Source: Aldersonia kunmingensis (GTDB taxonomy: Bacteria > Actinomycetota > Actinomycetes > Mycobacteriales > Mycobacteriaceae). Taken from it: a stretch of DNA of 64,000 bases. The notes beneath the pieces are model-generated. The model did no database searches. It had not been told where the DNA came from and saw only the letters and a program-made list of their open reading frames with translations. Below are positions 1 through 64,000 of this stretch, in pieces; the first letter of the stretch is position 1; each line of letters starts with the position of its first letter. Both the position numbers and the translations under genes were made by a program. Where the stretch lies: the NCBI RefSeq assembly GCF_001646865.1, contig NZ_LRRB01000140.1, positions 1 to 64,000 of the forward strand, written 5' to 3'.

Positions 1-2853
1 CTCCACGATCAGCGTGTTCGCATTCGAAATGTCCAGGCCCGTCTCGATAATCGTCGTACACACCAGCACGTCGTACTCGTTCTGCCAGAACCCCTGCACG
101 GTCCGCTCGAGGTTGTCTTCGTTCATCTGGCCGTGCGCGACCACAACCCGCGCCTCGGGCACAAGCTCGTGAATTCGCTTGGCCGCCTTGTCGATCGAGC
201 TGACGCGGTTGTGCACGTAGAACACCTGGCCGTCGCGCAACAACTCACGCCGGATCGCGGCCGCGACCTGCTTGTCGTTGTACGCGCCCACATAGGTGAG
301 CACTGGGTGGCGCTCCTCGGGCGGAGTGAGGATGGTCGACATCTCGCGAATTCCGGCCAGGCTCATTTCCAGTGTGCGCGGGATCGGAGTGGCGGACATC
401 GTGAGCACGTCGACGTGTGTCCGCATCGCCTTGATGTGTTCCTTGTGCTCCACACCGAAGCGCTGCTCCTCGTCCACCACGACGAGCCCGAGGTCTTTCC
501 AGCGCACCCCGGTCTGCAGCAATCGGTGCGTGCCTACCACCACATCGACGGTGCCCTCGGCGAGTCCGTCGAGGATCTCGCGCGATTCGCCGGCATCGGT
601 GAAACGGGACAGTCCCTTGACGACGACCGGGAAGGCCGACATCCGCTCGGTGAAGGTCTGCAGATGTTGTTGCGCCAGAATCGTTGTCGGCACCAGGACT
701 GCGACCTGTTTGCCGTCCTGCACGGCCTTGAAGGCTGCCCGCACCGCGATCTCGGTCTTGCCGTAGCCAACGTCGCCGCACACCACGCGGTCCATCGGAA
801 CAGCGCGCTCCATGTCGGCCTTCACCTCACCGATCGCGGTCATCTGATCGACCGTCTCGGTGAATGCGAACGCGTCCTCCATCTCCTTCTGCCACGGCGT
901 ATCCGGCCCGAAGGCGTGTCCGGGCGCGGCATGTCGAGCGGCGTAGAGCTGCACGAGTTCGCCTGCGATCTCGCGAACTGCCTTGCGCGCCTTCCGTTTC
1001 GTGTTCGCCCAGTCGGAGCCACCGAGCTTGGACAGCGCTGGCATTTCGCCGCCGACGTAGCGGGACAACTGATCGAGCGAGTCCATCGGCACGAACAGCC
1101 GGTCACCAGGCTGGCCGCGCTTGCTCGACGCGTACTCGATGACGAGATACTCGCGCCGCGCGCCACCCACGGTGCGCTCCACCATCTCGATGAACCTGCC
1201 GATGCCGTGCTGATCGTGCACGACCATGTCACCGGCTTCGAGGGCGAGCGGGTCCACCTGGTTGCGCCGCTTCGCCGGCATCCGCTTGCCTTCGCCGGCT
1301 GCGGTGGCGCGATGCCCGGTCAGGTCGGACTCGGTGATGACAACGAGGCCCGCGTCGGCGAGCACGAAGCCGGACCCGAGCGTGCCGCACAGCACGCCGA
1401 CCAGGCCTTCCCCCGGCTGCGCACCCGCGTCGAGCAGCGTGCTCGGCACGTCCGCCTCACGCAGCCGTTCGAGCACACGCTCGGCGGTGCCGTGACCCGC
1501 GACCACGATCGCTGCCCGGCCGCCGGTGCTGACATGCCCGCGCAGCATCGCGAAAGTATTGGCCAGCTCCTCCTCGGAACCGCGCGCCGCCGGCGGCGGG
1601 GAGACCGCGAGTTCGACCTCGGACTCCGCGCCGGACGCGAGCGGACTGATCGTCCACCAGGGCAGGTCGCGCGCTCGCGCGCTCTCCTGGACCTCGCGGA
1701 GCTGGCGATACGCCGATGCGCCCAGGTCGATCGCGAGCCGAGCGCCATTGCTGTCGCGAAGGTTCGACGTATCGATCGGAGCCGTGCCGCCCACGGAGGC
1801 GGCCGTCCACGACGCCTCCAGGAACTCCTGCCCGGTCCGGACCAGGTCGGCCGCGCGGGTGCGCACCTTCTCCGGATCGCAGATCACGATGTGCGCGGCG
1901 TCGGGGAGCACATCGGTGAGCAGTTGCAGCTTGCCGGGGATCAGCACCGGCAGCAGGGCCTCCATGCCTTCGACCGGAATGCCCTCGCCAAGCTTGTCGA
2001 GCAGCTCCACCAGTGCGGCGTCGGCCTGGTTGTCGGCGGCGAGCTGGCCGGCGCGGTCGCGGATGGCTTCGGTCAGCAGCAGCTCGCGGCACGGCGGCGC
2101 GATCACGAGGTCGATCGGAACATCGGAGAGCGAACGCTGGTCGGCCACAGAGAACGCCCGCAACTCGGTGATCTCGTCGCCCCAGAACTCCACCCGCACC
2201 GGGTGGTCTGCGGTCGGCGAGAAAACGTCGAGGATGCCGCCGCGCACGGCGAACTCACCACGCTTGCCGACCATGTCGACACGGGTATACGCGAACTCCA
2301 CCAGACGCTCGGTCAGCTTGTCGAAGTCCAGTTCGGCGCCGATCCGCAGCGTGATCGGCTCGATCTCCCCCAGCTTCGGCGCCATCGGCTGCATCAGGGA
2401 TCGGACCGTGGTCACGACGACCCGCAGCGGTACGCCGTAATCCGGGTCGGTGGGGCGGGCCAACCGACGCAGGACCTCGAGCCGTCGGCCGATGGTGTCG
2501 GCGCCGGGTGAGAGGCGTTCGTGCGGCAGCGTCTCCCAGGACGGGAACTGCACGACCGCATCGCCGATCGTCTCGGTCAACTCGGTGGTGAGGTCGTCCG
2601 CCTCGCGGCCGGTCGCGGTGACCAGCAGCAGGAAGGACTTATCGGCGATCGCGGTGGCGGCGAACGCACGCACCGCGGCCGGGCCGACAAGCTCGACGTC
2701 CGGCTGGCCGACCAACTCGGCTACTCGGGTGAGGGCGGCGTCCGCGCAGGCGACGGCGGCCAGCCCCGCCAACGGCGGGCTAGTGGAAGGCAACGGCAAG
2801 CTCCTGGTGCCCAGTCGTGGATCTGTGACGCCACCGACGGTGGCCTTCCCCAT
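1..2853 (-). CDS. mfd: Transcription-repair coupling factor Mfd (C-terminus cut by window edge)
   Basis: Mfd removes RNA polymerase stalled at DNA lesions and recruits UvrA for nucleotide excision repair. The visible 951 residues contain the N-terminal UvrB-like region, the RNA-polymerase-interacting middle and most of the helicase motor: Walker A GDVGYGKT near residue 692, the DEEQ box in [10 protein letters not shown] near residue 789, and [10 protein letters not shown] just after. The family is about 1200 residues, so the last helicase motifs and C-terminal domain lie outside the window. I chose the ATG at 2853; the homologous region begins only about 25 residues later, so a downstream TTG is possible. 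Only 38 bp separate it from the TetR gene upstream on the same strand, which suggests cotranscription. In M. tuberculosis mfd (Rv1020) also neighbours a TetR gene. Confidence 0.95.
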
Positions 2854-2891
2854 CTTATGAGCGCACGGAGCGTGCCGGGTCCGCGGCTGGT

Positions 2892-3539
2892 TCAGTAGCG
2901 GCGGGCGCGGCGCGCGGCATACTCGCGGAAGTACCCGAGCTTGGCGTCGGGCACGAGCGACGGCAGCAGGTGGTACCAGGCCCGTTCCATGCGCGCCGGC
3001 ATCTGCTCGACGTCGCCCATGCCCAGTGCGATGACGTGCACTCCGGCCGTCACCTCTTGCAGCAGCAGCGCGACCGACTCCGGCTCGATGTCCGGGCGCA
3101 GGTCGCCCTCTTGCACTGCCCGCTTGGCCAGTTGCACATGCTCTTCGACGAACAAGGCCAGCATGTTCTCGTTGCTGGTGCCGCGGTAGTCGCCGACCTG
3201 ATGGTTCAGTGCGAGCATCGCCGCGACCATCCGGTCGCGCAGAGCCATATCTGCGACGAGATAGCTGTAGGCGACGCACACCTCGAGCGCTGGGGCATTG
3301 TTGTCGGCGAGCCGGTCGCGTGCCCCGGCCAGGCGCTCGATACCGATGTCGATGACGACTCGGGCGAGCTCCTCCTTGGAGCCGAAGTGGAAGTACAGCG
3401 CACCCTTGGTGACCTTCGCCTGCGCCATGATCTCGGCGAGGCTCGCGTTCGCGTAGCCCAGGCGCAGGAAAACCTCCGCCGCGCCTGTGAGCACCGCGTC
3501 ACGTGTCGCCTCGGCGCGGGCCTGTCTAGCGACCCGCAT
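2892..3539 (-). CDS. TetR regulator resembling gamma-butyrolactone receptors
   Basis: A TetR-family repressor of 215 residues. The N-terminal helix-turn-helix (about residues 5-50) contains [16 protein letters not shown], which is very close to the signature of the ScbR/ArpA type of gamma-butyrolactone-receptor regulators; the C-terminal two thirds form the ligand-binding and dimer region. Known relatives respond to small signalling lactones, but the ligand here cannot be read from sequence. The ATG at 3539 is preferred over the GTG at 3548 because both lack a good ribosome site and the ATG sits at the family-typical N-terminus. It lies 33 bp downstream of a second TetR gene and 38 bp upstream of mfd, so the three may form an operon. 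Confidence 0.85.
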
Positions 3540-3572
3540 GTGCACCACCGGTCATGTGGGAATTGTTGCCCC

Positions 3573-4217
3573 TCATTCGTCACCCAGTTCGGGATTCGGC
3601 TCGAGGTTTGTCAGTCCGTTCCAGCACAGGTTGACCAGATGGGCCGCGACCACCTCTTTCGGTGGTTCGCGGACATCGAGCCACCAGGTCGCCGTGACCG
3701 ACACCATCCCGACAAGTGCCTGGGCGTAGAGCGGCGCGAGGGCCGGGTCGAGGCCGCGCCGGGCGAAATCGCCGCCAAGGATGTAGCCGACCTGACCGAT
3801 CGCCTCGTTCAGCAGGCTCGAGTAGGTGCCCTCGGCCGCGGTCACCCGCTGGTCGCGGACCAGGATGCGGAACCCGTCGGTGCGTTCGTCCACATAGGTA
3901 AGGAGCGCGAGTGCCACGCGTTCCACCCGCACTCGCGAGCGGTTCTGGGTGAGCGAGGAGGTGATCATGTCGTTGAGCGTGGACATCTCCCGGTCCACGA
4001 CAACCGCGTAGAGGCCTTCCTTGCCGCCGAAGTGCTCGTAGACGACCGGCTTCGAGACATGCGCGCGCTGCGCGATCTCCTCGACGGAGGCAGCGTCGTA
4101 ACCGCGCTCGGCGAACAACGCCCGGGCGACTTCGATCAGCTGCTGGCGGCGCTGGGTTCCGGTCATCCGGACCCGGGGGGCGCGCTCGCCGGGGCCGGTA
4201 TGTTCTGGGTCCGACAT
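3573..4217 (-). CDS. TetR regulator, Rv1019-like
   Basis: A 214-residue TetR-family transcription factor. The DNA-binding domain is near residues 18-65, with the recognition helix in VSKPVVYEHFGGKEGLYAVV; the C-terminal part is a helical ligand domain. Both sequence (for example MTGTQRRQQLIEVARALFAERG) and position between glmU and mfd match Rv1019 of M. tuberculosis, which is reported to be autoregulated. The ATG at 4217 is preceded by about 250 bp free of genes up to the divergent tRNA-Gln, room for its promoter. It is the first gene of a probable unit with the second TetR gene and mfd. Confidence 0.9.
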   Translation of the reverse strand: MSDPEHTGPGERAPRVRMTGTQRRQQLIEVARALFAERGYDAASVEEIAQRAHVSKPVVYEHFGGKEGLYAVVVDREMSTLNDMITSSLTQNRSRVRVERVALALLTYVDERTDGFRILVRDQRVTAAEGTYSSLLNEAIGQVGYILGGDFARRGLDPALAPLYAQALVGMVSVTATWWLDVREPPKEVVAAHLVNLCWNGLTNLEPNPELGDE

Positions 4218-4464
4218 GGACCTAGCCCCGCCCTCGGTTTCGCTCCATAGCGCCCGCCTTGCACCGATCCGCAGCCATGTCATCCCTCCCGGAGTGTCGC
4301 CGGCCTCCCAGTGAGGAGGCGACGAACCTGTCACCAGGACATACCCTAGCCACGCCGACGGTGGAAATACGCGAGCGGTTCGACGCGCGCGCCGTCGGCG
4401 TGCAAGGATCGTGGCGCAGCGGCGGGACTGCACCCGCTAGAAGTACGGCTCGCCGGTGCGACAA

Positions 4465-4535
4465 TCCGCCGTAGTGTAATGGCAGCACCTCTGATTTTGG
4501 TTCAGATAGTTCAGGTTCGAGTCCTGGCGGCGGAG
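4465..4535 (+). tRNA. tRNA-Gln (TTG anticodon)
   Basis: A complete cloverleaf can be drawn. The acceptor arms TCCGCCG (4465-4471) and CGGCGGA (4528-4534) pair perfectly, with discriminator G at 4535. The anticodon stem TCTGA/TCAGA carries the loop TTTTGGT, giving anticodon TTG for glutamine codon CAA. The T arm has loop TTCGAGT. No CCA is encoded. A tRNA-Gln stands in front of glmU in mycobacteria too. Confidence 0.95.
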
Positions 4536-4612
4536 CGCAGGGACCGGCGCTGATCTGCGGAAAAGCGCCGGCACCGCATGATCGACCGAACACCGACGCT
4601 AGAGGGAGCTCA

Positions 4613-6160
4613 ATGCGACAGCGCACCGCGGTCGTTGTACTCGCCGCCGGGGCCGGAACCCGAATGCGGTCGAAGACCCCCAAGGTGCTGCATCCTCTCG
4701 CTGGGCGATCGATGCTCGCCCACGCGCTGTACGCGGCAAACGACGTTCACCCCGAACACCTGATCACCGTGGTGGGTCATGACCGGGAGAAGGTGTCCCA
4801 CGCGGTGTCCACGGTGGCGGGCGACCTGGGCCGCAAGATCGACCTGGCGGTCCAGGAGGAACAGCTCGGCACCGGCCACGCCGTGCGCTGTGCGCTCGAC
4901 ATCCTGCCCGCGGATTTCGCCGGCGACGTCCTGGTCACCTCCGCGGACGTGCCGCTGCTCGACGGCCACACACTCGAGGCGCTCGTCGAGGAGCACCGCA
5001 GCTACTCCGACCGCCCCGGTGCCACCGTGCTCACCTTTGTTCCCGCGGATCCGAACGGCTACGGCCGGATCGTCCGCGACGACAACAATCAGGTCGCCGA
5101 GATCGTGGAGCACGCCGACGCAACCCCGGCGCAGGCTTCGATCGGCGAGGTCAACTCCGGTGTCTATATCTTCGACGCGGACCTGTTGCGCGCCGCGATC
5201 CATCAGCTCCGCACCGCGAACGCGCAGCACGAGCTGTACTTGACCGACGTTGTGAAGATCGCGCGTCAGGCCGGTCGCGCGGTGTACGGCGCGCTGCTCG
5301 CCGATTCGACGCGCGTGACCGGCGTCAACGACCGCGTACAGCTGGCCGCCGCGGCTCGCGCACTGAACACCGTCCTGCTGGAACGGCATATGCGGGCCGG
5401 TGTCACCGTGATCGACCCGGGCAGCACCTGGGTGGACGCAACAGTGCAGATCGGCCAGGACGCGCTGCTGCATCCCGGCGTGCAGTTGCTCGGAGCGACG
5501 GTTATCGGCGAGGACGCGGAGATCGGCCCCGACACCACCCTGACCGACGTCACGGTCGGCGCCGGCGCAAGCGTCGTGCGCAGCCACGGCACGCGCGCGG
5601 TCATCGGCGCCGGCGCGACCGTCGGGCCGTTCACCTACCTGCGCCCGGACAGTGAAATCGGTGAGGCAGGCAAGCTCGGCGCGTTCGTGGAGACCAAGAA
5701 CGCGCAGATCGGCGCGCACAGCAAGGTGCCGCACCTGACCTACGTCGGGGACGCGACGATCGGGGAGTACAGCAACATCGGCGCGTCGAGCGTTTTCGTC
5801 AACTACGACGGCGTTAAGAAGAGCCGCACGATCGTCGGTTCGCACGTCCGCACGGGCAGTGACACCATGTTCGTCGCACCGATCGAGGTCGGAGACGGCG
5901 CGTATACCGGCGCCGGAACCGTGTTGCGGAATAATGTTCCACCGGGGGCGCTGGCCGTGTCAGGTGGATCACAGCGCAATATTGAAGGCTGGGTGGAGCG
6001 GAATCGTCCCGACACGGAGTCCGCTCGGGCAGCTGCCCGGGCGCGTGACGGGATAGAGACGGCCGATACCCCTGCGGATGCGGATCCGCAGCCAGGACCG
6101 CCGGCACAAGCTGCGGGCACATCGCACGAAACGCAACAAAAGGATGGCGAAGACCAGTGA
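4613..6160 (+). CDS. glmU: Bifunctional GlmU: glucosamine-1-phosphate acetyltransferase / UDP-GlcNAc pyrophosphorylase
   Basis: GlmU makes UDP-N-acetylglucosamine, the cytoplasmic precursor of peptidoglycan and of the arabinogalactan linker. The 515 residues show an N-terminal uridyltransferase domain starting with [20 protein letters not shown], and a C-terminal left-handed beta-helix made of hexapeptide repeats from about residue 265, including [11 protein letters not shown] and the NYDG segment. A 40-60 residue low-complexity tail rich in Ala, Asp and Gln follows, as is usual in actinobacteria. The ATG at 4613 follows a GAGGGAGC ribosome site. Its stop overlaps the start of prs by 4 bp, so the two are translationally coupled. 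Confidence 0.97.
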
Positions 6161-7137
6161 GCGCGTTCTCAATCGACAACTCGAAGAACCTGATGCTGTT
6201 CTCCGGGCGAGCGCACCCCGAACTGGCCGATCAGGTCGCAAAGGAACTCGACGTTCAGGTCACTCCGCAGACCGCACGCGACTTCGCCAACGGCGAGATC
6301 TTCGTGCGCTTCGAGGAGTCGGTCCGCGGCTGTGACGCCTTCGTCCTGCAGAGCCATCCCGCGCCGCTGAACACCTGGCTGATGGAACAGCTGATCATGA
6401 TCGACGCGCTCAAGCGCGGATCGGCCAAGCGCATCACCGCCGTCCTGCCCTTCTATCCGTACGCGCGCCAGGACAAGAAGCACCGCGGCCGTGAGCCGAT
6501 CTCGGCCCGCCTGGTCGCCGACCTGCTCAAGACCGCGGGCGCGGACCGCATCATCACGGTCGACCTGCACACCGACCAGATCCAGGGCTTCTTCGACGGC
6601 CCGGTCGACCACATGCACGCGCAGGGCCAGCTCGCCCAGCACGTCCGCAACGGCTACGAGCTCGAGAACATCACGGTCGTCTCCCCGGACTCCGGTCGCG
6701 TCCGAGTGGCGGAGAAGTGGGCCGACTCGCTCGACGGCGCGCCGCTGGCGTTCATCCACAAGACCCGCGATCCCCTGGTGCCCAACCAGGTGAAGTCGAA
6801 TCGCGTGGTCGGTGAGGTCGAGGGCCGCACCTGCATCCTGATCGACGACATGATCGACACCGGCGGCACCATCGCCGGCGCGGTCAAGGTGCTCAAGGAA
6901 GCCGGCGCGGGCGACGTCATCATCGCCGCCACCCACGGCGTGCTGAGCGATCCTGCGGCCGAGCGCCTCGCCGCGAGCGGCGCACGCGAGGTCGTCGTGA
7001 CCAACACCCTGCCGATCGACGAGGACAAGAAGTTCCCGCAGCTGACCGTGCTGTCCATCGCGCCGCTGCTCGCTCGCACCATCCGCGAGGTGTTCGAGAA
7101 CGGCTCGGTGACGAGCCTGTTCAACGGCAGCGCCTAG
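6157..7137 (+). CDS. prs: Ribose-phosphate pyrophosphokinase (PRPP synthetase)
   Basis: Transfers pyrophosphate from ATP to ribose-5-phosphate to give PRPP, used for nucleotides, His and Trp, and in these bacteria also for decaprenylphosphoryl-arabinose of the cell wall. The 326-residue protein has the expected two phosphoribosyltransferase-like halves. Visible motifs include [17 protein letters not shown] (metal and ATP region) and the PRPP-binding loop [15 protein letters not shown] near residues 228-242. The GTG start at 6157 overlaps the glmU stop (GTGA), the arrangement seen in mycobacteria. It ends in front of a long hairpin region (7259-7328) that may stop transcription. Confidence 0.97.
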
Positions 7138-7158
7138 GAGCCCTAAGCAAATCCACCG

Positions 7159-7213
7159 CCCGCGGTGATGCGGCGGCCCGCCCGCGGTGATGGGGCGGCC
7201 CGCCCGCGGTGAT
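7159..7213. repeat. Three tandem copies of an 11-bp core at 22-bp spacing
   Basis: The core CCCGCGGTGAT begins at 7159, 7181 and 7203, exactly 22 bp apart, with GC-rich linkers (GCGGCGGCCCG, GGGGCGGCCCG). The third copy continues into GTGATCACGAGCATGTGG, so the array runs into the same word family as the hairpin at 7259-7328. It lies between prs and the DUF2461 gene and has no reading frame of its own. Function unknown; it looks like a small intergenic repeat in the course of duplication. Confidence 0.8.
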
Positions 7214-7258
7214 CACGAGCATGTGGTCGCCGCGGGCGTCTTTGTAGGTGTCGCCGTT

Positions 7259-7328
7259 CCGCGGTGATCACGAGCAAATGGCCCCAGTTTCGCCCGTGAA
7301 CGCGGCCATATGTTCGTGATCACGGCGG
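7259..7328. repeat. Long hairpin: 25-bp inverted repeat, dispersed family copy 1
   Basis: Left arm 7259-7283 and right arm 7304-7328 are reverse complements at 22 of 25 positions, separated by a 20-nt loop. Both arms carry versions of the word GTGATCACGAGCAAATGGCC. A close copy of this word recurs 32 kb away at 39606-39630, also in a hairpin. Position after prs suits a transcription terminator, but the shared word rather than only a shared shape points to a repeat family. The right arm comes within 20 bp of the GTG start of the next gene. Confidence 0.75.
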
Positions 7329-7346
7329 AATCCGTAGGCTGGCGAT

Positions 7347-7973
7347 GTGTTCACCGGGATACCCGTCGCTGCGCTCGACTTCTACGAGGACCTCGGCGCG
7401 GACAACAGCAAGACGTGGTGGAACGCGCACAAGGACGTCTACGACACCGCTGTGCGTGAGCCGATCACCGCACTGGCCGCGGCGCTGGAACCGGAGTTCG
7501 GCGCCGCCAAGGTGTTTCGGCCCTACCGGGACGTGCGCTTCTCGAAGGACAAGACGCCGTACAAAACAGCGCAGGGCGCGTTCGTCGCCGTCGCACCGAG
7601 CACGGGTTACTACCTCCAGGTGGACGCGTCGGGACTGCGCCTCGCCGGCGGCTGCTATCACGCATCGGGCGAGCAACTCACCCGGTTCCGTTCGGCGATC
7701 GACCGCGATGATCGCGGCACCGAGCTCGAAAAGCTGCTGCAGAAGCTGACCCGCAAGGGTTTCGAGATCGGCGGCGACAAGCTCAAGACCGCGCCGCGGG
7801 GTTACGCCGCGGACCACCCGCGCATCGAACTACTGCGGCACAAGTCGCTGACCGCGAGCATCAACGTGGGTTGCCCGGATTGGCTCGAAACACCGAAAAC
7901 GGTCGACGAGGTCCGCAAGACTTGGCGCGCCCTGCGCCCGCTCGTGGAGTGGGCGCAGGACGTGCAGAGCTGA
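7347..7973 (+). CDS. DUF2461 family protein
   Basis: A 208-residue cytoplasmic protein of the DUF2461 (TIGR02453) family, whose biochemical role is unknown. Family features visible are the N-terminal LDFYEDLGADNSKTWWNAHK, the central FRPYRDVRFSKDKTPYKT and, near residues 140-155, KGFEIGGDKLKTAPRGY. The start is GTG at 7347, placed by homology to the family N-terminus; no strong ribosome site is seen. It is convergent with egtD, with only 3 bp between the two stop codons. It sits in a stretch that interrupts the prs-rplY neighbourhood known from mycobacteria. Confidence 0.85.
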   Translation: MFTGIPVAALDFYEDLGADNSKTWWNAHKDVYDTAVREPITALAAALEPEFGAAKVFRPYRDVRFSKDKTPYKTAQGAFVAVAPSTGYYLQVDASGLRLAGGCYHASGEQLTRFRSAIDRDDRGTELEKLLQKLTRKGFEIGGDKLKTAPRGYAADHPRIELLRHKSLTASINVGCPDWLETPKTVDEVRKTWRALRPLVEWAQDVQS

Positions 7974-7976
7974 CCA

Positions 7977-8960
7977 CTACTTCGCGGCGGCGAGGACCAA
8001 GGCGAAACGATCGTCCGGGTCGGTCCAGTGCCTCGCGACACTGAAACCGGCATGCGCGAGTTCGCCTTCCAGCCCGGACAGCCGGAACTTCGCTGAAATC
8101 TCGGTGCGCATCTGCTCCCCCGCGGCAAAGTCCACGGTCAGGTCTAGATCGCGTACCTCGACGCGCATGTTCCGCGAGGCCTCGAGCCGCATCTCGATCC
8201 ACTCCTGCTGCGCATCCCACACCGCGACATGCCGGAAAGCGTCGGCGTCGAAATCGGCGTTCAGCCTGGAATTCAAGACCCGCAGGACATTTCGGTTGAA
8301 CTCTGCGGTCACTCCGGCCGCATCGTCGTAGGCCGGCACTAGTACCGCAGGATCGATCACCAACCCGGCACCCAGGAGCAGGAACTCCCCCGGATCGAGC
8401 ACATCACGCACGCTGGAGAGGAACTCGGCCCGCTCCTCGGGCACGAGATTGCCGATGGTACCGCCAAGGAACGCGATCATGCGCTTGCCGTCCTTGCCCT
8501 TGGGGCGGGGCAGGTGATGCAGCGTGTGGGTGAAGTCGGATACCACCCCGTGCACGGAAACACCCGGGAAACGCTCGTTGATCTGTTCCGCGGCCGTTTC
8601 CAGCGCGCTCGGCGAGACATCCTGGGGCACATACAGTTCCAGCTCGCCATGGGCCACGAAGGCATCGAGTAGCAGCACCGTCTTCTCCGATGACCCCGAG
8701 CCCAGCTCTACGAGCACCTCGGGGGCAGCGGCCTCGGCGATCTCGCCCGCGACCGCGGAGAGCAGTGCCCGCTCGGTGCGCGTCGGGTAGTACTCGGGCA
8801 GTTCGGTGATCTGCTCGAAAAGCTCGCTGCCGCGCGCATCGTAGAACCATTTGGGCGGCAACCATTTCGGGCTTGCGGTGAGACCAACGCGAGCGTCGTG
8901 GCGCAATGCTTCGGTGAGCATGTCTTCGGACAGGTGGATTTCCAGCGACGGTATCGTCAT
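7977..8960 (-). CDS. egtD: L-histidine N-alpha-methyltransferase EgtD
   Basis: EgtD trimethylates histidine with three S-adenosylmethionines to hercynine, the first committed step of ergothioneine synthesis. The 327 residues match the family length. The SAM-binding loop is ELGSGSSEKT (residues 85-94); MIAFLGGTIGN and the N-terminal PPKWFYDARGSELFEQITEL are family signatures. The ATG at 8960 overlaps the stop of egtC by 4 bp, so it is the last gene of an egtA-B-C-D operon, translationally coupled. In most mycobacteria egtE follows egtD in the same direction; here it does not. Confidence 0.96.
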   Translation of the reverse strand: MTIPSLEIHLSEDMLTEALRHDARVGLTASPKWLPPKWFYDARGSELFEQITELPEYYPTRTERALLSAVAGEIAEAAAPEVLVELGSGSSEKTVLLLDAFVAHGELELYVPQDVSPSALETAAEQINERFPGVSVHGVVSDFTHTLHHLPRPKGKDGKRMIAFLGGTIGNLVPEERAEFLSSVRDVLDPGEFLLLGAGLVIDPAVLVPAYDDAAGVTAEFNRNVLRVLNSRLNADFDADAFRHVAVWDAQQEWIEMRLEASRNMRVEVRDLDLTVDFAAGEQMRTEISAKFRLSGLEGELAHAGFSVARHWTDPDDRFALVLAAAK

Positions 8961-9721
8961 ATCTCCTGCTTCGCGAAGGGTTCGATTCGGACACCGCCGG
9001 GGCGGGCGGTAACGATGTGGAGGTCGGGCACCGGCGTCCAGCCGGGGTCGTCGTCATACGGTTCGGAGGACACGGTCACGCTGTCCTCGGTGGCCAGGAC
9101 CGACAACGAGTGGTAACAGGTTGTTGCCCAGAGTGTTTCGCCGTCACCGAGCAATAGGTTGAGCCGGGCGGCGGGCTGCCAGTCCAGCACCCGTGCCATC
9201 AGGTTGGCGAGCGCTATTTCCGGCTTGTGCAGTTCGAGCAGCGTTCGTAGCACCAGCCAAAGCGCAGCGGAGTCCGTAAGCGCCTCGATCTCGTACAGGT
9301 TCTGCACGAGGACCTCGTCTGCTATCGCAGCGAGCGTCTCCCGCCACTCCGGTACGACGCCGTTGTGGCTGAATGCCCACTGGCCGTGGACGAACGGCGC
9401 GCAACTGGCCCGGTCCACAGGCATGCCGGGGGTGGCCGAGCGTACCGACGCGAGCACGGCGGGCGCGGTGATCTGGCCGAGCACCTCTCCCACGGCTGGG
9501 TCGGTCCAGATCGGTATCGGGTTGCGGTAACGGGAGACGGCGGAACCATCGGCGGTGCGCTCACCGGGCCACCAGGCAACGCCGAACCCGTCGGCATTGA
9601 TAGTCCCGCCGCCACGCATTTCCCTTGGCGCCCAGGACTGTACGTACAACGAATGTGCACCGCACGTGATCGGCTCGCTGACCGGAACCGGCGGCCCCAG
9701 ATATCCGAGGTGACGGCACAT
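8957..9721 (-). CDS. egtC: Ergothioneine biosynthesis glutamine amidotransferase-like hydrolase EgtC
   Basis: EgtC removes the gamma-glutamyl group from gamma-glutamyl-hercynylcysteine sulfoxide. The protein (254 residues) begins MCRHLGYLG, so loss of Met exposes Cys2 as the N-terminal nucleophile of a class II amidotransferase fold. Other conserved parts are NADGFGVAWW, VLASVRSATPGMPV and HNGVVPEWRETL. The ATG at 9721 is 3 bp after the egtB stop, and the 3' end overlaps egtD. Confidence 0.95.
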   Translation of the reverse strand: MCRHLGYLGPPVPVSEPITCGAHSLYVQSWAPREMRGGGTINADGFGVAWWPGERTADGSAVSRYRNPIPIWTDPAVGEVLGQITAPAVLASVRSATPGMPVDRASCAPFVHGQWAFSHNGVVPEWRETLAAIADEVLVQNLYEIEALTDSAALWLVLRTLLELHKPEIALANLMARVLDWQPAARLNLLLGDGETLWATTCYHSLSVLATEDSVTVSSEPYDDDPGWTPVPDLHIVTARPGGVRIEPFAKQEI

Positions 9722-9724
9722 GCG

Positions 9725-11065
9725 CTATCGCGGTCCGTCCGTCTCACCAGGTGTGAGGTCGCGGGCGAGCCGGAACCCGGCAAAGATCTGGCGCCGGATC
9801 GGGTGATCCCAGTTCCGGAACGTGCCACGGCAGGCCACCTCGTCGGTTCCGAATGACCCGCCGCGCAGCACGCGGTAATCGCCGCCGAAGAACACCTCGG
9901 AGTACTCCCGGTACGGGAAAGGCGCAAAGCCGGGATACGGGTCGAACCCCGATGACGTCCATTCCCACACGTCACCGATCAACTGGTGTACACCCGTCGG
10001 GGATACGCCCTGCCGGTAGGCGCCGACCTCGGCTGGTTCCAGGTGGCGCTGACCGAGATTCGCGCGCGCCGGGGTGGGATCGTCGTCGCCCCACGGATAG
10101 CGCAGCGAACGCCCGGTGGCCGGATCGAACCGGGCCGCCTTTTCCCATTCGGCCTCGGTGGGCAGTCGCTTTCCCGCCCAGCGCGCGAATGCCTCGGCCT
10201 CGAACCAGCACACGTGCACAACGGGCTGACGCGGCGCGAGCGGCCGCATCGAACCGAAAACCCTTCGCCACCAGTTGCCGTCGGTATCGTGTTCCCAGAA
10301 CTGCGGCGCGGTCAGGCCTTCTGCGACGCGGTGTGCCCAGCCGGCCTCGCTCCACAACTCGGAGCGGTGGTAGCCGTCATCGGCGATGAACGCGAGGTAC
10401 TGCTCATTGGTGATCGGCGCGGCATCAATCGCGAAGGCGTGCACCGAAACCCGGTGTGCGGGGCGTTCGTTGTCCAGCGCCCACGGCTCGGTGGAGGTAC
10501 CCATGACGAATTCACCACCGGGCACGATCACTTCAAGCGGGACCGGAGCGCCCGGCGGAGGCGCGGGAGCTTCGAGCACCGCGGCTCCCGTGCGCAACTG
10601 ATGGGTGGCGAGCATCGTCTCGTCGTGCTGCTGTTCGTGCTGCGCGATCATCCCGAACGCGAAGCCGTCTCGCTCGAGGTTCCGGCCGCCAAGTGAGCTG
10701 CGGTCCAACACGTCCCAGACTTTGTCTCGCACCGATCCGGCGTACCCGCGTGCCTCTGCCGGACTGAGCAGCGGGAGCGCCGGGCGGTTCGAGCGGGCAT
10801 GCTTGAACGCGTCATAGAGATCGTCGATGTCACTGCGCACCGGTTCGCGTCCGCCGACGTCGCGTACGAGCCACAACTCTTCCTGGTTGCCGATATGCGC
10901 GAGGTCCCACACCAGCGGACTCATAATCCGGGAGTGCTGCGCCACCAGATCGGCCTCGTCGACGCAGTCGGTGAGGCCGGCCGTCCGCGCGCGTGCCCGG
11001 GCCAGCACCTCCGCGATCCGCGTGCGCAGGGCCTCGGCAGGCTCGACGCCGTGGTCGATGGTCAC
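9725..11065 (-). CDS. egtB: Hercynine oxygenase (sulfoxide synthase) EgtB
   Basis: EgtB is a non-haem iron enzyme joining gamma-glutamylcysteine to hercynine with oxygen, forming the C-S bond and the sulfoxide. The 446-residue protein has an N-terminal DinB-like domain holding the three iron ligands, visible as His57 (DLAHIGNQEE) and His143/His147 (HEQQHDE), followed by a formylglycine-generating-enzyme (FGE-sulfatase) domain from about residue 190, with GGEFVMGTS and the C-terminal LRGGSFGT. The use of gamma-glutamylcysteine is consistent with egtA upstream. Start and egtA stop overlap by 4 bp. Confidence 0.96.
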   Translation of the reverse strand: MTIDHGVEPAEALRTRIAEVLARARARTAGLTDCVDEADLVAQHSRIMSPLVWDLAHIGNQEELWLVRDVGGREPVRSDIDDLYDAFKHARSNRPALPLLSPAEARGYAGSVRDKVWDVLDRSSLGGRNLERDGFAFGMIAQHEQQHDETMLATHQLRTGAAVLEAPAPPPGAPVPLEVIVPGGEFVMGTSTEPWALDNERPAHRVSVHAFAIDAAPITNEQYLAFIADDGYHRSELWSEAGWAHRVAEGLTAPQFWEHDTDGNWWRRVFGSMRPLAPRQPVVHVCWFEAEAFARWAGKRLPTEAEWEKAARFDPATGRSLRYPWGDDDPTPARANLGQRHLEPAEVGAYRQGVSPTGVHQLIGDVWEWTSSGFDPYPGFAPFPYREYSEVFFGGDYRVLRGGSFGTDEVACRGTFRNWDHPIRRQIFAGFRLARDLTPGETDGPR

Positions 11066-12324
11066 GCAGCTTCCTCCTCGATCGGGTTACGTCCCCGCCG
11101 GCAGCGCCGAACGGCGGCACATAGTTGCGCGGCCGCATCCAGGGTCGGCGCATGTGCCTCGGCCAATTTCAGCAGTTCCACCGCAGCGGTGCGGATTTCC
11201 GGATCCGCGAGCCCGTCTCGTGCGCCGTCGATCCAGCGCGTCTCCGTGCCGGAAACGATTGTGACCGCCTCGGCGAGCACAGTGGGACTGCTGGTCAACG
11301 CGGAGACTGCATGAATCGGCACTGCCCAGGTGTCTGCCGGTTGCGCGTCGAAATAGCGCACCTCGAGGTGCCCCGAGGCGCGGACCGGCGGAAACAGCGT
11401 GGTGAGGTGGTAGTCCAGATCGTCCCAGTCGGGACGCCGGTCGACCAGGCCGTCGAGATTGCCTGCGAGCCAGTCCGAGAACGTCGCGTCCCGTGGCGGA
11501 GACCAGTCGGTCTCGCCGTCGCGACGAATGCACAACAGCGGCGCGTCGAGCGCCCAGCGGACGTACGCCTGGGTCGGATCTGCCGCATCGACCGGTGGTT
11601 CGGTACGACCGAGATCCAGGTTAAGCCAGGTACGCATCCGCTGCGACGCCCACGAGCCACGCGGAACACCCTGCAGCACAGGGGAACACGCGAATGCCGC
11701 AAGCAAGGCAGGACCCATCGCATTCAGCGCCACCCAGCGCGCGCCGGCCTCGGCAAGGTCCGTGCCGGCATCGACGCTCACCTGCGTGGCCGCGGTGTTG
11801 CACATCATCAGCTTGCCGAACGGCCCAATCCGAAGGAACCTGTTCTCCATGGCGCAGTAGCGCGGCATTTGCAGCAGCCGCCGCGCAGGACGGTAGGCCT
11901 CGGCCGCCGCCGATACGAGCCCAATGGAGTGCGCGCGAAGCAGGTCGCGCAAGAAGTCTTCGTCGTCGCGCAATCGGCGACAGAGTTCCTCGGTTGAGGA
12001 AACGGGAATGCTCGAGATTTCGAGCTGACCACCCGGCTCGACTGTGACGCGGCCACCGAATGGCAATGCCAGCGCCGGCGAGGACGGGGAGAGGGAGGTG
12101 GGTGCGTACGGGCCGAGGGCCGACGCGAGGACCATGAGGTCCGGTCTAGCAACGTGCGCTTGCGGTGGGCTGGAGGTGGGACAGTCACCATCGTCGATCG
12201 TGGTCAACCATTCGAGCTCGGCCCCGACCAGCGTCGGCGGTCCCAGCTTGAAACACACTCCGCCGAGATAGGCCTCGGCGGCGGCGCGCGTCGAGAGCGT
12301 GCCAACCGTCATTGCAGTTGCCAT
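11062..12324 (-). CDS. egtA: Glutamate-cysteine ligase EgtA
   Basis: Makes gamma-glutamylcysteine, the sulfur donor for EgtB. The 420-residue protein is of the actinobacterial GCS2 family: GAELEWLT near residue 37 provides metal and glutamate contacts, with FGGRVTVEPGGQLEIS and MCNTAATQVSVDAG further on. The ATG at 12324 is first in the egtABCD unit, and about 200 bp separate it from the divergent egtE, enough for two promoters. Confidence 0.94.
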   Translation of the reverse strand: MATAMTVGTLSTRAAAEAYLGGVCFKLGPPTLVGAELEWLTTIDDGDCPTSSPPQAHVARPDLMVLASALGPYAPTSLSPSSPALALPFGGRVTVEPGGQLEISSIPVSSTEELCRRLRDDEDFLRDLLRAHSIGLVSAAAEAYRPARRLLQMPRYCAMENRFLRIGPFGKLMMCNTAATQVSVDAGTDLAEAGARWVALNAMGPALLAAFACSPVLQGVPRGSWASQRMRTWLNLDLGRTEPPVDAADPTQAYVRWALDAPLLCIRRDGETDWSPPRDATFSDWLAGNLDGLVDRRPDWDDLDYHLTTLFPPVRASGHLEVRYFDAQPADTWAVPIHAVSALTSSPTVLAEAVTIVSGTETRWIDGARDGLADPEIRTAAVELLKLAEAHAPTLDAAAQLCAAVRRCRRGRNPIEEEAA

Positions 12325-12523
12325 CGTGACCTCCGATCAGAGGCGGACTGCCAAATCGGGACCCTAGTCGGTGGTACCGACATCAAGTAGCCGCCGGTGT
12401 TCCGACATTAAAACGAAAACGACGCGCGCGCACGGCCCGTTCACCCGTTCGGCACGAATTTCGGGCAGTCTCGACGCGGACTGCTGCCGGGCCACGTATG
12501 CCCTACCGGGAAGGACCTCACAC

Positions 12524-13717
12524 ATGCTCGACCGCGAACGGGTTCGCGCCGATACGCCCGGTTGCCTGGATCTGGCGTTCTTCGACAGCGCGGGTTCCTC
12601 GCTGCCGCCAGAACCGGTAGTCGCGACCGTAACCGGGCATATCCGCCGAGAGGCGCAGGTCGGCGGCTACCGTGCCGCGAACGAGCGGCTCGACGACCTC
12701 GCTGGGGTGAAGGTGGCGATCGGCGAGCTGATCGGCGCAACCGCGGATTCCATCGCACTCAGCGACAGCGCGACGCGGTCGTGGACGGACTTCTTCGGTG
12801 CCGTGCCGCTCGGCGCGAACGATCGCGTGCTGATCAGCGAAGCCGAATACGCGAGCAATGCGATCGCCGTGCTGCAGCGTGCACAGGCCGTCGGCGCAAC
12901 CGTGGATGTGGTGCCGAGCGACACCGACGGGCAGCTCGATCTCGATGCGCTCGCGACGCTGCTCGATGAGCGAGTACGGCTCGTATCGCTGGTACATGTG
13001 CCCACCAACGGCGGGCTGGTCAATCCGGTCGCCGAGGTCACCGCGCTCGCCCATCGGGTCGGTGCGCTGGTGTTGCTCGATGCCTGCCAGTCCGCAGGGC
13101 AATTGCGGCTCGACGTGGCCGAACTCGGTGTCGATGCGCTGTCGGTGACCGGGCGAAAGTGGCTGCGCGGTCCGCGCGGCACCGGTTTCCTCTACGTCCG
13201 GCAAGGACTGCTCGACACCCTCGAACCGGCCTCGCTCGACCTGCACAGCGCCGAGTGGACCGCGCTCGACACCTACCGGATGCACGACGACGCCCGTCGG
13301 TTCGAATTCTGGGAACACGACGTCGCAGGCCGGCTCGGTCTCGGCACCGCGGTCCGCTATCTGCTGGATCTGGGGCCCGACGATGTCTATGCGGCAATTG
13401 CGGAGCGCGCCGAACGGGTGCGCGCCGTGTTGGGCGAGATCGACGGGGTGCAGGTGCGCGATCTCGGACAGCGCCGAGCTGGGATCGTGTCGTTCACCGT
13501 GGCCGGGTTCGAGCCGGTGGACGTGCGTGACCGGCTGGCGGAGCAGAACGTCACGGTGACCGTCAGCCACCGCAGCTCGACGCTGATCGACATGTCCAAA
13601 CGCGGACTCGGCTCGGTTGTCCGCGCGTCCCCACACTGCTTCGTCTCCGACGAGGACATCGATGCGCTGGCCACGGCGGTCGCAAACGTGAACCGGGATT
13701 CGGCCCCGCGCAGGTAG
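12524..13717 (+). CDS. egtE: Ergothioneine biosynthesis PLP-dependent C-S lyase EgtE
   Basis: EgtE performs the last step, cleaving hercynylcysteine sulfoxide to ergothioneine. The 397-residue protein is an aminotransferase class V fold: the PLP Asp is in LLDACQS (Asp196) and the Schiff-base lysine is Lys212 in SVTGRKWLRGPRGTG. The frame stays open upstream, but the ATG at 12524 is preferred since the conserved part begins there and GGGAAGGAC lies just before it. Unlike the usual egtABCDE operon, egtE is divergent from egtABCD. That this is the ergothioneine lyase rather than a general cysteine desulfurase is inferred from context and length. Confidence 0.88.
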   Translation: MLDRERVRADTPGCLDLAFFDSAGSSLPPEPVVATVTGHIRREAQVGGYRAANERLDDLAGVKVAIGELIGATADSIALSDSATRSWTDFFGAVPLGANDRVLISEAEYASNAIAVLQRAQAVGATVDVVPSDTDGQLDLDALATLLDERVRLVSLVHVPTNGGLVNPVAEVTALAHRVGALVLLDACQSAGQLRLDVAELGVDALSVTGRKWLRGPRGTGFLYVRQGLLDTLEPASLDLHSAEWTALDTYRMHDDARRFEFWEHDVAGRLGLGTAVRYLLDLGPDDVYAAIAERAERVRAVLGEIDGVQVRDLGQRRAGIVSFTVAGFEPVDVRDRLAEQNVTVTVSHRSSTLIDMSKRGLGSVVRASPHCFVSDEDIDALATAVANVNRDSAPRR

Positions 13718-13874
13718 GTGCGGTAGTCTGTTCAGGTTGTCTCGGCGAGGGTGCAGACGAAGCACACGCTTCCCGCACCGTGATCGACGCGGCACGGCTC
13801 CGTTCGCCGTCCACGTCTGTCCCGCCGCGACGTGTTGACCACAACTGATCGATCGAACGTAGGAGCCGTTTCAC

Positions 13875-14510
13875 ATGTCCGACGCAAGTCGTCTCACCGC
13901 CGTCGTCCGCACCGAGTTCGGCAAGGGTGCCGCGCGCCGCACCCGTCGCGACGGCAACGTTCCCGCGGTCCTTTACGGCCACAAGACCGACCCGCAGCAC
14001 CTCGCGGTCAACGCGCAGGCGTTCGCCCGCGTGCTGCGTGAGAACGGCACCAACGCCATCCTCACCCTCGACATCGACGGCACCGAGCAGCTCGCACTGA
14101 CCAAGTCGGTTGTCGTGCACCCGATCCGCAACTACATCGAGCACGCGGACCTGCTGGTCATCCGCAAGGGCGAGAAGGTCGTCGTCGACGTGCCAGTCGT
14201 CGTGACCGGCGAGGCCGCCCCCGGCTCCGTCCTGACGCAGGAGGCCAACACCATCTCCCTCGAGGCCGATGCGCTGTCCATCCCCGAGTCGATCGAGGTC
14301 GACATCGAGGGCGCCGAGATCGGCACCCAGGTGCTCGCCGGTGCGCTGGAGCTCCCCAAGGGCTCGACCCTGCAGACCGACCCGGAGACCCTGATCGTCA
14401 ACGTGGTCGCGCCGGCGGCTGAGGAAGCGGAGACCACCGAGGAAGAGGGTGCCGAGGAAGAGGGTGCCGCCGAGGAAGAGGCTCCTGCCGACGAGTCGGC
14501 CGAGGGCTGA
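13875..14510 (+). CDS. rplY: 50S ribosomal protein L25 / general stress protein Ctc
   Basis: Binds 5S rRNA in the large ribosomal subunit. This is the long actinobacterial form (211 residues): an N-terminal L25 domain beginning [18 protein letters not shown], a C-terminal TL5/Ctc beta domain (about residues 100-185), and a strongly acidic tail of Glu, Ala and Asp from about residue 180. The ATG at 13875 has GTAGGAG upstream. The 157-nt region before it (13718-13874) holds no gene; a possible -10 box TAGTCT lies at 13729 and several short GC-rich complementary segments are present, so a structured leader is possible but I could not fold it convincingly. It is followed 13 bp later by pth, as in mycobacteria. 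Confidence 0.97.
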
Positions 14511-14523
14511 TTCTCCTCACTCG

Positions 14524-15099
14524 ATGGCTGATACAGGTGCGGCGCTCGTCGTCGGGCTCGGTAACCCGGGCCCACAGTACGAGCGCACCCGCCACAACAT
14601 CGGTTTTATGGTCGCCGACGTGCTCGCTGAGCGCGTCGGCGGCCGTTTTTCCACCCACAAGAAGTCCGGCGCGGACCTCCTGCAGGCGCGCCTCGACGGG
14701 CGTCCTGTGCTCGTCGCCAAACCGCGCTGCTACATGAACGAGTCCGGTCGCCCGGTCGCCGCGCTCGCCAGATTCTTCTCCGTCCCGGTGGAGCGGGTGA
14801 TCGTCATCCACGACGAGATCGACCTCGACTTCGCCACGATCCGGCTCAAGCAGGGCGGTGGCGAGGGCGGCCACAACGGGCTTCGCTCCATCTCCAGCGC
14901 CCTGACCAGCAAGGACTATCTGCGCACCAGGGTCGGCGTTGGCCGCCCGCCGGGCCGGATGGACGCCGCGGCCTACGTGCTCAAGCCGTTCTCCGCCGCC
15001 GAGCGCAAGGAGCTGCCGATCATCTGCGAGCAGGCCGCGGATGCGGTGGAACTGCTGCTCGACGTTGGGCTCGAGGCCGCGCAGAACCGCCTGCACTGA
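14524..15099 (+). CDS. pth: Peptidyl-tRNA hydrolase
   Basis: Recycles peptidyl-tRNAs released by stalled ribosomes. The protein is 191 residues, normal for bacterial Pth. It shows [18 protein letters not shown] with the catalytic His, the conserved [11 protein letters not shown], and [20 protein letters not shown] with the active-site Asp. The frame is open upstream but the ATG at 14524 gives the exact family N-terminus. It lies 13 bp behind rplY and is convergent with the membrane protein gene at 15113. Confidence 0.97.
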
Positions 15100-15112
15100 G
15101 CACCCCGCTGGG

Positions 15113-15913
15113 TTAGGGACAGTCTCCCGACTCGCCGTACTTGACCACGGACAGCACCGCGTCGCCCTCGTCGATCGCGATCCCCGGGGCCGGACTCTGT
15201 GCGACGACGACCCAGTTGCGATCCGAGATCTGCATGCGCCCCTTGCCGGTCGCATCCTCGCTGCGCGAGTAGAAGACTCCGGCAGCCTGGATCGCGTCCT
15301 GCGCCGCCTGCAGATTCATGCACAACACAGCCGGCATCAAAGCGGTTGGCGCCGAAGCTGATTGCGGAACCGGAGCCGCAGCCGGCACGCTCGTCGCAGG
15401 AGCGATAGTTGTCGGAGTAATCGTCGCCGAGGGTGCGACTGTCGTCGTCGGCGAGGCCGACGTGGTGGCACGGGCCGCCGACGTGGGAACTGGCTGCGTC
15501 GAGGATGGCGGCGATTGGTCCTCGGACTCGTCGAAGCCATCCGAGATATCGGTGGCGATGCCGATGACCGTCAATCCGGCCGCCACGATTGCCGCAGCCA
15601 CAACGCCCTTGCGGACGGGTGGCGGAGCGTAGACCGGCGGCGGCGCCGCGAGGGCGGCAGCCGTATCGCCAGCCATGAATGCCGCGTTCGCGGCATCCGC
15701 GCGGGCGACGATCGCCGCGTTCCGTGCCTTCACCCGGGCGATGTGGTCCCGAATCGGCTTGGCCAGGGCGAGATACCACAACCCGGCGGCGAAGACGGTC
15801 ATCGTGACAACCTGCCCGAAGTCCACCTGGATCGCGCTCACGACGATCAGCCACGTGCAGACCGCGGCGAAGAATCCGGCGAGGACGCGCAGATAAGGGC
15901 TGAGGGTGTTCAT
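15113..15913 (-). CDS. Membrane protein with PASTA-like C-terminus
   Basis: A 266-residue protein that I can describe but not name. It has two hydrophobic segments near residues 8-50, a charged cytoplasmic stretch rich in Ala and Arg, a Pro-rich linker (APPPVYAPPPV), a third transmembrane segment around 104-123, then a long Ser/Thr/Pro/Ala spacer typical of cell-wall spanning regions. The last 65 residues (MNLQAAQDAIQAAG through VVAQSPAPGIAIDEGDAVLSV) resemble a single PASTA domain, a module of Ser/Thr kinases and penicillin-binding proteins that contacts peptidoglycan. No kinase or transpeptidase domain is present. A role in envelope sensing or anchoring is inference only. Confidence 0.7.
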   Translation of the reverse strand: MNTLSPYLRVLAGFFAAVCTWLIVVSAIQVDFGQVVTMTVFAAGLWYLALAKPIRDHIARVKARNAAIVARADAANAAFMAGDTAAALAAPPPVYAPPPVRKGVVAAAIVAAGLTVIGIATDISDGFDESEDQSPPSSTQPVPTSAARATTSASPTTTVAPSATITPTTIAPATSVPAAAPVPQSASAPTALMPAVLCMNLQAAQDAIQAAGVFYSRSEDATGKGRMQISDRNWVVVAQSPAPGIAIDEGDAVLSVVKYGESGDCP

Positions 15914-16024
15914 CGATCCTGCTTCGGGTGGCTACGGCGGGTGGAGCCAGGAGTCTGGCATCCGTCACCGAACAGATTCGGCCGTTCCACGGCGGCCGTT
16001 ACGGACCCAGCCGGGCCCCCAAAC

Positions 16025-16143
16025 GGGTGCAAAACTTGTACCCGGGGCCGAAACTTCGCACCCGTGAGGAAGACTTGCACCCGCCTGAACTTCCTCACGA
16101 CCGCAAACCTTGTTCCCGGGGACGAAACTTCGCACTCACGAAC
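16025..16143. repeat. Intergenic repeat cluster upstream of the PASTA-like gene
   Basis: The 262 bp between the PASTA-like gene and the acyl-AMP ligase gene hold no credible reading frame but much internal repetition. A 27-bp direct repeat (16035-16061 and 16109-16135) is identical at 25 positions and contains CGAAACTTCGCAC. Between the copies GTGAGGAAG (16064-16072) faces its perfect complement CTTCCTCAC (16090-16098). GGGTGCAA and TTGTACCC at 16025-16043 form a further small hairpin. It may combine termination of the upstream gene with regulation of the downstream one. Confidence 0.75.
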
Positions 16144-16175
16144 ACAATTCGCTCGCCTTTGGTCGCCGGATATCG

Positions 16176-17804
16176 CTACAGCAGCGCCAACGTGTGGGTC
16201 CGCCGCAGCTTGCCCGACGACGTCTTCGGGATCGAGCCGGGACCGAGCACCGCGACTCGGCGGGGGCGTACGCCGACCTCGCCGAATACCACGTGCGCCA
16301 CCTCGTGCTCGATGCGCTCGACCTCGGCGTGGTCCTCGAATCCGCCGCTCTCCACGACGACGGCGAAGCTCTCGCGCTTGTCCCCCGCGTCGATCCGCAC
16401 CGCCACCGCATTGCCCGGCCGCACGCCGTCGACGCGTGCCGCGGCCCGCTCGATATCGGTCGGGTAGATATTGCGGCCGCCCATGATGATCACGTCCTTG
16501 ATGCGGCCGCACACCACCACGAGCCCTTCTTCGGTGAAGTAGCCGATATCTCCCGTATCGAGCCAGCCATCCTCGTCTTGTGCGGGCACAAACCCGTCGA
16601 CGGTGACGTAACCGGGTGTGACGGCATCGCCGCGCACCTGAATCACCCCGACGCCGCGCGCGGGCAGCTCCTGGTTGTCCGTGTCCACCACACGACCCTC
16701 GAGGTTGTCGACGAGATAGCCGAGTGTCGCGAGCCGGCGCACGTGCCCTCGCGTGGCTGGAACCGCCCGGCCCATTGCCTCGAGCAGTTCCGCGTCCACG
16801 GTGTCGAGGACGAGGCCGTGTCCGGCATCGGGCACCGAGACCGCGAGGGTCGTCTCCGCCATGCCGTAGACCGGGGTGAGCGCTGTGGCATTGAGACCGA
16901 ACCGCGCGCCGTCGGCGGCCAGCGTCGTCATCGTGTCCGGATCGACGGGCTCGGCACCGTTCCACATGTAGCGGATCGAACTAAGGTCCACCGCGCCGTC
17001 ATCCGCCTGACGCAGTCGCCGCGCGAGCAGGGCGTAAGCGAAGTTCGGCGCCGCCGTCACGGTGCCGCGGTACTTCTCGATCAGCTCGGCCCAGACCAGC
17101 GGCCGGCGCAGAAACTCCAGCGGAGTGACGCTGACGACCTCGGCACCGTATTGCATTGGCACGCTGAGGAATCCGACCATGCCCATGTCGTGGAACAACG
17201 GCAGCCAGCTGATCATGACGTCGTCGGCTCGGTCGAACTTGATCCGGTCGATCATCGCGTACGCGTTGACGTAGAAGTTGCGGTGCGTGATCTGCACGGC
17301 CTTGGGTGTGCCGGTCGAACCCGAGGTCAGCTGCTGCAGGGCGATGTCGGTCTCGGCGGTTTCGATCGGGTCGATGTCGTCGCCGGTGCGCAACTCCTTG
17401 ACGGTGACCACCCGGATTCCGCGCTCTTTGAGCAGTGGCGCGGCCGCCTCGAACGGCTCCCCGACGATTACCGCGTGGGCGGCGATCATCGTCAGAATGG
17501 CCTCGGTATCGGCGGCCCAGGCGATGAGATCGGTGCGCGGGGTGGGCTGATGCAGCATCGTCACCGATGCTCCGCGCATCCAGGTCGCCTGCACTGCGGG
17601 GGCAATATCCACCGGCTGACCGGCCAGCACACCGACCGCATCGCCGTGTCCGATCCCGGCTGCGGCCAATCCACCGGCCATCCGGCGAGCCACCGTGTGA
17701 ATCTCGCCCCAGGTATGCCGAACCGGCGCATCCGGCTCGCCTGTGACTAGCCCGCGGTCGCTCGTGCGGGCGGTCTCGTACATTTCCTCGGTGAATTTGC
17801 TCAC
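16176..17804 (-). CDS. Fatty acyl-AMP ligase, Pks16/FadD type
   Basis: An adenylate-forming enzyme of 542 residues that activates a carboxylic acid as acyl-AMP. The P-loop [13 protein letters not shown], the LPLFHDMGM segment, GMAET, the hinge [16 protein letters not shown] and the C-terminal SSGKLRR lysine motif are all present. N-terminal sequence and its place beside pth match Rv1013 (named pks16 although it is not a polyketide synthase); FadD32-like FAALs are relatives. Substrate unknown, probably a long-chain acid for envelope lipid synthesis. The start is GTG at 17804: GAGGAG stands 7 nt upstream and the protein then begins [11 protein letters not shown], as in the mycobacterial homologue. 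Confidence 0.88.
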
Positions 17805-18019
17805 GATCCCGACTCCTCGAGGCAGCGCCATATGCGGCGAGTACGTGTCTCCTTCTTGACATCCCGACACGCCCGGGCGGCGTTAACGGTCCCGCGACGC
17901 GACGGCGCCGGATGAATGCCGCGCCGACGTCGACTACTCTGGAACGTCGCGTATGTCGCGCGCACGCGACGCTTTCTCGCCCCACCGCGCACGCCCCCAC
18001 AAGAGCACGAGGTAGACCC

Positions 18020-19675
18020 TTGACCACGCCTGCATCGGACGAGTCCGCCGGCACCGCGACGACCAAGTCCAGCGAGTCGCTCGCCAAGGAGGTCTCGCGC
18101 CGCCGCACCTTCGCGGTCATCTCGCACCCCGACGCAGGCAAGTCGACGCTCACCGAGGCGCTCGCGCTGCACGCACGCATGATTTCCGAGGCGGGCGCGA
18201 TCCACGGCAAGGCCGGACGCCGCTCCACCGTCTCCGACTGGATGGAGATGGAGAAGGCCCGCGGCATCTCCGTGTCCTCCACGGCGCTGCAGTTCGAGTA
18301 CCAGAGCGCCTCCGGTGTGAACGCGGTGATCAACCTCGTCGACACACCCGGCCACTCCGACTTCTCCGAGGACACCTACCGCGTGCTCACCGCGGTCGAC
18401 GCGGCCGTCATGCTGATCGACGCCGCAAAGGGCCTCGAGCCACAGACCCTGAAGCTGTTCCAGGTGTGCCGTCACCGCGGCATTCCGGTCATCACCGTGA
18501 TCAACAAATGGGACCGGCCCGGCCGGGAACCGCTGGAACTGCTCGACGAGATCGATGAGCGCATCGGCCTGACGCCCACCCCGCTGTTCCTGCCGGTCGG
18601 TATCGCGGGCGATTTCCGCGGCCTGCTGCGCCGCGGCGAGGACGGCGCGGCGACCGAGTACATCCACTTCACCCGCACAGCAGGTGGCGCGACGATCGCG
18701 CCCGAGGAATCGCTCGATCCCGACACCGCCGCGGCTCGCGAGGGCGACGCCTGGACCGATGCCGTGGAAGAGAGCGAACTGCTCTCTGCCAGCGGGCAGG
18801 ATCACGACCAGGAACTGTTCCTCGCCGGGCAGACCTCCCCCGTGATCTACGCGTCAGCAATGCTGAATTTCGGTGTGCGGCAACTGCTCGAGTCGCTCGT
18901 GTCGCTCGCACCATCCCCGCGTCCGCGCAACGATGTGAATGACAATCCGCGTGAGGTCACCGCCCCGTTCAGCGCGGTGGTGTTCAAGGTGCAGGCCGGC
19001 ATGGACGCCGCGCACCGAGATCGCTTGGCGTTCATGCGCATTGTGTCCGGCACCTTCGAGCGCGGCATGGTGGTCACGCACGCGCAGACTGGAAAGCCGT
19101 TCGCCACCAAGTACGCGCTCACTGTTTTCGGCCGGGACCGCACCACCGTCGAGGAGGCCTACCCGGGCGACGTCGTCGGCCTGGTGAATGCCACCGCGCT
19201 CGCGCCCGGACACACCCTCTATGTGGACCGCAAGGTCGAGTTCCCGCCCATTCCGTCGTTTGCTCCCGAGCACTTCGCCGTGGTGCGCGCCGAGAGCGCT
19301 AGCAAGTACAAGCAGTTCCGCCGCGGCATCGATCAACTCGACTCCGAAGGCGTGGTTCAGGTGCTGCGCAACGAAATTCGTGGTGACGCATCGCCCGTGT
19401 TCGCGGCCGTCGGCCCTATGCAGTTCGAGGTGGCCGCGGCGCGGATGAAGGCCGAGTTCAACGTCGAGGCCAAGCTCGAGTTTCTCCCCTACACGCTGGC
19501 GCGGCGCACCGACCGCGAGTCCATGGACGAACTCGGGCGCCAGCGCGGCGTCGAGGTGTTCACCCGTACCGACGGCGTGATCCTCGCGTTGTTCAGCGAC
19601 AAGTGGCGGCTGCAGTATATCGAGAAGGAGCTCTCGCAGCTCACCCTCGAGCCGCTGGTTGCCGCGGCCGACTGA
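18020..19675 (+). CDS. prfC: Peptide chain release factor 3
   Basis: RF3 is the GTPase that removes RF1/RF2 from the ribosome after termination. The 551-residue protein contains G1 HPDAGKST (36-43), the switch region with KARGISVSS, G3 DTPGHSDF, and G4 NKWDRPGREP, followed by the RF3-specific domains II and III. The family length is about 530. The likely start is TTG at 18020, with GAGGTAG 5-11 nt upstream and MTTPASDESAG as a short extra N-terminus. It stands alone in front of a 170-bp region with an inverted repeat. Confidence 0.95.
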   Translation: MTTPASDESAGTATTKSSESLAKEVSRRRTFAVISHPDAGKSTLTEALALHARMISEAGAIHGKAGRRSTVSDWMEMEKARGISVSSTALQFEYQSASGVNAVINLVDTPGHSDFSEDTYRVLTAVDAAVMLIDAAKGLEPQTLKLFQVCRHRGIPVITVINKWDRPGREPLELLDEIDERIGLTPTPLFLPVGIAGDFRGLLRRGEDGAATEYIHFTRTAGGATIAPEESLDPDTAAAREGDAWTDAVEESELLSASGQDHDQELFLAGQTSPVIYASAMLNFGVRQLLESLVSLAPSPRPRNDVNDNPREVTAPFSAVVFKVQAGMDAAHRDRLAFMRIVSGTFERGMVVTHAQTGKPFATKYALTVFGRDRTTVEEAYPGDVVGLVNATALAPGHTLYVDRKVEFPPIPSFAPEHFAVVRAESASKYKQFRRGIDQLDSEGVVQVLRNEIRGDASPVFAAVGPMQFEVAAARMKAEFNVEAKLEFLPYTLARRTDRESMDELGRQRGVEVFTRTDGVILALFSDKWRLQYIEKELSQLTLEPLVAAAD

Positions 19676-19709
19676 CTACCGGCACCGTCCGGGTTGGGCG
19701 CACCCAGCC

Positions 19710-19783
19710 GCCGCACACCTTCTGTTGCGCCGCATAGGAATCCGCACGCGGGAGCCTGTGCGAGGCGTCAGGAAGTGTGCGGC
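19710..19783. terminator. Inverted repeat between convergent prfC and PdxH-like gene
   Basis: GCCGCACACCTTCTG (19710-19724) and CAGGAAGTGTGCGGC (19769-19783) are complementary at 13 of 15 positions, with a 44-nt loop. Both genes point into this 169-bp gap, so a bidirectional terminator is the simplest reading. There is no U-rich tract and the loop is long, hence modest confidence. Confidence 0.45.
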
Positions 19784-19844
19784 GATGGGGGTGCTGGCGA
19801 GAACAGCGCGATGACGCCGTAGGACGCCGGAACCGCGCGGACCG

Positions 19845-20516
19845 TCACGGCCAGAGATCGCTCGCCGACCATCCCGGTTCCGCGCGGGTGAACCGGCGCC
19901 GCAGATGCCGACGCCCTGGGTCGGCCTGCCAGAACTCGACTGTCATCGGCTCGATCCGCCACACCCGCCAGTGCGCGGACAGCAGTTGCGGCTGGTGTTC
20001 GATCAGGTTCTGCGCGTCTGCCACGGCCGCGAAATACTCACTCTCGTCGGCCAATTCGGCGCTCTGTTTGCTGCCGAACGCCACTGCCTGCGCGATAGTT
20101 GACCGGTCGTGGAAGTCACGGGACGCCGCCTCGATACCGCCGTCGATCACCGACCCGGCAATGCGCACCTGCCTGCCGTGCTCACGCCAGTAAAACGTCA
20201 GCGCTGCTTGCGGATTCGCGGCGATGTGCGCGCCCTTGACCGAGAAGTCCGGCCCTGAGACCGACCAACCGGACGCATCGATATCGCGCAGCATCAGCAC
20301 ACGCGCCGACGGAAGTCCGTCGGCGCCGGTGGTGGCCAGCACACCAACATGCGGCTCGGGGATACCCGCATCGACCGCGTCCTCCAGCCAGCGGAGAAAC
20401 GAATCATGCGGTGGCACAGCGGGATCGGGAAGCTCCCGGTACGGCGGCTCGATCGCTGCGAAGCCGAGCGAGCGCAACCAGGCGCGGTTGTCCGAGAACT
20501 CCGTCCTGCGCGGCAC
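19845..20516 (-). CDS. PdxH-like FMN flavoprotein (pyridoxamine 5'-phosphate oxidase family)
   Basis: A 223-residue split-barrel flavoprotein. The layout follows PdxH: FLRWLEDAVDAGIPEPHVGVLAT near residue 40, SARVLMLRDIDASG and AALTFYWREHGRQVRI for FMN binding, and a C-terminal WRIEPMTVEFWQADPGRRHLR matching the PdxH C-terminal region that binds the product. A true pyridoxal-phosphate-forming oxidase is plausible; related PhzG-type or other oxidases cannot be excluded. GTG start at 20516, 9 bp after the stop of the NTF2-like gene, so probably the last gene of the DUF445 unit. Confidence 0.75.
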   Translation of the reverse strand: MPRRTEFSDNRAWLRSLGFAAIEPPYRELPDPAVPPHDSFLRWLEDAVDAGIPEPHVGVLATTGADGLPSARVLMLRDIDASGWSVSGPDFSVKGAHIAANPQAALTFYWREHGRQVRIAGSVIDGGIEAASRDFHDRSTIAQAVAFGSKQSAELADESEYFAAVADAQNLIEHQPQLLSAHWRVWRIEPMTVEFWQADPGRRHLRRRFTRAEPGWSASDLWP

Positions 20517-20525
20517 TGCCCGAGG

Positions 20526-21005
20526 TTACGCGGAGGCAGGAGGTTGTGCGACCGGCCCCCAGCGATTCGAGGTCAACCGGAAGCCGGGTAGGTCGGTGAG
20601 CGCGTACACGACCTCGTACGTGCGGGCATAGCCGGTGTGCAGAATCTTCCACTGCCCGTCCAGGCCTTTGACGTAGCGATCGTCGTAATACGCGGCACCG
20701 CGCATCAGCATGTTGTGCTCGGGAATGAGTACGGTGTCGGACTGGTACCAGACCCCCGAGGCCGTGTCGCCATCTACTTCGATCTCGGGGTGGTCACAGT
20801 GGTGCTCGGTGATGACATTCGGGCCAAGGGTGTTGCGCATGAATCCGATGAAGGCGTCACGCGATTCGAACTGCAGGTACTCGCTGTAGGTGGCCGTTGC
20901 TTCGGGCAGCATCGTTTCGGCCAACTCGTCCCAGGCCTTGGTGTCCAGTGCGCGCAGATATCGGTACTTCAGGCGGCCGATCTCGTACACGGCTTCCAGA
21001 TCCAT
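20526..21005 (-). CDS. SnoaL/NTF2-like family protein
   Basis: A 159-residue protein with the cone-shaped alpha+beta fold of the NTF2/SnoaL superfamily: LEAVYEIGRLKYRYLRALDTKAWDEL at the N-terminus, then FESRDAFIGFM and TEHHCDHPEIEVDGDTASGVWY. Relatives bind small hydrophobic ligands or act as isomerases, dehydratases or hydratases; substrate unknown. I chose the ATG at 21005, where family similarity begins. A TTG at 21062 overlapping the previous stop would add 19 residues and cannot be excluded. Confidence 0.75.
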   Translation of the reverse strand: MDLEAVYEIGRLKYRYLRALDTKAWDELAETMLPEATATYSEYLQFESRDAFIGFMRNTLGPNVITEHHCDHPEIEVDGDTASGVWYQSDTVLIPEHNMLMRGAAYYDDRYVKGLDGQWKILHTGYARTYEVVYALTDLPGFRLTSNRWGPVAQPPASA

Positions 21006-21058
21006 GAATCTACTGTGCCACCATCGGGCCTGATTGAGAGCTTTTTTGGCGTGGTCGA

Positions 21059-21997
21059 TCAATCCGTGAGGGGTGACTCCGCCTGGCGCGGGTCCAGCGT
21101 GAAGCAGGTTTTGCAGAAATCGACGCCGAAATCGGTCAGCAACAGCGATTTGCGGATGACCTTGGGGGCGCGACCAGCCTTTTTGCGCGCTTCCTCGACC
21201 GACGGCTGTACCTCGAGCACCATGTACCGGTTCAGCACCACCGGATCGGCGGATACCTCGACGAGACCGAGCCGTTTCAGATTGGTCACGTACGAGCCGG
21301 ATCGGTGCAGGTGACGCACGCCGGCCTGCTCGGGAACGGAGGTGAGATCGCCTGCGATCAGCTCCGAACCGATGCCCAGCGGGCGGTTGGTCCGCACGTC
21401 GACGAGCGGTTGCGCCCCGTTCAACGCCAGGAAGCGCAGCATGCGCGCCTCGTCCGGGGCGAGTTCGCCGAGAATCCGGTCGAAGGCGGGGTGGACGTCC
21501 TCGGTGAAATAGACGTCGGCCGACACAGCGAGCAAGGCATCCCCGCGGCGGCGCAGGTCGTCAGTAGTGGACGCTTCGAGCGCTTTTCGGGCCGGATCAA
21601 CCTGCGGCGGCAGCGTCGCGGCCGGCACGTAACTGACGATCTCGCGCACCGATCCCTCGGTGACACCGAGGGCGGTCTGCGCGAGCGAGCGCAGCGAGTT
21701 CGCCGCGCGCTCTGCGATTTCCGCGGATGTCTCACCCTCGATCGCGGCCTGCGCGATCTGCCGGCCGACCTCGAGCCCCGTCCCGGCCACCCACTGCGTT
21801 CCGCGCAGTGCGGTACCGACTGCGAAACCGGCCGCACGGAACGTGCCGCGGATCAACTGGGCTTCGGGGCTGATTTGCCGTTCGACCTCTTTGCGCTGCT
21901 GCTGCGCGAGTGCGGTCGACGGGTCGGCCGCGGCAAGCACGGCCTCATCGGAGGGCGTTTGGCCGTCCGGTCCGGCAATGTCGTCGGGATCGATCAC
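21059..21997 (-). CDS. Abi-alpha (DUF4393)-like protein
   Basis: A 312-residue soluble or peripheral protein. The N-terminal half is helical and Ala-rich (about residues 25-115); the C-terminal half has a winged-helix-like part (LHRSGSYVTNLKRLGLVEVS) and ends LLLTDFGVDFCKTCFTLD, a pattern I associate with the Abi-alpha (DUF4393) family, some members of which are annotated as abortive-infection proteins. This assignment is from memory of the family and unverified. The GTG at 21997 is preferred: GGAG lies 7 nt upstream and it directly follows the DUF445 stop, so the two genes are probably cotranslated. Whether it has any antiphage role is unknown. Confidence 0.5.
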   Translation of the reverse strand: MIDPDDIAGPDGQTPSDEAVLAAADPSTALAQQQRKEVERQISPEAQLIRGTFRAAGFAVGTALRGTQWVAGTGLEVGRQIAQAAIEGETSAEIAERAANSLRSLAQTALGVTEGSVREIVSYVPAATLPPQVDPARKALEASTTDDLRRRGDALLAVSADVYFTEDVHPAFDRILGELAPDEARMLRFLALNGAQPLVDVRTNRPLGIGSELIAGDLTSVPEQAGVRHLHRSGSYVTNLKRLGLVEVSADPVVLNRYMVLEVQPSVEEARKKAGRAPKVIRKSLLLTDFGVDFCKTCFTLDPRQAESPLTD

Positions 21998-21998
21998 G

Positions 21999-23276
21999 TC
22001 ACACTCCGAAGATCGCCAGGTGGATGAAGCCGCCGATCGAGCCAAGGACGGCACCGTGCACGAACAGCAACCATTCGTCCTGCTTGGTCGCCGAGCGCAG
22101 CAGATCCACGAAGTCTTCCAGACTCAGTTTTTCCATTTGCTGAGCGATGAAGGTTCGGATGCGGCCGGCCTGCTTCTCGGCGAACGCCCGGTCGGTCATC
22201 GCATCGGTGGCGAAGTCCAGTGCCACCGGGGCGAGCGAGGACTGGATGCGCGCGTATTCGTTACTGCCCAGCGACATCACGAGGGCGATCTTGGCCCGCC
22301 CCACCGCTCTGTCCACCGAGTCGCGCATCACACTATCGAGCATCTGCAGGGTGCGGTCGGAACGAGAACCGGCGAGCAACTCCCGAGCCATGTTCTCTGT
22401 GGTGATCACGTCGTCGGCGATGATGTCGGCGAAGCCCTCGATGATCTCGGTACGCCGTTTGAGCATCAGGCCCTGCCGCCACGGCACCCACCACTTCGGG
22501 TGCAGCGGCTCGTAAATCATGTTGATGCCGACCCAGTTCACGACGTAGCCGATCACCACGCCGCCCACCGGAAGCAACCACCAGTACGGGAAGACGTGCA
22601 GCAGGCCGACCAGAAGGAAGCCCATCGGGTAACCGAAGTAGAACCCGAAGTTCTGCATGAACCGCAGTTCCTTCGCGCCCATCTCGCGGAAGATGCTGTT
22701 GAGCAGCTTCGGGTTCTCGGTCAGATGCCGGATCGCCATCCACTTCGGGTCGACGAGGTCCTCGATGTGCTCACCGAGCGTCGCCGTGATCTTGCTGGCG
22801 TTCTCGGGCAGTTCACTTTCGACCTTGCGGTACACCGCTTCCCGGGCGAACGCGGGGAGGCTGCGCCATAGCCGCGGGCTTTCGCGCTCCACGATGCGGT
22901 CCACCACGCCGCGGATCTCCGGCCTGGCCACGGTGACGAAATGCTCGGCGATGCTGTCCGGGTCGAGTTCGCGGTAGAAGTCCGCGACGCTGCCCAGCTT
23001 GGAGATGCTCTTGTCCACCGCGATGGAGGCCATCTTCTCGGCCCGCGAGGGGACCATGCCTTGCCAGCCGATCTTGCGGCCGTCGGGCGAGTAGATCGGC
23101 AGAATCTGAATGCGGCGATGCAGGTACGGGTAGATCAGCTCATTGCCGGGAAGACGGAAGCCGTGAAATTTCAACGGCTGGAACAGCATCAGGACGCCTG
23201 TCCAGTTCGTGACGTAACCGATGATGCCGGTGAACAACGGGATCGTTATGAGATCCATCATGAGTTTGTGGTCCAC
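21999..23276 (-). CDS. DUF445 family membrane protein
   Basis: A 425-residue DUF445 protein. The signature appears twice, as GYVTNWTGVLMLFQPLKFHG near the N-terminus and GYVVNWVGINMIYEPLHP in the middle, each next to hydrophobic helices; a last hydrophobic segment lies at the C-terminus (AVLGSIGGFIHLAIFGV). The long segments between are predicted helical and charged. Function unknown for the family. Of two GTG codons I chose 23276, which puts GGGGAGG 8 nt upstream; 23285 would leave no spacing. First gene of a four-gene unit ending with the PdxH-like gene. Confidence 0.85.
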   Translation of the reverse strand: MDHKLMMDLITIPLFTGIIGYVTNWTGVLMLFQPLKFHGFRLPGNELIYPYLHRRIQILPIYSPDGRKIGWQGMVPSRAEKMASIAVDKSISKLGSVADFYRELDPDSIAEHFVTVARPEIRGVVDRIVERESPRLWRSLPAFAREAVYRKVESELPENASKITATLGEHIEDLVDPKWMAIRHLTENPKLLNSIFREMGAKELRFMQNFGFYFGYPMGFLLVGLLHVFPYWWLLPVGGVVIGYVVNWVGINMIYEPLHPKWWVPWRQGLMLKRRTEIIEGFADIIADDVITTENMARELLAGSRSDRTLQMLDSVMRDSVDRAVGRAKIALVMSLGSNEYARIQSSLAPVALDFATDAMTDRAFAEKQAGRIRTFIAQQMEKLSLEDFVDLLRSATKQDEWLLFVHGAVLGSIGGFIHLAIFGV

Positions 23277-23433
23277 GTCGTCCACCTCCCCTCGGCGCGG
23301 CCGGCGGCCGGTCCTCGCGTTCGTGCCGTGTCGCAGTGTCCGTTAGCCGAGGCCTTCGTGACGCGAAATCGAAGGCTACCGTGTTGATCGTCACGGTCCG
23401 GCACGGGTGCGCTCGTCACACCCGTGACCCACC

Positions 23434-25218
23434 TCACTCGTGTTCTGCGGCGAGCTCGAGCCAGCGTTCCTCGGCCGAGTCCTTCTCGCTGACGACCCGC
23501 TTGAGTTCGGCATCCAGGGTCGCCAGCCGACTCGGGTCGCTGACCGCCGCGGCAAGTTCCTCGTGCAGCTCGCGCTCGCGCTTATCGAGCCGCTCCATCG
23601 TCCGCTCGAGCTTGGCAAGTTCCTTGCGTGCCGCCCGCTGCGTGGCCGCGTCGACCATGGGCGCACCCGGAGCGGCCGTGCCCGGCGCGGCCCCGGCGGC
23701 GCGGGCCGGGCGCGCCGGTGAGGCATGGCGACGCCGCAGGTACTCCTCGATGCCCCCCGGCAGGTTCGTGAGCTTGCCGTCGCCGAACAGCGCCCATGTG
23801 CTGTCGCAGATCCGCTCGATCAGGTAGCGGTCGTGGCTGATCACCACGAGCGTGCCGGCCCAGCCGTCGAGCAGATCCTCGAGCTGCTGCAGGGTGTCGA
23901 TATCGAGGTCGTTGGTCGGCTCGTCGAGCAGCAGGACGTTCGGCTCGCCCATCAGGATCCGGGTCAACTGCAGCCGCCGCCGCTCGCCGCCGGACAGCTC
24001 CCCCACCGGCGTGCGCTGCCGGGCCGGAGTAAATCCGAGCCGTTCGGCCAGCTGCCCGGCCGAGATCTCCTTGTCGCCGATCATGGTTCGCTCGGCCACG
24101 TCCTGGACCGCCTCGAGCACCCGCATATCGGTGGGCAGGTCGTCGAGTTCCTGTCGCAGCCAACCGATCTCGACCGTCTTGCCCTGCACGCGCCGGCCTG
24201 CGGCGAGTTCGGCATCACCGGCCAAGGCCCGCAGCAGTGTCGTTTTGCCCGATCCATTCACGCCGACCAGGCCGAGGCGTTCGCCGGGCGCGAGGCGCCA
24301 GGTCAGGTCGTCTACGAGCACACGACCGTCCGGGCTGGCCAGCTGCACATCCTCGAGTTCGATCACGATGCGGCCGAGCCTGCGACGGGCAAACGCGGAC
24401 AGCGCGACCGTGTCACGGGGCGCGGGCACATCGGCGATCAGCGCCTCGGCGGCCTCGACCCGGTAGCGCGGCTTCGAGGTGCGCGCCTGCGGGCCGCGGC
24501 GCAGCCACGCCAGTTCCTTGCGAGCCAGGTTGCGGCGCCGTGCCTCGCTGGCGTCCGCCTGCCTGGCGCGCTCGGCGCGGGCGAAGATCCAGTCCGCGTA
24601 ACCGCCCTCGTAGGTCTCCACCTTGCCGCCGACGACCTCCCACGTGCGGGTCGCCACGGTGTCCAGGAACCAGCGATCGTGCGTGACGACCACCAGCGCG
24701 CCGCGCCGGGACAGCAGGTGCTCGGCAAGCCACTGCACGCCCTCGACATCGAGATGGTTGGTGGGCTCGTCGAGTATGAGGAGGTCCAGTTCATGGACCA
24801 GCGCTGCGGCAAGTGCGACACGGCGGCGCTCGCCGCCGGACAGATCGTCCACCCGCGTTTCCAGGCCGAGATCGGCAATCCCGATACCGGCGAGGATGCC
24901 GCGGATGCGCGCGTCACCTGCCCATTCGTGCTCGGCGTCGGCGACCGTGCCGAGGACGACCTCGCCGATCGTCGCGCCCACGGGCAGCACGCCGCGCTGG
25001 GTCACGACCGCGAGCCGCAGCCCGCCCACCCGGCTCACCCGCCCCGAATCGGGCTGGGCGATGCCCGCGAGCACCTCGAGCAGCGTGGTCTTGCCGCCGC
25101 CGTTGAGGCCCACGACGCCGATCCGGTCGCCCTCGTGCACGCCGAGCGACACCGTGTCGAGCAACGGGCGAATGCCGAAGGATTTGGAGACCTGTTCCAG
25201 ATTGATCAGGTTGGTCAC
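23434..25218 (-). CDS. ABC-F family ATP-binding protein
   Basis: A soluble protein of 594 residues with two ABC ATPase domains and no membrane segments. Walker A motifs are GLNGGGKTT and GVNGSGKTT, signatures [12 protein letters not shown] and [12 protein letters not shown], with LDEPTNHLD and [10 protein letters not shown] Pro/Ala-rich linker is followed by a C-terminal coiled coil (about residues 530-594), as in Uup. ABC-F proteins act on the ribosome (translation factors or antibiotic protection); the specific role here is unresolved. The GTG start overlaps the ispE stop by 4 bp, so expression is coupled. Confidence 0.92.
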
Positions 25219-26147
25219 GCGGAATATCCGTCCTCATCGATAACCCGGGTGCCGTGCGCAGGGCCGGTAGCCAGTCGCACCGAGCGGCACACGCCGGCAC
25301 CGGAAAGTTCGGCACCGACGGCGACGGCGGCGTCGTGGTCGGCGCACAGGAATGCACAGGTGGGGCCCGAGCCGGAGATAATGCCGGCGAGTGCGCCCGA
25401 GGAAATCCCGGCGCGCAGCGTGCGGCGCAGGTCCGGGCGCAGCGACAGCGCGGCGGCCTGCAGGTCGTTGCCGAGTAGCGGGGCGAGCCGCTCGGGGGCA
25501 CCCACGGCGAGTGCCTGCATCAGTTCCTGCGCCTCGCCGAGCCGGGGCGGCTGCCCGCGGCCGCGCAACTTGTCGAGTTCGCCGTACACCTCGGGCGTGC
25601 TCAAACCACCCTTTGCGAGCGCGATCACCCAGTGAAAAGTGTTGCGGGACAACACCGGAAGCAGTTCCTCGCCACGTCCGGTACCGAGCGCGGTGCCGCC
25701 GTGCAGCGCGAAGGGCACGTCGCTGCCGAGTTGGAGCGCGATCTCGTCGAGCTCCTCACGGCCGAGATCGAGCTGCCACAGTTCGTTCAGGCCGACCAGT
25801 ACCGCAGCGGCGTCCGCACTGCCACCAGCCATGCCGCCGGCGACGGGGATGCCCTTATCGATGATGATGTCGACCAGCGGTTCGTGGTCGAAACGTTTGC
25901 CGAGCAACTCCGCGGCCTGCCACGCCAGATTGCGCCGGTCGGTCGGCACGTCCCTCGCGCCCTCGCCGCGCACCTGCACGGTCAGTTCACGCGATGTCGT
26001 GATCTGCACCTGATCCGACAGCGACAGCGCCTGGAAGACGGTGCTCAATTCGTGGTAGCCGTCCGGTCGCAGCTCGCCGACGGCGAGATGCAGGTTTACC
26101 TTGGCGGGGGCCCGGACGACTACGGGCGTCGGCACGACTGACAACAC
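25215..26147 (-). CDS. ispE: 4-diphosphocytidyl-2-C-methyl-D-erythritol kinase IspE
   Basis: Fourth enzyme of the MEP pathway to isoprenoids; phosphorylates CDP-methylerythritol. A GHMP-kinase fold with [23 protein letters not shown] at the N-terminus, the ATP loop [36 protein letters not shown] and [10 protein letters not shown]. Closely follows the M. tuberculosis sequence. The start is uncertain among GTG codons at 26147 and 26135; I took 26147, which has AGG 9 nt upstream. In mycobacteria ispE directly follows ksgA; here about 6 kb of other genes separate them. Confidence 0.95.
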
Positions 26148-26199
26148 GACCAAGAGCCTAAATGTCGGTCGCCAACCGTTTGCGAGCCGGACCGACGAG

Positions 26200-27717
26200 T
26201 CACTGCGCCCGCAGTTCCCGCTTGAGCAGCTTGCCGCTCTGGTTGCGCGGCAGTTCATCGACGAACGTCACCCGCTTGGGCACCTTGAACGGTGCCAGGC
26301 GCGCCTTCACATGCGCGATGATCTCGTCCTCGCTCGCCGTCGCGTCCTCACGCAGCACCACAACCGCGGTCACCGCCTCGATCCACTTCTCGTCCGGCGT
26401 TCCGATCACGGCGACCTCGGCCACACCATCGTGCGTGTAGATCGCGTCCTCCACCTCGCGCGAGGCCACCAGCACACCGCCGGTGTTGATGACGTCCTTG
26501 ATCCGGTCAACGACGGTGATGTAGCCCTGCTCATCTCGGGTGACCAGGTCACCGGAGTGGAACCAGCCGTCGCGGAACGCCTCCTCGGTCGCCTCCGCGT
26601 TGTCCCAGTAGCCGAGGCACAGCTGCGGCGACCGGTACAGCACCTCGCCGGCAGTGCCCGGCGGGACATCGTTGCCGTCGGTGTCGACGACGCGGGTCTC
26701 CACGAAGAACACGGGCGTGCCGCACGAGGCCGGCCGTTCGTCGTGCTCCTCGGGCCGCAGCACTGTCGCGAGGGGGCCGATCTCCGACTGGCCGAAGCAG
26801 TTGTAGAAGCCAAGGTCCGGGTAGCGGCCGCGCAGCCGTTCGAGCACCGTCACCGGCATGATCGACGCGCCGTACTGGGCCTTCGTCAGCGAGGACAGAT
26901 CCCGTTTGTCGAGATCGGGATGCCCGGCGAGCGGCACCCACACGGTCGGCGCGAGGAACAGCGATCCGATTCGCTCCGCCTCGACCCGTCGCAGGATCTC
27001 GGGCACATCCGGCGACTCCATCAGCCGCACCGTCGCCCCCACCGACAGGTACGGAAGCATGATCACGTGCATACCCGCCGAGTGGTAGAGCGGCATGCAG
27101 AGCAGCGGGTCGTCAGCCGCCGTGAAGTCCAGGGCGAGAACGCACGAGACGTATTCGTGCACCAGCGCAGCGTGCGACATCATCGCGCCCTTGGGCTTCG
27201 ACGTGGTGCCCGAGGTGTAGAGCAGCTGCACCAGATCGGTCGAGCTCACCGCCGCCTCGACCACGGGGACCTGGCCGCGACGCGCCAGCTCGACGAGCGA
27301 ATCCTCCAAGTCGCGCAGCGGCAGCACCTTCGCGATATCGAGCTGCGGCAGCACTGCGTCGAGTTCGGCGCGCTGGCTGGGATCGACCAGCACCACCCGG
27401 CTGCCGGACTGTTCGAGCAGGTAGGTCAGTTCCTCTCCGCGCAGCGCGTAATTGACCGGCACATGCACGAGGCCGGCACGCGCGCAGGCGAGGAAGCCGA
27501 TCACATAGGCATCGGAATTGACGCCGAACGCGGCGACGCGGTCGCCCAGCTCGAGTCCGAGCTTGCTCAGCGCCGCGGCGGCACGAGTGACGGCGTCGTC
27601 GAGTTCGCGGTAGGTCCACGTCCGGTCGGCGAAGATCAGGGCGTCCCGGTCCGGCGTCCGGGACGCCGAGCGGCGCAGCACGGCATCGACGGTGGCGGAA
27701 CGCGGATCGATTGTCAT
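26200..27717 (-). CDS. Acyl-CoA synthetase (class I adenylate-forming)
   Basis: A 505-residue AMP-forming ligase that would activate a fatty or aromatic acid to its CoA thioester. Motifs in order: [16 protein letters not shown] (P-loop, about 160-175), [34 protein letters not shown] with the ribose-binding Asp, the hinge [12 protein letters not shown], and the C-terminal [11 protein letters not shown] lysine. The substrate cannot be read from sequence. It lies 50 bp upstream of ispE on the same strand, and diverges from the WYL regulator across a 67-bp gap. Confidence 0.88.
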
Positions 27718-27784
27718 GAATCGCAGACTAACCGTCGATCATTAAGGACCGTAGTAGTCCGCAATGGGTGGCATCGTGAGGGCC

Positions 27785-28753
27785 ATGCTCGAGACATCCG
27801 CCCGCTTGCTGCGGCTGCTCACCTTGCTGCAGACGCGCAAGGAATGGTCCGGCGCCGACCTCGCCGACCGGCTCGAGGTGACGCCCCGAACTGTCCGCCG
27901 CGACGTCGACAAACTGCGCGACCTCGGCTATCCGGTCAACGCCTCGGTGGGCGTCGGCGGTGGCTATCAGCTCGGCGCGGGCGCGGAGATGCCACCGCTG
28001 TTGCTCGATGACGACGAGACGCTCGCGGTGGCGTTCGGCCTGCAGTCCGGCGCGACCGGGCCGGTCACCGGTATCGGCGAGCCGTCGCTGCGTGCGCTGA
28101 CCAAGCTGCGTCAGGTCATGCCGTCGCGGCTGCGGCACCGGCTCGATGCCCTCTCGGTGGACGTCGTGGCCCGGCCGGAGGTGAAGTCCGCGGTCGACGC
28201 GAAACTACTCGCCACGGTCGCCTCGGTCTGCCACGCGCACGAGCGGCTGCGCTTCGACTACCGACGTCACGACGGCGAGGAGATGCGCCGCGAGGTCGAG
28301 CCGTACCGTCTGGTCCGCTCGGGCGCGCGTTGGTACCTCGTCGCCTGGGACATCGGCCGCAGCGACTGGCGGTCATTCCGGGTGGACCGGATGACCCCGA
28401 AGATCCCGACCGGGCCGCGCTTCACCCCACGCGAGCTGCCCGAGGGCGGCGCAGCGCAATTCGTCGCGACGGGCATCAACCGCGCCACGACACAGGCTCG
28501 CGCCCGGGTGCGCCTGCACGCCCCCATCGAGCAGATCGCGGAAATGGTGCACGAGGATTGGGGCACGCTCGAGGCAGGCGACGGAACGAGCTGCGTCGTC
28601 GCGCTCGGCGCGGAATCGCAGACCTCGCTGGCGAGGTGGCTCTCGGCGTTCGATGTGCCGTTCACCGTGCTCGAACCCGATGAACTGCGCGAGGAGTGCC
28701 GCCGGCTCGCGGATCGGCACACGCTACTGGCGGAGCGCTACCGGGAAGCGTGA
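27785..28753 (+). CDS. WYL-domain transcriptional regulator (HTH_11)
   Basis: A 322-residue regulator: an N-terminal winged helix-turn-helix (ARLLRLLTLLQTRKEWSGADLADRL, then TPRTVRRDVDKLRDLGYPV), a middle region, and a WYL domain around residues 130-220 (REVEPYRLVRSGARWYLVAWD). The WYL module binds ligand or nucleic acid. ATG at 27785 is preferred since GTGAGGG lies before it; an in-frame ATG at 27764 would add 7 residues. Divergent from the acyl-CoA ligase, which it may control. The copZ promoter begins right at its stop codon. Confidence 0.85.
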   Translation: MLETSARLLRLLTLLQTRKEWSGADLADRLEVTPRTVRRDVDKLRDLGYPVNASVGVGGGYQLGAGAEMPPLLLDDDETLAVAFGLQSGATGPVTGIGEPSLRALTKLRQVMPSRLRHRLDALSVDVVARPEVKSAVDAKLLATVASVCHAHERLRFDYRRHDGEEMRREVEPYRLVRSGARWYLVAWDIGRSDWRSFRVDRMTPKIPTGPRFTPRELPEGGAAQFVATGINRATTQARARVRLHAPIEQIAEMVHEDWGTLEAGDGTSCVVALGAESQTSLARWLSAFDVPFTVLEPDELREECRRLADRHTLLAERYREA

Positions 28754-28758
28754 ACTCC

Positions 28759-28787
28759 TTGCGGTAGGTACCCCTGGGGGGTATATT
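28759..28787 (+). promoter_or_regulatory. copZ-copA promoter with CsoR-type operator in the spacer
   Basis: A -35 box TTGCGG (28759-28764) and a -10 box TATATT (28782-28787) are separated by exactly 17 bp. The spacer and its right edge contain GTACCCCTGGGGGGTAT (28768-28784), a GC-rich dyad of the kind bound by the copper-sensing repressor CsoR. Binding would block polymerase until copper is present. No csoR gene lies in this window. Confidence 0.75.
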
Positions 28788-28831
28788 CGGGACCGAGATA
28801 GCTCGACCCGAATGCCCTTAAGGAGATCTTC

Positions 28832-29044
28832 GTGAGCACCTCCACCTTCACCGTCACCGGGATGACGTGCGGACATTGCGTGAGCGCGGTCCGCGAGGAG
28901 GTCGGCAACATCGCCGGTGTCGAGACTGTGGACGTCGACCTCGAGAGCGGACGTTTGGTGATCGAGAGCGGCACGCCGCTTGCCGACGCCGACGTGATCG
29001 CCGCGGTCGACGAAGCCGGATACCAGGCAACACGACAGGAGTGA
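28832..29044 (+). CDS. copZ: Copper chaperone CopZ (heavy-metal-associated domain)
   Basis: A 70-residue single-domain HMA protein with the copper-binding motif GMTCGHC near residues 10-16 and the usual beta-alpha-beta-beta-alpha-beta layout. It would carry Cu(I) in the cytoplasm to the ATPase encoded 2 bp downstream. GTG start at 28832 with a strong AAGGAGA site. Induced by copper if the CsoR-type operator upstream is functional. Confidence 0.93.
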
Positions 29045-29046
29045 GG

Positions 29047-31242
<2,196 letters not shown>

Positions 31243-31258
31243 CGGTCGGCGGTTTGTC

Positions 31259-31307
31259 GGTGGCCCCCACTAGCGTTCGCAGCACGATCGGCGGGTGGGG
31301 GGTCACC
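31259..31307. terminator. Hairpin between convergent copA and thioesterase gene
   Basis: GGTGGCCCCCAC (31259-31270) pairs with GTGGGGGGTCACC (31295-31307) through about 12 pairs with one bulge and one G-U. It fills the 110-bp gap between two converging stop codons. No clear U tract, typical of high-GC actinobacterial terminators. Confidence 0.55.
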
Positions 31308-31352
31308 GGTGGACGGTTCGGCATTGCTTGGCGGCTCGGCCGTTCAACCCAA

Positions 31353-32138
31353 TCAGACCGGCTGCGGGCGCACCGTGAGGATCTGCTCGGCGACACCGAC
31401 CGGGCCGCGGGTGTCGTGCAGAACGGTGCGGGTCAGGCCCTGGCCTGTGCCGCCGAACGTGACGCTCGTGTCGAGCCCGGTCCACGGTCCTTCCGGCTGG
31501 CGGTAGAGGTGAATCGTCAGATCCAGGTTCGGGAACATCCACTTGGTGGGGTCTTGCCGAACGCCGATCCCGTTCGCCGTGTCGACGAGGGCGACGTAGG
31601 ACGCCAACGTGCTGGCATCCTCTCCGGCGACAAGGTCGACGGCGGACCGGATCCAGGCCGTGGCACGCCCCTGCTCGGGCGTGCCAACTTGACGGACATC
31701 GATCGACTCGATGTACCCACCCGGCCACACCGAGTCAATTGACCACGACGCCAGTTGATCTGGACTGGTCAGCGAGTCGGGCTCCCCGCCGCTGACAGCG
31801 GCCGTGTCCTGCGCGGTAGTCAGCCATGCGCGGGCACTCACTGTGGGGCGGCCCGCGATGATGACGGTCGCCTCGACGAGCTCGATCGTGCGTCCCGGCC
31901 GAAGCACCTCGACCTGGATGTCGAACTCCCCGAACGCGATGCGGCCGAGGATGTCGAAACTGATTCGGCTCATGAGCATGTCGGGCCGGCTGCCGCGGGT
32001 CCGGGCGCATTCGATCTCGTGGACGATCAGCCCGGCCAACGGACTGAAGTGCTGTTCGTCGGCTGCCCACGCGCCGCCCACATGGGAAGTCGGCAAGAAG
32101 CGATTGTCGCCCGTTCGAACAAAGTAGCTCTCGTTCAC
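31353..32138 (-). CDS. Acyl-CoA thioesterase-like protein (double hotdog)
   Basis: A 261-residue protein of the TesB-like/4HBT_3 thioesterase-superfamily type. Two hotdog halves can be seen: the first with LPTSHVGGAWAADEQHFSPLAGLIVHEIE and FDILGRIAFGEF, the second ending in LDTSVTFGGTGQGLTRTVLHDTRGPVGVAEQ. Such proteins hydrolyse acyl-CoAs; the acyl chain is unknown. GTG at 32138 is chosen because AGG lies 9 nt upstream and the protein then begins MNESYFVRTG. It diverges from a TetR gene with matching inverted elements between, so it is the likely target of that regulator. Confidence 0.75.
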   Translation of the reverse strand: MNESYFVRTGDNRFLPTSHVGGAWAADEQHFSPLAGLIVHEIECARTRGSRPDMLMSRISFDILGRIAFGEFDIQVEVLRPGRTIELVEATVIIAGRPTVSARAWLTTAQDTAAVSGGEPDSLTSPDQLASWSIDSVWPGGYIESIDVRQVGTPEQGRATAWIRSAVDLVAGEDASTLASYVALVDTANGIGVRQDPTKWMFPNLDLTIHLYRQPEGPWTGLDTSVTFGGTGQGLTRTVLHDTRGPVGVAEQILTVRPQPV

Positions 32139-32140
32139 GT

Positions 32141-32222
32141 TTATCAACCTATAGGTCGAATTTTGATCGATCAAGTCGGATATTCACATGATTGGTCGAT
32201 ATATGCACGTCAGGGTTGATAA
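32141..32222. promoter_or_regulatory. Inverted elements between thioesterase and TetR genes
   Basis: TTATCAACC (32141-32149) and its perfect complement GGTTGATAA (32214-32222) lie 64 bp apart, each close to the start of one of two divergent genes. Between them is AT-rich DNA with further dyads (TTTTGATCGATCAAG, CCTATAGG). This is the expected layout for a TetR protein that represses itself and its neighbour. The site is predicted only from symmetry. Confidence 0.55.
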
Positions 32223-32241
32223 TCATCGCTAGGATCGCCGA

Positions 32242-32862
32242 GTGACATCGACCGCGGATACAGAGGTGCCTCAGGGCGGACGCGTCGCGCGTCGGCGCGA
32301 CCGACGCAAGGCCGAGATGATCGCGGCGGCGCTGCAGATTCTGTCCAGCAGTGGCTATCAAGGCATGCGGTTCGAGGATGTGGCCGACCGGGCGGATATC
32401 GCCAAAGCCACGCTCTATCACTACTTCCCGAGCAAAGACGCGCTCGTCTCGGAGGCATTGGAAAAGCTCACCACCGACGTGCTGGTTCGGCTGTCCGCAA
32501 GTCTCGATGCCACCCAGGCCCAGTCCGCGACAGACCAGCTGCGCGCGTTGATCACCGAACAGCTGCACATTCTCACCGTGCTCTATCCCGAGGTTGGCAC
32601 GTTGTTCTCCTTCCCCGCGCCGTGGCCCGAGGAACATGCCGAGGCCATCAAGACCATGCGACGGCGCCACGACACGACCTTCCGCAACGTTGTTGAACGC
32701 GGCTTGGCGTCCGGAGAGTTCGACTGCGCGGATCCGTCGGTGGCGCTGCATGCATTGCATGGCGTGCTCAACCACGCATCCATCTGGCTGCGCCCGGCGG
32801 CGGGCGACGACACCCACGAAGCCGTAGTCGATGCGGCGATGCGGTTGTTCACGCGCGCCTGA
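32242..32862 (+). CDS. TetR regulator
   Basis: A 206-residue TetR-family repressor. The helix-turn-helix is around residues 20-68 (MIAAALQILSSSGYQGMRFE, then IAKATLYHYFPSKDALVSEA), with a helical ligand domain behind it. GTG start at 32242. Its divergent partner is an acyl-CoA thioesterase, so a fatty acyl-CoA or related lipid is a reasonable guess for the ligand (inference). Convergent with ksgA. Confidence 0.88.
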   Translation: MTSTADTEVPQGGRVARRRDRRKAEMIAAALQILSSSGYQGMRFEDVADRADIAKATLYHYFPSKDALVSEALEKLTTDVLVRLSASLDATQAQSATDQLRALITEQLHILTVLYPEVGTLFSFPAPWPEEHAEAIKTMRRRHDTTFRNVVERGLASGEFDCADPSVALHALHGVLNHASIWLRPAAGDDTHEAVVDAAMRLFTRA

Positions 32863-32908
32863 CCCGCGGCGCATTGCCGGGGCAGAGACAGCGAACGGTC
32901 GCGCTGAA

Positions 32909-33763
32909 TCAGACGGTGGCGGCGAGCCGCACGTACGCCGCGGTATCCAGCGTCTCTCCCCGCGCGCCCGGATCGATTCCGGCGGCAACGAGGCGACGCT
33001 CGGCCTCCGGCGCAGAGCCGGCCCAACCGGCGAGTGCGGCCCGTAATGTCTTGCGGCGCTGAGCAAATGCCGCGTCAATGACGGTGAATACCTTGGCGCG
33101 ATGGCCCTCGTCGATCGGCCACGGCGACTCTTTGTACCTGTCGATACGGACGAGACCGGACTCCACCTGCGGCACCGGCCAGAACACGTTGCGCCCGACC
33201 GCTCCCGCGCGGCGCACGGTGCCGAAGAAACCCGCCTTCACGCTCGGCACGCCGTAGACCTTGTTGCCGGGCGGGGCTGCGAGCCGGTCGGCGACCTCGG
33301 CCTGAACCATCACGAGTGTGGTGCGGATACTCGGCAGTTCGGCGAGCAGATGCAGCAGCACCGGCACGGCGACGTTGTACGGCAGGTTCGCGACCAGTGC
33401 GGTAGGACCAACGCCGATCTCAGCGGCTTTGACGCGCATTGCGTCGGCCTCGATCACCCGAAGGTTCCCGGAGAGGTCCGGGGCCCGATCGGCAGCCGTG
33501 CTCGGCAGACGTGCCGCCAGCACCGGATCGATCTCGACCGCCACAACCGCCCCGACCACGTCGAGCAGAGCGAGTGTCAGCGAACCGAGTCCCGGGCCAA
33601 CCTCGAGTACGCGGTCGTTGGCGTCGACACCCGCGGCGGCCACGATTCGGCGCACGGTGTTCGCGTCATGCACGAAGTTCTGCCCGAGCGTCTTGGTCGG
33701 CCGGACGCCGAGCTCTTCGGCAAGGGCACGGACCTCGGCGGGACCAAGCAAAGCGGCGGGCAC
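32909..33763 (-). CDS. ksgA: 16S rRNA dimethyladenosine methyltransferase RsmA/KsgA
   Basis: Dimethylates two adjacent adenosines near the 3' end of 16S rRNA late in 30S assembly; its loss gives kasugamycin resistance. The 284-residue protein has [15 protein letters not shown], the SAM site [15 protein letters not shown] and the catalytic [11 protein letters not shown]. The ATG at 33763 follows rpfB by 46 bp on the same strand, in the order tatD-rpfB-ksgA known from mycobacteria. Confidence 0.96.
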
Positions 33764-33809
33764 CGGAAAAATCTACCGGTTCCCGCCGCCCCCCGACGAA
33801 CTACTTGCT

Positions 33810-35032
<1,223 letters not shown>

Positions 35033-35056
35033 ACAAATAACAAGCAAATACAGAGG

Positions 35057-35917
35057 TCAGAACGGCAATCGATAAACCCGCTCGGCATTTGCGGTGACGG
35101 TCTGTGCGAGCTCAGTGGGATCCTGGTCACGTAATGCCGCCAAGGCGCGAACCGTATAGGGCAGGCAGTACGGCTCGTTGGGCGCGCCACGGAATGGATG
35201 CGGCGTCAGAAACGGCGCGTCGGTCTCCACCAGAATCTGATCGTCCGGCACCAACTTCGCTGCTTCGTGCAGCTCACGGGCATTCCGGAAGCTCACCGAG
35301 CCGGAGAAGCTGAGGATGTAGCCCTCCTCGACACAGGCGTTCGCCATGTTCGCGTCCGAGGAGAAGCAGTGAAAGATCACGGCGCTCGGCGCGCCCTCGT
35401 CCAGCAGCACGGTCAGCAGATCGTGATCCGCGTCACGGTTGTGGATCATCAGGGGCTTCCTGAGCCGCTTCGCCAGGTCGATATGCCACCGGAACGCCTC
35501 GACCTGCTCCTCGACCTCGGCGCAGCCGTCGAGCTTGCCGGGCCAGTAGTAGTCCATGCCGGTCTCGCCGACCGCCACCACGCGCGGGTCACGAGCGAGC
35601 CGCTCGATCTCGGCCCTCGCTGCGTCGTCGAGGGCGTTTGCGCGGGTGGGATGCAGCGCCACCGCAGCGAACACCCGCTCGTCCCAGTGCGCGGCGTCGA
35701 CGGCGAACTGCGCGGCCGCCAAGTCGTCGGCGATCGTCACCACCCGACCGACACCCACCGACTCGGCGCGGTCGACGATCTCCTTCACCGACGCGGCGTC
35801 GGTCGCGCCGCAGGCATCGAGGTGCGTGTGCGCGTCGACAAGCGGCGCGAGTGGCTCGGGGAGATCGGGCGCGGGGCGGGAACCGGGAGGCACGCCGATT
35901 AAAGTAGTCGCCACCAT
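35057..35917 (-). CDS. tatD: TatD family metal-dependent nuclease
   Basis: A TIM-barrel hydrolase with 3'-5' DNase activity in characterised relatives. The protein (286 residues from the ATG at 35917) has [11 protein letters not shown] (metal ligands), [30 protein letters not shown] and [15 protein letters not shown]. The start is uncertain: the ATG at 35917 and GTG at 35923 both overlap the start codon of the divergent metS. Mycobacterial TatD begins only at the VDAHTHL motif, so a start about 25 codons further in is possible. Confidence 0.9.
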
Positions 35918-37460
35918 GACCACAGCCGAGAAGCCGCCCTTCTACATCACCACCGCGATCGCGTACCCCAACGGTGCGCCGCACATCGGGCACGCATACG
36001 AGTACATCTCCTCGGACGCCATCGCCCGGTTCAAGCGGCTCGACGGCTTCGACGTCTTCTTCATGACCGGCACCGACGTGCACGGGCAGAAGATGCAGCA
36101 GACCGCGACCGCCGAGGGCATTCCCGTGCAGGAACTCGCGACCCGCAACTCGGATGCGTTCGAGGCGATGGACAAGGTGCTCGACATCTCGTTCGACCGG
36201 TTCATCCGCACGATGGACGCAGACCACCACGTGGCGAGCAAGGCCATCTGGGAGCGGCTGCTGGCCAATGGCGACATCTATCTCGACACCTACGCCGGCT
36301 GGTACTCGGTGCGCGACGAGGCGTTCTACACCGAGGGCGAGACCACGCTGCTCGAGGACGGCACACGCGTGTCGACGGAATCGAACACGCCGGTCACCTG
36401 GACCGAGGAGTCGAGCTACTTCTTCCGGCTCTCCGCGTATCAGGACAAGCTGCTCGCGCTGTACGAGGAGCACCCGGAATTCCTCGAGCCTGCCACCCGA
36501 CGCAACGAGATCACGAGCTTCGTACGCGGCGGGCTGAAGGACCTCTCCATCTCGAGGACCACGTTCGACTGGGGCGTTCCTGTCCCGGACCACCCCGAGC
36601 ACGTCATGTACGTGTGGCTCGACGCGCTGACGAACTACCTCACCGGCGTCGGCTTCCCGGACACCGAATCGGCGGCATTCCAACGTTTCTGGCCCGCCGA
36701 CCTGCACATCATCGGCAAGGACATCACCCGCTTCCACGCCGTTTACTGGCCGGCGTTCCTGATGTCCGCCGGGCTGGAGCTGCCCAAGCGCGTGTTCGTG
36801 CACGGGTTCCTCTACAACAAGGGCGAGAAGATGTCGAAGTCGGTCGGCAACGTCGTCGACCCCATCGAACTCGTCGAGCAGTATGGCCTCGACGCGGTGC
36901 GCTTCTTCCTGCTCCGCGAGATCTCGTACGGCCAGGACGGTAGCTACAGCCACGAGGCGATCGTCACCCGGATCAACGCTGATCTCGCCAACGAACTCGG
37001 CAACCTCGCGCAGCGCTCGCTGTCGATGATCGCCAAGAACTGCGACGGCAAGGTACCCACGCCCGGCGAATTCACCGCCGACGATCAGGCGCTACTCGAC
37101 CTCGCGAACGGGCTGCTCGACCGCGTCCGCGCCGAATTCGATGTGCAGGCACTGCATCTCGCGTTGGAGGCGATCTGGCTCGCGCTCGGCGAGACCAACC
37201 GCTACTTCTCCGCGCAGGAGCCGTGGAAGCTGCGTAAGACCGACTTCGCGCGCATGGAGACCGTCCTCTACACCACCATCGAGATGGTGCGGATCGTGGC
37301 GCTCCTTGTGCAGCCGGTGATGCCGGAATCGGCGGGCAAGCTGCTCGACCTCCTCGGGCAGGAGGGCCGCGAGTTCACGGACATCGCAACGCCGATCAAG
37401 CCGGGAATCGAATTGCCCGCGCCGAGTGGAGTGTTCCCGCGTTATGTCGAGGACGAGTAG
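35916..37460 (+). CDS. metS: Methionyl-tRNA synthetase
   Basis: Charges tRNA-Met. The 514-residue class I synthetase has its HIGH motif as PHIGHAYEY (His23-His26) and KMSKS at residues 305-309 (GEKMSKSVG), as well as the anticodon-binding helical domain; it lacks a C-terminal dimerisation extension, like the M. tuberculosis enzyme (519 residues). The ATG at 35916 has only a weak purine-rich site upstream and shares bases with the tatD start on the other strand, so a leaderless transcript is possible. Confidence 0.96.
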
Positions 37461-37469
37461 CCTCGAAAT

Positions 37470-37751
37470 ATGGTGTACGTCAGCGAGTTCGCCGCCGCGG
37501 GCCCGCTGACGTGCGACATTGCCGAGAACCTGTCGTGGAAGACGGGCGATTTCTCTTCGCGGATCTTCCTCATCGTGGGCGGTCGCCGATTGCTCGCGCA
37601 GAACCTGCCGCACTGCTGGGACGAGCTGAAAGTGCGCACCGGGACGCCAATCACGGTCACGACCGAGGGCGGCCGGCACCCCGCCGACGTTGAGGATCGG
37701 CGAGCTCTGCGCGAGTTCACCGACATGTTCCAGCGGCTGACGACGTGCTGA
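37470..37751 (+). CDS. Small hypothetical protein
   Basis: A 93-residue protein beginning ATG 9 bp after the metS stop and overlapping the next gene by 7 bp. It has codon usage like its neighbours and a compact alternation of hydrophobic strands (FSSRIFLIVGGRRLLAQNLP, TPITVTTEGG), suggesting a small alpha/beta domain. No signal peptide or membrane helix. I do not recognise the family; tight packing between metS and the lipase gene is the main support that it is real. Confidence 0.55.
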   Translation: MVYVSEFAAAGPLTCDIAENLSWKTGDFSSRIFLIVGGRRLLAQNLPHCWDELKVRTGTPITVTTEGGRHPADVEDRRALREFTDMFQRLTTC

Positions 37752-38941
37752 GCATCTCGCGATCGATCGGGGTGGTGCTCGCCGCCGTCGCGCTCACCGC
37801 TGTCCTGCTCAGTGGTCCCGCGCAGGCCGATTCCCTTCCTCCGCCGAATTGGTCCGGCCTGGACGTCACGTCGTACTCCGGCCCGATTCCGCACTCGGGA
37901 ACGCTGATCGAACAGGTCCCGCTCGATCCGGCCCTGTCCCTCCCGAGCGCGGCGCCGGCCTACCGCATCCACTATTCGTCACCGGATATCCGCGGTTACC
38001 CGGCTACCAGCACCGGCGCGGTATTCCTGCCGAAGCAGCCGGCACCACCCGGTGGCTACCCGGTGATCGCCTGGGCACATGGCACAACCGGCCTCGGCGA
38101 CGACTGCACGCCGTCCGCATTACCGCGGAGTGCCCGCGACACGGCCTACCTCTCGCACTGGCTCGACCAGGGCTACGCGGTGGTGTCCAGCGATTACGTC
38201 GGCCTCGGTACGCCGGGCCTGATGAGCTACCTCAGCGGCCGGGTCGAGGCAACCTCGATCGTGGACTCGGTAAAGGCGGCGCATCAACTCGGCCTGCCGC
38301 TGGCGAACCGATGGGCGATCGTCGGCCAGTCGCAGGGCGCGGGCGCGGCGCTGAACGCCGCCCAGCGCGCAACCGCGCTGACGGCGGGCACAGACCTGGA
38401 CTACCGCGGGGTGGTCGCCACAGGTACTCCAGCCAACATCGAGACCGTTGTGGGCCTCGGCGGGCCGGGCTTCCCGCCCGTGACACTGCCAGCGGCGCTG
38501 AACGTGTACCTGGCCTACATCCTGGCCGGGTTCAGTGACGCCAGCGTCGATTTCAGCGTTCCTGCGGTACTCACGCCACGTGGGCGCGAGGTGCTGGAAC
38601 TCGCGCGCACCGAGTGCTATCAGGACCTCGCCGATGCGTTGGCCGGCCAACGCGTCGGCGACTGGTTCGCCGCGCCGCTCTCCTCGATTCCATGGGTGCA
38701 GATGTCGCTGTCGCTGTACATGGGCACGCCGTTCACCGGTTACGACCGGCCGATCTTCCTCGGTCAGGGCCTGCGCGATGTCGATGTCCCGGCACCGTCG
38801 GCGCTGTCGCTGTATGCGCAGATGCGGGCCAACAACCAGCCCGTAGAGTTGCATATCTACCCGGACCAGGACCACAACGGCACGGTGCTGGCCTCGATAC
38901 CGGATTCGACGCCGTTCCTCGCGCGGGTGCTCGCGCCCTAG
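37745..38941 (+). CDS. Secretory lipase (LIP family)
   Basis: A secreted alpha/beta-hydrolase of 398 residues similar to fungal-type and actinobacterial secretory lipases (PF03583). A Sec signal peptide ends around residue 28 (LLSGPAQA|DSLPPP). The nucleophile is Ser196 in GQSQG; the acid is likely Asp345 or Asp347 in GLRDVDVP and the His is His377 in DQDHNGTV. The oxyanion region AWAHGTTG is at 109-116. Two Cys suggest an extracellular disulfide. GTG start at 37745 overlaps the previous gene; convergent with the PPOX gene. Confidence 0.88.
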   Translation: MLSISRSIGVVLAAVALTAVLLSGPAQADSLPPPNWSGLDVTSYSGPIPHSGTLIEQVPLDPALSLPSAAPAYRIHYSSPDIRGYPATSTGAVFLPKQPAPPGGYPVIAWAHGTTGLGDDCTPSALPRSARDTAYLSHWLDQGYAVVSSDYVGLGTPGLMSYLSGRVEATSIVDSVKAAHQLGLPLANRWAIVGQSQGAGAALNAAQRATALTAGTDLDYRGVVATGTPANIETVVGLGGPGFPPVTLPAALNVYLAYILAGFSDASVDFSVPAVLTPRGREVLELARTECYQDLADALAGQRVGDWFAAPLSSIPWVQMSLSLYMGTPFTGYDRPIFLGQGLRDVDVPAPSALSLYAQMRANNQPVELHIYPDQDHNGTVLASIPDSTPFLARVLAP

Positions 38942-38956
38942 CGCCGAGGGCGGCCC

Positions 38957-39385
38957 TCAGTCGACGTTGCGAGTGCTGATGTTGCGTCCCTGCATGTCCG
39001 GGGCGGCCTCGATGCCGTAGCTGATGAGGCGCTCGGGATGGACGCGGATGATCGCACCGTCGAATCCGCCAGCACGATCGCCGTAGGCCGAGTCGGTGGG
39101 TCGAGCGATTGCTTCTGCGTGCCCGCGGATTTCGAGGAATCGCGGTGTCCATGGATCGATGGAGGCGAGGTCATCGACGACGAAGGCGACGCGTCCGTTG
39201 TCGGAAACATTGCGGAACTTCTTGCTTCTCGCCATGTTGTGACCGGCGATGTCGATGGTCTTGGTGCCCTCGTTGTAGCGGAAGCCGACCGGGCTGACCT
39301 GCAGAGTGCCATCCGGCTGGGCCGTGGCCATCCGGCCGAGGCGCTGGCTGCTCAGGTAGTCCAGTTCGGCGTCGGTGAAAGTCAT
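38957..39385 (-). CDS. PPOX class F420-dependent oxidoreductase (MSMEG_5819/OxyR type)
   Basis: A 142-residue split-barrel protein. LSSQRLGRMATAQPDGTLQVSPVGF, the cofactor segment NMARSKKFRNV and VAFVVDDL agree with the TIGR04023-like group that uses coenzyme F420, as found in mycobacteria and in oxytetracycline biosynthesis. Substrate unknown. The ATG at 39385 gives the family N-terminus; the long open frame upstream is not coding. The 39386-39574 stretch before it carries only AT-rich sequence. Confidence 0.82.
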   Translation of the reverse strand: MTFTDAELDYLSSQRLGRMATAQPDGTLQVSPVGFRYNEGTKTIDIAGHNMARSKKFRNVSDNGRVAFVVDDLASIDPWTPRFLEIRGHAEAIARPTDSAYGDRAGGFDGAIIRVHPERLISYGIEAAPDMQGRNISTRNVD

Positions 39386-39574
39386 GGTGGCCCTTCGGTT
39401 GTCGCGCGAGTCGCGGGGTGTCAGCCGGTCTGGCGGGCAAGTCGAATAACAGGAATCACGCGATCTGTTTTGGTCTCGTATTTCGTAAAACGAGGCGAGG
39501 CGGTAATGATTTTGAGTTAGGCACATTCTCGCAACGTATGGGCGCTTAGCGGCAATAAACCGGCTCACGAGACC

Positions 39575-39630
39575 GAACAAATGGCCCTCGACCCGCCGTC
39601 GAGAAGGGCCATTTGCTCGTGATCACCGCG
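39575..39630. repeat. Dispersed hairpin repeat, copy 2
   Basis: GAACAAATGGCCC (39575-39587) faces GGGCCATTTGCTC (39606-39618) with one mismatch, around a loop that itself folds (TCGAC/GTCGA). The right arm continues as CGTGATCACCGCG to 39630, so it contains the reverse complement of the same 20-bp word found at 7262-7283. It stands just downstream of rsmI and could act as its terminator. Confidence 0.7.
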
Positions 39631-39643
39631 AGAGGGTGAGAGA

Positions 39644-40495
39644 TCAGTCCTTACGCGCGGCGAGTACCGCGTCGTAGAGCTCCTTCTTCCCCACCCCGCC
39701 GGTGGCCACCTCGGCGCAGGCGTCCTTGAGTCGCATACCGGCCGCGACCAGCTTCTCGGCCCTCTCCACCAGCGATTCGGCGTCCACACTTTCGGGTTCG
39801 GCGCCCGCGAGCACGACGGTGATCTCGCCGCGCACGCCCTCGGCCGCCCACCCGGCGAGTTCGGCGAGGGTGCCGCGGCGGACTTCCTCGTAGGTCTTGG
39901 TCAGTTCCCGGCACACCGCGGCGCGACGCTCGGCGCCGAGGACCTCGACGGCGTCGGCCAGACAGTCGGCGAGCCGGTGCGGGGCCTCGAAGAACACTGC
40001 TGCCCGGCGCTCCGTGCGCAGCTCTGCCAGCCAGGTCCGGCGCTGGCCGGACTTGCGGGGCGGAAAGCCCTCGAAGCAGAACCGCTCGACCGGCAGCCCG
40101 GACAGCGCGAGTGCCGTGGTCACCGCCGACGGGCCGGGCAGACAGGTCACCGGGAGGTGCGCGTCAACGCATGCTACGACGAGCCGATAGCCCGGATCGC
40201 TCACCGACGGCATGCCGGCATCGGTGACCAGCAACACCGTCGCACCGCCCTCGATATCGGCGATCAGTCCCGGGGTGCGCTCGGCCTCCACATGGTCGTA
40301 GAAGCTCACCACCCGCCCGGTGATCTCGACGTCGAGCGAGCGCGCGAGCATCCGGGTGCGGCGGGTGTCCTCGGCGGCAACGACATCGGCGCTCGCCAGT
40401 GCGTCGCGCAGCCGTTGCGACGCGTCGCCGGGATCGCCCATCGGCGTCCCCGCAAGGACCAGCCGGCCCGGCGCACCCTCGTCGTCGTGTGCCAT
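39644..40495 (-). CDS. rsmI: 16S rRNA cytidine-1402 2'-O-methyltransferase RsmI
   Basis: Methylates the ribose of C1402 at the decoding site. The 283-residue SAM enzyme of the tetrapyrrole-methylase fold shows RLVLAGTPMGDPGDAS, AEDTRRTRML, VTDAGMPSVSDPGYRLV, LPGPSAVTTALALSG and FEGFPPRKSGQRR. ATG at 40495 precedes the conserved N-terminus. Divergent from pmt with 53 bp between starts, as Rv1003 and Rv1002c are in M. tuberculosis. Confidence 0.95.
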   Translation of the reverse strand: MAHDDEGAPGRLVLAGTPMGDPGDASQRLRDALASADVVAAEDTRRTRMLARSLDVEITGRVVSFYDHVEAERTPGLIADIEGGATVLLVTDAGMPSVSDPGYRLVVACVDAHLPVTCLPGPSAVTTALALSGLPVERFCFEGFPPRKSGQRRTWLAELRTERRAAVFFEAPHRLADCLADAVEVLGAERRAAVCRELTKTYEEVRRGTLAELAGWAAEGVRGEITVVLAGAEPESVDAESLVERAEKLVAAGMRLKDACAEVATGGVGKKELYDAVLAARKD

Positions 40496-40548
40496 ACGGC
40501 TCCCATCGCCTGGTCGGTCGGATTCTGCAAAGAGCATACGATCGAGGC

Positions 40549-42105
40549 GTGACGCAGCTGACGGACGAGCGACCCGCCCCCACCGTCACCACTTCCACTG
40601 TCCGGCCGGCTCCGCGCTGGCCAGATGCCAGCTTCGGCCCCACCGATACGAAGCGTGGCTGGATCGTCACGCTTGTCGTCACTGCGATCGCGGCCATCTC
40701 GCGGTTCGTGATGCTCAACTACCCCACCGACGCAGGCACGCCGGTATTCGACGAGAAGCACTACGCCCCGCAGGCCTGGCAGGTCGTGACCGGTGGCGGC
40801 GTGGAGGACAACCCCGGCTACGGCCTGGTCGTACACCCGCCGCTGGCCAAGCAGCTGATGGCGATCGGCGAGGCGATGTTCGGCTACGACGGCTGGGGCT
40901 GGCGTTTCGCGTCCGCTGTGGCCGGCACCGTGCTCGTGCTGCTCGTCGTCCGGATCACGCGACGCCTCACGCGCTCGACCATGATCGGCGCGATAGCGGG
41001 CCTGCTGCTGATCGCCGACGGCCTGACCTTCGTCTCGTCCCGCATCGGGATGCTCGACATCTTCACCGCACTGTTCGTCACCGCAGCGTTCGGTTGCCTC
41101 ATCGTCGATCGCGACGATGTTCGGCTGCGCATGGCCCGCGTCGCCGTCGAGGGCCGCATCGCGCTCACTCCGTTCGGGCCACGCCACGGCGTGCGCTGGT
41201 GGCGGTTCGGCGCCGGCGTGTGCCTCGGCCTCGCGTGCGGCACCAAGTGGTCCGGCCTGTACTTCGTAGCCTTCTTCGGCGTGCTGTGCATTGCGTTCGA
41301 TATCGCGGCGCGCCGCGCCTACCGGGTCGAACGCCCCTGGGTGGGCGCGCTGCGCCGCGACCTCCTGCCCGCACTGTGGGCACTGCTGGTGGTTCCGGTG
41401 CTGGTCTATCTGGCCACCTACGGGCCGTGGTTCGCCAGCGAGACTGGCGTCGAACGGCACGCCGTTGGCTCCAAGATCGGCACCGGCGGGGCATTCGGAT
41501 TCATCCCCGACGCGCTGCGATCGCTCTGGTACTACTCCAGCGGCGTACTCGAATTCCATGAAGGACTGACCAATTCGGCGGGCAATCACCACCCGTGGGA
41601 ATCGAAGCCCTGGACGTGGCCGATGGGCCTGCGGCCGATGCTCTACTACTACGCCGACGGCCCGGACGTGAGCGGCTGCGGCGGCTCGGAATGCGTCAAG
41701 GCGGTCATGCTGATCGGCACCCCGGCCCTCTGGTGGGTCGCGGTACCCGTGCTCGGGTGGGCGCTGTGGTGCACCGTGGTTCGGCGCGACTGGCGGTTCG
41801 CCGCGGTGCTGGTCGGCTATGCGGCGGCACTCGTGCCGTGGTTCTTCAGCCTCGACCGGCAGATGTACTACTTCTACGCGGTCGCAATGGCCCCGTTCTA
41901 CGTGATGCTCGTGGCGATGGCGCTCGGCCAGGTCATCGGCAAGGCCCGAGCCGGAAAGGAACGCCGTAGCACCGGTCTGCTCGCGGTGTGCCTGTACCTC
42001 GGTGTCGTAATTGCGAATTTCGCCTGGCTCTACCCGATCCTCACCGCGCTGCCGATCAGCAACCACCTGTGGCACCAACAGTTGTGGCTGCCGAGCTGGC
42101 GGTAA
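40549..42105 (+). CDS. pmt: Polyprenol-phosphate-mannose protein O-mannosyltransferase
   Basis: Transfers mannose from polyprenyl phosphomannose to Ser/Thr of exported proteins at the outer face of the membrane. The 518-residue GT39 protein begins with a soluble segment, then many hydrophobic helices. The catalytic DE pair is Asp68-Glu69 in TPVFDEKHYAPQAW; RIGMLDIFTALFV is a further signature, and the luminal loop contains NHHPWESKPWTWP. GTG start at 40549 with GAGG-like bases just upstream. Orthologue of Rv1002c. Confidence 0.93.
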   Translation: MTQLTDERPAPTVTTSTVRPAPRWPDASFGPTDTKRGWIVTLVVTAIAAISRFVMLNYPTDAGTPVFDEKHYAPQAWQVVTGGGVEDNPGYGLVVHPPLAKQLMAIGEAMFGYDGWGWRFASAVAGTVLVLLVVRITRRLTRSTMIGAIAGLLLIADGLTFVSSRIGMLDIFTALFVTAAFGCLIVDRDDVRLRMARVAVEGRIALTPFGPRHGVRWWRFGAGVCLGLACGTKWSGLYFVAFFGVLCIAFDIAARRAYRVERPWVGALRRDLLPALWALLVVPVLVYLATYGPWFASETGVERHAVGSKIGTGGAFGFIPDALRSLWYYSSGVLEFHEGLTNSAGNHHPWESKPWTWPMGLRPMLYYYADGPDVSGCGGSECVKAVMLIGTPALWWVAVPVLGWALWCTVVRRDWRFAAVLVGYAAALVPWFFSLDRQMYYFYAVAMAPFYVMLVAMALGQVIGKARAGKERRSTGLLAVCLYLGVVIANFAWLYPILTALPISNHLWHQQLWLPSWR

Positions 42106-42135
42106 CCACACTGTGCCGTATCGAGCGCACCGCGC

Positions 42136-42504
42136 TCAGCGCAGGGCCGAGCGCACCAGTTGAATCGCGACGTCGGGCGCGATACCAAGTGTCCGAACGA
42201 CCGCGGCGAAATCCGCGGCAGCCCGCGCCGCGGTGTCCATGGTGGGATCGCCGGTATCGGCGATGAATGTGCCTGCACGGCCGCGTGTCTCGATGACGCC
42301 GAGCTTCTCGAGATCCCGGTAGGCGCGCGCAACTGTATTGGGTGCAATACGCAGGTCCGCTGCCATGGCACGCACCGTGGGAATTTTGTTGCCCGCGCGC
42401 AGATCGCCTCCCCGCACCCCCTCGATGATGGCCAGGCGAAGCTGCTCATGCGGTGGGATGTGCGACGAATGGTTGATGACGATGGTTGGTTCGGGAGACG
42501 ACAT
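42136..42504 (-). CDS. GntR regulator, YtrA-like
   Basis: A short 122-residue GntR protein consisting of the winged helix (about 15-80: IPPHEQLRLAIIEGVRGGDL, then TVRAMAADLRIAPNTVARAYRDLEKLGVIETRGRAGTF) and a small helical tail, as in the YtrA subfamily that lacks a large effector domain. YtrA proteins often control transporters; no transporter is adjacent. The gene follows the NAD(P)-binding protein gene by 11 bp on the same strand. A small hairpin (42123-42137) overlaps its stop codon. Confidence 0.85.
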   Translation of the reverse strand: MSSPEPTIVINHSSHIPPHEQLRLAIIEGVRGGDLRAGNKIPTVRAMAADLRIAPNTVARAYRDLEKLGVIETRGRAGTFIADTGDPTMDTAARAAADFAAVVRTLGIAPDVAIQLVRSALR

Positions 42505-42515
42505 CGATATCACCA

Positions 42516-43175
42516 TCACAAAGCAGCGACCGCGTCTGCGATCGTGGTATCGCCGGACGTCAGCACGAGGGTCTTACCCACGCTGGCCGGGGCATCGAGC
42601 AGAGCGACGATCACCGCGGCCACATCGGCCCGCGTCACGTTGCCGCGTTCGAGCGGCGGTTCGGTCAACGCGACCCGGCCGGTCGGCTCGTCGTCGATGA
42701 GGCGGCCCGGCCGCAGAATCGTGGAGTCGAGCCCGGACCTGCGACGCAGATCCTCCTCGGCCGCGGTTTTCGCGCGGACGTAGGCCTGCCAGGTTTCGTC
42801 CAGCTGCTCGTCGGGCTCCTCGCCGGCACCGAAGGCGCTGATCTGAATGAACCGGCGCACGTGCGTCTGCTCTGCGGCATCGGCCAGCAAAACCGAGGCC
42901 GCGCGGTCCACGGTGTCCTTGCGCGCGGGCCCGCTGCCAGGTCCGGCGCCGGCGGCGAACACCACCGCATCGGCTCCGGTCACCGCTGGTGTCACCTCGT
43001 CCAGACCCACCTGTTCGAGGTCGAGCACCCGCGGCTGGCCACCCCAGCGGGCCACCTCGTCGCCGTGATCCGGATTTCGGATCAAACCGATGGCCTCGTC
43101 GCCGCGATCGGCCAGTAGCCGGATGAGATGCCGGGCGATCTGGCCGTGTCCACCGGCAATGACGATCCGCGACAT
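42516..43175 (-). CDS. NAD(P)H-binding atypical SDR
   Basis: A 219-residue Rossmann protein of the extended/atypical SDR type (NAD(P)-binding, NmrA- or SDR_a5-like). The cofactor loop is GGHGQIARHLIRLL near residues 8-21, then VFAAGAGPGSG and QISAFGAGEE; the usual YxxxK may be YVRAK near residue 130. Probably a stress-related reductase or sensor; substrate unknown. ATG 43175 has GAGGAG 7 nt upstream. Confidence 0.8.
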   Translation of the reverse strand: MSRIVIAGGHGQIARHLIRLLADRGDEAIGLIRNPDHGDEVARWGGQPRVLDLEQVGLDEVTPAVTGADAVVFAAGAGPGSGPARKDTVDRAASVLLADAAEQTHVRRFIQISAFGAGEEPDEQLDETWQAYVRAKTAAEEDLRRRSGLDSTILRPGRLIDDEPTGRVALTEPPLERGNVTRADVAAVIVALLDAPASVGKTLVLTSGDTTIADAVAAL

Positions 43176-43223
43176 TCGTGCTCCTCTCGATCGACGCGGT
43201 GCGGTGTTGGCAGAATGGCGGCC

Positions 43224-43571
43224 ATGCCACAGGACGCCACGATCTACCACAACCCGCGCTGCAGCACGTCTCGAAATGTACTCGAGGCGATCCGGGCTAC
43301 GGGTGTAGAACCGACGATTGTCGAGTACCTCAAAACGCCGCCGTCACGAGACGGGCTGCGCAAACTTCTCGACGATGCGGGGCTGAAGCCTAGCGAAGCA
43401 GTACGCAAGCGCGAGGCGCTTTACACAGAACTCGGCCTTGCCGACGCGGACGAGGAAACCATCTTCGCGGCGATGGCAGATAACCCGATCCTGATCGAGC
43501 GGCCGATCGTGGTGACCGACAAGGGCACCCGCCTCGCGCGCCCGGCTGCCACTGTGGAGGAGATCCTCTAG
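43224..43571 (+). CDS. ArsC family protein (arsenate reductase-like)
   Basis: A 115-residue thioredoxin-fold protein of the glutaredoxin-linked ArsC/Spx/YffB family. The catalytic Cys13 lies in YHNPRCSTSRN; KREALYTELGL and NPILIERPIVV (with the Arg that binds arsenate) complete the pattern of true arsenate reductases. No arsR or arsenite pump is adjacent, so physiological arsenate reduction is likely but unproven. Its stop codon lies inside the left arm of the large palindrome that follows. Confidence 0.82.
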   Translation: MPQDATIYHNPRCSTSRNVLEAIRATGVEPTIVEYLKTPPSRDGLRKLLDDAGLKPSEAVRKREALYTELGLADADEETIFAAMADNPILIERPIVVTDKGTRLARPAATVEEIL

Positions 43572-43733
43572 GGCATGCCTCCCAATCTCACTCGGATGGA
43601 CCTGTCAGGACAATCGTCGCCCTGTAAGGCGGAGGAGAAGTCGATACCGGGGTTGTATCGACGCCGACGACAACGCAGCAGGGCGGCGATTGAACGCCAG
43701 GGGCGCCGAGAAGAGATTGGGAGGTATGACCTA
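43569..43733. repeat. 165-bp nested inverted repeat, possible structured RNA or MITE
   Basis: The whole gap between convergent arsC-like and arcA genes folds back on itself. Outer arms 43574-43589 and 43713-43728 pair at 15 of 16 positions; next CTCGG (43591-43595) pairs with CCGAG (43706-43710); then 43611-43624 pairs with 43679-43692 (13 of 14); innermost GTCGATAC (43640-43647) pairs with GTATCGAC (43655-43662) around CGGGGTT. The exceptions in the outer and middle arms (43577/43725, 43617/43686) become G-U pairs in plus-strand RNA. A further extension reaches both stop codons (TAGG at each end), with one true mismatch at 43573/43729. Confidence 0.8.
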
Positions 43734-44954
43734 AAGCCGGTCCCGCGCAATTGGGCAGGACATACAGCGCGGCCCGCCTCGGCCCGAGCCGAGCTCGGAG
43801 CCGCTGATCCGAAGCACCTCGATACCGGACGCCTCGAGCCTGGCGTTGGTCTCGACATTGCGCTCGTAGGCGACGACAACACCCGGCGAGATCGCCAGGG
43901 TGTTGTTGCCGTCGTCCCACTGCTCGCGTTCGGCGGTGACGCTGTCCAGGCCGGTGTCGATCACGCGCAGCTTGCCGATGCCCATCGCCTCGGCAGCCGC
44001 CTCGAGGAACGGGTCCGCGCCGCGAATGCTCACGTCGTCGTCCTCGCGGCGAATGGTGAACGCGGTCAACGTGTCCTGAATCGCGGGATACATCACCACC
44101 GCGTCGACGTCGACCATCGTGCAGACGGTGTCGAGGTGCATCGAGGCCCTGTTCTGTGCGATCGGCACCACCAGGACGGTGTGCGCGAGATCGTCGTCGA
44201 ACAGGCTGCGCGCCAACGCCTCCGCCCCGGCAGGGGTGGTCCGCTCGCCGACGCCTACCGCCACCACCCCGGGCGAGAGCAGCAGCACGTCGCCGCCTTC
44301 CATCGGTGCGGTGTGCGACTCGTACGCGCGCCGCACACCGAGGAAGCGTGGGTGGAACGCGTAGATCAGATCGGTGAGCGAGGTTTCCCGTACTCGCGCC
44401 GGAAGCGCGAGCGAGGTGATCGCAACGCGGTCACCGATCCACACCGACGAGTCGCGCGTGAACAGCAGATTCGGCAGCGGGTCGATGACGAAATCGCCGC
44501 CATGGTGCATGCGGCGAACCAGTGACGTGCCACTCGGCCCGAACGGCAACTCGTCGAACGTCATTCCGGCAGTGAGCACGACCGCGAGTTCCTCCGGCGG
44601 AACGCCACGCAGGTGGGCGGCAAGTTCGTCCGCCAGCGCGTGCCCGAGCCGGCGCGGGTTGACCGCCGCGCCGATGCCCTGAATACGCGCCGCGCCGCTG
44701 GCCTCGATGGTCTCGGTGAGCACGTCGCGCAGCAGCAGCACTTCCACGCCGTGGCCGCGCAGCAGTTCGGCGAATATGTCGTGTTCCTCCTGCGCCCGGT
44801 CCACCCACGGGACGCCGTCGAAGAGCAGCTGATCATTGTTGCGGGGTGTCAGGCGGCGCAACTCGTCGCCCGGGCGATGCAGCAGCACCGCGCGCAAACG
44901 GCCCACCTCGGAGTTCGCGCCGAGTACGAGATCGGGACCGCGGTCCGCGTTCAT
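43731..44954 (-). CDS. arcA: Arginine deiminase
   Basis: Hydrolyses arginine to citrulline and ammonia. The 407-residue protein has [11 protein letters not shown], the EGGD substrate motif ([11 protein letters not shown]), [10 protein letters not shown] with the catalytic His, and the catalytic Cys397 in [10 protein letters not shown] at the C-terminus. ArcB and ArcC are not in the window, as in M. tuberculosis where Rv1001 also stands alone beside pmt. ATG 44954 lies 2 bp after the WS/DGAT-like stop; a TTG at 44960 overlapping that stop is an alternative. Confidence 0.95.
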
Positions 44955-44956
44955 GG

Positions 44957-46306
44957 TCAAACAGTATCCCGGCGAGCCACGATGGCGTCGTATTCACTTT
45001 GCAACGCCTCGGCAAGGACGCGCAGGTCGGGCGTCGTCGCTGGATCCGCGACGATCACGCTTGTCATGGTCCCCGCATACGACAGTGCAATGAACGCCAC
45101 AGTGACGTTGCCACCGCCGCCTACCGACAGCGGGACCAGGTCGACAATCGGAAACCCCGCGAAACGCAACCGGTCCGGCGGTCCCGGCACGTTGGACATG
45201 ACCGTGTGAATCTGGTGCTGCCGCTTGGCATACCAGTCGTAAAGCCCGACCCGGGCGATGAACTCGAAGATGAGTGCCACGAGCGCCGGGACCGAGCCGC
45301 TCGATACCCGATTCTTCTCGGTGCGCATGGTCGCCGAGATCGATTGCATCCGTTCATCGATCGGGCTCGGCCCGGGCAGTGTCACAGAGACGGGGACGGT
45401 CCGGTTGTCGAGCGTTGTTCGGGCTCGGGCGACCGGTGCCGCAATCGGTACTCCAGCCTGGATGCCCGGCACGGATTCGCCTCGGGTGCGAAGCAATTCG
45501 TGCAGGGCACCCGTCACCGCAGCGAGGTACGCGTCGTTGATCGTGCCGCCCCGCGCGTGCGCGGCATTGCGTAGAGCGCCGACGTCGGAGCGCACCACGG
45601 CCAGCTTGCGCCTGCTGCTCGTCGGCTGCAGCAGTGAGCAGGGCTGTGCCCGGGCGGTTCGGAACCCTGCGATCGATGGCCGCTCCGATCGTGGTTTCCG
45701 CCTCCGAAGCTTGCGCGCAAACTGGGCCACTGCCCGACCTCGGCGGCGCTGGGCGTCCAGGAACAGGTCTCGTCTGCTCGGCGCGGGTCGCGGGAACTCC
45801 GCCGCAGGTTGTCCGAAGCCGGGGTCGACGAGCCGCGCTAGGGCCAGAACCCCGCCAATGCCGTCGACGAGCACATGGTCGATCACGAAGATCAGCGCCG
45901 CTCGCTCGTGCTCGAGCCCGGTGACGAACACGGCGGCCCACCCGGGGCGGTCCTCGGGCAGCCGTCGGGCGAGCACATCGGCCGCGATATCGAGCAGCGC
46001 GGCCTCATCGCCGGGAGCCGGGCACTCGACATGCCGGATGTGCCGGATCGGATCGAAACCCGCATCATCGACCCACACCGGATAGCCACACAGCGGCGGC
46101 GCGCGACGCAACCGCTGGCACAGCCGCTCGATAGTGCTGACCCGCTGCGCGAGCAGGTCTCGCGCAGCGGCGAGATCGAACCTGCCGTGCGTGTCGAGCA
46201 CAAGCACGCCACCCAACTGCTCAGGCACCGAACTGGTTCCCATGGCGTGCATCGCCAGGTCGGCCGGTCCGGCCCGATCGATAAGTGCCTGCGTCAGGGT
46301 GCCCAC
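44957..46306 (-). CDS. Wax ester synthase / diacylglycerol acyltransferase-like protein
   Basis: A 449-residue protein of the bacterial WS/DGAT family that makes triacylglycerol or wax esters from acyl-CoA. The active-site motif HHxxxDG appears here as DHVLVDG (Asp143-His144, Asp148-Gly149): the second, catalytic His is kept but the first is Asp. [15 protein letters not shown] and [14 protein letters not shown] in the C-terminal domain are typical. GTG start at 46306, 18 bp after the stop of the membrane protein gene; it overlaps or abuts arcA downstream, so the three may be cotranscribed. Confidence 0.8.
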
Positions 46307-46324
46307 CTGCCCTTCGAGCGGTCG

Positions 46325-47044
46325 TTATTCGAGCTCGCGCAGATCCACGCTCATGAGCTCGGGAATCCTGCGCAGGTCGTGGGGAGTGATGCGGATCGTT
46401 TCGAGTTGCGCGAGTGCCCGGCGCAGCACAGCGAGGAGTTCGTCACGAAACGCCGGCGTCGTCGCCGGATCGTCCATCAACGCAATGATCTTCCGCGCCC
46501 GGCGCAGGGCGACTCGCTCGCCGCTGCGGAAGTTGTCCAGACCGATGGCGCGGGCGCGGGCGTCGGCGCGCAGCCAGGTGTCCCAGGCGGTGTTGACGCG
46601 CTTCTCGAACCGCGCGAGGTCGGCCGCCGTCATCCCGTCCTCGCCGAGCGGGTGCTGTGCCGCCGAGATCCTGGCGGCTTCCCAGGCGCGGTGGTACTCG
46701 CCGATCACCGGGTCGTTCTGGTCGAGCAGCAGGGGCCGGGTGAGAAACAGCGACTCGGGGTCGGTGACGAAGGCCAGCCACTCGTCGTCGAGTTGTGTGA
46801 GAGCGGCCTGAGCGTCGAGCCAGCGCTGCGCGAGGTCACCGTCGTCGGGCGGGGCCGGCGTGCGGACGGGTTTGGGATCGTCCCGCTCCGGGACGAGGGT
46901 CGCCACAACGAAGATGCCTATGGCTCCGACGACGACCAGCAGCACCGGGAGCCGGACCACGAATGGAAGGACGAAGGCGAGCAGGAGCACCGCGCCGGAA
47001 ACTCGCACCCAGCGCGGCCGTGCCCCGTCGTGCCCGGACGCCAT
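46325..47044 (-). CDS. Hypothetical membrane protein with two N-terminal helices
   Basis: A 239-residue protein with two close hydrophobic segments (about residues 14-45: [19 protein letters not shown] and [17 protein letters not shown]) and a cytoplasmic or coiled helical domain behind them, including [20 protein letters not shown] and [20 protein letters not shown]. The pattern suggests a membrane-tethered helical bundle. I do not recognise a named family. ATG at 47044; first gene of a probable unit with the WS/DGAT-like gene and arcA. Confidence 0.7.
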
Positions 47045-47167
47045 GGTCTCGATGCTAACCAGCACAGCCGCTCCGCACCGCGCGAAAATCAGGCCGCGCC
47101 GTGCGACGGGCAATGCCGAAAACCTCGACTAATGTTGAGCTATCGGGATCTCGCGGAAGGACGAACG

Positions 47168-47635
47168 ATGCCCATGCCGGACTGGAAGGTCAAGGAACTC
47201 ACGCCCGGCCAGCTGGCAGAACGCAGCGGGGTCGCGGTCTCGGCGTTGCATTTCTACGAGCGCGAAGGGCTGATCACCAGCCGCCGCACGAGTGGCAATC
47301 AGCGTCGCTACCACCGCGAGACGCTGCGGCGGGTGGCGTTCATCCGGATCTCGCAACGGGTCGGCATTCCCCTGGCCGAAATCCGCGCGGCACTGGAAAC
47401 TCTGCCCGAGGGACGCACGCCTACCCGCAAGGACTGGGCGCGGCTGTCCACCACCTGGAAGGACGGACTCGACGAGCGCATCACCCAGCTGACCCGGCTG
47501 CGCGATGACCTGACCGGGTGTATCGGTTGCGGCTGCCTGTCCCTGGCAAGTTGCACGCTCGTGAACAGCCATGACCGACTGGGCGAATGGGGACCGGGCG
47601 CGCGGGTGCTCGATGTAGAGCTGAACGCGCCGTAG
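47168..47635 (+). CDS. soxR: Redox-sensitive MerR-type activator SoxR
   Basis: A 155-residue MerR-family activator. The winged helix ([24 protein letters not shown]) is followed by a dimerisation helix and the [2Fe-2S] motif [12 protein letters not shown] (Cys118, 121, 123, 129), which senses redox-active compounds or superoxide. In actinobacteria SoxR controls a few oxidoreductases and transporters rather than soxS; the targets here are unknown. ATG 47168 has GGAAGGA 6 nt upstream. Convergent with the SDR gene. Confidence 0.93.
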
Positions 47636-47679
47636 TTCCTCCGCTGGCTTGCCGGAAATTTCGGGACGGCTCGCCGTCG

Positions 47680-48525
47680 TCAGGCCGGCGGCAGGAACCG
47701 GTTGAACCGGTTGTTCGCCCACTGCATGACGAACTCGTAGGGCGGCGCGAACTTGCGCGCCCACCAGTAGCCGAAGCGGATGTCGTTCGACGTGTAGATC
47801 AGGTACTTGTTGCGCTCGACGCCCTTGATGATCGACTTCGCCGCGTCCTCCGGTGACACCGCGCGCTTGTCGAACGCGTGTACATAGCGCTGCACCTTCG
47901 GATCGTTCATATCCACGCCGGCCACCTCGAAGGTGTCCATCAGTGGGGTGCGTACCGCGCCCGGGACGACGAGGTGCACAGAGATGCGGTGCCGCTTGAG
48001 GTCGAAACGCAGCACCTCGGAGATGCCGCGCACGCCGAACTTGCTGGCGCTGTAGGCCGCGTGCCATGGCAGCGCGAGCAGACCAGCCGCCGATGACACG
48101 TTCACCAGGGCGCCGCCGCGGCGAGCCTCGATCATCGGCGGCACGAAACATTCGATGACGTGGATCGGGCCCATCAGGTTGACGTCGACCATCGCCTGCC
48201 AGTGCCGGTGCTCGAGGTTCTCGACCGTGCCCCAGGCCGAGATACCGGCGACATTCATCACCACGTCGAGGCTGCCGAACTGCTGGTAGACCTCTTTGGC
48301 GAAGCCGCTCACCGCGTCGTAGTCGGAGATGTCGAGCGCCTTGGTGAGGCTCACGGTGCCGCCCTTGGCGACGACGAGCTCGACCGTCTCGGCCAGGCCC
48401 TTCTCGTTGATATCGGTAAGGAAGAGTTCGGCGCCCTTGGCTGCCGCGGCGACCGCAGTCGCGCGCCCGATGCCACTGGCCGCGCCGGTGATTAGGGTCT
48501 TCTTCTCGTTGAGGGTTCCGATCAC
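47680..48525 (-). CDS. Short-chain dehydrogenase/reductase
   Basis: A 281-residue classical SDR. The NAD(P) loop is TGAASGIGRATA (about 13-24), then NVAGISAWG, the catalytic Ser in VNVSSAAGLLA and YxxxK in YSASKFGVRG. The C-terminal extension (GYWWARKFAPPYEFVMQWANNRFNRFL) is amphipathic and aromatic, as in mycobacterial SDRs acting on lipid or sterol substrates. The GTG at 48525 is preferred, with AGGA 7 nt upstream. Substrate unknown. Confidence 0.85.
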   Translation of the reverse strand: MIGTLNEKKTLITGAASGIGRATAVAAAAKGAELFLTDINEKGLAETVELVVAKGGTVSLTKALDISDYDAVSGFAKEVYQQFGSLDVVMNVAGISAWGTVENLEHRHWQAMVDVNLMGPIHVIECFVPPMIEARRGGALVNVSSAAGLLALPWHAAYSASKFGVRGISEVLRFDLKRHRISVHLVVPGAVRTPLMDTFEVAGVDMNDPKVQRYVHAFDKRAVSPEDAAKSIIKGVERNKYLIYTSNDIRFGYWWARKFAPPYEFVMQWANNRFNRFLPPA

Positions 48526-48673
48526 GGTTCGTCCTATCGCGTTCGGCGCCGGGGCATGTTCGTCAAAGGTACATCGCGTGACGGGTGACGATACGGGACT
48601 CGGCACCGGGTCGCGCCGCCGCGCGAGAATCGGTACATCCGCGCAGGAAGTGCCCATGTTTGCGGCCGAAGTG

Positions 48674-49774
48674 TTACGCGCCGAGCGCCGAGAGCATGCC
48701 GTCGACCGACGCGGGCCAGCCGAACTCTTCGGCCCGCTGCCGGGCGGCGAGCCGGCGCTGCGGCACCGGACGCGCGGCCACCTCACTGATCGCGCCCGCG
48801 AACGCGGTGGCGGAGTCGAGGGCGACAGCGCCACTGTCCGCGGTGACGATGTCGGCGAGCGCTGACGATCTGCTCGCCACGACCGGGGTGCCCGCCGCAA
48901 GCGCCTCCAGCGCCGCGAGACCGAATGTCTCGTGCGGACCCGGCGCGAGGGCGACATCGGCCGTCGCGAGCAGGGTGGCCAGGTGTGCACGATCGTCGAT
49001 GAATCCGGTGAAGTGCACGGGCAGCCCCTCGGCACGGCGTTCCAGCGCTGCCCGGCGTGGCCCGTCCCCCGCGACGACGAGCCGCGCGCACAGCCCCGCC
49101 CGGGTCAGCGCGGCCACCGCGCCGATGCTTCGGTCGGCCCGCTTCTCCACCGACAGCCGGCCGCAGTGCACGAGAAGCAGGTCGTTCCCGGCGAGCCGGT
49201 CGCGCAACAGCCCGTCGTGGCGATGGGGCGCGAACAGCTCGAGGTCGACGCCAAGCGGAACCAACCGGACATTGGGTGTGTCGATGCGAGCGAACTCCCG
49301 GCGCGCGAAATCGGTGGTGCACACGACGGTGTCGTAGTCAATCGCGCTGTGCCGGTTCGCGATATCGGCCATGTGCCGCGCCGCCGGGCCGGGCAGGAAC
49401 TGGCCGAGCAGGCGATCGAGCCGCTCGTGGGAGATCATCACCGACCCAATGTCGCGGCGACGAGCCCAGCGGCCGAACCCGCGCAGTGTCAGCCGGTCCG
49501 ATACCTCGAGCGCGTCGGGGCGCAGCGCTGCCAGCACGTCAGCGACCCGACGCGGGTCAGCGGCACGGTAGCCGCCGGTGAACGGCAATTGCGGCGCGGG
49601 CAGCGTGATCCGGGTGACCCCGCTCGGCAGTGTCTCCTCACCGGCCCGTTCACCGGGCACGATGAGCACGACCTCGTGTCCACGTTGCTGATACCCGGCA
49701 CCGAGGTGATTGAGCGCCGTCCGTAGGCCGCCCGATCGCGGGCCGTAAAAGTTCGCGAGCTGCACGATCCGCAC
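48674..49774 (-). CDS. mgtA: GDP-mannose-dependent alpha-mannosyltransferase, MgtA-like
   Basis: A GT4-family glycosyltransferase of 366 residues closely resembling MgtA (Rv0557), which adds mannose to a glycolipid acceptor in lipomannan-type synthesis: VQLANFYGPRSGGLRTALNHLGAGY, VSDRLTLRGFGRWARRR and MISHERLDRLLGQFLP. The nucleotide-sugar site near the C-terminus is PHETFGLAALEALAAGTPVV. GTG start at 49774. Acts at the cytoplasmic face of the membrane. Identity of the acceptor is inferred from the homologue. Confidence 0.82.
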   Translation of the reverse strand: MRIVQLANFYGPRSGGLRTALNHLGAGYQQRGHEVVLIVPGERAGEETLPSGVTRITLPAPQLPFTGGYRAADPRRVADVLAALRPDALEVSDRLTLRGFGRWARRRDIGSVMISHERLDRLLGQFLPGPAARHMADIANRHSAIDYDTVVCTTDFARREFARIDTPNVRLVPLGVDLELFAPHRHDGLLRDRLAGNDLLLVHCGRLSVEKRADRSIGAVAALTRAGLCARLVVAGDGPRRAALERRAEGLPVHFTGFIDDRAHLATLLATADVALAPGPHETFGLAALEALAAGTPVVASRSSALADIVTADSGAVALDSATAFAGAISEVAARPVPQRRLAARQRAEEFGWPASVDGMLSALGA

Positions 49775-49868
49775 CGGCCCATGGTTCGTGAGCCGGGATA
49801 CGGCAGCGACAACGGCCGATTAACGGCGATGGAAGATTCGAAGCCACGCTTTCGACCGGGCTACCGAG

Positions 49869-50789
49869 CTACGGACCGCCGTCGCTGGGCGGCTCCGCAG
49901 GCTCCGCGGCGGCGCCGGTGTCGGGCGCATCGAGCCGATGAAGTTCGCTGTCGGACAGGACCAGTCCGGCCGCAGCGACATTGGTGCGCACGTGGCTGAC
50001 CCTGGTGGTGCCGGGGATCGGGACGACCGGCACGCCATGTACCCGCTCGCGCTGGTGGACCCAGGCCAGCGCAACCTGACCGATCGCGACCTCGTGCGCA
50101 CGGGCGATCTCGGCGAGCGCTTCGTGCAGGTCGGTGTTCTCGTCGGGCGCCGCCCGGTGCAGCAGTCCGTGGCCGTTCGGGGAGTGCGGCACAACAACCA
50201 CACCGAGTTCGGCCGCTGTCGGAAGCAACCGCTGTTCGATATCGCGATGGACCAGCGACCACTCCTCCTGTAGCGCGGCGATCTGGTGCACTTCGTGCGC
50301 CCGACGCAGATCGTCGGCCGTGACATTCGACAGTCCGATCGCGCGGACCTTTCCCTGTTCGATCAGGCCGGCCATCGCGCCGACCGTCTCCTCGATCGGC
50401 ACCGTCTCACTGCGATGGTGCAGGTAGTACAGGTCGATCACCTCAACATCGAGTCGCCGGAGGCTCGCGTCACAGGCCTGTCGCAGGTAGTGCGGATCGG
50501 CGCGAACGTCGAAGCCCCCGGCCTCGTCGAAAACCAGCCCAAACTTGCTGGCGAGCAACACGTCCTCCCGGCGGCCACGAATCGCGCGGCCGACGAGTTC
50601 CTCGGTCCGGTAGACGTCGGCGGTGTCCACCATCGTGACACCGGCATCGAGAGCGGCTCGCACGACGGCGACGGGGTCGCGATCCGCGTCGCCGAGGGTG
50701 TCGGCGTTCAACCGCATCGCCCCGAATCCCTGGCGGCCGAACGCATCCCGGCTAAGTCCCGCATGTCTTCCCGGCTCGGTGATCGACAT
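49869..50789 (-). CDS. Aldo/keto reductase
   Basis: A 306-residue TIM-barrel oxidoreductase. Catalytic residues are recognisable: Asp in DTADVY with its Tyr, Lys in LASKFGLVFD, and His in YLHHRSETVP; NADPH contacts lie in VPIPGTTRVSHVRTN near the C-terminus. Of the subgroup acting on small aldehydes and ketones. ATG at 50789, 18 bp downstream of mug on the same strand. Confidence 0.88.
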   Translation of the reverse strand: MSITEPGRHAGLSRDAFGRQGFGAMRLNADTLGDADRDPVAVVRAALDAGVTMVDTADVYRTEELVGRAIRGRREDVLLASKFGLVFDEAGGFDVRADPHYLRQACDASLRRLDVEVIDLYYLHHRSETVPIEETVGAMAGLIEQGKVRAIGLSNVTADDLRRAHEVHQIAALQEEWSLVHRDIEQRLLPTAAELGVVVVPHSPNGHGLLHRAAPDENTDLHEALAEIARAHEVAIGQVALAWVHQRERVHGVPVVPIPGTTRVSHVRTNVAAAGLVLSDSELHRLDAPDTGAAAEPAEPPSDGGP

Positions 50790-50807
50790 GGCACGCAGCC
50801 TAGGCCC

Positions 50808-51383
50808 TCAACCGCACTCGAGGTCCAGCCCCGCTGCGTCGGCGGCCGCGCGATAGGCGACTGCGAGTGTGTCGACCGTGTCATGGGCATTTAGCCCACT
50901 CGGATTCGGCACAACCCACACCGCAGCGCCGCCGATCTGCCGGGACTGCAGCCCCGTGCGCGCGGTGCGCTCACCGAACGCCGTGCGGTAGGCGGTGACT
51001 CCGGCGACCGCGACCACCCGCGGACGTACCCGTTCGACGGTCCTCGTCAGCGCGGCGACTCCGTCACGCAGTTCCGCGGCGCCGACCTCATCCGCCCGCG
51101 CGGTGGCCCGCGGAACGAGGTTGGTGATGCCGACACCGCGGGCGATCAGTAGCTCGCGGTCCGCATCCGACATTCCGCCGGACGGATCGATCTGCCGCTC
51201 GGTGATGCCCGCCCGGTACAGCGCCGGATAGAACCGGTTGCCCGGGCGCGCGAAATGCGCGTTGACCGCGGCCGTCCACAGTCCGGGGTTGATGCCGACG
51301 AAAAGCAGCGCGCAGTCCGGGCCGATCAGATCGTCGATGACCGCATCACGAAACGACTCGAGCTGCGCGCGCGTGAAACCCAT
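50808..51383 (-). CDS. mug: G/U mismatch-specific DNA glycosylase Mug
   Basis: Removes uracil (and ethenocytosine) opposite guanine. The 191-residue protein has the MUG/TDG active-site motif GINPGLWTAAVNAHFARPGN and the later NPSGLNAHDT that wedges into the duplex. It is preceded by a membrane-protein gene 7 bp upstream and followed by the aldo/keto reductase gene, suggesting an operon of three. Confidence 0.92.
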   Translation of the reverse strand: MGFTRAQLESFRDAVIDDLIGPDCALLFVGINPGLWTAAVNAHFARPGNRFYPALYRAGITERQIDPSGGMSDADRELLIARGVGITNLVPRATARADEVGAAELRDGVAALTRTVERVRPRVVAVAGVTAYRTAFGERTARTGLQSRQIGGAAVWVVPNPSGLNAHDTVDTLAVAYRAAADAAGLDLECG

Positions 51384-51390
51384 GCCGGCG

Positions 51391-51819
51391 TCAGACGTCG
51401 ACCAGCAGGGCGATACCGCCGACCAGCAGCGCGATCACCTTGAGCACCTCGAGGCCCACGTACCAGTAGTGCGCGTGGGAGCGCGGCGCATCGTCGCCGG
51501 CGAGGACGGCATCGGAGCGGCGAGTCAACCGCGGCCGGACGATGAGAACCTGCACCAGCAGCACGCCCATTGCGACCCACAGTTCCGCCGGAGTCCCCGA
51601 CGACGGCCCGTCCGCGAAAACCGCAACCGTGATGGCCACCGCGAGCACGACCTCCACGGCGTTCAACGCGCGAAAGACCAGCCGGCCGATGCCGAGCCCG
51701 AGTGGGATGGTGATGCCGGGGGCACGGAACTTGAGCGGCGCCTCGAGGAACGAGATCGCCAGCACCATTCCGAGCCAGACGAAGGTAGCTGCTATGGCAA
51801 CCGCGGTACCCGCATTCAT
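51391..51819 (-). CDS. Small four-helix membrane protein
   Basis: A 142-residue integral membrane protein with four hydrophobic helices (about 3-23, 43-67, 76-92, 115-140) separated by short polar loops; FLEAPLKFRAPGITIPLGLGI is a conserved-looking first loop, as in DUF4149-like or similar uncharacterised families. Function not known. ATG 51819 has AAGGGGA 5 nt upstream. First gene of the mug unit. Confidence 0.75.
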   Translation of the reverse strand: MNAGTAVAIAATFVWLGMVLAISFLEAPLKFRAPGITIPLGLGIGRLVFRALNAVEVVLAVAITVAVFADGPSSGTPAELWVAMGVLLVQVLIVRPRLTRRSDAVLAGDDAPRSHAHYWYVGLEVLKVIALLVGGIALLVDV

Positions 51820-51900
51820 TCGCAATCCCCTTACCGAGGCTCACAGTGAACCCCGGATCAGCATCATGCCGAATGCGGGTGCGCGGCAGCCACTAATTGG

Positions 51901-52275
51901 TCAAGTGACCGAGACTCGTGCGGCGGGATCCTCGGTGCGGACAATGTCGCCGAAGCGCTGCACAAATTGTGCATACGCCGTGTATGCCTGCGCCAATCCG
52001 CCGAAGCGCCCTGGGGTGCGATCTATTTCGATATAGCCGGTGGACATCGCGCCGAGGCTGGCGATCGTCACATGGAAGGTCAGGTCGTTCACGGAGTCGT
52101 CGACGCTATGCACCGAGAAGGTCGGATGGCTGCCGTCGAATCCGTCAAAGCGGACCGCGGTTCCATTGAATTCGCCGGTCTCGGCGACGAATTCGGAGAT
52201 TTCCGCGAGCCGCGGCCCAGACAGGCGCGTCGTGATTGCGATGGATGAATTGTTCGAGTCGTGCAGGATTGCCAT
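51901..52275 (-). CDS. Hypothetical protein
   Basis: A 124-residue protein of unknown family. It is rich in beta-strand-like alternation (FNGTAVRFDGFDGSHPTFSVHSV and FHVTIASLGAMSTGYIEID) with a C-terminal helix (GLAQAYTAYAQFVQRFGD). No signal peptide or membrane helix. The ATG at 52275 is supported by GTGGAG 8 nt upstream. Codon choice is less GC-rich at third positions than in flanking genes, and the 206-bp gap upstream (52276-52481) is AT-rich, so it may be a recent arrival. Confidence 0.6.
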   Translation of the reverse strand: MAILHDSNNSSIAITTRLSGPRLAEISEFVAETGEFNGTAVRFDGFDGSHPTFSVHSVDDSVNDLTFHVTIASLGAMSTGYIEIDRTPGRFGGLAQAYTAYAQFVQRFGDIVRTEDPAARVSVT

Positions 52276-52481
52276 TGGGGATACTCCACGGTCGGCTGGG
52301 TACTGGCACCTAGTTCCACTTGCGTATGCCGGGCCGGTACCCCTCGCACTGCTCAAACCGTTCCGACTACCTCCACTGTCGTGCGTACCGGACGTTTTGT
52401 TTCGCCTTCAACCAAAGAAATATCGTCACGATCGAATAACGGCGACCTTTCATGCGGGCAACAACAATTCAAAATTCCGAA

Positions 52482-53744
52482 TCATTCATGTTTCGCAGAG
52501 CTATTATGGCGGACCTGATTGAACGGCACCCCCTTGTCCGCAGCATGTTCGCGCGGCAGACCGAGCACTCGTTCGGCAATGACATTGCGGGCCATCTCAT
52601 TGCTGCCGCCACCGAGCGCCACCGTCTGCCGGGACAGGTACCGCTGCCCCACTCCCAGCAGTTGCTCGTCGCCCTCGACAACACCGAACGGACCCGCGAT
52701 CTCCATCGCGGTGTCGACCTCGAGGAAGACCACATCGGAGTGGAAGAGCCGGATGATCGACCCCGCGGCCGGCGGCAACGAGCCGTCCCGCATGGCCGCG
52801 GAAACGTGCTCGACCATCCGATCGCGCACCATGCGGCGCGCCAGCACCCGGCCGACCTTTTCCTGCACGAGCGGGTCGTCCGCGGCACCGACGGACCTCG
52901 CGAGCGCGATCAGATCCGAAGTCGATTCCTCTGACCGCTCGCGGCCCCGGCCGCTGGCGAACTCCGAGCCCTGCCCGACCGCGCGGCGCTCGTGGAAGAG
53001 CAGCCGCGATGCGACCTCCCAACCGCCATTGACCTCACCGACCACCGCGTCATCGCCGAGCCGGAGTCCGTCGAAGAACTCGGTGCAAAAGTCGTTCGAG
53101 CCGTCGACCTGTTCGATCCGGCGCAACTCCACGCCCGGTGAGTTGATCGGCACCAGGAACATCGTCAGCCCCTCGTGCTTCGGCACCGTGGGATCGGTTC
53201 GCACCAAGAGCAATCCGTAGTCCGCCGCGAACGCACTGGTGCTCCAGGTCTTTGCACCGTTGATCACCCAGGCGTCGCCGTCACGTTCCGCACGGGTGAT
53301 CAGGCCCGCCAGATCCGATCCGCCGCTCGGCTCGGACAGCAACTGGACAAGCACTTCCTCGCCCCGCAGCACGGCCGAAATGCGTTCGCGTTTCTGGTCT
53401 TCGGATCCGGTGTCGAGCAGTGTCGCCGCACAAATGGTGAACGTCGGCACATTCAGAATCAGCGGCATCTCGTACTGGGCCACTTCGATGTCGAAGGCAC
53501 GCTGATACGCCACGTCCAGCCCGAGTCCACCGTATTCGCGTGGGAAGCAGATGCCCGCAAAGCCGCCCGAGTACAGCAACTGCTGAAGTTCACGGGCCCG
53601 CTTCCACGCGGCTTCGTCGCCACGTCCTGCCACGGGCGGATTCTCCGGGTCCAGGCGCGGCATGTTCTCGGCGAGCCACTCGCGTGCCCGAGCCGCGAAC
53701 TCCTGCACCGATTCCGTTGCGGCGTGGGCAGTTGTCTCGATCAT
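52482..53744 (-). CDS. Acyl-CoA dehydrogenase, large subunit type
   Basis: A 420-residue FAD-dependent acyl-CoA dehydrogenase. FAD and substrate segments are VQLLSEPSGGSDLAGLITRA and WVINGAKTWSTSAFAADYGLLL, and the C-terminus has GGGSNEMARNVIAERVLGLPR. The usual C-terminal catalytic Glu position reads Gly here, as in long-chain and steroid-type FadE proteins whose base lies elsewhere. The ATG overlaps the stop of a second, divergent-in-sequence dehydrogenase by 3 bp. Paired genes of this type in steroid catabolism encode heterotetramers, so a two-subunit enzyme is likely. Last gene of the nine-gene operon. Confidence 0.88.
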   Translation of the reverse strand: MIETTAHAATESVQEFAARAREWLAENMPRLDPENPPVAGRGDEAAWKRARELQQLLYSGGFAGICFPREYGGLGLDVAYQRAFDIEVAQYEMPLILNVPTFTICAATLLDTGSEDQKRERISAVLRGEEVLVQLLSEPSGGSDLAGLITRAERDGDAWVINGAKTWSTSAFAADYGLLLVRTDPTVPKHEGLTMFLVPINSPGVELRRIEQVDGSNDFCTEFFDGLRLGDDAVVGEVNGGWEVASRLLFHERRAVGQGSEFASGRGRERSEESTSDLIALARSVGAADDPLVQEKVGRVLARRMVRDRMVEHVSAAMRDGSLPPAAGSIIRLFHSDVVFLEVDTAMEIAGPFGVVEGDEQLLGVGQRYLSRQTVALGGGSNEMARNVIAERVLGLPREHAADKGVPFNQVRHNSSAKHE

Positions 53745-54880
53745 GCGGCCGGAGTCCCCTCTGCTGCGTTGCGCGCAATAATTCGGTGATGCCCGGCCGT
53801 CGAGCCGAACATGTTGCGATACAAGGTGATCCGTCGAAGGTAGAGATGCAGGTCGTGTTCCCACGTGACCCCGATGCCACCGTGCAACTGAATGCACTCC
53901 TGGACCAACTGTCCGGCATGCTCACCGAGGTAGGACTTCGCGGCGCTCACCCAGATCAGCGCGGACGGGTTGCCGGCAACGACCTCATCAACGGCGCCTG
54001 CCGTGATCCCGCGGCAGGCGTGCAGCCACATGGTCATGTCGGCGAGCCGGTGCTTGAGCGCCTGATACGAGGCCAGCGGCCGACCGAAGGTGTACCGCTG
54101 TTCGGTCCACTCGATGGTCAACTTCAGCACGGTGTCGATTGCGCCGACGATCTCGGCGCACTGCAGCAGGTTCGCGATATCGGATTGGCGCTGAATCAGG
54201 GCCGGCGTTTGCGCCGCGGTGCCAACCACCGCTGAGGCAGCAACCACAACGGAATCGAATTCGACTCGTGCGTAATGCTTTACCAGGTCCAGGCTCGGCT
54301 GTGGGCGCGCAGTCACCCCGGCAGAGTCAGCCGGGATGAGGAACTGCCGCACGCCGTCGTCGGTGCGCGCAGTCACCAGCAGGAGATCGGCCTCCGAGCC
54401 TGCTTCGACCCGATCCTTCACGCCGTCGAGGCGATAGCCGTCCGGCGTCTGCGTCGCAACCAGCGTCGGTTCGAGCGGACCGAATTGCCGGCCTGGCTCC
54501 TCCACCGCCCAGCTCGCGACCTTGCTGCCCTGCACCAGGTCGGCGATCGCGTCCGCGTGGTCGTCGCGGTTTTCGGCGTCGACCAATCCCGCGAGCACGA
54601 CGCTCACCGGATGCAGCGGACCGGGAGCAACCGTGGTCCCCATCAGCTCCGCGATCGTGGCGAGATCATGCAGGCCGCTGCCCGACACGCTGCCGCCATC
54701 GAGCTCCTCCGGCACAAGCAGTCCGGCCCAGCCGAGCCCAGCGGCCTGTTCCCACCACGCCGCGTCGTAGGACCGGCCATCCGCGTGGAGCGCACGCTGA
54801 TGACTCACGGTCGCGTTCTTGTCGAGGAATGTCCGTGCCGTCCGCAGGAACAGCTCGGTTTCCGGTGCAGTGTTGTTCAC
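53741..54880 (-). CDS. Acyl-CoA dehydrogenase, partner subunit type
   Basis: A 379-residue acyl-CoA dehydrogenase-fold protein. GLGWAGLLVPEELDGGSVSGSG, RYTFGRPLASYQALKHRLADM and QLHGGIGVTWEHDLHLYLRR are typical. Several FAD-contact regions are weak (the middle beta domain begins ASWAVEEPGRQFG), a feature of the smaller subunit of alpha2beta2 dehydrogenases. Start GTG 54880 overlaps the CMD-like stop by 4 bp and its stop overlaps the next dehydrogenase, so three genes are translationally coupled. The pair probably desaturates a CoA ester made from the oxygenase products (inference). Confidence 0.86.
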   Translation of the reverse strand: MNNTAPETELFLRTARTFLDKNATVSHQRALHADGRSYDAAWWEQAAGLGWAGLLVPEELDGGSVSGSGLHDLATIAELMGTTVAPGPLHPVSVVLAGLVDAENRDDHADAIADLVQGSKVASWAVEEPGRQFGPLEPTLVATQTPDGYRLDGVKDRVEAGSEADLLLVTARTDDGVRQFLIPADSAGVTARPQPSLDLVKHYARVEFDSVVVAASAVVGTAAQTPALIQRQSDIANLLQCAEIVGAIDTVLKLTIEWTEQRYTFGRPLASYQALKHRLADMTMWLHACRGITAGAVDEVVAGNPSALIWVSAAKSYLGEHAGQLVQECIQLHGGIGVTWEHDLHLYLRRITLYRNMFGSTAGHHRIIARNAAEGTPAA

Positions 54881-55416
54881 TCGTCCTCCACGCCGAAGGT
54901 GTTGACCGCCATCGCGAGCAGGGCGTATCCGCCGATCGTGAAGACGAGGTCCATTCGTTGTTTGTCGTCGAAATACTTGCCGAGTTCGTCCCAGACCTCG
55001 GCGGAGATGGTGCTCTGTGTGTCGAGGTCGTCAACGGCAGCGACGACGATCCGGTCGCAGTCGTCTGCGGGTTTCCCGTCGCGAATACCGTCGATATCGG
55101 CATCGGTCAGTCCGACTCGCTTTGCGAGCGGAATGTGATGCGTCCACAGGTATTCGCAGCCCCGACGGTGGACTACCCGCATCAGCGCCACTTCGCGGAT
55201 GCGCGGCGACAGCGCCGACTCCCGCAACAGGTAGGTGTTGAACGGTAGGTACGCATGCGTCAGGTCCGTGTGGCGTACCAGCGTGGACAAGACGTTGCCG
55301 GCATCGGCCGGGTTGGCACGCTCGACGGGGAGCAGTGACGTCAGCGACGAACGGACCTCATCGGTCCATTCGTCGGACGGCAACGGCGCCAACCGCAGCG
55401 GATGTCGGGATGTCAT
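54877..55416 (-). CDS. Carboxymuconolactone decarboxylase-like (AhpD fold) protein
   Basis: A 179-residue all-helical protein of the CMD/AhpD superfamily. The core is LSPRIREVALMRVVHRRGCEYLWTHHIPLAKRVGLTD. Where AhpD has the redox pair C-x-x-C, this protein has E-Y-L-W-T-H-H with a single Cys just before the Glu, so it belongs to the subgroup lacking the peroxidase site. Many such proteins sit in catabolic operons with unknown roles, possibly decarboxylation or hydrolysis. ATG 55416 is 7 bp after the EthD-like stop. Confidence 0.8.
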   Translation of the reverse strand: MTSRHPLRLAPLPSDEWTDEVRSSLTSLLPVERANPADAGNVLSTLVRHTDLTHAYLPFNTYLLRESALSPRIREVALMRVVHRRGCEYLWTHHIPLAKRVGLTDADIDGIRDGKPADDCDRIVVAAVDDLDTQSTISAEVWDELGKYFDDKQRMDLVFTIGGYALLAMAVNTFGVEDE

Positions 55417-55423
55417 CGAAAGG

Positions 55424-55732
55424 TCAGGCCGTCGCCTCGTGGATCAGGCTCAGGTACCGCATTACTGCCGGCGGTTCGGTCCGGACGCCGACAGGCTTGG
55501 ACATCGTGCCGCTGGCGAAGAACGCCTTCAGGGTCGCCTTTGCCGTCTCCACGTCCGCGTCGATCTCGTACAGCGTGATGAAGTTGTCGCCGTCCTGCCA
55601 CCGCCGGGCAGATACGAAGCCATCCAGCTCGAGCATCTCGGGAACGTGGACCTCGTTGTGCCAGCGGTTGTAGTCGTCGACGGTGTCTGCCGAGGCGGGC
55701 CCGCTCTCGACGAACAGAATTGACTTAGCCAT
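55424..55732 (-). CDS. EthD/DUF4286-like dimeric alpha/beta-barrel protein
   Basis: A 102-residue protein with the ferredoxin-like fold of the dimeric alpha+beta barrel superfamily: SILFVESGPAS, YNRWHNEVHVPEMLELDGFVSARRW and NFITLYEIDADVETAKATLKAF. The NEVHVPEM segment is the usual active-site strand-helix in EthD-like proteins. Relatives act as small monooxygenases, cyclases or accessory proteins for oxygenases. ATG 55732 has AGGAG 8 nt upstream; sixth gene of the operon. Confidence 0.75.
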   Translation of the reverse strand: MAKSILFVESGPASADTVDDYNRWHNEVHVPEMLELDGFVSARRWQDGDNFITLYEIDADVETAKATLKAFFASGTMSKPVGVRTEPPAVMRYLSLIHEATA

Positions 55733-55773
55733 GTGTGTACTCCTGATCGATGAAAGAACTTGTGAGAGAGGAA

Positions 55774-56619
55774 CTACTGGATCGGCTCGTCGCCGAGCAC
55801 CGTGGTGCGCAGCATCTCTCGCGGCGAGGTCTCGTCGTACGGTGCGGCGCGGTGCAGCACCCCGCGGTTGTCCCAGATGACGGTGTCGCCCACCGACCAG
55901 TTGTGGCTGTAGACCTGCTCGGCGGTGGTGGCGCGCTTCAGCAGGTCGTCCAGCAGGGCCTGGCCCTCGTCGCGGTCCATGCCGACCACGTAGTGGGCCG
56001 AGGCGCCCAGGACCAACGACTTGCGGCCGGAGCGGTGGCTCCAGATCAGCGGATGCTCGTGGGTGGGGCGGGCTCGCCACTGCGCCAACTGTTCCGGCGT
56101 CGGATCGGGGTTGACCCGGCTCTGCGACGCTTCGAGCGAATGCACGACGCGAAGCGAGGCGAACCGCTCCTTCTCGTCATCGGTGAGTCCGTCGTAGGCG
56201 GCATACGAACTGGCGAACTCGGTCTCACCACCGGAGGTAGCGACCTGGACGGCCGAGAGGACGGTCGCCATCTGCGGGTACGAGTTGTCCGTCGGGGTGC
56301 ATCCGTCGATGTGCCAGTCGAAGGTGGCCTTGAGGTAGGCCGCGGAGGAATTCTTCGACTTGTCCAACGTGACGGGGTAGATACCTGCGACCGGGTGGTG
56401 GCCGTCGGCCGAATGGTCGATCGCGCCGAGTCGACGGCAGAACTCGACCTGATCCGCCGGATCGAAGTTCACAGCGGGGAAGACCAGAACGCCGTTGTCC
56501 TCCAAGGCATTCAAAATGGCTTCCGCTATCGCATCGTCACTGACCATGCGGGAGGGATCGATGCCGACAACCTCGGCACCGACCGTGTCGGTGAGTTTGT
56601 TGATGGTCAGCAGACTCAT
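55774..56619 (-). CDS. TauD/TfdA-family 2-oxoglutarate-dependent dioxygenase
   Basis: A 281-residue non-haem iron dioxygenase. The iron-binding HxD is His103-Ile-Asp105 in FDWHIDGCTP, the distal His is His256 in WDNRGVLHRAAPYD, and the 2-oxoglutarate Arg is Arg267 or Arg271 in SPREMLRTT. It would hydroxylate its substrate at the expense of 2-oxoglutarate and oxygen. Lies 49 bp downstream of the small protein gene in the same unit. A second oxidation chemistry in the same operon as the Rieske system suggests successive oxygenations of one molecule. Confidence 0.9.
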   Translation of the reverse strand: MSLLTINKLTDTVGAEVVGIDPSRMVSDDAIAEAILNALEDNGVLVFPAVNFDPADQVEFCRRLGAIDHSADGHHPVAGIYPVTLDKSKNSSAAYLKATFDWHIDGCTPTDNSYPQMATVLSAVQVATSGGETEFASSYAAYDGLTDDEKERFASLRVVHSLEASQSRVNPDPTPEQLAQWRARPTHEHPLIWSHRSGRKSLVLGASAHYVVGMDRDEGQALLDDLLKRATTAEQVYSHNWSVGDTVIWDNRGVLHRAAPYDETSPREMLRTTVLGDEPIQ

Positions 56620-56668
56620 GGCTGTCCTTTCTGGTGTGAAGACAAGAGGTTCCGAGAGACCGCGCGAT

Positions 56669-57004
56669 CTAGGGCATCGGCGCGTCGGTGCGGATCATGA
56701 CGGCGTCCGCGCCATCCACCGGGATGGGTTGATGCATGATCTCGACGGCCATCGCGACCAGGACGAGCGAATAGATCAGGTGCAGCAGGTTGAGTGCATC
56801 CTCGGGAAGGTCGTCGAGGTCGAACTTGTCGCAATACTCGATCGCCTCTTCCAGCCGCGGAAAGAAGGCGTCGTAGAACTCCCGCAACTGCGGCTGCGTG
56901 CTGGAAATGCGGGTGTTCCAGCGCTCGGTTTCCGTGGCCAGGCACCAGGTCGGCGCGAACCCCTCGAGATCGGCAAAGGCGCTGGGCAGCATCGTGTCCG
57001 GCAT
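56669..57004 (-). CDS. Small helical protein paired with Rieske oxygenase (copy 1)
   Basis: A 111-residue acidic, probably all-helical soluble protein of a family I cannot name. Its start overlaps the Rieske gene stop by 1 bp. It is clearly homologous to the protein at 62102-62428, also placed right behind a Rieske gene; both share FADLE, WCL-x-TE, a central FYDA and YCDKF-x-LDDLPED-x-LNL-x-HL. It does not resemble the NTF2-like beta subunits of classic ring-hydroxylating dioxygenases. A structural or electron-transfer accessory of the oxygenase is inferred from this conserved pairing. Confidence 0.8.
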   Translation of the reverse strand: MPDTMLPSAFADLEGFAPTWCLATETERWNTRISSTQPQLREFYDAFFPRLEEAIEYCDKFDLDDLPEDALNLLHLIYSLVLVAMAVEIMHQPIPVDGADAVMIRTDAPMP

Positions 57005-58263
57005 TACGGGGCCACCCCCTCGCCGCGCTCGAGCTTGTAGTCGTCGACCCAGTCGACCGCAACCTTGTGCAGGTGGCGCACCAGAATTTCCTGATCGTTG
57101 AGCGGATAGTCATCCACGATGTCGTATTCAAGGGCCGCCTGCGTACCGCCGAGCATGCCGGCGTCCTGCAGCGCGAACTCCTTCAGCACGACGGCAGCGA
57201 CCTCGTGCTCGATGCGCTCGTGCACGGTGCGGGCCGGGTGGAAGAAGGTGTAGGCCTCGAAGCGGTGGGTGTTGTGCGACGTCGGCCAGTACCGGTACAG
57301 CAGGTACCAACCGTGATAGATCAGGATCTCGAGATTCGGGAAGATCTGGAAGTTGCTGATCCCCCAGTTCTCGACGCCGCCCGGATTCACACCCTCCGGT
57401 ATGGGTCCGAGATCGGGCGAGCGCCACGGGCCTACGAGGCCACTCTCGGTAGCCCGCTCGATCGGGTACATGAACTCGGGATCGAGCAGCCATCGACGCG
57501 TGCCCGCGGTCGACACCAGTCGGTGGGGCCCATCGAGTTGGAAATGCGCGCAGGTGAATCCGGCATTCGGCTTGCGGACCGCCGACGGCACCTGCTGACT
57601 GTGCAGCGACGGGACGTGGTAGTACTCCTGGAAGGCGTCGGCGAAGATCTTCCAGTTGCTGTTGTTGTGCGCGATCCACTCGTAGCGTTCGGTCAGCTTG
57701 TCGAACGGGTACTCATCCAAACCCGTGACCATGGGTCCGAGGAACTCGCGCAGCGTCTGCTTCGGCGATTCGTCGAAGTTGACGAACACGAAGCCGTTCC
57801 AGATATCGCAGTGCACCTCGATCAAGCCGTGCGCTGCGAGGTCGAGGTTGAAGTACTCCGACTCGCTCGGGACGTGGATCAGGGTGCCGTCCAGTGCGTA
57901 ACGCCAGCCGCAGCGCGCGCACAGCAGGTCGTCGCGGGCTTCTCTGGCTTCGACGGCGTCGGTCGAGACGAGCTTGTGGCCGCGCTGCCGGCACGTGTTG
58001 TGGAAGGCCCGGATCTGGTTGTCCTGCCCGCGCACCAGGATGAGCGAAGCATCGACGACCTCGATCTCCTTCGTCGCGACGCTGCCGACGTTCGGCACTT
58101 CCTCGACACGCGCGAGGTTCAACCAGGCGCGCTTGAAGATCGCTTCACGCTCGTCTTCGTAGAACTCGGGGGAAATCGAGTCGCGGAAGGAGATCGGGCC
58201 GGTACCCAACTCGGGGTAGTGCTCGGTCCATGACCCCGCCGCCGGCTTAGCTGGTGCCGTCAT
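57004..58263 (-). CDS. Rieske-type oxygenase alpha subunit with altered Rieske ligands
   Basis: A 419-residue ring-hydroxylating-oxygenase alpha-subunit homologue. In the N-terminal Rieske domain the normal C-x-H and C-x-x-H ligands read Cys91-Arg-Gln93 (NTCRQRGHKL) and Cys115-Ala-Arg-Cys118 (LLCARCGWRY), so both histidines are gone; His96 lies nearby. I rechecked these codons on the DNA. The C-terminal catalytic domain keeps the mononuclear iron ligands His216 and His221 (DAFQEYYHVPSLH), bridging Asp209 and Asp367 (FALQDAG). ATG 58263 has AGGAGG upstream. Third gene of the operon, followed by its small partner gene. Confidence 0.88.
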   Translation of the reverse strand: MTAPAKPAAGSWTEHYPELGTGPISFRDSISPEFYEDEREAIFKRAWLNLARVEEVPNVGSVATKEIEVVDASLILVRGQDNQIRAFHNTCRQRGHKLVSTDAVEAREARDDLLCARCGWRYALDGTLIHVPSESEYFNLDLAAHGLIEVHCDIWNGFVFVNFDESPKQTLREFLGPMVTGLDEYPFDKLTERYEWIAHNNSNWKIFADAFQEYYHVPSLHSQQVPSAVRKPNAGFTCAHFQLDGPHRLVSTAGTRRWLLDPEFMYPIERATESGLVGPWRSPDLGPIPEGVNPGGVENWGISNFQIFPNLEILIYHGWYLLYRYWPTSHNTHRFEAYTFFHPARTVHERIEHEVAAVVLKEFALQDAGMLGGTQAALEYDIVDDYPLNDQEILVRHLHKVAVDWVDDYKLERGEGVAP

Positions 58264-58309
58264 GCCAACCTCCTGATGGTCGTCGAATTACATTGGCCTG
58301 CTTGCCCGG

Positions 58310-59056
58310 TCACAGCACCGAACCGCCATTCACGCCCAGCACCTGCCCGGTGATGAAGCTCGCCTCGTCGGAGCACAGGAACCCAACTGCCGCAGCAATA
58401 TCCGCTCCGGTGCCGAGTCGGCCCATCGGAATGGCCTTGGCAATATCCTCATTGGGCGGCAGGTAGCCGGCGGCCTGTCCGGCATGCTGCATCGGCGTCT
58501 CGATACCGGACGGCGGAATGTTGTTCACCGTGATTCCGGCCGTGGCGTACTCACGCGCCAGCGATTTGGTCAACGTGATGACGCCGCCCTTCGAGGCCGC
58601 GTAGTGCGCCGCGAAAGGCGATCCGCGCTGCGCGCTGGACGACGAGATCATCACGATCCGTCCCCAGTTCGCGGCGATCATGTCGGGCAGGGCGACCTGG
58701 CAGCAATGAAAGGTGCCGGTCAGGTTGACATCGATTACGCGCGACCAGGATTCGATCGAGATCTCGGTGAAGGCTGAGTACCCGAACAATCCCGCGCTCG
58801 TCACCAGAATCTGCACGGGGCCGAGTTCGCTGCGCACCTTCGCGAAGGCGCTCTCGACTGCGGTGCGGTCGGTAACGTCGGCGCGCACCGCGAGTGCGGT
58901 TACCCCGTCGGCCCGCAGATCGTCGGTAACCCGTTGTGCTGCTTGCTCATCGAGGTCCAGAACGGCGACCTTGTAGCCCCGCCGACCCAGTTCATGACAG
59001 GTGGCTTCGCCCATTCCGGACGCTCCGCCCGTGACTACCGCGACTCGTGTCGTCAT
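58310..59056 (-). CDS. Short-chain dehydrogenase/reductase
   Basis: A 248-residue classical SDR: cofactor loop VTGGASGMGEATC, NAG-equivalent VTSAGLFGY, catalytic Ser in MISSSSAQRG and YAASK (Tyr, Lys), with the C-terminal ITGQVLGVNGGSVL of the FabG-like group. Likely oxidises an alcohol formed by one of the oxygenases, or a dihydrodiol-type product (inference). ATG 59056 preceded by GGAGCGGAA. Lies 26 bp after the reductase gene. Confidence 0.88.
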   Translation of the reverse strand: MTTRVAVVTGGASGMGEATCHELGRRGYKVAVLDLDEQAAQRVTDDLRADGVTALAVRADVTDRTAVESAFAKVRSELGPVQILVTSAGLFGYSAFTEISIESWSRVIDVNLTGTFHCCQVALPDMIAANWGRIVMISSSSAQRGSPFAAHYAASKGGVITLTKSLAREYATAGITVNNIPPSGIETPMQHAGQAAGYLPPNEDIAKAIPMGRLGTGADIAAAVGFLCSDEASFITGQVLGVNGGSVL

Positions 59057-59082
59057 TTCCGCTCCATCGCTATTGGCTGTGC

Positions 59083-60162
59083 TCACTCGTAAACCACCCG
59101 GACCGTTCGAGTGGTGGGCAAGGCTTGGCAGGTGACGACATAGCCCTCCGCGATCTCGTCGTCGTCGAGTACGTCGTTGTTGAGCAATTGCGCGGCTCCC
59201 TCGGTCACCTGGGCGATGCACGTTCCGCAGGTGCCGGTCTCGCACGAGGACGGCGGACGCATATCAGCCGACCTGGCCATCTGCATCAGCGTGTATCCGG
59301 CGCGGTACGGCAGCGTGACCTTCTGCCGGTCCAGCTCGATCGTCACCTCCTCGGTGACAACCGCGGCTGCCTCCTCCGCGGTGAGCTCCGGCACGGCCGA
59401 CGCGAAACGTTCGACGTGTACCCGTGCGGCCGGAACACCAGCGTTCAGCAGCGCCGCCTCGACGGTCTCCATGAACGGTGCGGGACCGCAGATGTAGAAC
59501 TCGCACTCTCCGGCGCCGGCGAGGAAGGATTCGATGCCCTCCGGGGTGGCGACCCCGTGCGTCTCGTCGAGATGGTGCCGAAGCTCGAATCGGTTGGCGT
59601 GCCGATCGCTCAGGTTGCCGAGCGCGTCCGCGAAGATCACCGAACTCTCGGCCCGGTTCGCGTAGAACAGGCGCGCGCTGCGGGTCGTGTGCCCGAGCAC
59701 CGAGCGCAGCAGCGAGTACACGGGGGTGATTCCGCTGCCGCCGGCGAATGCGACGAACTCGCGATCGGATTCATCGAGCACGAAGCGGCCCTGCGGCGGC
59801 GCTGCATGCAGGCGATCCCCAGGCGCGACAGCGTCGTTGATCCAGTTCGATACAACCCCGTCGCGGTCGCGCTTGATGGTGACCCGAAGGTTCTCACCGG
59901 TCGCGGGCGTGGACGACATCGAGTAGCAGCGCCGGTGTTCAGCGCCATCGATACACACCGACAGCGTGAGGTACTGCCCGGCGTTGTACCGGAACTGCTG
60001 CCGACTCTCCGGCGGAATCTCGAACACGACGGACACGGCTTCCGGGGTCTCCCGGACCACGTCCGTCACCAGCAGTGGGACGAAACCGTCCGGCACTGTG
60101 GCTGTTGCGGCGCTGGGCGCACCGGCCGCGACGGCGGGCGAGGAAGGCGAGGTCTCAGGCAT
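59083..60162 (-). CDS. KshB-like ferredoxin reductase of the Rieske oxygenase system
   Basis: A 359-residue three-domain electron-transfer protein that would move electrons from NAD(P)H through flavin and a plant-type [2Fe-2S] cluster to the Rieske oxygenases. The flavin site RCYSMSSTP lies near residue 80, the nucleotide region AFAGGSGITPVYSLLRSVL near 140 and FYICGPAPFM later, and the C-terminal cluster motif is CETGTCGTC. Layout and sequence resemble KshB and HsaB-type partners in mycobacterial steroid degradation. First gene of the nine-gene operon; ATG 60162 has CAGGAG upstream, and the operator-like dyad lies just beyond. Confidence 0.9.
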   Translation of the reverse strand: MPETSPSSPAVAAGAPSAATATVPDGFVPLLVTDVVRETPEAVSVVFEIPPESRQQFRYNAGQYLTLSVCIDGAEHRRCYSMSSTPATGENLRVTIKRDRDGVVSNWINDAVAPGDRLHAAPPQGRFVLDESDREFVAFAGGSGITPVYSLLRSVLGHTTRSARLFYANRAESSVIFADALGNLSDRHANRFELRHHLDETHGVATPEGIESFLAGAGECEFYICGPAPFMETVEAALLNAGVPAARVHVERFASAVPELTAEEAAAVVTEEVTIELDRQKVTLPYRAGYTLMQMARSADMRPPSSCETGTCGTCIAQVTEGAAQLLNNDVLDDDEIAEGYVVTCQALPTTRTVRVVYE

Positions 60163-60170
60163 CTCCTGAA

Positions 60171-60208
60171 GATTATCAACTACTTGCCATTGATATCAAG
60201 TAGTTGAC
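60171..60208. promoter_or_regulatory. Predicted MarR operator and promoter of the nine-gene operon
   Basis: TCAACTACTTG (60176-60186) and CAAGTAGTTGA (60197-60207) form a perfect 11-bp inverted repeat spaced by 10 bp, with a second dyad TTGATATCAA (60190-60199) inside. On the minus strand a GATAAT box (60178-60173) lies inside the left arm, about 17 bp behind ACTTGA, so a bound repressor would cover the promoter. The CAAGTAGTTGATA-x-TC element recurs before the second Rieske operon (63834-63849; 15 of 16 bases match the left arm). Confidence 0.75.
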
Positions 60209-60241
60209 ATAGAGTTCACAACAAGTGCTGCGCATACAGGT

Positions 60242-60274
60242 CGTCCCGGGACGCAACCCACGCGTCCCGGGACG
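60242..60274. terminator. Paired CGTCCCGGGACG palindromes after marR
   Basis: Two identical self-complementary 12-mers, CGTCCCGGGACG at 60242-60253 and 60263-60274, can form one hairpin of 12 pairs with a 9-nt loop. It lies 27 bp beyond the MarR stop codon and before the nine-gene promoter, so it is a likely terminator for marR. No U-rich tail follows. Confidence 0.55.
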
Positions 60275-60300
60275 AAAGCCCTGATCAATACGGAATCTGC

Positions 60301-60798
60301 CTATAACTCGACGTGGTCGCTGATGACCTCGTGCCCGGTCCCCTTTTCCACCACACGACTGAGGAGATCGCGCAGCGTTTCATGCTCTTCGGGGGTCAGC
60401 ACGCCGAAAACCTGCTCGTGTGCGGCGATGGCATCGCTGACGACGGCCTGGGCGACCTCTTTACCCTCATCAGTCAGGAAAGCCTGCAGGATGCGCCCGT
60501 GCTGCGGATCCTGGCGTCGCTCGACCAGACCGCGCTTTTCCAGCGCGGTCAGCGCGAGCTGAACCCCCTGCGGCGTGATCAGCAGGCGCCGGGCGAGTTC
60601 CGCCCCGGACAGGCCTGGCTCGTTGGTGAGCTGGCGCAGCAAACCGATCTGGGCAGTGCTGACACCGTGCTGCTTCACGGCCTCGTTGACGGTGGTGAGC
60701 GAGAAGTAGAAGGCCTGCTTCAACAGCCACAGTGTGTTCTCGGTCAGTTCCAACCGTTTCTCCTGCCCGCTTTGACCACGGGATTCGCTGCTCGCCAC
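60301..60798 (-). CDS. MarR-family regulator of the oxygenase regulon
   Basis: A 165-residue MarR protein: helical dimer ends, and a winged helix in LSGAELARRLLITPQGVQLALTALEKRGLVERRQDPQHGR. It lies between two catabolic units on the same strand, each headed by the CAAGTAGTTGA element, which makes it the obvious candidate to bind those sites. MarR proteins usually repress and release DNA on binding a phenolic or other small substrate, so induction by the pathway substrate is expected (inference). Confidence 0.85.
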   Translation of the reverse strand: MASSESRGQSGQEKRLELTENTLWLLKQAFYFSLTTVNEAVKQHGVSTAQIGLLRQLTNEPGLSGAELARRLLITPQGVQLALTALEKRGLVERRQDPQHGRILQAFLTDEGKEVAQAVVSDAIAAHEQVFGVLTPEEHETLRDLLSRVVEKGTGHEVISDHVEL

Positions 60799-60820
60799 AT
60801 CTCGACGCTATCGCAAATAA

Positions 60821-60848
60821 AGCCGCCCGCGGTGATCCACGGGCGGCT
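60821..60848 (-). terminator. Rho-independent terminator after the amidohydrolase gene
   Basis: AGCCGCCCG (60821-60829) and CGGGCGGCT (60840-60848) form a perfect 9-bp GC-rich stem with a 10-nt loop. Reading on the minus strand, the stem is followed by TTTATTTGCG, a U-rich tract. It begins 4 bp after the amidohydrolase stop codon and separates that operon from marR. Confidence 0.85.
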
Positions 60849-60851
60849 CTA

Positions 60852-62105
60852 TCAAGCGGCGGGAGACTTGTGAATCCGGCCGTTCTTCATGACGAAGTGC
60901 ACGTCGAGTGTTGTGCTGATGTCCGCCGACGGATCACCGGGTACGGCAATGATGTCAGCCAGGTACCCGGGTGCGAGGCGCCCAAGTTCGTGGTCCACAT
61001 CGACCAGTTCGGCCGCCACCACGGTGGCCGATCGAAGCGCCTGCAGCGGCGTCATGCCGCGTTCCACGAGCGCGACGAGTTCCTTCGCGTTCTGCCCGTG
61101 CGGCACGGCCGGCGCATCGGTTCCGCATGCGATGCGGACACCCGCTGCAATCGCCTTGGGCAGCATGGCTTTTGCCCGAGGAAAGACTTCTTCAGCCTTC
61201 GCCCGCAGCTCCGGCGCGATCCGGTCGATGGCCATCGCATCCGTCAGGTAGGTCGTCGAGACCAGGAACGTGCCATGGTCGACCATCATCTGGATCGTCT
61301 CGTCGGTTGCCAGGAAGCCGTGCTCGATGCAGTCGATACCGGCGCGAATACACGCCTGAATCGCCTTGTCGCCGACCGCATGTGCGGCCACCTTCACTCC
61401 GGCCCGATGCGCCTCGTCGGCGATCGCCTCGAACTCGGCATCGGAGTACTGCTGGGCGCCCGGCGACGTGCTGTGCGACATGACGCCACCCGAAGCGGAG
61501 ACCTTGATCAGCTTGGCGCCGTGGCGGACCTGATAGCGGACGCAGGCGATCACGTCCGGTACGCCGTTCGCGATTCCCTCGGCAACCGACAGCGGCATGA
61601 CGCCGGGCGCCAGACGCTGGAACACGGTCGGATCCAGGTGCCCGCCGTACGGCGTCACGGCGTGACCGGCCGGATGGATGCGGGGACCGTCGTGCCAGCC
61701 CTGATCGATGGCGCGCATCAGTGCGACATCCAGCAGGTAGCCACCGGTCTTCACCATGAGCCCGAGGTTGCGCACCGTGGTGAAACCGGCATCGAGCGTG
61801 GTCTTTGCGTTGACCGCGCCGCGCAGCGTCCGGTAGGCCGGATCATCCTGCACACCGTGCATCGGGCTGGGCAGGCCTTCCGGCCCGCCCGGTCCGCCGA
61901 TGAGCAGGTTGAGCTCCATGTCCATCAGGCCGGGGAGCAACGTGGAGTCGCCGAGGTCGATGACCGTGGCGCCTTCGGGCAGCGGGCCGTCGGGATCAAT
62001 CGCGACGATCTGTGTTCCTTCTACGACGATGGTCGCCGGCGAATGCACTTTGCCCGCAACAACATCGACCCACCGCGCTGCGCGGAGGACTGTCGGGCCG
62101 GTCAC
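60852..62105 (-). CDS. Amidohydrolase family protein lacking the HxH motif
   Basis: A 417-residue TIM-barrel metallo-hydrolase-like protein, close in layout to imidazolonepropionase/Xaa-Pro-dipeptidase-like amidohydrolases. The bridging Lys201 (GAKLIKVSASGG), His242 (AAHAVGDKAI), His262 (CIEHGF) and Asp330 (CGTDAP) are all in place, but the first metal motif, normally D-x-H-x-H, reads D-M-E-L-N (Glu64, Asn66). It may therefore bind one metal or use Glu as a ligand. Role probably hydrolysis of an amide, lactam or lactone. The GTG start at 62105 overlaps the small-protein stop by 4 bp. Confidence 0.85.
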   Translation of the reverse strand: MTGPTVLRAARWVDVVAGKVHSPATIVVEGTQIVAIDPDGPLPEGATVIDLGDSTLLPGLMDMELNLLIGGPGGPEGLPSPMHGVQDDPAYRTLRGAVNAKTTLDAGFTTVRNLGLMVKTGGYLLDVALMRAIDQGWHDGPRIHPAGHAVTPYGGHLDPTVFQRLAPGVMPLSVAEGIANGVPDVIACVRYQVRHGAKLIKVSASGGVMSHSTSPGAQQYSDAEFEAIADEAHRAGVKVAAHAVGDKAIQACIRAGIDCIEHGFLATDETIQMMVDHGTFLVSTTYLTDAMAIDRIAPELRAKAEEVFPRAKAMLPKAIAAGVRIACGTDAPAVPHGQNAKELVALVERGMTPLQALRSATVVAAELVDVDHELGRLAPGYLADIIAVPGDPSADISTTLDVHFVMKNGRIHKSPAA

Positions 62106-62428
62106 GGAATGGGCTCGATCACGCAGTCCAGGGTCGAAGCGCCGGCATCGGGAACGCGGGGTTGTTTCCAGCACTCGGCCGAAAACGACACAGTGATCAT
62201 CGAATACAGCAGGTGCATCAGGTTCAGCACGTCCTCTGGCAAGTCGTCGAGCGGGAACTTGTCACAGTAGGAGATCGCTTCTTCCGCACGCGGCGTGATG
62301 GCGTCGTAGAAGGCCTGGATGTCGCGCATCTTGCCGTTCGTGCGCTTGGCGTAACGCTCTGCCTCGGTGGGCAGGCACCACTCCGCGTACGCCTCGAGAT
62401 CGGCGAATTCAGCTGGTAGCAAAGACAT
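62102..62428 (-). CDS. Small helical protein paired with Rieske oxygenase (copy 2)
   Basis: A 108-residue homologue of the protein at 56669-57004, roughly half identical over the core: FADLEAYAEWCLPTEAERY, FYDAITPRAEEAISYCDKF and LDDLPEDVLNLMHLLYS. Both end with a variable Pro-containing tail. It starts 6 bp after the Rieske stop and overlaps the amidohydrolase start. Acidic, no signal peptide, no cofactor motif apart from conserved Cys, Tyr and His. Function unknown; conservation of the pairing with a Rieske gene is the key observation. Confidence 0.8.
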   Translation of the reverse strand: MSLLPAEFADLEAYAEWCLPTEAERYAKRTNGKMRDIQAFYDAITPRAEEAISYCDKFPLDDLPEDVLNLMHLLYSMITVSFSAECWKQPRVPDAGASTLDCVIEPIP

Positions 62429-62434
62429 CTCAGC

Positions 62435-63703
62435 TCACGCTCCCTGCGCCGAACGCTCGTAGTCGGCAATCCACTTCTTGGTTTCATCGTGCAGGTGACG
62501 GATGAGAATCTCCTGGTCACAGAGCAGGAACTCGTCGACCGCGCGCGATTCGAGCATCGACTGCGTCGCCTCGAGCGTGTTGGCATCCTGCAGGCCGAAT
62601 TCCTTGAACGACGCCGCGGCGAGTTCCTGGGCGATGCGCTCGCGCGGACTGCGCGGCGCCGGGAAGTAGACGTTCCCCTCGAAGATGTGCGTGTTATGCG
62701 AGGTCGGCCAGTAGTGGTATGTGAGGTACCAGCCCTGGCTCCAGCACAGGATGGTGAAGTTGGGGAACAGCTGGAACGAATCCAGGCCCCACGGATCGCA
62801 TTTCGCGGGATTCAGTCCGATGGGCATTTCGCCGAGATCCTGCTTGTCCCAAGGACCGAACAGTCCGCTCTGGCAGATGTCCTCGATCGGCTTGCGCATC
62901 TCGGCAGCCATCTCCCACGCACGCACACCGGACGTGCTCACGAGCCGATGCGGACCCTCGAGCTGGTAATGCGGAGCCTCGAATCCCGCCTGCGCGGCCG
63001 CCTTCGAATATGCCGCCGGCGACTGGTTCGCATGCAAAACGGGTGCGTGATAGAACTCCTGGAACGCATCCATGTAGAGCTTCCAGTTGGCCTTCACCTC
63101 GGAGCGGTAGTAGAACCGCGACGTCATCTTCTCGAACGGATAACCCTCGAGATTGGTGATCATCGGGCCGAGAAATTCGCGCAGCGGCTGCTCCGGCTCG
63201 CCCTTCGCCAGGTTCACGAAGATGAAGCCGGCCCACACCTCGCAGTGCACCGACACCAGGCCGTACTTGCTCTTGTCGAGGTCGAAGAACTCACCTTCCT
63301 GCTGCACGAAGTTGAGGTTGCCGTCGAGGTCGTAGCGCCAGGCGTGGTACTTGCAGGTGAACTGGCGGCACGTGCCGCTGGTTTCCTCCTGCGGCATGTC
63401 GTTCCACACCAGCTTGTTTCCGCGGTGCCGGCAGATGTTGTGGTACGCCTTGACCTCGCCGTCCCCGGTTTTCGTCAGGATGAGCGATGTGTTGGCAGCC
63501 GCGAGCTCCTTGGTGAAGTAACTTCCCTTTTTCGGAAGTTGTTCTACGCGACCGACATTGAGCCAGGCGCGCTTGAAGATCGCTTTGCGCTCGAGCTCCC
63601 AGATCTCGGGACTAATGGAATCTTCATAGGAAACCGGTGCGGTTCCCAGCTCCGGATAGTGTTCCGTCCAACTGCCTTCCGGCGGTTTGGGGAAGCGAGC
63701 CAT
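62435..63703 (-). CDS. Rieske-type oxygenase alpha subunit (canonical ligands)
   Basis: A 422-residue Rieske non-haem iron oxygenase. The cluster ligands are normal: Cys91-x-His93 (NICRHRGNKL) and Cys117-x-x-His120 (FTCKYHAWRY). The catalytic iron site is His219 and His224 in DAFQEFYHAPVLH with Asp212, and Asp373 in FGLQDAN. N- and C-terminal sequences run parallel to the other Rieske protein (SWTEHYPELGT, FKRAWLN, PTSHNTH), so the two are paralogues. ATG 63703 has GAGGAG 8 nt upstream. First gene of a three-gene operon with the small protein and the amidohydrolase. Confidence 0.93.
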   Translation of the reverse strand: MARFPKPPEGSWTEHYPELGTAPVSYEDSISPEIWELERKAIFKRAWLNVGRVEQLPKKGSYFTKELAAANTSLILTKTGDGEVKAYHNICRHRGNKLVWNDMPQEETSGTCRQFTCKYHAWRYDLDGNLNFVQQEGEFFDLDKSKYGLVSVHCEVWAGFIFVNLAKGEPEQPLREFLGPMITNLEGYPFEKMTSRFYYRSEVKANWKLYMDAFQEFYHAPVLHANQSPAAYSKAAAQAGFEAPHYQLEGPHRLVSTSGVRAWEMAAEMRKPIEDICQSGLFGPWDKQDLGEMPIGLNPAKCDPWGLDSFQLFPNFTILCWSQGWYLTYHYWPTSHNTHIFEGNVYFPAPRSPRERIAQELAAASFKEFGLQDANTLEATQSMLESRAVDEFLLCDQEILIRHLHDETKKWIADYERSAQGA

Positions 63704-63807
63704 CGATACTCCTCGATTCGATCCAGCCACGGGTAGCGCGAAGAGCCTCGGTTCGCTCGCGCCGTCACGGCTGCTTTGGGCGCGAGTTCCGCAGCTCGTG
63801 ACTTCAA

Positions 63808-63849
63808 ACGCTAGCGCCTTGCGACGGCAATGACAAGTAGTTGATACTC
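63808..63849 (-). promoter_or_regulatory. Predicted promoter and operator of the second Rieske operon
   Basis: On the minus strand TTGTCA (63836-63831) and TAGCGT (63813-63808) are -35 and -10 candidates with exactly 17 bp between. The element CAAGTAGTTGATACTC (plus strand 63834-63849) overlaps the -35 box and matches the arm of the 60171-60208 dyad at 15 of 16 bases. The site faces the divergent gene at 63887 too, so it could control both directions. Confidence 0.65.
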
Positions 63850-63886
63850 AAGGTCTGCACACGATCGAGCCGACGGAGGAAGACGA

Positions 63887-64000
63887 ATGATTCGCGACTG
63901 TGGCACGGACGGTGACAAGGCATCGCACCGCGATGGTGACCGCGAAGTTCTTACCGTGACCTCGCCACATTCCGAGCAGACCATCGCGCGGGTCGCGGTC
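63887..64000 (+). CDS. Start of a probable aldehyde dehydrogenase (cut by window edge)
   Basis: Thirty-eight codons from an ATG with GGAGGAAGA 5 nt upstream to the window end. The stretch VLTVTSPHSEQTIARVAV has the form of the N-terminal segment of NAD(P)-dependent aldehyde dehydrogenases, in which SPHTEE-like residues precede a strand. Divergent from the second Rieske operon, it would fit oxidation of an aldehyde from the same pathway. The fragment is too short to be sure. Confidence 0.45.
   Translation, partial: MIRDCGTDGDKASHRDGDREVLTVTSPHSEQTIARVAV

Follow-up and report, generated by a model that had tools for sequence, protein, structure and literature searches.

Altered cluster ligands and an intact catalytic domain in one of two paralogous Rieske oxygenase alpha-type subunits of Aldersonia and related bacteria

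Introduction

The Rieske cluster defines the family of Rieske oxygenases, in which each alpha subunit is taught to be both electron donor and catalyst. Between the cluster of one subunit and the mononuclear iron of the next, the distance is about 12 Angstrom, against about 44 Angstrom to the iron of the same subunit (PMC12445004; PMC7948474), a geometry in which a subunit without a cluster can still be catalytic if its neighbour has one. In the single-alpha oxygenase CntA, E205 serves this inter-subunit transfer, and E205 mutants are inactive (PMC7948474). Two departures from the textbook arrangement are already known: a catalytic subunit that has no Rieske cluster (NdmC, PMC10380055), and systems with two kinds of alpha subunit (NdmA/NdmB). 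The ligands themselves have been changed by design in the Rieske-type ferredoxin of Sulfolobus (ARF). Iwasaki et al. obtained a rubredoxin-like mononuclear site from the H44I/K45C/H64C variant (reviewed in PMC2946596); H64C alone gave a 3Cys/1His [2Fe-2S] cluster of low potential, and H44C failed to assemble (PMC2946596).

Here we describe an operon of Aldersonia kunmingensis that encodes two paralogous alpha-type subunits, which we call A and B, and in which the cluster ligands of A are altered. The window is a stretch of 64,000 nucleotides (contig NZ_LRRB01000140.1, positions 1 to 64,000), and all coordinates refer to it unless a different locus is named.

Results

Protein A (P0001; 57004..58263, minus strand) is a Rieske-oxygenase alpha-type subunit of 419 aa, and its paralogue B (P0002; 62435..63703, minus strand) has 422 aa; the two share 52% identity. 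Both score above the gathering threshold of Pfam PF00355 (Rieske) and PF00848 (Ring_hydroxyl_A). An AlphaFold2 model of P0001 has the Rieske-oxygenase fold (pLDDT 85.4, pTM 0.89), and its top PDB fold matches are all Rieske oxygenases, so that the Pfam pair and the predicted model agree on the two-domain fold of this family. A first-pass annotation, made from the letters of the window, had read Cys91-Arg-Gln93 and Cys115-Ala-Arg-Cys118 in A and had called B canonical. Both readings were borne out. Checked codon by codon on the minus strand, the cluster-binding loops of A (codons 91-118; 57910..57993, minus strand) are C91-R-Q93-R-G-H96 and C115-A-R-C118, with C91 encoded by TGC (57993-57991), Q93 by CAG (57987-57985), H96 by CAC (57978-57976), C115 by TGC (57921-57919) and C118 by TGC (57912-57910). 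P0001 thus lacks the C-x-H and C-x-x-H of a Rieske site, while B has CRH and CKYH.

The 2-His-1-carboxylate site of the mononuclear iron is present in P0001 as H216, H221 and D367. These three residues had been named in the first-pass annotation as signs of an intact catalytic domain and stand, but the bridging residue that it gave, Asp209, was misassigned. Comparison with CntA (E205/H208, PMC7948474) replaces it by Glu213, three residues ahead of the iron ligand H216. All 144 A and all 141 B sequences have both D209 and E213, and E213 provides each of them with the bridging carboxylate of Rieske oxygenase alpha subunits. Cys152 was considered as a substitute cluster ligand and ruled out, since all 285 A and B sequences have it, those with canonical ligands among them.

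We sought relatives in the family, in the genus Mycobacterium, in related genera and in a collection of named contigs, and recovered 144 distinct A and 141 distinct B sequences. The canonical CxH/CxxH pattern is found in 88 of the 144 A orthologues; the remaining 56 are altered. Altered A occurs in Aldersonia, Mycolicibacterium, Gordonia and a mycobacterial lineage with genomes of 4.3-5.1 Mb. Named sources include Mycolicibacterium neoaurum, frederiksbergense, wolinskyi, setense, porcinum, septicum, peregrinum and houstonense, as well as Mycobacterium aurum, Gordonia rhizosphera and Aldersonia sp. NBC_00410. The protein of this last strain is 91% identical to A of the window and likewise carries C-R-Q-R-G-H and C-x-x-C. 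Among the matches that we read from other actinobacterial families, in a sample of the class, all were canonical and none had altered ligands. One canonical-type A gene (locus L199, genome G478) has an internal TGA; this was seen in a single genome.

Altered sequences fall into a small number of ligand types. The most frequent has C91, H96, C115 and C118 (n=23) and includes the Q93 of the window, which is confined to the two Aldersonia, while the other 21 have R93. A second type has C91, C94, C115 and C118 (CPRC...CKRC, n=16). A third keeps H93 together with C91, C115 and C118 (n=13, plus one sequence that carries both H93 and H96), and a fourth has C91, H93, C115 and S118 (n=3). H118 is lost in 56/56, its place being taken by Cys in 53 and by Ser in 3, and H93 is retained in 17. 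Every altered A has a further candidate ligand (H93, C94 or H96), with a His at 93 or 96 in 40 of the 56, and Cys93 is absent from all natural A sequences gathered here. The HHD triad and Glu213 are retained in 56/56. Two CxxC knuckles, as in zinc ribbons and rubredoxins, are present in the 16 sequences of the C94 lineage, whereas P0001 combines C-x4-H with CxxC. C94-type genomes (4.3-5.1 Mb) adjoin the slow-growing mycobacteria in the tree, and we infer that they belong to the M. terrae group. In their A the Rieske domain lacks about 16 residues at its end, and the AlphaFold2 model is weaker (75.0), yet the fold matches of this model are Rieske oxygenases too.

On the best tree, built without the motif columns, H118 was lost twice and H93 three times. 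Each loss of H93 comes with H96 or C94; these three losses, all compensated, are too few for significance. Altered A would accordingly have arisen more than once on this tree, although a single origin is not rejected (p-AU 0.135). The second-loop His would have gone first, with H93 then lost in several lineages. Intermediates survive in living species, which carry the canonical, CxH/CxxC, C-x4-H/CxxC and CPRC/CKRC forms.

We compared substitution rates between the cluster domain (residues 40-160) and the catalytic domain by pairwise codon comparison. For the two sets of altered A, dN(cluster domain)/dN(catalytic) came to 4.84 [4.59-5.00] and 5.12 [4.45-6.03]; canonical A gave 1.31 and B 1.05-1.32, and the bootstrap ranges of altered A do not overlap those of canonical A or B. 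Catalytic-domain dN/dS was 0.088 in altered A (0.069 in the C94 type) versus 0.117 in canonical A. Between the A genes of the two Aldersonia, dN/dS was 0.039 in the catalytic domain, whereas the cluster core had 0.40. Constraint on the catalytic domain together with relaxation of the cluster domain is not the pattern of a dying gene. In canonical A, a single residue accounts for at least 98% of the sequences at each of 29 positions of the core (residues 86-130). Of these 29, N89, C91 and C115 alone remain invariant in altered A, and the positions lost around the cluster include 94, 112, 117 and 120. A spacer of 25 separates C91 from C115 in 88/88 canonical A and in 140/140 complete B; in altered A its length ranges from 18 to 28. 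Hence the cysteines are kept, and nearly everything else that surrounds a Rieske cluster is gone.

The operon reads in the order B, b, amidohydrolase-like, MarR-like, reductase, SDR, A, a, TauD (all on the minus strand of the window) at most of the mycobacterial and Gordonia loci inspected; at four others (L171, L173, L175 and L177), A, a, TauD, B and b lie together. A small protein follows each alpha-type gene directly, a (56669..57004, 111 aa) downstream of A and b (62102..62428, 108 aa) downstream of B. The small partner gene next to A, to which the first-pass annotation had drawn attention, accompanies A in the complete loci inspected, as b does B. Proteins a and b share 52% identity, have no match among Pfam or NCBIfam models, and are possibly an undescribed small-subunit family of Rieske oxygenases. 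The PaaE-like flavin reductase with a plant-type [2Fe-2S] domain (59083..60162; Pfam PF00970, PF00175 and PF00111; TIGR02160 below cut-off) is the probable electron donor of the oxygenase system. It has FAD, NAD and Fer2 domains and no Rieske domain, and so does not supply a Rieske domain in the manner of the NdmC system. From reading the sequence, the other conserved genes are a putative amidohydrolase-like gene (60852..62174), whose synteny is conserved, a putative MarR-type regulator (60301..60798) and a putative short-chain dehydrogenase-like gene (58310..59170); the TauD/TfdA-family dioxygenase (55774..56619) is a match to Pfam PF02668. Two adjacent acyl-CoA dehydrogenase-like genes (52482-54880) come after the operon, and in the C94 lineage this pair is found behind it as well; in the window, a CMD-family gene and a short NIPSNAP-like gene (54877-55723) lie between the pair and the operon.

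In the C94 lineage and in its neighbour L181, the operon lacks the reductase gene; other PaaE-like reductases are encoded elsewhere. Loci without it include L160 (2347-8000), L161, L246 and L244; at L160 and L246 the reductase space holds, by reading, putative AveC/spirocyclase-like membrane proteins, an AAA/VWA-like pair and a TetR-like regulator.

In all genomes examined in which A is altered, B is canonical. In the reverse case (genome G158, locus L170), A is canonical and B is altered by a second-loop insertion, CKQRACGWR (L170:1754-3022). This pattern is expected if at least one of the two needs a working cluster, the reverse case being one genome only. At L176 (genome G270), B (5751-6700) has a Gln at the expected iron-ligand position Asp367; the match is fragmented, and this is probably a frameshift or an assembly effect.

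Discussion

On balance, we think it probable that A has lost cluster-mediated electron transfer, has probably kept or rebuilt a structural mononuclear metal site, and receives its electrons from B across a mixed A/B interface. Under this explanation, A and B would form a pair of alpha-type subunits within a single oxygenase system, each accompanied by a small partner of its own; the Rieske domain of A would have given up its part in electron transfer, and the catalytic domain of A would remain fully functional. A metal would be bound in A by C91, C115 and C118 together with H93, H96 or C94, and one structural ion is the likeliest, either Zn or, as in rubredoxin, Fe; such a three-Cys-plus-one set suggests that the metal serves to hold the domain together. 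Electrons would pass from NADH through the reductase to the Rieske cluster of B, and from there across the interface, by way of Glu213 of A, to the mononuclear iron of A. The mixing of A and B in one oligomer, the flow of electrons from B to A, and the identity and structural role of the metal are what we infer. A broader reading, plausible but somewhat doubtful, is that a Rieske [2Fe-2S] site has naturally and repeatedly been turned into a structural single-metal site, of zinc-ribbon or rubredoxin-like kind, in a catalytic subunit, which would work only in a mixed A/B oligomer of one cluster-bearing and one cluster-less alpha subunit.

The conservation of E213 in all altered A points to electron supply from a neighbouring subunit, and B is the obvious donor because it has the same operon, the same fold and an intact cluster. 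In naphthalene dioxygenase, contact with the bridging carboxylate of the adjacent subunit is made by the second-loop His. Loss of H118 throughout altered A, with H93 kept in some, is what would be expected if A need not feed a neighbour. The proposal of the first-pass annotation that a cluster-less A depends on a canonical partner is well supported, albeit indirectly: E213 and the triad are kept, the cluster domain alone is relaxed, B is canonical wherever A is altered, and there is one reciprocal case. A reduction of B to a mere electron donor found no support. Since the catalytic domain of B shows no relaxation, B must be supplied with electrons as well, and this restricts the stoichiometries that are possible. 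Also counting against our explanation are Ser118, a poor zinc ligand, in three sequences; the departure of the reductase gene from the operon in the C94 lineage; and the number of phylogenetic events, too few for the ligand-replacement pattern to have formal significance.

The first-pass annotation had offered another option for A, a different [2Fe-2S] site with three Cys plus His96 or another residue. His96 did prove recurrent, being present in 23 of the 39 altered A without H93, with Cys94 in the other 16. Judged from the ligands available, a 3Cys/1His [2Fe-2S] cluster of the NEET-like or ARF H64C-like kind is possible in the 17 sequences that keep H93, and His96 could complete one in P0001. 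The invariance of C91 and C115 and the frequent His at 93 or 96 are compatible with such a cluster, and the low-potential 3Cys/1His cluster assembled by ARF H64C (PMC2946596) has the ligand set of 14 CxH/CxxC sequences. However, the cluster domain evolves about fivefold faster, nearly all of the residues surrounding the cluster are lost, the loop spacing is variable, and the engineered counterpart of the CPRC/CKRC lineage is mononuclear. The strong relaxation, the variation in spacer length and the zinc-ribbon-like lineage with CPRC...CKRC all speak more for a structural mononuclear metal site, and we regard a retained three-Cys, one-His [2Fe-2S] cluster as unlikely. It is more improbable still that A has no redox cluster and is fed by the reductase directly, or by a Rieske protein other than B. 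NdmC, which has no Rieske cluster, does use the Rieske domain of the reductase NdmD (PMC10380055), and the operon does encode a reductase with a [2Fe-2S] domain; that domain is a plant-type Fer2, though, and in the C94/L181 lineage, where B stays canonical, the operon no longer contains the gene.

Loss of the cofactor that defines the family could also mean that A is a structural or regulatory pseudo-subunit and that B alone is catalytic. We give this very little weight, since none of the 56 altered sequences departs from the triad or E213, and purifying selection on their catalytic domain is stronger than in canonical A. Gene decay, a frameshift or an assembly error in A might be suspected in a draft genome of 330 contigs. 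The first-pass annotation had linked decay to an alteration of this copy alone with other signs of degeneration; what we found are 56 distinct altered orthologues in several genera, complete genomes included, among them the 91% identical relative with the same motif, and a catalytic domain under constraint (dN/dS 0.04-0.09). We therefore reject this explanation.

We found no report of this system in open-licence papers on degenerate Rieske subunits, three-cysteine or rubredoxin-like sites, or this operon. As far as we could find in those papers, two things are new: a cluster domain that is retained but remodelled in one of two paired alpha subunits, and natural A sequences that match engineered ligand conversions. 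The jobs of donor and catalyst appear to be split between the paralogues, and the A/B series offers a natural test of inter-subunit electron transfer. The A series also bears on how iron-sulphur sites vanish or become single-metal sites, and on which ligand changes are tolerated, in a way that matches protein engineering. In many mycobacterial genomes, the label 'Rieske [2Fe-2S]' assigned by domain score is misleading for A.

CntA (PDB 6Y8J, 6Y9D) and other single-alpha (alpha3) Rieske oxygenases are the best PDB sequence matches of P0001 and are among its best fold matches. As in CntA, the bridging Glu of A precedes the first ligand His by three residues; unlike CntA (Cys86/His88/Cys106/His109), P0001 is without both His ligands, and identity over the fold alignment is about 17%. 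The alpha3alpha'3 caffeine demethylases NdmA/NdmB resemble A/B in having two different alpha-type subunits per system, but carry a canonical cluster in both (PMC10380055); as the one solved alpha3alpha'3 case, they are no demonstration of a cluster-less subunit fed by the other. NdmC, which acts with NdmD and NdmE, is, as A would be, a catalytic alpha-type protein that has no Rieske cluster of its own and is fed by another protein. In the NdmC system the Rieske domain is fused to the reductase, whereas A still has the domain, with its ligands remodelled, and would be fed by a paralogous alpha subunit. The C94-lineage A shares the CPRC...CKRC double-knuckle motif with zinc ribbons and rubredoxins, but here the motif is embedded in a Rieske-oxygenase fold. 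The closest parallel in ligand chemistry is with the ARF variants, in which the same ligand positions are changed (C-x-x-H to C-x-x-C, and C-x-H-K to C-x-I-C plus C-x-x-C); the absence of a natural Cys93 in A agrees with the failure of H44C to assemble. The ARF variants are laboratory designs in a small Rieske-type ferredoxin, whereas A is natural and lies inside an oxygenase subunit.

Follow-up and report, generated by a model that had tools for sequence, protein, structure and literature searches.

Two genes for Rieske oxygenase alpha subunits lie close together in the window analyzed here (64,000 nucleotides of Aldersonia kunmingensis contig NZ_LRRB01000140.1), and each is immediately followed by a gene for a small acidic protein, which raises the question of what this protein does for its oxygenase. 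An earlier note had described the two genes as a two-gene module present twice, and its coordinates, gene order, 1-bp overlap, and 6-bp gap were all correct when re-read from the sequence. Both modules belong to a cluster on the minus strand (Table 1). Its amidohydrolase gene (PF01979) is conserved: most actinobacterial cassettes of the alpha 2 type and of the third type have one downstream. A domain search of the reductase found only FAD, NAD, and plant-type Fer2 domains and no Rieske domain; this reductase is likely the electron donor of the oxygenase(s).

Table 1. Features of the oxygenase cluster in the window
Feature	Position	Strand	Remarks
Alpha 2, Rieske oxygenase alpha subunit	62435..63703	-	Canonical ligands C91-x-H93 ... 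C117-x2-H120; catalytic iron motif E216, H219, H224, D373
Small 2, 108-amino-acid acidic helical protein	62102..62428	-	6 bp behind alpha 2 (TGA GCTGAG ATG, 62437-62426)
Amidohydrolase (PF01979)	60852..62105	-	Likely start, by inspection, is a GTG overlapping the small 2 stop (GTGA)
MarR-type regulator	60301..60798	-	
Reductase with FAD, NAD, and C-terminal plant-type [2Fe-2S] domains	59083..60162	-	
Short-chain dehydrogenase (SDR)	58310..59053	-	
Alpha 1, Rieske oxygenase alpha paralogue	57004..58263	-	Iron motif E213, H216, H221, D367 intact; Rieske ligands C91-x-Q93 ... C115-x2-C118
Alpha 1, first Rieske ligand loop	57976..57993	-	CRQRGH instead of CRHRGN
Alpha 1, second Rieske ligand loop	57904..57921	-	CARCGW instead of C-x2-H
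Small 1, 111-amino-acid acidic protein, same family as small 2	56669..57004	-	1-bp overlap with the alpha 1 stop (TAATG at 57004)
TauD/TfdA-type dioxygenase	55774..56619	-	Next gene after small 1; synteny kept throughout the family
Small conserved protein without Pfam match	55424..55735	-	Gene order also conserved
Carboxymuconolactone-decarboxylase family protein	54877..55416	-	
Two acyl-CoA dehydrogenase family proteins	52482..54880	-	Cluster end

The two small proteins (small 1, P0001, with an isoelectric point of 4.06, and small 2, P0003, with one of 4.32) are homologous, as previously proposed: they are 52% identical over 100 amino acids (E 2e-36) and have the motif YCDKF-x-LDDLPED-x-LNL-x-HL in common. 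Their description as acidic helical proteins of about 110 residues also agrees with the AlphaFold2 model, which contains four helices and a conserved tail but no strands (mean pLDDT 92). Residues L4, P5, W17, R25, R29, and L70 are invariant in the family and E85 is nearly so, and no Cys or His is invariant or nearly invariant (the best, C18 and C55, reach 57%). Searches of Pfam, NCBIfam, PHROG, PDB sequences, and PDB folds yielded no match to the small protein, and 22 diverse homologues gave only single, chance-level Pfam matches to unrelated families. Foldseek (best E 4.7) and VIA-align (best Z 4.7, a low value for helical proteins) found no convincing fold, and an absent match is no proof of a new one. 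PADLOC and viral contigs gave nothing for the small protein, and the open literature (subscription papers being outside the scope) does not describe it, so that within these databases and this literature the family is indeed unnamed. Neither small protein matches an NTF2-like beta-subunit family in Pfam or NCBIfam, and four helices are predicted rather than the alpha+beta cone fold, which bears out the claim that these are not the beta subunits known for dioxygenases. Judged by gene order, an identity with IacB of the indole-acetate pathway is unsupported (iacB adjoins iacA, and the gene after iacC is iacD). PdmAB, the phenylurea N-demethylase, was also weighed as a possible identity.

The idea of a protein tied to Rieske oxygenases would be weakened by homologues lying mostly away from Rieske genes. 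Tabulation of their neighbors gave the opposite picture: 173 of 176 distinct small-protein homologues start between −32 and +41 bp after the stop codon of a same-strand Rieske alpha gene, an adjacency far beyond chance. They span the Actinomycetota and the Alpha-, Beta-, and Gammaproteobacteria, with varied neighbors. Counted from the other side, 184 of the 189 cassette-type alphas have the small protein; among the five that do not, four are truncated where the locus ends, and the fifth is a weak outlier. Genomes were also scanned for conserved stretches of the small protein, for which a 7-row alignment was used. The pair is split in one genome (G241), yet both genes lie within the same ∼10-kb region. 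The A. kunmingensis genome itself carries a third alpha plus small-protein cassette (contig C121). Alpha 1 and alpha 2 both match PF00355 and PF00848, are 52% identical over 411 amino acids, and form neighboring clades in the tree; these clades and the third cassette support the earlier view that the module was duplicated and then diverged.

Rieske oxygenases are by definition enzymes in which a Rieske centre is wired to a catalytic iron. Alpha 2 has both the C-x-H ... C-x2-H cluster ligands and the E-HH-D catalytic iron motif. Alpha 1 has the PF00848 catalytic domain with its iron ligands, and both of its Rieske histidine ligands are replaced, by Gln and Cys (C-Q...C-C), as they are in the sister species. 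Because of this replacement alpha 1 is not an ordinary Rieske oxygenase, and the earlier assumption that both cassettes encode such enzymes does not hold. A sequencing error or frameshift was ruled out as the cause, since the reading frame is intact, the sister species shows the same replacement, and the rest of the sequence is under strong selection. Related alpha 1 genes have the ligand sets C-H...C-C, C-R...C-C, or CPRC...CKRC, and in a separate alpha clade the Rieske segment is deleted, with no PF00355 match at all in the two members scanned and no canonical alpha within the 9 to 15 kb around the Rieske-deleted genes. Whether remodelled or Rieske-deleted, every one of these non-canonical alphas still has its small protein and its ligands for the catalytic iron. 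A single clade of remodelled alpha 1 genes, seen in a whole-protein tree of 5 rows, was dropped as an interpretation; the tree with more sequences, from the catalytic part only, has an unresolved backbone, so that one to several origins are possible.

Judging from the sequences, we lean toward the view that these enzymes make up a distinct class of Rieske oxygenase and that the small protein serves it as a dedicated partner without a catalytic role; in this class one alpha would have no canonical Rieske centre of its own and would be reduced from outside. The small protein would most likely bind the catalytic domain or the trimer of its own alpha and, by analogy with the NTF2-like beta subunits of other oxygenases, would stabilize or complete the oligomer; translation of its gene from the alpha stop codon would allow both proteins to be made together. 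Alpha 1 and alpha 2 would be paralogous oxygenases of one catabolic cluster, with a single reductase feeding both. In the window genus and several mycobacterial lines, alpha 1 would have a working mononuclear iron domain with the canonical Rieske centre gone, and its iron would most likely receive electrons from outside, the simplest source being the Rieske centre in a neighboring alpha 2 of a mixed oligomer. That alpha 1 and alpha 2 form a hetero-oligomer is a guess; what the sequence shows is their co-occurrence in the cluster, and the lack of a canonical alpha in the 9 to 15 kb around the Rieske-deleted genes speaks against it. Only tentatively do we suggest that two paralogous alphas are assembled into mixed oligomers by a new type of helical partner, and that one alpha has had its Rieske centre discarded or converted and has an iron active on the electrons of the other; the natural converted forms in that reading are 1His/3Cys, Cys3, and CxxC...CxxC. 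The evidence fits the new accessory or subunit class suggested in the earlier note, in which the small protein would be physically associated with the alpha; a model of alpha 2 fused to small 2 (in-frame TGA read through) had a pLDDT of 47 and says nothing about the interface.

A folding or assembly chaperone that is specific to the alpha and absent from the finished enzyme would leave the same genomic facts as a subunit, and a small, acidic, helical, and translationally coupled protein would suit that role. The tight one-to-one pairing per paralogue suits a stoichiometric partner somewhat better, as does the way small-protein distances follow those of the catalytic domain (partial r 0.56 to 0.86), neither being decisive; the co-divergence is partly shared ancestry, because the small and alpha genes are adjacent. 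We therefore regard a chaperone as doubtful but worth keeping in mind. Strict association with Rieske alphas would also be expected of a protein that inserts the Rieske cluster or docks a ferredoxin or reductase at the Rieske domain. However, the partial correlation with Rieske-domain divergence is just 0.11 to 0.21, the small proteins beside Rieske-deleted or ligand-replaced alphas are intact and retain all signature residues, and the family has no conserved Cys/His ligand set and thus does not qualify as a ferredoxin-like iron-sulfur carrier; such a function is very improbable.

Two other accounts concern alpha 1 itself. Its lost Rieske ligands and a Rieske-domain dN/dS of 0.26 in the window genus might indicate a decaying or non-catalytic pseudoenzyme acting as a scaffold for alpha 2, but its catalytic domain is identical to that of the sister species at 217 of 221 residues (dN/dS 0.01) with every iron ligand retained, as in the other remodelled lines, which makes this account unlikely. 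Between the two species, dN is 0.150 in the Rieske domain and 0.008 in the catalytic domain, a ratio of 19, compared with a median of 1.25 and a maximum of 9.4 among 598 pairs of canonical alpha 1 genes with comparable dS; the dN/dS of small 1 is 0.08. As a possibility of some substance, though short of an even chance, the redox centre of alpha 1 may instead have been remodelled and work alone, C-H-C-C being a low-potential 1His/3Cys [2Fe-2S] centre and CPRC...CKRC a rubredoxin-like Fe(Cys)4 or a zinc site. In all 11 remodelled alpha 1 sequences, ligand positions 1 and 3 are still Cys and position 4 is Cys as well, and these three cysteines may form a remodelled metal site that needs no donor. 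Against this, these lines show fast evolution in the remainder of the Rieske domain, and no role in oxygenases is known for a low-potential or mononuclear centre at the Rieske position. A Rieske-type ferredoxin from Sulfolobus has been engineered in a like manner, H64C giving a 1His/3Cys low-potential [2Fe-2S] cluster and H44I/K45C/H64C a mononuclear Fe(Cys)4 site (PMC2946596); these resemble the natural alpha ligand sets but are laboratory ferredoxin variants and not oxygenase subunits. Replacement of His44 by Cys in that ferredoxin blocked cluster assembly (PMC2946596), which is only suggestive for the window alpha 1, where the first His is replaced by a different residue, Gln.

A dedicated partner of the alpha has parallels in known systems. 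In the alpha3-beta3 enzymes (naphthalene and biphenyl dioxygenase), a Rieske plus catalytic alpha is likewise accompanied by an adjacent gene for a small non-catalytic protein, the NTF2-like beta, whereas the protein described here is all-helical, has about 110 amino acids, and matches no beta family. Some loci have an NTF2-like gene in addition: in Acinetobacter and Variovorax the next gene is NTF2/SnoaL-like, and the small protein is therefore not necessarily a substitute for beta. By sequence, the closest curated families and solved structures to both alphas are the alpha3-type CntA (carnitine), Stc2 (stachydrine), and GbcA (glycine betaine), for which, unlike here, no small helical partner is described in the literature covered; CntA is an alpha3 homotrimer (PMC12445004). 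It is established that alpha3-alpha'3 assemblies exist and that the Rieske centre of one alpha passes electrons to the iron of its neighbor (PMC12445004). The mixed alphas proposed here may be likened to NdmA/NdmB of caffeine degradation, an alpha3-alpha'3 assembly of paralogous alphas (PMC10380055). NdmC of NdmCDE, comparable to alpha 1, is an alpha without a Rieske centre that needs the non-catalytic partner NdmE; NdmE, however, is a GST-family protein unrelated to the small protein, and NdmD has an N-terminal Rieske domain that the reductase in the window lacks (PMC10380055). Like alpha 1, PpoC1 and PpoC19, two alphas of the Phenylobacterium pyrazon oxygenase, reportedly do not have the Rieske consensus, but the beta subunit there is 21.5 kDa and encoded elsewhere, and a small helical partner is not reported (PMC7907043).

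An unnamed and widespread partner gene would be omitted when these alphas are expressed elsewhere, which could explain failed activity. In nature the alphas range from C-H-C-H by way of C-H-C-C and CxxC...CxxC to outright deletion, and selection on the catalytic domain is strong; this series makes it testable whether an alpha works on the electrons of its neighbor and what is bound at a remodelled Rieske site. The shared small helical protein, together with an alpha 1 that has no normal iron-sulfur wire and an almost frozen catalytic half, suggests that a type of multi-part oxygenase has been overlooked.

The cassettes of the window each consist of a Rieske oxygenase alpha gene followed by a gene for a small acidic helical protein, and their coordinates confirm the gene positions, the overlap and the gap described in an earlier note on this DNA. 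As that note had claimed, small 1 and small 2 are homologous (52% identity in pairwise comparison, as between alpha 1 and alpha 2). The same genome holds a third cassette on contig C121, and no small-protein gene was found beside the remaining Rieske alphas read in it. On its contig C47, a single 422-amino-acid frame with a lipoprotein-like start (L202) carries the motif C[PT]HxGC...CPCHG in each of three Rieske domains arranged in tandem.

From alpha 2 through the acyl-CoA dehydrogenases, every gene is on the minus strand, in the order alpha 2, small 2, amidohydrolase, MarR regulator, reductase (FAD, NAD, and plant-type [2Fe-2S] domains), SDR, alpha 1, small 1, TauD-type dioxygenase, small conserved protein, carboxymuconolactone-decarboxylase-like protein, and two acyl-CoA dehydrogenases. 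The alpha 2-to-TauD order is kept in many Mycobacterium/Mycolicibacterium genomes, Gordonia rhizosphera, and Aldersonia, and is rearranged in Nocardia. The closest named relative, Aldersonia sp. NBC_00410 (locus L111), shares 72% identity with the window in small 2 and 86 to 95% in the remaining genes compared, alpha 1, alpha 2, and small 1 among them.

Coordinates of the window cassettes and of related genes elsewhere (L, G, and C denote loci, genomes, and contigs)
Feature	Locus	Position	Strand	Remark
Alpha 1	window	57004-58263	minus	stop in TAATG, one base shared with small 1
Small 1	window	56669-57004	minus	1-bp overlap with alpha 1
Alpha 2	window	62435-63703	minus	six bases between it and small 2
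Small 2	window	62102-62428	minus	six bases from alpha 2
Tandem Rieske gene	L202	764-2032
CPRC...CKRC alpha 1	L225	1456-2703	plus	ORF
CPRC...CKRC alpha 1	L226		minus
Rieske-deleted alpha	L196	5282-6583
Rieske-deleted alpha	L141	4825-5952
Rieske-deleted alpha	L151	4745-5974
Rieske-deleted alpha	L201	10533-12026
Probable Rieske-deleted alpha	G769:C13	6408-7298		small gene at 6022-6342
Alpha of G241	L203	1636-2919		amidohydrolase directly behind
Small gene of G241	L047	7094-7420
linC, EthD gene, small gene	L061	4937-8333		Sphingomonas sp. MM-1 pISP4
NTF2/SnoaL-like gene	L063	8354-8845		Acinetobacter plasmid
NTF2/SnoaL-like gene	L064	8442-8885		Variovorax plasmid

The small-protein family (median length, 109 amino acids; median pI, 4.3) gave no match above chance to Pfam, NCBIfam, PHROGs, or PDB sequences. 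The AlphaFold2 model of the small protein contains four helices (residues 6-17, 22-31, 34-55, and 65-87; pLDDT 92) and an extended, less certainly predicted tail, whose conserved residues (Q89, P90, D94, E105, and P106) would suit a docking element; no invariant Cys or His was found among the homologues. On these grounds the small protein is not an NTF2-like beta subunit, in agreement with the earlier reading, and not an obvious redox carrier. Behind alpha and small protein, plasmids of Acinetobacter and Variovorax also carry an NTF2/SnoaL-like gene, so that both kinds of partner can coexist.

Among 298 genomes of the order, 41 encode the small protein, as do 13 among 396 sampled across the phylum. 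It is also plasmid borne in Rhodococcus and, on the Proteobacteria side, in Sphingobium, Sphingomonas, Novosphingobium, Acinetobacter, Cupriavidus, Variovorax, Burkholderia, Azospirillum, and Paroceanicella, where any annotation is "hypothetical." The earlier note's proposal of a Rieske accessory would have been contradicted by homologues mostly away from Rieske genes; in 173 of 176 distinct sequences, the start lies between -32 and +41 bp from the stop of a preceding Rieske alpha. One more (Cupriavidus, L068) lies just before an alpha, and two lie apart. In genome G241, a natural split of the pair, the two genes share a region but are ∼9 kb apart and on opposite strands; on one plasmid with lin genes, IS6100 copies separate the small gene from a truncated alpha. 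Conversely, 184 of 189 cassette-type alphas have the small gene beside them; among the five without one, four run into the end of the locus. In the whole-protein tree, main-type actinobacterial cassette alphas form one group (support 99/98), and deeper ones sit on long branches with their order unresolved. On pISP4, linC and an EthD gene precede a small-protein gene, and the vicinity also holds a truncated Rieske alpha and IS6100 copies. Other lin-type strains carry related small genes on their plasmids. Taken together, these findings suggest that linC was once part of such an oxygenase cluster.

The earlier note took alpha 1 for a Rieske gene like alpha 2, which does not hold: alpha 2 has canonical ligands (C91-R-H93, C117-K-Y-H120), whereas both histidines are replaced in alpha 1 (C91-R-Q93, C115-A-R-C118). 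The alpha 1 of the sister species, of the same genus, reads CRQ...CPRC. Nocardia and most mycobacteria have a canonical alpha 1; the ligand set is C-H-C-C in Gordonia rhizosphera, Mycolicibacterium frederiksbergense, Mycolicibacterium sp. P9-22, and two further genomes, C-R-C-C in two genomes, and CPRC...CKRC in two, the latter with rubredoxin- or zinc-ribbon-like spacing. The tree is compatible with one to several origins of the remodelled forms. In all 11 remodelled alpha 1 proteins, ligand positions 1, 3, and 4 are Cys and the catalytic iron motif is intact. The cluster-binding segment is deleted in a clade of its own, with members from Rhodococcus globerulus, Williamsia faeni, the sister species, and genome G289; the two members scanned have no PF00355 match, and catalytic motif and small gene are both retained. 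Genome G769 holds a further probable case.

Between the window and the sister species, the catalytic domain of alpha 1 has a dN of 0.008 (217/221 residues identical) and the Rieske domain one of 0.150 (0.144 with slightly different bounds); alpha 2 has the reverse emphasis (Rieske domain, 83/89 identical; catalytic domain, 194/224). At 19, the ratio of Rieske to catalytic dN in alpha 1 is higher than in any of the 598 canonical alpha 1 pairs at comparable dS (median, 1.25; maximum, 9.4; pairs not independent), and other remodelled pairs reach about 3 to 8. Small 1 has a dN/dS of 0.08. Selection thus maintains the catalytic half of alpha 1 and its small protein, with most of the constraint gone from the Rieske half.

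Within a Rieske oxygenase, the iron of each alpha receives its electrons from the Rieske centre of an adjacent alpha, about 12 Å away (PMC12445004). To function, an alpha lacking a centre must draw electrons from a neighbour or from some other protein. NdmC, such an alpha, is served by a reductase carrying its own Rieske domain (PMC10380055); in contrast, the cluster reductase here has none. Alpha 1 regularly shares its cluster with a canonical alpha 2, and each of the 11 remodelled forms has an alpha 2 in the same genome (about 4 to 10 kb away where contigs allow). Judged from gene content, a mixed alpha 1/alpha 2 oligomer would be the simplest electron source. Alternatively, the alpha 1 site may be remodelled rather than lost, as the conserved cysteines would allow; in a Sulfolobus ferredoxin, an H-to-C change at the fourth ligand gives a cluster with 1His/3Cys ligation, and a triple mutant resembling CxxC...CxxC holds a mononuclear iron site (PMC2946596).

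A small protein acting in Rieske cluster insertion or in electron docking at the Rieske domain is unlikely, since alphas with an altered or deleted centre still have it and its divergence tracks the catalytic domain of alpha (distance correlations without phylogeny correction). The remaining candidate roles are those of an assembly chaperone or a structural partner, in either case one for the catalytic domain or trimer.
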